DNA from: Verrucomicrobia bacterium GWC2_42_7
Lineage (GTDB): Bacteria > Verrucomicrobiota > Verrucomicrobiia > Opitutales > GWC2-42-7-A
Direction of reading: 5' to 3'
DNA length: 14,613 bases
NCBI GenBank assembly: GCA_001831055.1
Contig: MIDO01000101.1
Location: forward strand, 1 to 14,613
Shown here piece by piece: positions 1 to 14,613 of this stretch. The stretch's first letter is position 1, and the number at the start of each line of letters is the position of its first letter. The position numbers and the translations under genes were made by a program. The notes beneath the pieces are model-generated. The model worked only from the letters and a program-made list of their open reading frames with translations, did not search any database and was not told the origin of the DNA.

Positions 1-1704
1 CTTTTCGCGAAAAGAAGTGAAGAAATTCACTGCATTTCTCAACTATTGAGAGCCTATTGTCTATACGAAAAGGACGATGAATACGTCGTATTGGATGGCA
101 AAGTTGTTATCATCGACGAAAACACGGGCCGTGCCATGCCAGGAAGGCGTTGGAGCGAAGGACTCCACCAAGCGATCGAAGCCAAAGAGTGTGTCGCTAT
201 CGAAAAAGAGTCTAAGACCTACGCAACCATCACCATACAAAATTATTTCAGGTTGTATGAAAAGCTTGCAGGGATGACCGGTACCGCCGAAACAGAAGCT
301 TCAGAATTTTACGATATTTATAAGCTCAGTATCATCTGCATTCCAACAAATAAGCCGTGCATCCGTAAAGACATCGATGATGTCGTCTATAAGACACGTC
401 GGGAAAAGTACAATGCGGTCATTAAACACATCCAGGATGCTCACGATAAGGGTCAGCCTGTCTTGGTGGGAACTGCTTCGGTTGAGGCATCCGAAGTTTT
501 AAGTAAAATGCTAAAACGAGCAAATGTCCCCCACAGTGTCCTGAATGCGAAATTCCACGCAATGGAAGCAGACATCGTCGCGCGTGCAGGACAAAGAGGC
601 GCCGTGACCATCGCAACCAATATGGCCGGCCGTGGTACAGATATTAAGCTCGGTGAGGGTATTGCAGAACTCGGCGGGTTATTTGTTCTAGGAACCGAAC
701 GTCACGAATCGCGACGCATTGATCGCCAATTACGCGGTCGCTGTGCCCGTCAAGGAGATCCCGGTCTTACAAAGTTCTTCGTATCGATTGAAGACGATTT
801 GATGCGTCTGTTTGCAAGAGGCCGGATCGCCCAAATGCTCGAGAATTCACTCGAAGAAGGCGAAGAATTAACGCACCCCCTCTTGAACCGTTCCATCGAG
901 AATGCACAAAAGGCTGTAGAACAACAAAATTATGCCATCCGGAAGCGCCTATTGCAATATGACGACGTCCTAAATCGCCAACGCGAAGTCATTTACGGTA
1001 TCCGCAACGAGGCCATCCATAGTGAGGCTCCCCAAGTCCTTCTCTTCGACCTCATAAGAGAAGAATTGGATGTCCGCATCGAGTCATTCGATTCAAAATC
1101 CAAAGCACACGATTGGAATTCGGACGAAGCCAAAAGTTTTTTGAATTGGTTAAATGCCCAATTCCTCATAAACTTAAAAGCTGACCAACTTCAAAATCTA
1201 AAATTCCAAGAAGCTTCGGAGTATATTATACAAAAGATCAGAGACTCCTACAAATTGAAAGAAGAAGTGGAAAGTCCTGAAACGCTGATTGGTTTAGAAC
1301 GATACGTTATCATCCGCGCTATCGACAAGAACTGGCAGGACCACCTCACTGAAATGGAAGATTTGCGTCGAAGTGTGGGGCTACGCGGTTATGGCCAAAA
1401 GGACCCGCTCAACGAATACAAGAGCGAAGCCTATGTCTTTTTCGAAGAAATGATGGGTCGCATCCGTCAAGATGTTTGTTTTGGTCTATTCCGCTCCATC
1501 TCTAGCCTATCCAATCTCCAAGATATGCTGGCTCGTCTTTCAAAAAAAGTCCAAGAAGTCGGCCCCAATCAACCCGCATCGCCTACTCCTCCCGACATTA
1601 AACTACCCAAGATTTCTATCAGAACCGACCTTCCTAAAACCGGTAGAAATGATGACTGCCCCTGCGGAAGCGGTAAAAAATACAAAAAATGTTGCGGTAA
1701 GTAA
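1..1704 (+). CDS. secA: Protein translocase subunit SecA, C-terminal 567 residues (5' end outside window)
   Basis: ATPase motor that drives unfolded preproteins through SecYEG at the inner membrane. The frame is open from base 1, so the gene begins upstream and roughly the first third to two fifths is missing. Visible in order: the end of the first nucleotide-binding/preprotein-binding part (KRSEEIH, DENTGR), the KLAGMTGTA segment, NBD2 with [22 protein letters not shown] and the arginine-finger motif [14 protein letters not shown] (about residues 237-250 of the visible part), then the helical scaffold and wing ([23 protein letters not shown]). The tail ends in the SecB/lipid-binding zinc motif [13 protein letters not shown] (Cys553, 555, 564 and 565 of the visible part). 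The order and length match full-size SecA. Remembered resemblance is to PVC-group SecA. The TTG at 46 is internal, not the start. Hairpins begin 6 nt past the stop and may end its transcript. Confidence 0.98.
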
Positions 1705-1709
1705 GAAGA

Positions 1710-1752
1710 TTTGGGGAAACTGCTTTTGGTCACCCAAAAGCGTTCCCCCAAA
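1710..1752. repeat. Hairpin P1a, just after secA
   Basis: Inverted repeat with left arm 1710-1729 (TTTGGGGAAACTGCTTTTGG), 4-nt loop TCAC and right arm 1734-1752. Pairing is near perfect, with one or two bulges or mismatches. The same palindrome family (GGGGAAAC...CTTTT arms) recurs at 4547-4593 and 10519-10557 with different loops and compensating arm changes. It begins 6 nt after the secA stop, so it could act as a terminator or 3'-end stabiliser, but no T-run follows it. Confidence 0.8.
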
Positions 1753-1758
1753 CCCCAT

Positions 1759-1832
1759 CCGAAAAGGAGATACTTGCGCAGCAATAAAAATACCGAAGGG
1801 TATTTTATTCCTGCGCAAGTATCTCCTTTTGG
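1759..1832. repeat. Long hairpin, about 33-bp stem, downstream of secA
   Basis: Left arm 1759-1794 and right arm 1799-1832 pair almost throughout. The outer part CCGAAAAGGAGATACTTGCG pairs with CGCAAGTATCTCCTTTTGG (one bulged G). The inner part AATAAAAATACC pairs with GGTATTTTATT (one extra A). The loop is GAAG (1795-1798). The outer arms contain the module GCGCAA..A.CTCCTTTTCGGAAGGGG in both orientations; that module recurs near 4531, 6033 and 10490. The strong symmetric stem could terminate transcription on either strand. Confidence 0.8.
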
Positions 1833-1870
1833 AAGGAATTAAGAAAAACGATTTTTCGAGCAGGCGGGTT

Positions 1871-1994
1871 TTTTTGCCTAAAAAGAGACATCTTGTTGCA
1901 CCATCAAAAAATATTTTCTATTGATAATCAATTGAATGGGAAGTTTAATCAAACGGATAAAGCCCATCAAACGGACCCAAAGAAAGATTGCTTT
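1871..1994 (+). repeat. Dispersed repeat S, copy 1 (11-bp palindrome plus 9-nt tandem units)
   Basis: Similar to 4022-4143 in the same orientation. Shared landmarks are TAAAAAGAGACAT, then the palindrome TTGATaATCAA (1921-1931), then 9-nt units related to AATCAAACG (1947-1955, 1956-1964, 1965-1973), ending in GAAAGATTGCTT. Just before it, 1852-1869 carries a fragment (TTTTTCGAGCAGGCGG) of the larger repeat R in minus orientation. The element lies 110-230 nt upstream of the next start codon. No function is evident. The rest of the 398-nt gap is A+T-rich, with nothing else I can name. Confidence 0.6.
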
Positions 1995-2102
1995 TTTTTG
2001 CATGTAGTATAAAATACTCCGGAGCCGGCAGGTTATTGGAACCTTTCTTTTCCTTCAAAAACGAAGAGCTGGCGACATCAATAGTATTTAATTCTATTAT
2101 AT

Positions 2103-3806
2103 ATGAGAAAATTAAAGTTAGCGATTATCGGGCTATTAGCTTTTTATTCGGAATGTTCTCTATATGGAAGTAATGTTTATCAAACATTAGTTACCAATTG
2201 GGATCCTATCACTCGCCAGGTTGAAGCCATGAAGCCGGATGCGCGCAGAAATACCCTAATTGTTACAGACATTGATGAAACCTTGTACTTTGATCGATGT
2301 GCAAAAGCTCCTTCCTTGCAATGGGAGTTATTTAATTGGTTGAGAGATAATACGTGTGGTCTTATAGGTTGTACACAACGGGCGGGAAAAGAATGGGTTG
2401 AAGAGACACAGAAACATCTTTCGCGGGATAAATTTTATTTCACCTCATTTGAATTACCCACTGACTCCGCATTAAGAAATTTATATGTAAATGGTTGCAT
2501 ATTCGGCTCGGTGGACCCTAAGCTGCTGCAGCTAGCTCATTTTGTTCGTGACTTACAAAAGAAGGGAATCGTTATTCATAACCTCATTTTCGTAGACGAT
2601 AAAGAAGAAAATTTTAGAAACGCTGAACAGATTTTCAAAGACTTGGAATTAAATGTGTGGCTTTATGAGTTTAGGGGAAAAGCTACGAATGGTCGCTCCC
2701 ACCTTATTGTAGATCAAACTGAGTTTGAGGGAATTCCCTTAACAGAGGCGTTCAATCGTTGTTACCCTGATGGAGTAAAATTTACCGCAAAAGACCCGAA
2801 AAGAGAAGTTCCTGCTCCTGCCTATCCCCCCGCTGACACAAGGGATCTCCCTTACCATCCCAGCCAAGCATGGCAAGAAGCCTATACTAGCAAGCATCTA
2901 TTATTGGCACATCGTTGCACCTCTGGAGGCCAGTATCGAATAAAAAATCTATTTGTTGATATTCAAGGGCATCAGCCTAATGAAATCGTAGGGTCTGTTT
3001 TTTTAGAAAATATGATTTTTCTGCTAACCGCACGCTCTATGATAAGCACAAGCTTAACTGATACAATGGACTCTACAACGCTTAAAGGCGTTATTGACAG
3101 TCTGGGATTCGGAGTCTTGCTTAAGTCACCTATCGAATGCATCTATACTGCGAAACCAAATGATGCCTGTGTTCCTATGGAAAATGATAGCACCACACAA
3201 GAGCAATACATGGGTAATTTTATTACCAACGCTGTTCCACCTAAAGACATTTTTTTAAAAAAATTGAGTGAAATCTGTAAAAATAGTGGTATAAAAGGTC
3301 CTTGGGTTGAAAACCCTAAGATTCAGGAATATCTTAGCAAGAGAGGGTTTAGCCAGACTCAAATTGAAGCCTACGTCACTTACTTTCGTGGGGAAGGATT
3401 TTCGTCTCAAGGTATTTATGAATACTTTAAGAAGCCTTATCCCCAAGAAGATATTGAAGATGCAGCCAGAGAAAAAAGGTTTCGCAAGTGCTGCCATAAT
3501 GCGTTTGATACACCAGATGAAATAATTGAACAACTAAAAATCGTCCCATACAACGAAGTTACAGTTGTTCCTCGTTGTAAAAATCCAGCAAATGAAATCT
3601 CAATTGTAGGCCTTTTTTATGAGCCAAGCAACTTTCAATGGAAATTGGAAGAGGCAGGTCAATTTAAATTTAATCCAGAAACAATAGTCAGTGAACTTCA
3701 AGCTATTGCCAACAGAATGGGGGTCCCTCTTTATAACCTTGATGAGTTAAAGTTGCATCCAAGAATGTTAGATATCCCGCACTTCTCAAAAGGAAAAGCT
3801 AGATAA
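2103..3806 (+). CDS. Secreted DUF2608-type HAD-superfamily protein with a degenerate second HAD half
   Basis: A 567-residue protein with a short N-terminal signal sequence (MRKLKLAIIGLLAFYSECSLYG), so probably exported. The first half is HAD-like: motif I TDIDET (Asp56, Asp58), motif II LIGCTQR (Thr91) and motif IV FVDDKEEN (Asp165, Asp166). This fits a phosphatase-type site and resembles DUF2608 proteins. The second half seems to repeat the pattern weakly: LFVDIQG (283-289, with Gln at the second acidic position), LLTAR followed by T..L...G (307-335) and VGLFYEPSNF (502-511, no acidic pair). A helical, charged insertion lies between (about 380-470). No Shine-Dalgarno sequence precedes the ATG. 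Composition is visibly more A+T-rich than secA. No operon partner is seen. Substrate is unknown; the family label comes from motif recognition, not a search. Confidence 0.75.
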   Translation: MRKLKLAIIGLLAFYSECSLYGSNVYQTLVTNWDPITRQVEAMKPDARRNTLIVTDIDETLYFDRCAKAPSLQWELFNWLRDNTCGLIGCTQRAGKEWVEETQKHLSRDKFYFTSFELPTDSALRNLYVNGCIFGSVDPKLLQLAHFVRDLQKKGIVIHNLIFVDDKEENFRNAEQIFKDLELNVWLYEFRGKATNGRSHLIVDQTEFEGIPLTEAFNRCYPDGVKFTAKDPKREVPAPAYPPADTRDLPYHPSQAWQEAYTSKHLLLAHRCTSGGQYRIKNLFVDIQGHQPNEIVGSVFLENMIFLLTARSMISTSLTDTMDSTTLKGVIDSLGFGVLLKSPIECIYTAKPNDACVPMENDSTTQEQYMGNFITNAVPPKDIFLKKLSEICKNSGIKGPWVENPKIQEYLSKRGFSQTQIEAYVTYFRGEGFSSQGIYEYFKKPYPQEDIEDAAREKRFRKCCHNAFDTPDEIIEQLKIVPYNEVTVVPRCKNPANEISIVGLFYEPSNFQWKLEEAGQFKFNPETIVSELQAIANRMGVPLYNLDELKLHPRMLDIPHFSKGKAR

Positions 3807-3850
3807 AAATAAAGAAAGATCGAAGATTTTTTTCATGGGGAGCTGCAGCT

Positions 3851-3884
3851 ATAGCATAAGATATTAAAGAAGAGGCAAGATGCG
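3851..3884 (-). repeat. Dispersed repeat T, copy 1
   Basis: Bases 3851-3884 match the reverse complement of 11430-11464 at 31 of 34 positions (ATAGCATAA...ATTAAAGAAGAG.CAAGATGCG). Its ATAGCAT end can also pair with ATGCTATAT at about 3941-3949, giving an imperfect hairpin around 3845-3952. It lies about 45 nt after the stop of the HAD protein gene. Confidence 0.6.
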
Positions 3885-3898
3885 GAAGCCTTTTTTGT

Positions 3899-3950
3899 TC
3901 GCGCAAAGGGATTGATTTTTGTAACTATTTTTATTGCCCATGCTATATCT
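3899..3950 (+). repeat. Dispersed repeat U, copy 1
   Basis: Similar in the same orientation to 5972-6020. Both read CGCGnAAGGGATT...TTGTAAC followed by TTA.TG.CCCATGCT.TA. The match is imperfect (several substitutions). The right end can fold back on repeat T at 3851. No open frame with credible protein character is present here. Confidence 0.45.
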
Positions 3951-4021
3951 TTTGAGGTGAGCCGCAAAAACGCCTCGACTGTTAATACATTTCACTATAA
4001 TAATTTCCACTATAAAAGCTA

Positions 4022-4143
4022 TTTTTGTTTAAAAAGAGACATTTTTTGCTTTTTGGGGAAAAACGAGACGTTGATGATCAATGGGATGGAGATTTTAATC
4101 AAACAGATCAAATAGATCAAACGTATCAAACGGAACATTGCTT
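4022..4143 (+). repeat. Dispersed repeat S, copy 2, with four 9-nt tandem units
   Basis: Second copy of the element at 1871-1994. It has TAAAAAGAGACAT, the palindrome TTGATgATCAA (4071-4081) and a clean run of four 9-nt units: AATCAAACA (4097), GATCAAATA (4106), GATCAAACG (4115) and TATCAAACG (4124). It ends GAACATTGCTT. The palindrome and the 9-nt period are shared with copy 1, while the spacer between palindrome and tandem run has diverged. Confidence 0.6.
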
Positions 4144-4161
4144 CCATATGTTATAATAGAT

Positions 4162-4452
4162 AGAAAGAAGTTATTTCAATTTTTGAGTTTGTTGGTGCAG
4201 AAAGAAGTTATTTTAAGTTTCGAGTGTGTTGGACTACGCATTCGTGCTCAGTCACGTACGTATGTACGCTCCTTTGCACTTAGCTTGTCCCCCTGCTGGA
4301 AAGCTTAAACTAGCATCTTTCTGGGGATTATGGGAACCGTGTTCGCCTTTGTACGCCTGCTCGAAAAAACTTGAGCTAACATCTTTCTGCGGATTATGGA
4401 ATGGGAGCAAAAATCCACATTCCTACTCAAAAATTGAACTGACTTTTTTCTA
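4162..4452 (+). repeat. Large hairpin repeat R, copy 1 (composite, nested)
   Basis: The central unit 4198-4323 is bounded by arms CAGAAAGAAGTTATTTTAAG (4198-4217) and CTTAAACTAGCATCTTTCTG (4304-4323), which pair. Between them is a conserved core with TGTTGGACTACG, CAGTCACGTACGTATGTACG (including the small stem CGTAC-gtat-GTACG at 4255-4268), GCTCC and CTTGTCC. To the right are further right-half pieces (GCCTGCTCGAAAAAACTTGAGCTAAC). The outermost arms, about 4162-4186 and 4428-4452, also pair imperfectly. The whole reads as nested or successive insertions of one element. An in-frame stretch inside it shows no protein character and was not called. Confidence 0.8.
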
Positions 4453-4489
4453 CTGATTCCTAGAAATTTGGAAGAACAAAAAAATCTTT

Positions 4490-4527
4490 TTCGCGAAAGA
4501 AAAATCGATAGATTTTGCTTTCGCGAA
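4490..4527. repeat. Hairpin P2a upstream of the methyltransferase gene
   Basis: Arms TTCGCGAAAGAAAAATC (4490-4506) and GATTTTGCTTTCGCGAA (4511-4527) with the 4-nt loop GATA and one mismatch. The same palindrome recurs at 5941-5976, so copies lie on both sides of the gene. It is followed at 4531 by the module CTCCTTTTCGGAAGGGG. Confidence 0.8.
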
Positions 4528-4546
4528 GAAACTCCTTTTCGGAAGG

Positions 4547-4593
4547 GGTTTGGGGAAACCTATTTTGGGGGACCAAAATGGGTTTCCCCAACC
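4547..4593. repeat. Hairpin P1b, 27 nt before the methyltransferase start
   Basis: Left arm 4547-4568 and right arm 4573-4593, both of the type GGTT(T)GGGGAAACC.ATTTTGG, with the 4-nt loop GGGA, one bulge and one G-T type mismatch. It is related to 1710-1752 and 10519-10557. It ends 27 nt before the ATG at 4621, so if transcribed with that gene it would sit in the 5' leader. No recognisable promoter lies between it and the ATG, so transcription probably starts further upstream. Confidence 0.8.
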
Positions 4594-4620
4594 ATTACCA
4601 TTTGAAACACTTAAACATTT

Positions 4621-5841
4621 ATGAAAGAACAAAAAACACGAGATACATTTAGAGCGGGACCATTTGAGTACCATCAGGAGATTGAGTTGACCGTAGACAC
4701 GTTGACGAATCTGGGGGTTGGCTTAGGTCGTGTAGACGGCTGGGTTGTCATGGTGCCGTTTTCTTTACCTGGGGAACGGGTAAGGGCGCGCATTTTCCGA
4801 AATCACAAGAACTACTCCGAAGCGGATTTAATCGAAGTGACGGAACCATCGCCCCATAGGGTACAGCCAAAGTGCGACCTTTTTGGGAATTGCGGAGGCT
4901 GTCAATATCAACACCTCTCTTATGAGCAGCAATTAAAGTGGAAGCAGCAGCAGGTTAAAGAGATTTTTGCTCACTTGGCGGGTATTGAAACAGCTGTGAA
5001 TCCTCCCTTATCGAGCGAGCAGACTTTTCATTATCGGTCGAAAATTACACCTCATTTTAACAAGCCAACCAATGAGGTAGATATTGGCTTCTTAAAACAA
5101 GGACAACGACACGCACTTGTAGATGTCGAACAATGTGTTATTGCAACAGAGCGCATCAATTCCGTCCTGCCCTGCGAAAGGCAAGCCCTCAAATCGAATC
5201 CGCAAAAATTCAAACGCGGAGGAACCCTGCTTTTAAGAGATACCATGGATGGCATTATGACAAACCCCAAGGCACCGTGTCGTGAAAAGATAGGGGAGTG
5301 GGTTTTCCATTTTACCGCTGGTGAGTTTTTTCAAAACAATCCCTTCGTGTTGCCCAAAATGATAGATTATGTCGTCAAGCAGGCCAGTGCAGGCGGAGCA
5401 GAATACTTGGTCGACGCTTATTGCGGGGTTGGCGTCTTCGCCATTGCAGCTCACTCCTTATTTAAAGAAGTGGTCGGTATCGAAGTTAATTCCGAAGGCA
5501 TCAAATGGGCCCACAAAAATGCCCTCTCAAATCACGCAACTAATTGCTCTTTTATAGAGGGTAACGCAGAAAACATTTTTACCAATATCGCCGTCCCCGG
5601 AAATAAAACCGCCATTATTATAGATCCCCCAAGAAAGGGATGCGACGAAGCCTTTATTCAACAGCTGCTAGCCTTTGCTCCCGCACGGATTGTTTATGTC
5701 TCCTGCGCCCCAGATACTCAGGCCCGCGACCTCAAAACAATCCTCCAATCTCATCCCTACAAACTCGTCGAAGTCCAACCCATCGACCTCTTCCCCCAAA
5801 CCCGCCATATCGAGAACGTTTGTGTATTAGAAAGGGTATAG
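4621..5841 (+). CDS. rlmD: 23S rRNA uracil-C5 methyltransferase, TrmA/RlmD (RumA) family
   Basis: SAM-dependent C5-methylation of a uridine, most likely in 23S rRNA (U1939 by E. coli numbering). The 406 residues fit the family. An N-terminal TRAM domain spans about 18-75. Four iron-sulfur cysteines follow (Cys85, 91 and 94 in CDLFGNCGGC, and Cys172), as in RlmD. The Rossmann methyltransferase part has SAM motif DAYCGVGVFAI (265-275), FFQNN (236-240) and IDPPRKG (334-340). The catalytic nucleophile is Cys362 in YVSCAPDT, with the general base Glu398 in HIENV. All key residues are present, so it should be active. The target base (RlmD, RlmC or TrmA-like) cannot be fixed from sequence alone. There is no Shine-Dalgarno sequence before the ATG. 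The gene stands alone between two arrays of inverted repeats. Confidence 0.93.
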   Translation: MKEQKTRDTFRAGPFEYHQEIELTVDTLTNLGVGLGRVDGWVVMVPFSLPGERVRARIFRNHKNYSEADLIEVTEPSPHRVQPKCDLFGNCGGCQYQHLSYEQQLKWKQQQVKEIFAHLAGIETAVNPPLSSEQTFHYRSKITPHFNKPTNEVDIGFLKQGQRHALVDVEQCVIATERINSVLPCERQALKSNPQKFKRGGTLLLRDTMDGIMTNPKAPCREKIGEWVFHFTAGEFFQNNPFVLPKMIDYVVKQASAGGAEYLVDAYCGVGVFAIAAHSLFKEVVGIEVNSEGIKWAHKNALSNHATNCSFIEGNAENIFTNIAVPGNKTAIIIDPPRKGCDEAFIQQLLAFAPARIVYVSCAPDTQARDLKTILQSHPYKLVEVQPIDLFPQTRHIENVCVLERV

Positions 5842-5878
5842 TAGGGTAAGAAGAATTTCAGTTGGGTAGGGACAAGGT

Positions 5879-5918
5879 GCGAAACCCTTTCTTTTCGCGA
5901 GAAAAGAAAGGTTTTCGC
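5879..5918. repeat. Hairpin P3a, 38 nt after the methyltransferase stop
   Basis: Arms GCGAAACCCTTTCTTTTC (5879-5896) and GAAAAGAAAGGTTTTCGC (5901-5918) with loop GCGA and one mismatch in 18 bp. The copy at 11392-11431 pairs perfectly with loop TTGT. Its position just after a gene fits a transcription terminator or mRNA 3' stabiliser, but no T-tract follows. If transcribed, the loop GCGA is of the GNRA type. Confidence 0.8.
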
Positions 5919-5940
5919 GCTTTCCAAAGAAAAGCGAATA

Positions 5941-5976
5941 TCGCGAAAGGAAAATCTAACGATTTTTCTTTCGCGA
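5941..5976. repeat. Hairpin P2b
   Basis: Arms TCGCGAAAGGAAAATC (5941-5956) and GATTTTTCTTTCGCGA (5961-5976) with loop TAAC and one mismatch. Same family as 4490-4527. Repeat U copy 2 begins at its right end (5972-6020). Confidence 0.8.
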
Positions 5977-6020
5977 AGGGATTAAAGTTGTAACAACCTT
6001 AATGACCCATGCTGTAGAAT
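5972..6020 (+). repeat. Dispersed repeat U, copy 2
   Basis: Imperfect direct copy of 3899-3950: CGCGAAGGGATT...TTGTAAC, then TTAATGACCCATGCTGTA. It is followed at 6033-6058 by the module GCGCAACGATCTCCTTTTCG, also seen near 1813, 4531 and 10490. Confidence 0.45.
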
Positions 6021-6060
6021 AGGAAATTTTGGCGCAACGATCTCCTTTTCGGATGGGGCA

Positions 6061-6326
6061 AAAGATGTTAGCTCAAGTTTTTTTCGAGCAGGCGGACGAG
6101 GGTGAATCTTTTTTGCTCCCTTCCCATAATACAGCAGAAAGATGTTAGTTTAAGCTTTTGAGAAGGCGGACAAGGGGAGTGCGATGGAGCCGTACAATAC
6201 GTACGTGACTGAGCACGAATCCGTAGTCCAATGCACTTAAAACTTAAACTAACTTCTTTCTGCAGTACGTGACTGAGGGCGAGTCTGATGTCCAACGAAC
6301 TCGAAACTAAAAATAACTTCTCTTTG
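6061..6326 (-). repeat. Large hairpin repeat R, copy 2 (inverted relative to copy 1)
   Basis: The central unit 6135-6262 has arms CAGAAAGATGTTAGTTTAAG (6135-6154) and CTTAAACTAACTTCTTTCTG (6243-6262), which pair with very few mismatches. The core on the minus strand repeats TTGGACTACGGATTCGTGCT, CAGTCACGTACGTAT, GGCTCC and CTTGTCCGCC from copy 1. An extra right-half piece lies at 6064-6110 and an extra left-half piece at 6263-6326, the latter ending directly against the stop codon of the HtrA-like gene. With 4198-4403 it forms an inverted pair of about 200 bp around the methyltransferase gene. Confidence 0.8.
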
Positions 6327-7414
6327 CTAGGGCTTTTCCTTAGAAGGATGAACGGGGGCATCCGTGCGGGGTGCAACGTGGATGGAAAATTCTTTTTCTT
6401 GTTTTCCTCTAAGGACTTGGACAGCGAGGTTGTTCCCGGGTTTTGAGAAGAAGATGGCGTTGATGACGTCGTCGATTTTGGAGATGGGGAATCGACCGAT
6501 TTTTAGGAGCACATCCCCTTCTTTGAGTCCAGCCTTGTCTGCAGGCGAGTTGGAAGAGACTTTTAGGACGTAGCGGCCAGAAGTATCTGTTTCGATGCCG
6601 ATATAGGCATAACTTACTTTTTCGGAAAAAAGGATATCATCGCGGATGCGACGAATAGCGCGTGCTGGAATAATGAAAGAAGACCGTGTTTCCTGAATTG
6701 AAACCGACATCATTCCGACGAAATTTCCTAGCAAGTCAAAGATCGGGGCGCCTCCATCTGCCCCTTCACATGGGAGGGAGGAACGCATGTAAGTCGTTGG
6801 CCATATCTTGGATAAGGATGGGCAAACGGTATTGTAATCCGACAAAAACCCAAAGGAAGGAGAAATATTGAGATTTAACTTATTGCTGATGCAGAGCAGG
6901 AATGTTCCAATGGGAGGAAGCTCAACGGAATCTCCGAGGTCAATGAAGGAGAGATTTTCCGGTGTCTTCTTTAGCTTGAGGATGGCCATGTTCGTTGTGG
7001 GGTCTATCCCTAAAACATCAGCCACAAAAGGTAAATTGTCATGTTCGATCCATACAAGGTTGCGATCGGCAATGGTATTGGCATCGGTTACGATGTGCCC
7101 GTCACGGCTTATAAGAAACCCTGTCCCTATCTTGAGGGATGTGTTTGCTTCCTTTTTCGATTCATCAAGCTGCTCTGAAATGCTTGCGGAAGCAAAGACT
7201 TTGACCGTACTTCTGCGTTTTTGCTGGATTAAATCGATGAAGCGATTCTGGAATACTAAAAAGAAGTCAGACGCTTCTGGATTTGATTTAGGCGCAGGCA
7301 GGGCATCCCCTGCTAATAGCGGCGTTAAAAGGGTAAAAAAAAACTAGAAAGCGCCAAAAGCCTCTTTTTTAGAGGTCTCCAGTTTTTAACAAAGAATCCG
7401 TTATGCTTGCTCAC
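6327..7414 (-). CDS. HtrA/DegP-like pseudoprotease with PDZ domain; apparent frameshift in signal peptide
   Basis: Trypsin-fold (S1C) domain plus one C-terminal PDZ, probably periplasmic. The fold landmarks GTGFLISRDGHIVT, GIDPTTNMAILKL and GADGGAPIFD align with HtrA, but the catalytic triad is gone: His is Asn (codon 7079-7077), Asp is Asn (6992-6990) and Ser is Asp (6758-6756). The PDZ domain (YIGIE to about VAPR, 6609-6366) looks normal. The body frame is open only to a TAG at 7346-7344 and has no start codon before a GTG at 7025 inside the protease domain. In the neighbouring frame a GTG at 7414 leads into KKRLLALSSFF, which would complete a signal peptide with FTLLTPLLAGDALPAP if one T were added to the nine-T run at 7343-7335, giving 362 residues. 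It is probably the last gene of the sigma/anti-sigma unit, 115 nt after it. A pseudogene is possible, but the long intact body argues against simple decay. Confidence 0.82.
7335..7343 (-). other. Nine-T homopolymer joining signal-peptide frame to protease-domain frame
   Basis: The coding (minus) strand reads CTAG followed by nine T and ACCC. Upstream in one frame is KKRLLALSS; downstream in the next frame is TLLTPLLAGDALPAP. Ten (or seven) T would fuse them in frame. Runs of nine or more A or T are known sites of transcriptional slippage, of phase variation by replication slippage, and of sequencing error. Which applies here cannot be decided from this window. Confidence 0.65.
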
Positions 7415-7529
7415 AGACAAAGTAAAATGTTTTATGCTGTTTTGAAAAACCTAATTTTCTTTAAATCCAACACTGGTACCTAGAAGGATTCCTAGCCCTT
7501 TCATCTTTCTTTTTCCCACGCACTAGCGA

Positions 7530-7985
7530 TTAGTACGCGGTATTGAATTGAAAGGAAATTGTTGGGGACGAAGGAGAAAGGACCATTCCTGACATTAAAA
7601 AGAAATCCGAAGACGTTGAAACGCCGACTTTTTGGCAAATAAGCTCTTTTTGGGTGCTTGGTGATTCAAGAATTTTGCGAATTTTATCTGATGCAAAATC
7701 ATCCTGAGCAACACAATGCAGGGGTGTGAAAACAGCCGAGTAAAAAGAAAATGACAAAACAAATACCGCTGCCGTCGAAAGAGATATTGCTGGATTCTTG
7801 AAGAAAGCAACGATCTCTCTTGCCGCGTGCTTAAAAATGCTTTCCTTTCTTATCGCCATCCTGAACATCTTTTGTTTCAGTTCCTCATCGAATCGGTTCC
7901 AAAACTCTTGAGATGGTTTCTCTAGTCGCTTAATACGCAACAAATTGCTTAATTGATCAAATTGATCCTGGGATTTTAACGACAT
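7530..7985 (-). CDS. Probable membrane-anchored anti-sigma factor
   Basis: A 151-residue protein with a charged cytoplasmic N-terminal part (1-65), one hydrophobic segment (about 66-87, AISLSTAAVFVLSFSFYSAVF) and a short outer tail (88-151). Its start lies 6 nt after the stop of the ECF sigma gene, so the two are almost certainly co-transcribed. Position and topology match RseA/MucA-type anti-sigma factors that hold an ECF sigma factor at the inner membrane. The N-terminal pattern RIKRLEKPSQEFWNRFDEEL recalls small proteins encoded next to RpoE-like genes in Verrucomicrobiota (from memory). The zinc-binding HxxxCxxC motif of many anti-sigma factors is absent. The role rests on context and topology, not on a recognised domain; the tail (Cys91, Cys117) has no known motif. 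Confidence 0.6.
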   Translation of the reverse strand: MSLKSQDQFDQLSNLLRIKRLEKPSQEFWNRFDEELKQKMFRMAIRKESIFKHAAREIVAFFKNPAISLSTAAVFVLSFSFYSAVFTPLHCVAQDDFASDKIRKILESPSTQKELICQKVGVSTSSDFFLMSGMVLSPSSPTISFQFNTAY

Positions 7986-7991
7986 GTTTTT

Positions 7992-8621
7992 TTAATGGAT
8001 ATAGTCTTTTAGCTTACTTTGAAGTTCGGATTTTGCATAGTGGAGACGTGACCGTACCGTGCCTTCTGAGCACTTCATAATGACTGCAATCTCCTGATGA
8101 CTCAAACCCTCAACTTCAAAAAGAACAATAACAGTCCTATGTTTAGGAGACAGACTCTGAAGCGCTTCGTTCAATTTTTCTTGTAATTCTTTTAAGAAAG
8201 TTGGCTTATCTGATGTCATTTTCGACGCCAAGATATTACCTAACTCATTGTGGCTCACTTCTTCCGTGAGGGTCTCCAAGCTAAAAAATCGACGAAGTCT
8301 ATTTTTTCTTAAGAAATTAATAGCAGTATTTACGGCAATACGATAAATCCAGGTGTAAAAAGCGGAATTTCCCTTAAAACGATGGATTGAACGAAAGGCT
8401 CGAATAAAAGCATCTTGCGCGATATCCGATGCATCTTCTTTGTTAGAAGTAATGTTATAAACGACAGAAAATAAGCGTTCGCGGTATTTAACAACCAGCT
8501 GATCAAAGGCTGCAACGTCCCCAGCTCTAACTCGCTCAACTAAAGCAAAATCCTCACTCCTCTCCGGGACAATGACCTCGGAACTTGTAAAAGTAGAAGC
8601 TATGGACTTAAAAACGCTCAT
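7992..8621 (-). CDS. rpoE: ECF (RpoE-like) RNA polymerase sigma factor
   Basis: Group 4 sigma factor of 209 residues. Region 2 covers about 38-108, with the core-binding and -10 recognition segment DASDIAQDAFIRAFRSIHRF (63-82) followed by WIYRIAVNTAINFLRK. Region 4 covers about 143-205, with a helix-turn-helix (LSHQEIAVIMKCSEGTVRSRL, 173-193) for -35 recognition. Regions 1.1 and 3 are absent, as is usual for ECF factors; the N-terminal extension of about 24 residues is slightly long. It is the first gene of a unit with a probable anti-sigma factor and an HtrA-like protein, which suggests an envelope-stress regulon. Autoregulation is likely by analogy, but I could not find a convincing ECF-type promoter in the upstream gap. 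There is no Shine-Dalgarno sequence before the ATG. Confidence 0.95.
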   Translation of the reverse strand: MSVFKSIASTFTSSEVIVPERSEDFALVERVRAGDVAAFDQLVVKYRERLFSVVYNITSNKEDASDIAQDAFIRAFRSIHRFKGNSAFYTWIYRIAVNTAINFLRKNRLRRFFSLETLTEEVSHNELGNILASKMTSDKPTFLKELQEKLNEALQSLSPKHRTVIVLFEVEGLSHQEIAVIMKCSEGTVRSRLHYAKSELQSKLKDYIH

Positions 8622-8926
8622 AAAAAGAATCGCCCCGATAAGACCTTAAACGCTCACCTTCAAAAAGCCAAATTCCCCCTAGCTGGAGTTCTTGTTTAAA
8701 CAATATCAATAAATAACTAACCCTACCCAAATAGCAAGATTTTTTTATGGGAACCTCTTTCTGCGCGTTATTGAAATAAAGTTCACCTTGTCCGCCTCCT
8801 CGAAATGTTGAACTTTGCAGCAACTACATGCGACGTCGAGTTTCGAATGCGTTGGGTCTCGGGCCCACACTTAGCTATTTGCAGAATACGCTTCCCTTTT
8901 CGGGAAGATGTGTGTATAAATAAAGT
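8622..8926. other. Divergent intergenic region between rpoE-like and PilC/GspF genes
   Basis: These 305 nt must hold the promoters for both divergent genes. A small hairpin CTTCCC-ttttc-GGGAAG lies at 8891-8907, and a TATAAA box at 8915-8920 sits only 7 nt before the PilC/GspF ATG, with no matching -35 hexamer. On the rpoE side the sequence is A+T-rich and I see no clear -10/-35 pair. Fragments of repeat R occupy 8781-8855. Confidence 0.5.
8781..8855 (+). repeat. Repeat R, copy 4 (partial, rearranged)
   Basis: The segment 8781-8824 (GTTCACCTTGTCCGCC, then CTCGAAATGTTGAACTTTGC, then AGCAAC) matches the right half of the copy at 10091-10243. The stretch 8832-8852 (GACGTCGAGTTTCGAATGCG then TTGG) resembles the left half. 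Right half precedes left half, so this is a remnant or a junction of two truncated copies. Confidence 0.5.
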
Positions 8927-10084
8927 ATGGTAATGTTAAATCCTCAGGGCTCATCCGGGAAAAAGGAACAGCCCCATCAAAAAGTAACGACAGATCAAAA
9001 ATGGCAGGTAGCCCAAAACCAGCCAAGCCCCTTAAAAAGAGGGAAAAAAATCCCGCTAAATGAGTTGGCTCTATTCACGCAACAAGTTTCGTCTATGCTA
9101 AAAGCAGGGTTGCCCATTATATCCTCCATAGACGCTTTCCTTGAAGAACTTAAGTCACCAATATTCAAGAGAATCTTAACTCAAATTCGAAATGAAGTCG
9201 TCAAAGGAACGTCCCTTTCTGATGCATTAAAACAGTTTCCTGGATCCTTTCCTGTTATATTTATAAGCATGATTGAGGCCGGTGAAGCGTCTGGTTCGCT
9301 TGCAGAAGTTATGGAAAATCTTGCCCTCTACTTTGATAAATCCTTAAAATTGGTTAAAAAAGTCAAGAGCGCCATGACCTATCCGGCGGTTATCTTGTCC
9401 ATTGCTATCGTGTTAGTTGTCAGCATTCTTGTATTTATTGTTCCTGTTTTTACAGGCATGTTTGCAAGCCTTGGAGCGACACTTCCCTTGCCCACACGTA
9501 TCCTTATTGCGGTCAGCAACTGCTTGGGCCATAACTTTCACTGGGTTCTTCTAGGCGGAGGACTCCTCTTTTGGTGGTTAAAGACGTTCCTTAACACCGC
9601 ACAAGGGAAACACATAAGGGATGTCATTGTTAGAAAAATCCCCCTATTTGGCGAAATGTCCATTAAATCTAATTCCGCTAGATTTTGCAGAACCTATTCT
9701 GTCCTTCTCAGTAGTGGCGTTCCCATTTTAAAAGCTATAGAAATCTGTACTAATATCACCGAAAACACCTTTTTGATAAAAGTTTGTAAGCAAATCTCCG
9801 AAGGTGTAAAGTCTGGTAAACAATTGTCCGACATTTTGTCTACCAATACCTACTTTCCCTCTCTTGTCCTGCAAATGGTTAAAGCGGGAGAAAAAGCAGG
9901 TAACGTGGAAAAAATGATCCTCAGTGCGGCAGATACCTTTGATAACGATGTCAATAACTTAGTATCTGCCCTCACCTCACTCATTGAACCTGCTCTTATC
10001 TGCTTCCTCGGGGTAACTATGGGTGGTATCGTCGTCGCTGTCTTCCTCCCTATCTTCAACCTATCTTCTGTTGTTGGCGGCTAA
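8927..10084 (+). CDS. PilC/GspF inner-membrane platform protein of type IV pilus or type II secretion
   Basis: Polytopic inner-membrane protein that organises pilus or pseudopilus assembly by linking the cytoplasmic ATPase to the pilin machinery. The 385 residues contain two T2SSF repeats, about 46-173 and 250-374. Each has the family helix motif (FTQQVSSMLKAGLPI and CRTYSVLLSSGVPI) and a GE signature (IEAGEASGSL, 116-125; VKAGEKAGNV, 318-327). Three hydrophobic segments lie at about 151-174, 200-218 and 350-376. The polar N-terminal 45 residues are typical of PilC. The ATG at 8927 is chosen; an ATG two codons later (8933) is equally possible. No ATPase, pilin or secretin gene adjoins it, so PilC and GspF cannot be told apart. 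Repeat R copy 3 begins 6 nt after its stop. Confidence 0.93.
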   Translation: MVMLNPQGSSGKKEQPHQKVTTDQKWQVAQNQPSPLKRGKKIPLNELALFTQQVSSMLKAGLPIISSIDAFLEELKSPIFKRILTQIRNEVVKGTSLSDALKQFPGSFPVIFISMIEAGEASGSLAEVMENLALYFDKSLKLVKKVKSAMTYPAVILSIAIVLVVSILVFIVPVFTGMFASLGATLPLPTRILIAVSNCLGHNFHWVLLGGGLLFWWLKTFLNTAQGKHIRDVIVRKIPLFGEMSIKSNSARFCRTYSVLLSSGVPILKAIEICTNITENTFLIKVCKQISEGVKSGKQLSDILSTNTYFPSLVLQMVKAGEKAGNVEKMILSAADTFDNDVNNLVSALTSLIEPALICFLGVTMGGIVVAVFLPIFNLSSVVGG

Positions 10085-10090
10085 GAGGCT

Positions 10091-10243
10091 TTTTAGAAGG
10101 TTGCGAAAGCATGAGTTCAGCATTTTGAGTGTGTTGGACGTCGGATTCACATTCGGTCACGTACGTATGTACGCTCCCTCATGTTCACCTTGTCCGCTTT
10201 CTCAAAAAGTTGAACTCATGCTTTCGGCAACCTTCTTAGAAAA
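10091..10243 (+). repeat. Large hairpin repeat R, copy 3 (about 40-bp arms)
   Basis: Arms 10091-10129 and 10201-10243 pair with few mismatches (AGAAGGTTGCGAAAGCATGA and GTTCA on the left; TGAACTCATGCTTTCGGCAA and CCTTCT on the right). The arm sequence differs completely from copies 1 and 2, but the core is shared: TGTTGGAC, GTCACGTACGTATGTACGCTC and TTCACCTTGTCCGC. It lies directly after the PilC/GspF gene. Confidence 0.85.
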
Positions 10244-10453
10244 ACCAACGATTGGGCCTTGCATATTTTAATGTGAACCGCAAAGAACCTCACCTCTCAA
10301 TATAATTAACTACACCTTAAAAAGAAAAGGGTTTGGATTTATCAATAAATAAAATTTGGATTTACTATATACCTGGAAAGGCGAATTTTGGATAATGGAA
10401 GTGAGTTATCCATTTTATTCTTAAAGAGTTATTGTTTTTAATGGGTTGTCTCT
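10244..10453. other. A+T-rich spacer without recognised genes
   Basis: No credible coding region. It holds a direct repeat TTGGATTTA (10333-10341 and 10356-10364) and a weak inverted pair TGGATAA...TTATCCA around 10388-10411. No function assigned. Confidence 0.35.
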
Positions 10454-10495
10454 TTGCGCTGGAATAAATTCCTTGTGGAATTTATTCCAGCGCAA
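10454..10495. repeat. Perfect 19-bp hairpin with TTGT loop
   Basis: Left arm TTGCGCTGGAATAAATTCC (10454-10472), loop TTGT, right arm GGAATTTATTCCAGCGCAA (10477-10495), with no mismatch. Directly after it comes the module GCGCAACGACCTCCTTTTCG (10490-10509) that accompanies other hairpins in this window, then hairpin P1c. Confidence 0.85.
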
Positions 10496-10518
10496 CGACC
10501 TCCTTTTCGGAAGGGGTG

Positions 10519-10557
10519 CGGGGAAACGCTTTTAGGCGACTAAAAGCAGTTTCCCCG
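10519..10557. repeat. Hairpin P1c upstream of the transaldolase-family gene
   Basis: Arms CGGGGAAACGCTTTTAG (10519-10535) and CTAAAAGCAGTTTCCCCG (10540-10557) with loop GCGA and one bulged base. Same family as 1710-1752 and 4547-4593. A short T-run (10561-10566) follows nearby, so on the plus strand it is the most terminator-like of the set. Confidence 0.8.
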
Positions 10558-10629
10558 AAATTTTTTAAAGATAAAAAAGACATAAAATAAGATTGCGATT
10601 GGAGGCCTAACGTTGGAGAATTTTCACAT

Positions 10630-11349
10630 ATGGTTAAAATTAGCGACTTAGGAATCGAGTTATATGCGGATGGAGCTGATTACAAAGGTATTATTGAGCT
10701 CAATCAAAAAAGTTTTATCAAAGGAATTACGACAAATCCATCTTTGATGAAAAAAGCAGGAATTGCTGATTATGAGGGGTTTGCGAAAGAGGTCCTAAAA
10801 GTGGTTACTGCTAAGCCCATCTCTTTCGAGGTCTTTTCGGACGACCTGCAAGAAATGAAACGCCAAGCGAGGAAAATCCAAAGTTGGCAAAAGAACGTCT
10901 TTGTCAAAATCCCCGTGTGTAATACCAAGGGAGAGTCTACCGCGGGTATTGTTCAGGAATTGTCTCATGAGGGAATCCAACTCAATGTAACAGCGCTATT
11001 CACGCTGGAACAAATAAAAGATATGATTGCTGCCCTGTCTCCCGATACAAGCAGCATCTTATCCGTGTTTGCAGGACGCACTTCAGAAACAGGCGTAGAT
11101 CCCATGCCGATCATCAAAACAGCAAAATCTTTGATCGCAACAAAACCAAAAATTAAGTTACTTTGGGCCTGCGTCAGGGAAGTTTATAATATTATCCAAG
11201 CCCAGGAGTCGGGTTGCGATATCATAACTGTTCCACACGATATCTTGGCAAAAGCCGAACTCACCCTAGGAAAATCTCTCGAGGATATGACCCTCGAAGC
11301 CGTCCGCGCTTTTGACAAAGATGCAAGATCCGTAGGCTTTAAGCTGTAG
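10630..11349 (+). CDS. Transaldolase / fructose-6-phosphate aldolase family protein
   Basis: Class I aldolase of the small transaldolase family, which either transfers a dihydroxyacetone unit in the pentose phosphate pathway or cleaves fructose 6-phosphate. The 239 residues are slightly longer than the typical 215-220 of this subfamily. Motifs: YADGAD (12-17), the phosphate/substrate loop GITTNPSLM (32-40), the Schiff-base lysine Lys93 in NVFVKIPV, NVTALFT (119-125) and the SVFAGR strand (145-150). The C-terminal ITVPHDIL segment is also typical. Transaldolase and fructose-6-phosphate aldolase activity cannot be separated by eye. The ATG is preceded by GGAG (10615-10618) at 11 nt, the nearest thing to a Shine-Dalgarno sequence in this window. 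It stands alone, convergent with cheB across a perfect hairpin. Confidence 0.88.
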   Translation: MVKISDLGIELYADGADYKGIIELNQKSFIKGITTNPSLMKKAGIADYEGFAKEVLKVVTAKPISFEVFSDDLQEMKRQARKIQSWQKNVFVKIPVCNTKGESTAGIVQELSHEGIQLNVTALFTLEQIKDMIAALSPDTSSILSVFAGRTSETGVDPMPIIKTAKSLIATKPKIKLLWACVREVYNIIQAQESGCDIITVPHDILAKAELTLGKSLEDMTLEAVRAFDKDARSVGFKL

Positions 11350-11391
11350 CAAAAGATATATAGTATAGTTAATAGCATTGAGAATAGATAC

Positions 11392-11431
11392 GCGAAAACC
11401 TTTCTTTTCTTGTGAAAAGAAAGGTTTTCGC
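11392..11431. terminator. Perfect hairpin P3b between convergent genes, putative bidirectional terminator
   Basis: Arms GCGAAAACCTTTCTTTTC (11392-11409) and GAAAAGAAAGGTTTTCGC (11414-11431) form an 18-bp perfect stem with loop TTGT. It sits 42 nt after the transaldolase-family stop and 33 nt beyond the cheB stop, the usual place for a shared terminator. No long T-run follows on either strand, so classical intrinsic termination is not assured. The same palindrome recurs at 5879-5918. Confidence 0.55.
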
Positions 11432-11464
11432 ATCTTGTCTCTTCTTTAATGTTTTATGCTATAT
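11430..11464 (+). repeat. Dispersed repeat T, copy 2
   Basis: GCATCTTGTCTCTTCTTTAA...TTATGCTATAT is the reverse complement of 3851-3884 with about three differences. It occupies exactly the space between hairpin P3b and the cheB stop codon at 11465-11467. Confidence 0.6.
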
Positions 11465-12559
11465 CTAAGTGATCTTGGTTGTTTGAAGTTTTGGGGAAAG
11501 CGAGCAAAGGGTATTGTAGAGAACGCTTGGCATGGTGGAGAGGGGCACGATTTGTTCGGCGGCGCCGACATCGAGGGCGGCCTGGGGCATTCCGTACGAG
11601 GCGGAGCTTTGTTGGTCTTGTGCGAATGTTCTGGCGCCTTGTTTTTTGAGGGCGGATAATCCTTCGGCGCCGTCTTTCCCCATACCTGTTAAGATTGCAG
11701 CGACGGCGTATTTTCCTGCAGACTTGGCTGCGCTTTTAAAAAGGACATCGACGGCTGGGCGCTGATACCATACTTTTGGGTCTTTGGACAATTTTATATG
11801 GTATTTGTGATTAAAGAGTACGCGCATGTGGTAATCCCCAGGAGCGATGAAAGCAACGCCTTGAGTTAGTTCTTCGCCGTCTTCCGCTTCTTTTACTTTA
11901 AATTTGCAACACTCATTTAGTCGGAGTGCGAAAGCTTTTGAGAAGTAGGATGGAATGTGCAAGACGACGCAAATGGGAGGAATGTTTGGGGGGAGGGAAG
12001 TCAATATGCTTCTTAGGGCATCGGTGCCTCCAGTGGAAGCACCGAGGAGTAAAATTTGCTTAGGGTGGAATGTGATATTCTGGCTACTTATTACAGAATC
12101 AATTTGTTCATTAGCGAGTTGGTTTGTTTTGTGCGCAACGGAAGCAAGAGCCGATATTTTGGAAAGAGAGGCTGCACGTACTTTATTTATGAGAGAAAGC
12201 TCCAAATTTTCTAAGTTTTCAGAGAAAGGAGGTAACGGTTTATAGATAACATCGACAGCTCCCAATTCGAATGCTTGATTGATCGTACGCGAGCTCCTTT
12301 CCTCTTGGGAAGTTACCACAAGGACTGGCATGGGGCTGGTTTCCATTAAAATTTTTAGGAAATGAAGCTCTCCTCTGTCCGGTGTTTGTATATCCAGGGT
12401 TAAGACGTCCGGCTTGAGTTCCCCTATTTTTTTTCGAGCGTCATATAGGTTGTTGACGATGCCTACAATATGGATTAAAAAATCCTTTTTGAGGATGCTT
12501 TGCAAGAGATTGGAGCTTTCTGTTGAAGCATTGATTATCAACAAGCGGATTCTTTCCAT
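11465..12559 (-). CDS. cheB: CheB, chemoreceptor glutamate methylesterase / response regulator
   Basis: Removes methyl groups from (and deamidates) chemoreceptor glutamates during adaptation; acts in the cytoplasm at receptor arrays. The 364 residues comprise an N-terminal receiver (about 4-125), a linker (126-166) and the CheB methylesterase domain (167-355). The esterase triad is intact: Ser175 in GASTGG, His201 in LHIP and Asp296 in GMGKDG. In the receiver, Asp56 (LTLDIQTP), Thr83 and Lys107 (YKP) are at the expected positions, but the metal-binding acidic pair (usually DD after the first strand) is Asn10-Ala11. Phosphorylation by CheA may therefore be weak or absent. It starts 6 nt after the cheR stop, so the two form an operon. 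No cheA, cheW or receptor gene is in the window. Confidence 0.95.
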   Translation of the reverse strand: MERIRLLIINASTESSNLLQSILKKDFLIHIVGIVNNLYDARKKIGELKPDVLTLDIQTPDRGELHFLKILMETSPMPVLVVTSQEERSSRTINQAFELGAVDVIYKPLPPFSENLENLELSLINKVRAASLSKISALASVAHKTNQLANEQIDSVISSQNITFHPKQILLLGASTGGTDALRSILTSLPPNIPPICVVLHIPSYFSKAFALRLNECCKFKVKEAEDGEELTQGVAFIAPGDYHMRVLFNHKYHIKLSKDPKVWYQRPAVDVLFKSAAKSAGKYAVAAILTGMGKDGAEGLSALKKQGARTFAQDQQSSASYGMPQAALDVGAAEQIVPLSTMPSVLYNTLCSLSPKLQTTKIT

Positions 12560-12565
12560 CGAAGC

Positions 12566-13405
12566 CTATTCCTTGCGATAGATAGTGGGTTTTACAATTT
12601 TTAATGTGTGAGAAATTCCTGCTAAACTCTCTGCATGCCCAATCATGAGGTATCCTCCGCTTCTTAGATGAGGAACCAAATAGCTAACCAATTCTTGTTG
12701 AGTTTGACGGTCAAAGTAAATCATCACATTGCGGCAAAAGATGACATCGAATGGTTCGTGAAAGGGGTAGGGGGGCTTGAGTAGGTTTTGAGCCCGATAG
12801 TTCATTTTTGCCCTTAATGGTGGTTTTGCCTGGTAAAACCCTTCTTTAGTCTCCGAGCATTTCTTAAAATAGCGGTCTATGATATCAGAGCTCAGTTGCT
12901 TGACTTTTTCTTCAGAAAAGATGCCTTCTTTTGCTGCTCCAAGTGCGGTGGTTGAGATATCTGTCCCTTCTAAAGCCCATTGGATATGGGGATGGCTCAA
13001 AAAGTAATCACTAAGAATGATGCCGATAGAATAAGGTTCTTCCCCTGTAGAGGATGCAGCGCTCCACACCCTAAAGGTTCTCATGCCACCTCCGGCTTTT
13101 TTAACAAACTCCGGCAAAATGACCGAAGTTAAAAAATCGAAATGTATCGTTTCGCGGAAGAAAAAAGTATGATTGGTAGATATGGCGTCGATGAGATGGG
13201 TTATCTCCTCTTTATGGCTAATGTCCTTTAAATAAGTAAGGTATTCTTTATAAGTTGTAAGATTAAGAGCTCTTAAGCGCTTAGATAGCCGAGCCATTAC
13301 GAGTTCTTTCTTATGAGGACCCAAATTTATTCGACTTTTTTCATAAACAAATTGGCGAATAAAATCATATTCCTCTTGAGTAATTGGCGTTACAGGAGAC
13401 AACAT
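12566..13405 (-). CDS. cheR: CheR, chemoreceptor glutamate methyltransferase
   Basis: SAM-dependent methylation of glutamates on methyl-accepting chemotaxis proteins, opposing CheB. The 279 residues match the family. The N-terminal helical domain covers about 8-75, then the catalytic domain carries TNHTFFFRE (77-85), the SAM-binding loop SAASSTGEEPYSI (115-127), GTDIS (147-151), DVIFCRNVMIYF (220-231) and GGYLMIGHAES (250-260). All landmarks of an active enzyme are present. There is no C-terminal pentapeptide-binding or TPR extension. It is first in a two-gene unit with cheB. The ATG at 13405 is the only good start; no Shine-Dalgarno sequence precedes it. Linked receptors and kinase must lie elsewhere. 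Confidence 0.97.
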   Translation of the reverse strand: MLSPVTPITQEEYDFIRQFVYEKSRINLGPHKKELVMARLSKRLRALNLTTYKEYLTYLKDISHKEEITHLIDAISTNHTFFFRETIHFDFLTSVILPEFVKKAGGGMRTFRVWSAASSTGEEPYSIGIILSDYFLSHPHIQWALEGTDISTTALGAAKEGIFSEEKVKQLSSDIIDRYFKKCSETKEGFYQAKPPLRAKMNYRAQNLLKPPYPFHEPFDVIFCRNVMIYFDRQTQQELVSYLVPHLRSGGYLMIGHAESLAGISHTLKIVKPTIYRKE

Positions 13406-13442
13406 AACGGTTTCACGGTTTCAGCAGACGAAGTTCACATTT

Positions 13443-13471
13443 ATTTTGTCAGGTTTAGCCTCTATTATCAA
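13443..13471 (-). promoter_or_regulatory. Candidate promoter for cheR-cheB
   Basis: On the minus strand, TTGATA (13471-13466) is followed after 17 nt by CAAAAT (13448-13443), about 38 nt before the cheR ATG. The -35 box is good and the -10 box matches 4 of 6, so this is a weak call. Confidence 0.3.
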
Positions 13472-13659
13472 GACCCAAATTTCAGAGAGAAAGATATTAT
13501 AGTAATTAGGCCGAGGGGATGGAATCCGTTCCTTGTTAATAATACCGATCAAAAGGCGCCTAAAGTGTGTTTGAAATAGCTATGACTCTCTTTCCTAATA
13601 GGTTTTCCTCAAAAATTTTATCTTTTGTAGAATTTAGCAGGGTTGTGGAAAGAAAGTTA

Positions 13660-13687
13660 TTGCCAAATCCGCTGGATTGCTTATAAA
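13660..13687 (+). promoter_or_regulatory. Candidate sigma-70-type promoter for dapA
   Basis: TTGCCA (13660-13665) and TATAAA (13682-13687) are separated by 16 nt. Transcription would start near 13694, leaving a leader of about 20 nt before the ATG at 13715. This is the best promoter match in the window. Confidence 0.45.
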
Positions 13688-13714
13688 TGAAGACATTGAT
13701 AATTATCGAACCTC

Positions 13715-14613
13715 ATGAAACCCCAACCCTCTTTAAATGTAAGCCTGTTCCATGGCGTACACACAGCCTTAGTCACCCCTTTTTATAACGAAAAAATCTG
13801 TTATGAATCACTGGAAAAACTCGTTAATCAGCAGATAGAAGATGGAATTAATGGTCTCGTCGCTGTTGGAACTACAGGTGAATCACCCACCCTTGACTAT
13901 GAAGAACAAGACGCTGTCATCCGTTTTGTAATTGAAAAGGCTCAAAAAAGAGTTCCTATCATTGCAGGAACGGGTACTAACTGTACACAGACGTCTATTA
14001 AACGTACTATGCAAGCTGATAAATTAGGGGTTGACGCGATGTTGGTAGTTGCTCCCTATTATAATAAGCCAAGCCAAGAGGGTCTCTTTATTCACTTCAG
14101 CCGTATTGCAGAATGCACACAAAAACCTATCATCTTGTATTCAATTCCTTCGCGTTGTGGGATTGAAATTGGGGTGCATACCTTAGCTAAATTACATGCT
14201 AAATACCCTCATATTATCGGAGTTAAGGAATCCGGAGGTTCTTGTAATCGTGTTTCTCAAATAATAAAAGAGGTTGGAGACTCTTTTCTGGTGTTAAGCG
14301 GTGATGATAGCCTTACTTTGCCATTCCTTGCCTTGGGGGCTAAAGGAGTCATTAGTGTGGCTTCAAATCTTGTTGTTAAGCCTCTTGTTAAAATGGTAAA
14401 ACATGCTTTAGATAACGACCTTGAGAGTGCATCTGAGATTAATAAAAAATATTATTTTCTCTTTAAAAATCTTTTTATAGAACCAAACCCTGTTCCTATT
14501 AAAAAAGCTCTATTTATGAGAAAAATTATACCATCCGCTGAAGTTAGGTTGCCTCTATGCGAAATGAGTCCATCAAATCTTCATATCTTAGAAGAGACCC
14601 TTAAGTCTATTTA
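13715..14613 (+). CDS. dapA: 4-hydroxy-tetrahydrodipicolinate synthase (DapA), lacking only the last codon in this window
   Basis: Condenses pyruvate with aspartate semialdehyde, the first committed step towards lysine and meso-diaminopimelate for peptidoglycan. The visible 299 residues are the normal full length. Landmarks of the TIM-barrel N-acetylneuraminate lyase family: GTTGES (52-57, substrate carboxylate binding), APYYNKPSQEGL (113-124), Tyr142 of the proton relay in LYSIPSR with Arg147, and the Schiff-base lysine Lys171 in GVKESGG. All key residues are present. The frame runs off the window with the two bases TA after Ile299, which probably begin the stop codon. The ATG at 13715 is chosen because the barrel starts within 15 residues of it; no Shine-Dalgarno sequence is visible. 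It is more A+T-rich than secA. Confidence 0.97.
   Translation, partial: MKPQPSLNVSLFHGVHTALVTPFYNEKICYESLEKLVNQQIEDGINGLVAVGTTGESPTLDYEEQDAVIRFVIEKAQKRVPIIAGTGTNCTQTSIKRTMQADKLGVDAMLVVAPYYNKPSQEGLFIHFSRIAECTQKPIILYSIPSRCGIEIGVHTLAKLHAKYPHIIGVKESGGSCNRVSQIIKEVGDSFLVLSGDDSLTLPFLALGAKGVISVASNLVVKPLVKMVKHALDNDLESASEINKKYYFLFKNLFIEPNPVPIKKALFMRKIIPSAEVRLPLCEMSPSNLHILEETLKSI

Follow-up and report, generated by a model that had tools for sequence, protein, structure and literature searches.

The window analysed here, a stretch of 14,613 nucleotides from Verrucomicrobia bacterium GWC2_42_7, contains nine long hairpins with uniform loops, and the question arises of what kind of element they represent. 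We consider it very likely that they are internal modules of short, high-copy, MITE-like repeats, of which family 3 would be moved by an IS630-type transposase. The stem of one hairpin type, A, may be re-paired by template switching, a preferred but unproven mechanism. Copy number, shared ends, empty sites with one TA and an IS630 element with the same ends form the established basis of this reading. At least three repeat families, mostly intergenic, would insert into and beside one another and thus build up mosaics (Table 1). The hairpins are thereby reinterpreted as mobile load; 8.8% of the DNA in the sample consists of stretches with at least three self-matches, a fraction that includes a few repeats inside genes.

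Hairpins of the window and their loop lengths

All nine predicted hairpins proved to be real. Folded alone as DNA they reached z-scores of -5.4 to -12.3, with 0 of 200 shuffles as good in each case, and all of them (9/9) formed a 4-nt loop. None (0/9) lies within any gene called in the window, where genes were called by dicodon score and at least the ORF 7530-7985 was missed. The grouping into three hairpin families, made by eye and from the direct repeats D1, D4 and D14, was upheld: hairpins 1759, 4490, 5941 and 10454 belong to family A, 1710, 4547 and 10519 to family B, and 5879 and 11392 to family D. A gap-free scan of the window recovered seven of the nine, six with loop 4; hairpin 1762-1830 was read with a loop of 13 because of a bulge, and 1710-1752 and 10519-10557, whose pairing requires a bulge, were missed. 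Each of five dinucleotide shuffles of the window yielded 0 hairpins, compared to the seven observed.

The same scan was applied to a sample of 356 kb (40 contigs and the window), corresponding to 27.5% of the assembly, which consists of 133 contigs and is 64% complete. Here 209 hairpins were detected, compared to 1-3 in each of five shuffles and three in one earlier shuffle. Hairpin density was 0.586 per kb, versus 0.061 in other bacteria (18 contigs, 165 kb).

The constancy of loop 4 is an effect of the window. The original prediction had named a sharp genome-wide peak at loop length 4 as support; 69 of the 209 hairpins in the sample have such a loop, 38 have loop 3 and 27 loop 6. Four is the mode, but a broad distribution, which the prediction itself had named as evidence against it, was found in part. 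The other outcome named there, equally many hairpins in shuffled sequence, was not observed. The published modal loop length for bacteria is also 4 (PMC13155455). By type, 4-nt loops were found in 44 of 60 B hairpins and in 27 of 71 A hairpins, with 3 nt in 26 of 71 (a minimum loop of 3 was imposed for both), and in 17 of 52 D hairpins, with 6 nt in 19 of 52 (no minimum imposed). Constant loop length as the signature of a formation mechanism is thus unsupported in the sample, yet the B loops are mostly of the GNRA type (40/59).

Table 1. Hairpins and repeat elements located in the window
Feature	Position	Strand	Basis and remarks
Hairpin B of a family-1 copy (A-linker-B)	1710..1752	-	Loop TCAC on + strand, GTGA on linker strand; fold; in register with other copies
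Family-1 linker CTCCTTTTCGGATGGG	1754..1769	-	Exact linker match
Hairpin A, same copy as B 1710..1752	1757..1834	-	Inverted linker-like sequence extends far side; fold
Family-3-type element, TATAGC...CTATA bounds, 150 bp	3850..3999		Right end loosely TIR-like (up to 4 substitutions); left end by eye
Family-2 repeat, ends approximate	4190..4335		Core GGAGCGTACATACGTACGTGAC on - strand; direct repeats
Hairpin A	4490..4527	+	Scan and fold
Family-1 linker CTCCTTTTCGGAAGGG	4532..4547	+	Begins 4 nt past hairpin A 4490..4527
Hairpin B	4547..4593	+	End 27 nt upstream of rlmD start codon; fold
Hairpin D	5879..5918	+	Fold
A-type hairpin adjoining hairpin D 5879..5918	5941..5976	+	Fold and direct repeats; putative element without defined ends
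Lone family-1 linker, no hairpins detected beside it	6042..6057	+	Exact linker match
Family-2 repeat region	6061..6316		Inverted arms 6130-6158 and 6239-6267
Family-2 repeat	10104..10226		Inverted arms 10104-10129 and 10201-10226
Hairpin A	10454..10495	+	Scan and fold
Family-1 linker CTCCTTTTCGGAAGGG	10500..10515	+	Linker match
Hairpin B	10519..10557	+	End 72 nt upstream of transaldolase start codon; fold
Family-3 element TATAG...CTATA, 100 bp	11364..11463	+	Left TIR 11364-11388 exact; right end loosely TIR-like, by eye; outside the scored TIR pairs
Hairpin D within family-3 element 11364..11463	11392..11431	+	Scan and fold

Repeat families and an IS630 element with shared ends

In the elements of family 3, hairpin D lies inside 25-bp TIRs (TATAGTTAAT...GAGAATNGA). 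With up to 3 mismatches the genome contains 180 TIR matches and the control 0; in the sample there are 68 matches versus one in a Markov control. Fourteen TIR-bounded elements of 142-312 bp were found in the sample, most of the 68 matches falling outside such pairs. The longest complete ATG ORF in these 14 encodes 53 aa, and five of them overlap called genes; the overlap amounts to 5-15 bases in four cases and to 103 in the fifth. Several family-3 copies also contain an A-type hairpin.

To count as an empty site, a paralogous match had to run across the junction, have TA there and show no gap 5 nt or less away from it. One element nested in a family-1 A hairpin (L049:5450-5636) gave 8 such matches out of 10, and one nested in a family-2 repeat (L058:11761-11950) 33 out of 40; for two elements nested in hairpin-D loops the values were 12/33 (L096:637-823) and 5/59 (L097:554-740). 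These four paralogous empty sites with one TA demonstrate a target-site duplication, and they do so for family 3 only. Among the 14 bounded elements of the sample two empty sites were convincing, one was a poor match, one a self-match, and for ten none was found; of four further chosen cases one had no empty site, and the IS630 copy described below showed TA at the junction in 0 of 3 matches, so that no target duplication is demonstrated for the IS itself. Short, bounded by TIRs, free of long ORFs and flanked by a duplicated TA, the family-3 elements are MITEs.

A transposase domain (PF13358, E 6e-29) was identified at C18:529-933, between family-3 TIRs at 446-470 and 1354-1378. The same element matches the IS630 model NF033545 with 102.1 bits (cut-off 100) and HTH_Tnp_IS630 with 28.8 (cut-off 21.3), and its ends (C18:446-1378) resemble two family-3 ends with 90% over 29 bp. 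A second IS630-like end carries the family-3 TIR, with 77% over 90 bp. The C18 copy is fragmented across different frames, with a middle ORF that matched no family, and may therefore be dead. Judged by these matches, family 3 is a MITE which shares its ends with an IS630 element of the same genome, an assignment that applies to family 3 and not to family 1. We infer that the IS630 transposase moves the short family-3 copies; as a member of the IS630/Tc1-mariner group it would insert them at TA and thereby duplicate the TA. An IS630-MITE pair is thus added for a lineage without one in the literature searched, which contained no account of repeats of this kind in Verrucomicrobia and left most subscription journals uncovered. 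With up to 2 mismatches the family-3 TIR occurred in 0 of 102 other genomes of the same taxonomic order, and viral contigs contained neither the exact TIR nor the exact family-1 linker.

Family 1 is characterized by the linker CTCCTTTTCGGANGGG, flanked by hairpins A and B, with 129 exact copies in the genome and 0 in the reversed control. Both hairpins were present at 51 of 90 sample sites picked by the linker alone. Some copies possess TGGACACCTCTAAAAAC ends: 14 TIR pairs were detected in the sample, 11 of which enclose the linker and define nine distinct copies of 178-217 bp, while each of three Markov controls gave 0 pairs. Single ends are weakly specific (125 matches versus 37 in shuffled and 51-59 in Markov sequences), and of the 90 copies eight have both ends, 17 one and 65 neither. 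From these features family 1 looks like a second MITE family; neither a transposase nor a target was found for it. The exact linker was found in one of 51 other genomes and in five of 287 of a phylum draw; five of these six stray sites were checked, and none of the five has a hairpin within ~120 nt.

The family-3 TIR was rejected as a boundary of family 1, as it was found on both sides in 0 of 90 copies (left 2, right 2), and IS630 is therefore not a direct explanation of hairpins A and B. Transposases with an rve domain were rejected as parents as well: the three matches were assigned to the IS30 type and, as far as one tested copy of two IS6-like ones shows, to the IS6 type, and the fetched stretches had no TGGACACC-like ends. 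The original suggestion that the hairpins are products of a hairpin-forming mobile element accordingly stands in one part, in that they lie within MITE-like TIR elements, in family 3 with TA and IS630-type ends; a hairpin-forming activity found no support.

An origin of the repeats in assembly or binning can practically be dismissed. The assembly is fragmented and incomplete, and 18 of the 90 family-1 copies have a gene on one side and the end of the contig on the other, but copies are located within contigs next to ordinary genes (SecA, RlmD, transaldolase), and they have different flanks and divergent sequences. Of the transaldolase matches listed, the first five comprise four MAG loci of Verrucomicrobia type (51-57%, two belonging to one bin) and one locus with a Patescibacteria label.

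The paired stem of hairpin A and selection on RNA or DNA

For the most part the hairpins are a known kind of thing; the odd part is the stem of hairpin A, which varies between copies and yet is paired. A clear A stem (at least 12 of 16 positions paired) was present in 66 of 88 copies, compared to 12 of 2000 random sites. In these 66 copies the arms pair to 0.92 within a copy and 0.44 between copies, the former value being inflated because the placement of the arms maximized pairing and copies with fewer than 12 pairs were dropped. Among 41 copies with the foot TTGCGC the 5-bp middle block occurs in 24 forms, with 188 of 205 cells paired. Inner positions 13-15 are conserved and positions 7-11 variable, the foot (1-6) being the selection rule. 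B stems in register (23/90) show little covariation, with pairing of 0.77 within and 0.72 between copies.

Arm-to-arm template switching is the preferred, if unproven, explanation of this paired variation: copying from one arm to the other during replication would re-pair a mutated A stem. A selection for the single-strand hairpin, in RNA or DNA, is the alternative, to which we assign a considerable but clearly less than even chance. It agrees with the A loops, which on the linker strand are of the G..A type in 25 of 65 cases and of the T..C type in three of 65 (6% expected for each), with the GNRA loops of hairpin B, both loop types being stable in RNA and DNA, and with the conserved inner positions beside variable ones. 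On the linker strand, however, the mismatches G.T and A.C are equally frequent (26 each), and in the RNA sense of the neighboring genes six G-U stand against 14 A-C (29 copies). The lack of a G-U excess argues against selection at the RNA level, and DNA-level selection is the alternative to template switching. Rather unlikely, and put forward tentatively, is the idea that the A stem is free in sequence and bound in structure, either as a natural record of arm rewriting or with its middle block serving as a tag, different in each copy, that a DNA-binding protein recognizes. If true, a single genome would hold many records of palindrome arms rewritten by template switching in bacteria. Given a sister strain, the many hairpins which derive from few ancestors within one genome can be used to test selection against template switching in stem pairing.

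Selection on RNA structure would also be expected if the hairpins were intrinsic terminators or stabilizers of mRNA 3' ends, as originally proposed, and as their main role this is improbable. Of 67 family-1 copies placed between genes, 20 lie in convergent gaps (14.2 kb), 35 in tandem gaps (43.5 kb) and 12 in divergent gaps (18.6 kb), an enrichment per kb in convergent gaps which would suit terminators; the tandem copies, however, have no orientation bias (18 versus 17), the 12 divergent copies do not fit, and two B hairpins of the window lie upstream of start codons, by 27 and 72 nt. TTTT follows within 12 nt past hairpin B in 29 of 83 cases, compared to 398 of 2264 random intergenic places, but is partly the family's own end GCAGTTTTTAGAGG, as seen by eye. 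Hairpin D at 11392-11431 supplies, on its two strands, the two best terminator-like sites of a promoter/terminator scan, although such sites are overall at chance level (15 versus 15.3). The GNRA loops would suit a role in RNA, the unfavored G-U pairs do not, and Rfam gave 0 matches in the window at the gathering threshold. Hairpin B may act as a terminator as a side effect.

Comparison with known systems

Correia/NEMIS elements start with TATAG. In the available excerpts of the literature these elements of Neisseria have TIRs close in length to those of family 3 (24 bp) and TA at the termini; of their two forms, 107 and 155 bp long, one has 50 bp more in its interior (PMC2229807). The comparison is one of architecture, and the excerpt names no transposase with the same ends, unlike the situation in family 3.

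A REP/BIME identity of the hairpins, with a RAYT (Y1) transposase as their mover, is in our view very improbable, although they are short, high-copy, intergenic palindromes in a paired arrangement. The strand opposite to the linker reads GGAG, the tag of REP elements, near the foot of hairpin A, as seen in the sequence. Against this, Y1_Tnp (PF01797) had 0 matches in the genome, with a control positive in five of 14 genomes, an absence that is weak in a 64%-complete assembly. REP/BIME with RAYT are, as excerpted, paired palindromes in intergenic DNA as well (PMC3733652), but the TIRs of the present repeats are long, and the empty sites of family 3 carry TA.

IS1272, an inverted-repeat-replacing insertion, is comparable in that it targets inverted-repeat structures; according to the excerpt IS1272 makes no target duplication, in contrast to the TA found here (PMC5678879). 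In pneumococcus, BOX repeats are modular, as are those described here, and SPRITE elements have a similar stem of 18 bp (PMC3049150, in excerpt). SPRITE elements are described as terminator-like with short TIRs, whereas in this genome TTTT follows hairpin B in some cases (29 of 83).

RUP of Streptococcus pneumoniae, with 107 bp and 108 copies, corresponds to family 3 in that its TIRs resemble those of an IS630 element (IS630-Spn1) and that it inserts at TA (PMC2229807, in excerpt). Its TIR is listed with 9 bp, compared to 25 bp here, and several near-perfect internal hairpins are a feature of the present elements. The likeness to RUP is one of architecture. It extends to the arrangement of the repeats, since RUP, as far as the excerpt goes, also forms clusters with other repeat families and shows nested insertions (PMC3049150).

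Abundance and loop length of the hairpins

The assembly comprises 1.30 Mb in 133 contigs with a completeness of 64%, and the window is its contig 101. For the hairpin census, 40 contigs were taken irrespective of their content and combined with the window, giving a sample of 356,413 bases (27.5% of the assembly). A gap-free scan of this sample yielded 209 hairpins with a score of at least 12, compared to one to three in each of five shuffled versions, so the excess over shuffled sequence implied by the original prediction was confirmed. The density amounts to 0.586 hairpins per kb versus 0.061 per kb in 165 kb (18 contigs) of other bacteria. When folded individually as DNA, all nine hairpins described for the window close on a loop of 4 nt, with z-scores between -5.4 and -12.3; for each of them, 200 shuffles yielded no equally good fold. 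The hairpins are thus a real and strong feature.

A constant loop of 4 nt does not hold for the sample: this length is the most frequent one (69 of 209), and loops of 3 nt (38) and 6 nt (27) are also common. According to a survey of 118,019 genomes (PMC13155455), four is likewise the most frequent spacer length in inverted repeats of bacteria, and the rule seen in the window is therefore a widespread preference combined with some luck. With all families pooled, 79 of the 107 loops of 3–4 nt in the sample begin and end with G..A or T..C, strand as read, whereas about 12% would be expected.

Repeat families carrying the hairpins

The hairpins are modules of repeats. At three places of the window, hairpin A is followed by 4 nt, the 16-nt linker CTCCTTTTCGGANGGG, a few nucleotides and hairpin B (family 1). 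The genome contains 129 exact copies of the linker and none of its reversed form. Among 90 sites of the sample, selected by the linker only with up to two substitutions allowed, 71 have hairpin A, 60 hairpin B and 51 both. Some copies are bounded by TGGACACCTCTAAAAAC and its inverse. The sample contains 14 pairs of these ends, eleven of them with the linker inside, representing nine distinct copies of 178–217 bp; each of three Markov controls contains none. The single end motif is weakly specific (125 matches versus 37 in shuffled and 51–59 in Markov sequence), and both ends are present at eight linker sites, one at 17 and neither at 65. The sample contains 24 copies of family 2, whose core is GGAGCGTACATACGTACGTGAC; judged by eye, five of them lie between linker-like sequence and a family-1 hairpin B.

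Outside called genes lie 85 of the 90 linker sites. The 67 sites between two genes are distributed over tandem (35), convergent (20) and divergent (12) gaps, and in tandem gaps both orientations are equally frequent (18 versus 17). Since copies occur in divergent gaps and show no orientation bias in tandem ones, this distribution suggests tolerated insertions rather than the terminators considered originally. T tracts do follow hairpin B more often than background (29 of 83 versus 17.6%), an excess to which the family's own end contributes in part by its TTTTT. Coordinates of individual elements and of further genes seen are listed in the table; Sel1-type and leucine-rich repeat proteins are seen in host-associated bacteria.

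Elements and genes observed in the window (coordinates without prefix) and in other stretches (C18 and L numbers)
Feature	Position	Strand	Remarks
Family-3 element with hairpin D inside	11364-11463		100 bp; right end loosely TIR-like, by eye
Family-3 ends flanking the DDE_3 match	C18:446-470 and 1354-1378		933-bp element
Second IS630-like end	L098:1887-1976		77% alike over 90 bp; contig end; directly after an IS30 match, whose IS30-type transposase gene spans two frames
Transposase pair	L052:1859-2684 and L059:3954-4784		87% alike; L052 copy matches IS6 model
Further repeat, ATCAAACGGAT-like words	1921-1993 and 4071-4143		75% alike; outside the three families
HtrA/DegP-like ORF	6327-7350	-	starts at 7025, profile already at residue 98; N-terminal part may lie in another frame or be lost
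567-aa protein	2103-3806	+	no NCBIfam match
Sel1-type and leucine-rich repeat protein genes, presumably, by appearance	L045:2714-3765, L058:10840-11521, L099:2276-3220

Target site and probable transposase of family 3

In family 3, a 25-bp end TATAGTTAAT...GAGAATNGA and its inverse enclose hairpin D and then a linker, followed by an A-type hairpin in several of the copies. The family-3 end has 180 matches in the genome with up to three mismatches (control 0) and 68 in the sample by profile (control 1), and 14 bounded elements were obtained from the sample. For each of these, the left and right flanks were fused with one TA between them, and the product was compared with the sample. Convincing empty sites resulted for two of the 14: one of these elements sits at a TA in a family-1 A hairpin and the other in a family-2 repeat, with TA at the junction and no gap near it in 8 of 10 and 33 of 40 spanning matches, respectively. 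The other twelve gave one poor match, one self match and ten times no empty site in the sample. Four additional cases were picked from the TIR list: two inside the loop of a D hairpin had TA junctions in 12 of 33 and 5 of 59 matches, the IS630 copy, which adjoins family-2 sequence, in 0 of 3, and the fourth showed no empty site in the comparison. Because paralogous empty sites carry a single TA at the junction, these sequences indicate that family 3, to which we limit the claim given the IS630 result, inserts at TA and duplicates it.

The only DDE_3 match of the genome (E 6e-29) is flanked by family-3 ends. One piece of this transposase lies just above the cut-off of the IS630 transposase model (102.1 versus 100) and another matches HTH_Tnp_IS630 (28.8 versus 21.3); the ORF between the two has no NCBIfam match. 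The Sleeping Beauty transposase was the sole solved structure found at E ≤0.001 (E 4e-5). As judged from domains and shared ends, this IS630 element is likely the mover of family 3. The copy may be dead or frameshifted, because its pieces lie in different frames. For family 1 no mover was found: family-3 ends on both sides were present in 0 of 90 copies, and the stretches surrounding the genome's three rve matches showed no family-1 ends. The origin from a hairpin-forming mobile element that was proposed originally comes close, in that the hairpins are modules of MITE-like repeats, of which family 3 shows TA empty sites. No RAYT was found in the genome, at 64% completeness of the assembly.

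Pairing of the A stems and relation to known systems

Sufficient upstream sequence was available for 88 linker copies, and in 66 of them 12 or more of the 16 outer pairs of the A stem are formed, compared to 12 of 2000 random sites. In these 66, the arms pair at 92% of positions within a copy, a value inflated by placing the arms for best pairing and dropping 22 copies, versus 44% between copies, which partly reflects register and type differences among subfamilies; the 5' arms are 44% identical. In 41 of 89 copies (sample and extra loci), selected for TTGCGC at positions 1–6, positions 13–15 are nearly constant, and positions 7–11 occur in 24 forms with 188 of 205 cells paired and 30 copies fully paired. 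Pairing declines slightly with linker divergence (Spearman -0.18, p 0.10), from 29 of 37 copies without substitutions to 27 of 33 with one and 10 of 18 with two. B stems show little covariation, 23 of 90 being placeable in register.

Mismatches of the A stems on the linker strand are equally often G.T and A.C (26 each; others 32), and along the RNA of neighbouring genes G-U is not preferred (6 versus 14, 29 copies). Both observations speak for a DNA-level cause of the pairing rather than upkeep through RNA function, and mRNA stabilisation, as proposed originally, is accordingly disfavored as the main role. For RNA hairpins, a published proposal attributes both origin and upkeep to template switching between the arms (PMC8794818). 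Against a purely mutational account of the A stems, the loops on the linker strand suggest that the folded strand is under some constraint: A loops are G..A in 25 of 65 cases versus T..C in three, and B loops of the sample are GNRA with a free second base in 40 of 59 (GGGA 20, GTGA 10, GCGA 9, GGAA 1).

For the most part, the feature consists of new MITE-like families, one of which is of the IS630 type, and these families are comparable to RUP (PMC2229807, PMC3049150).
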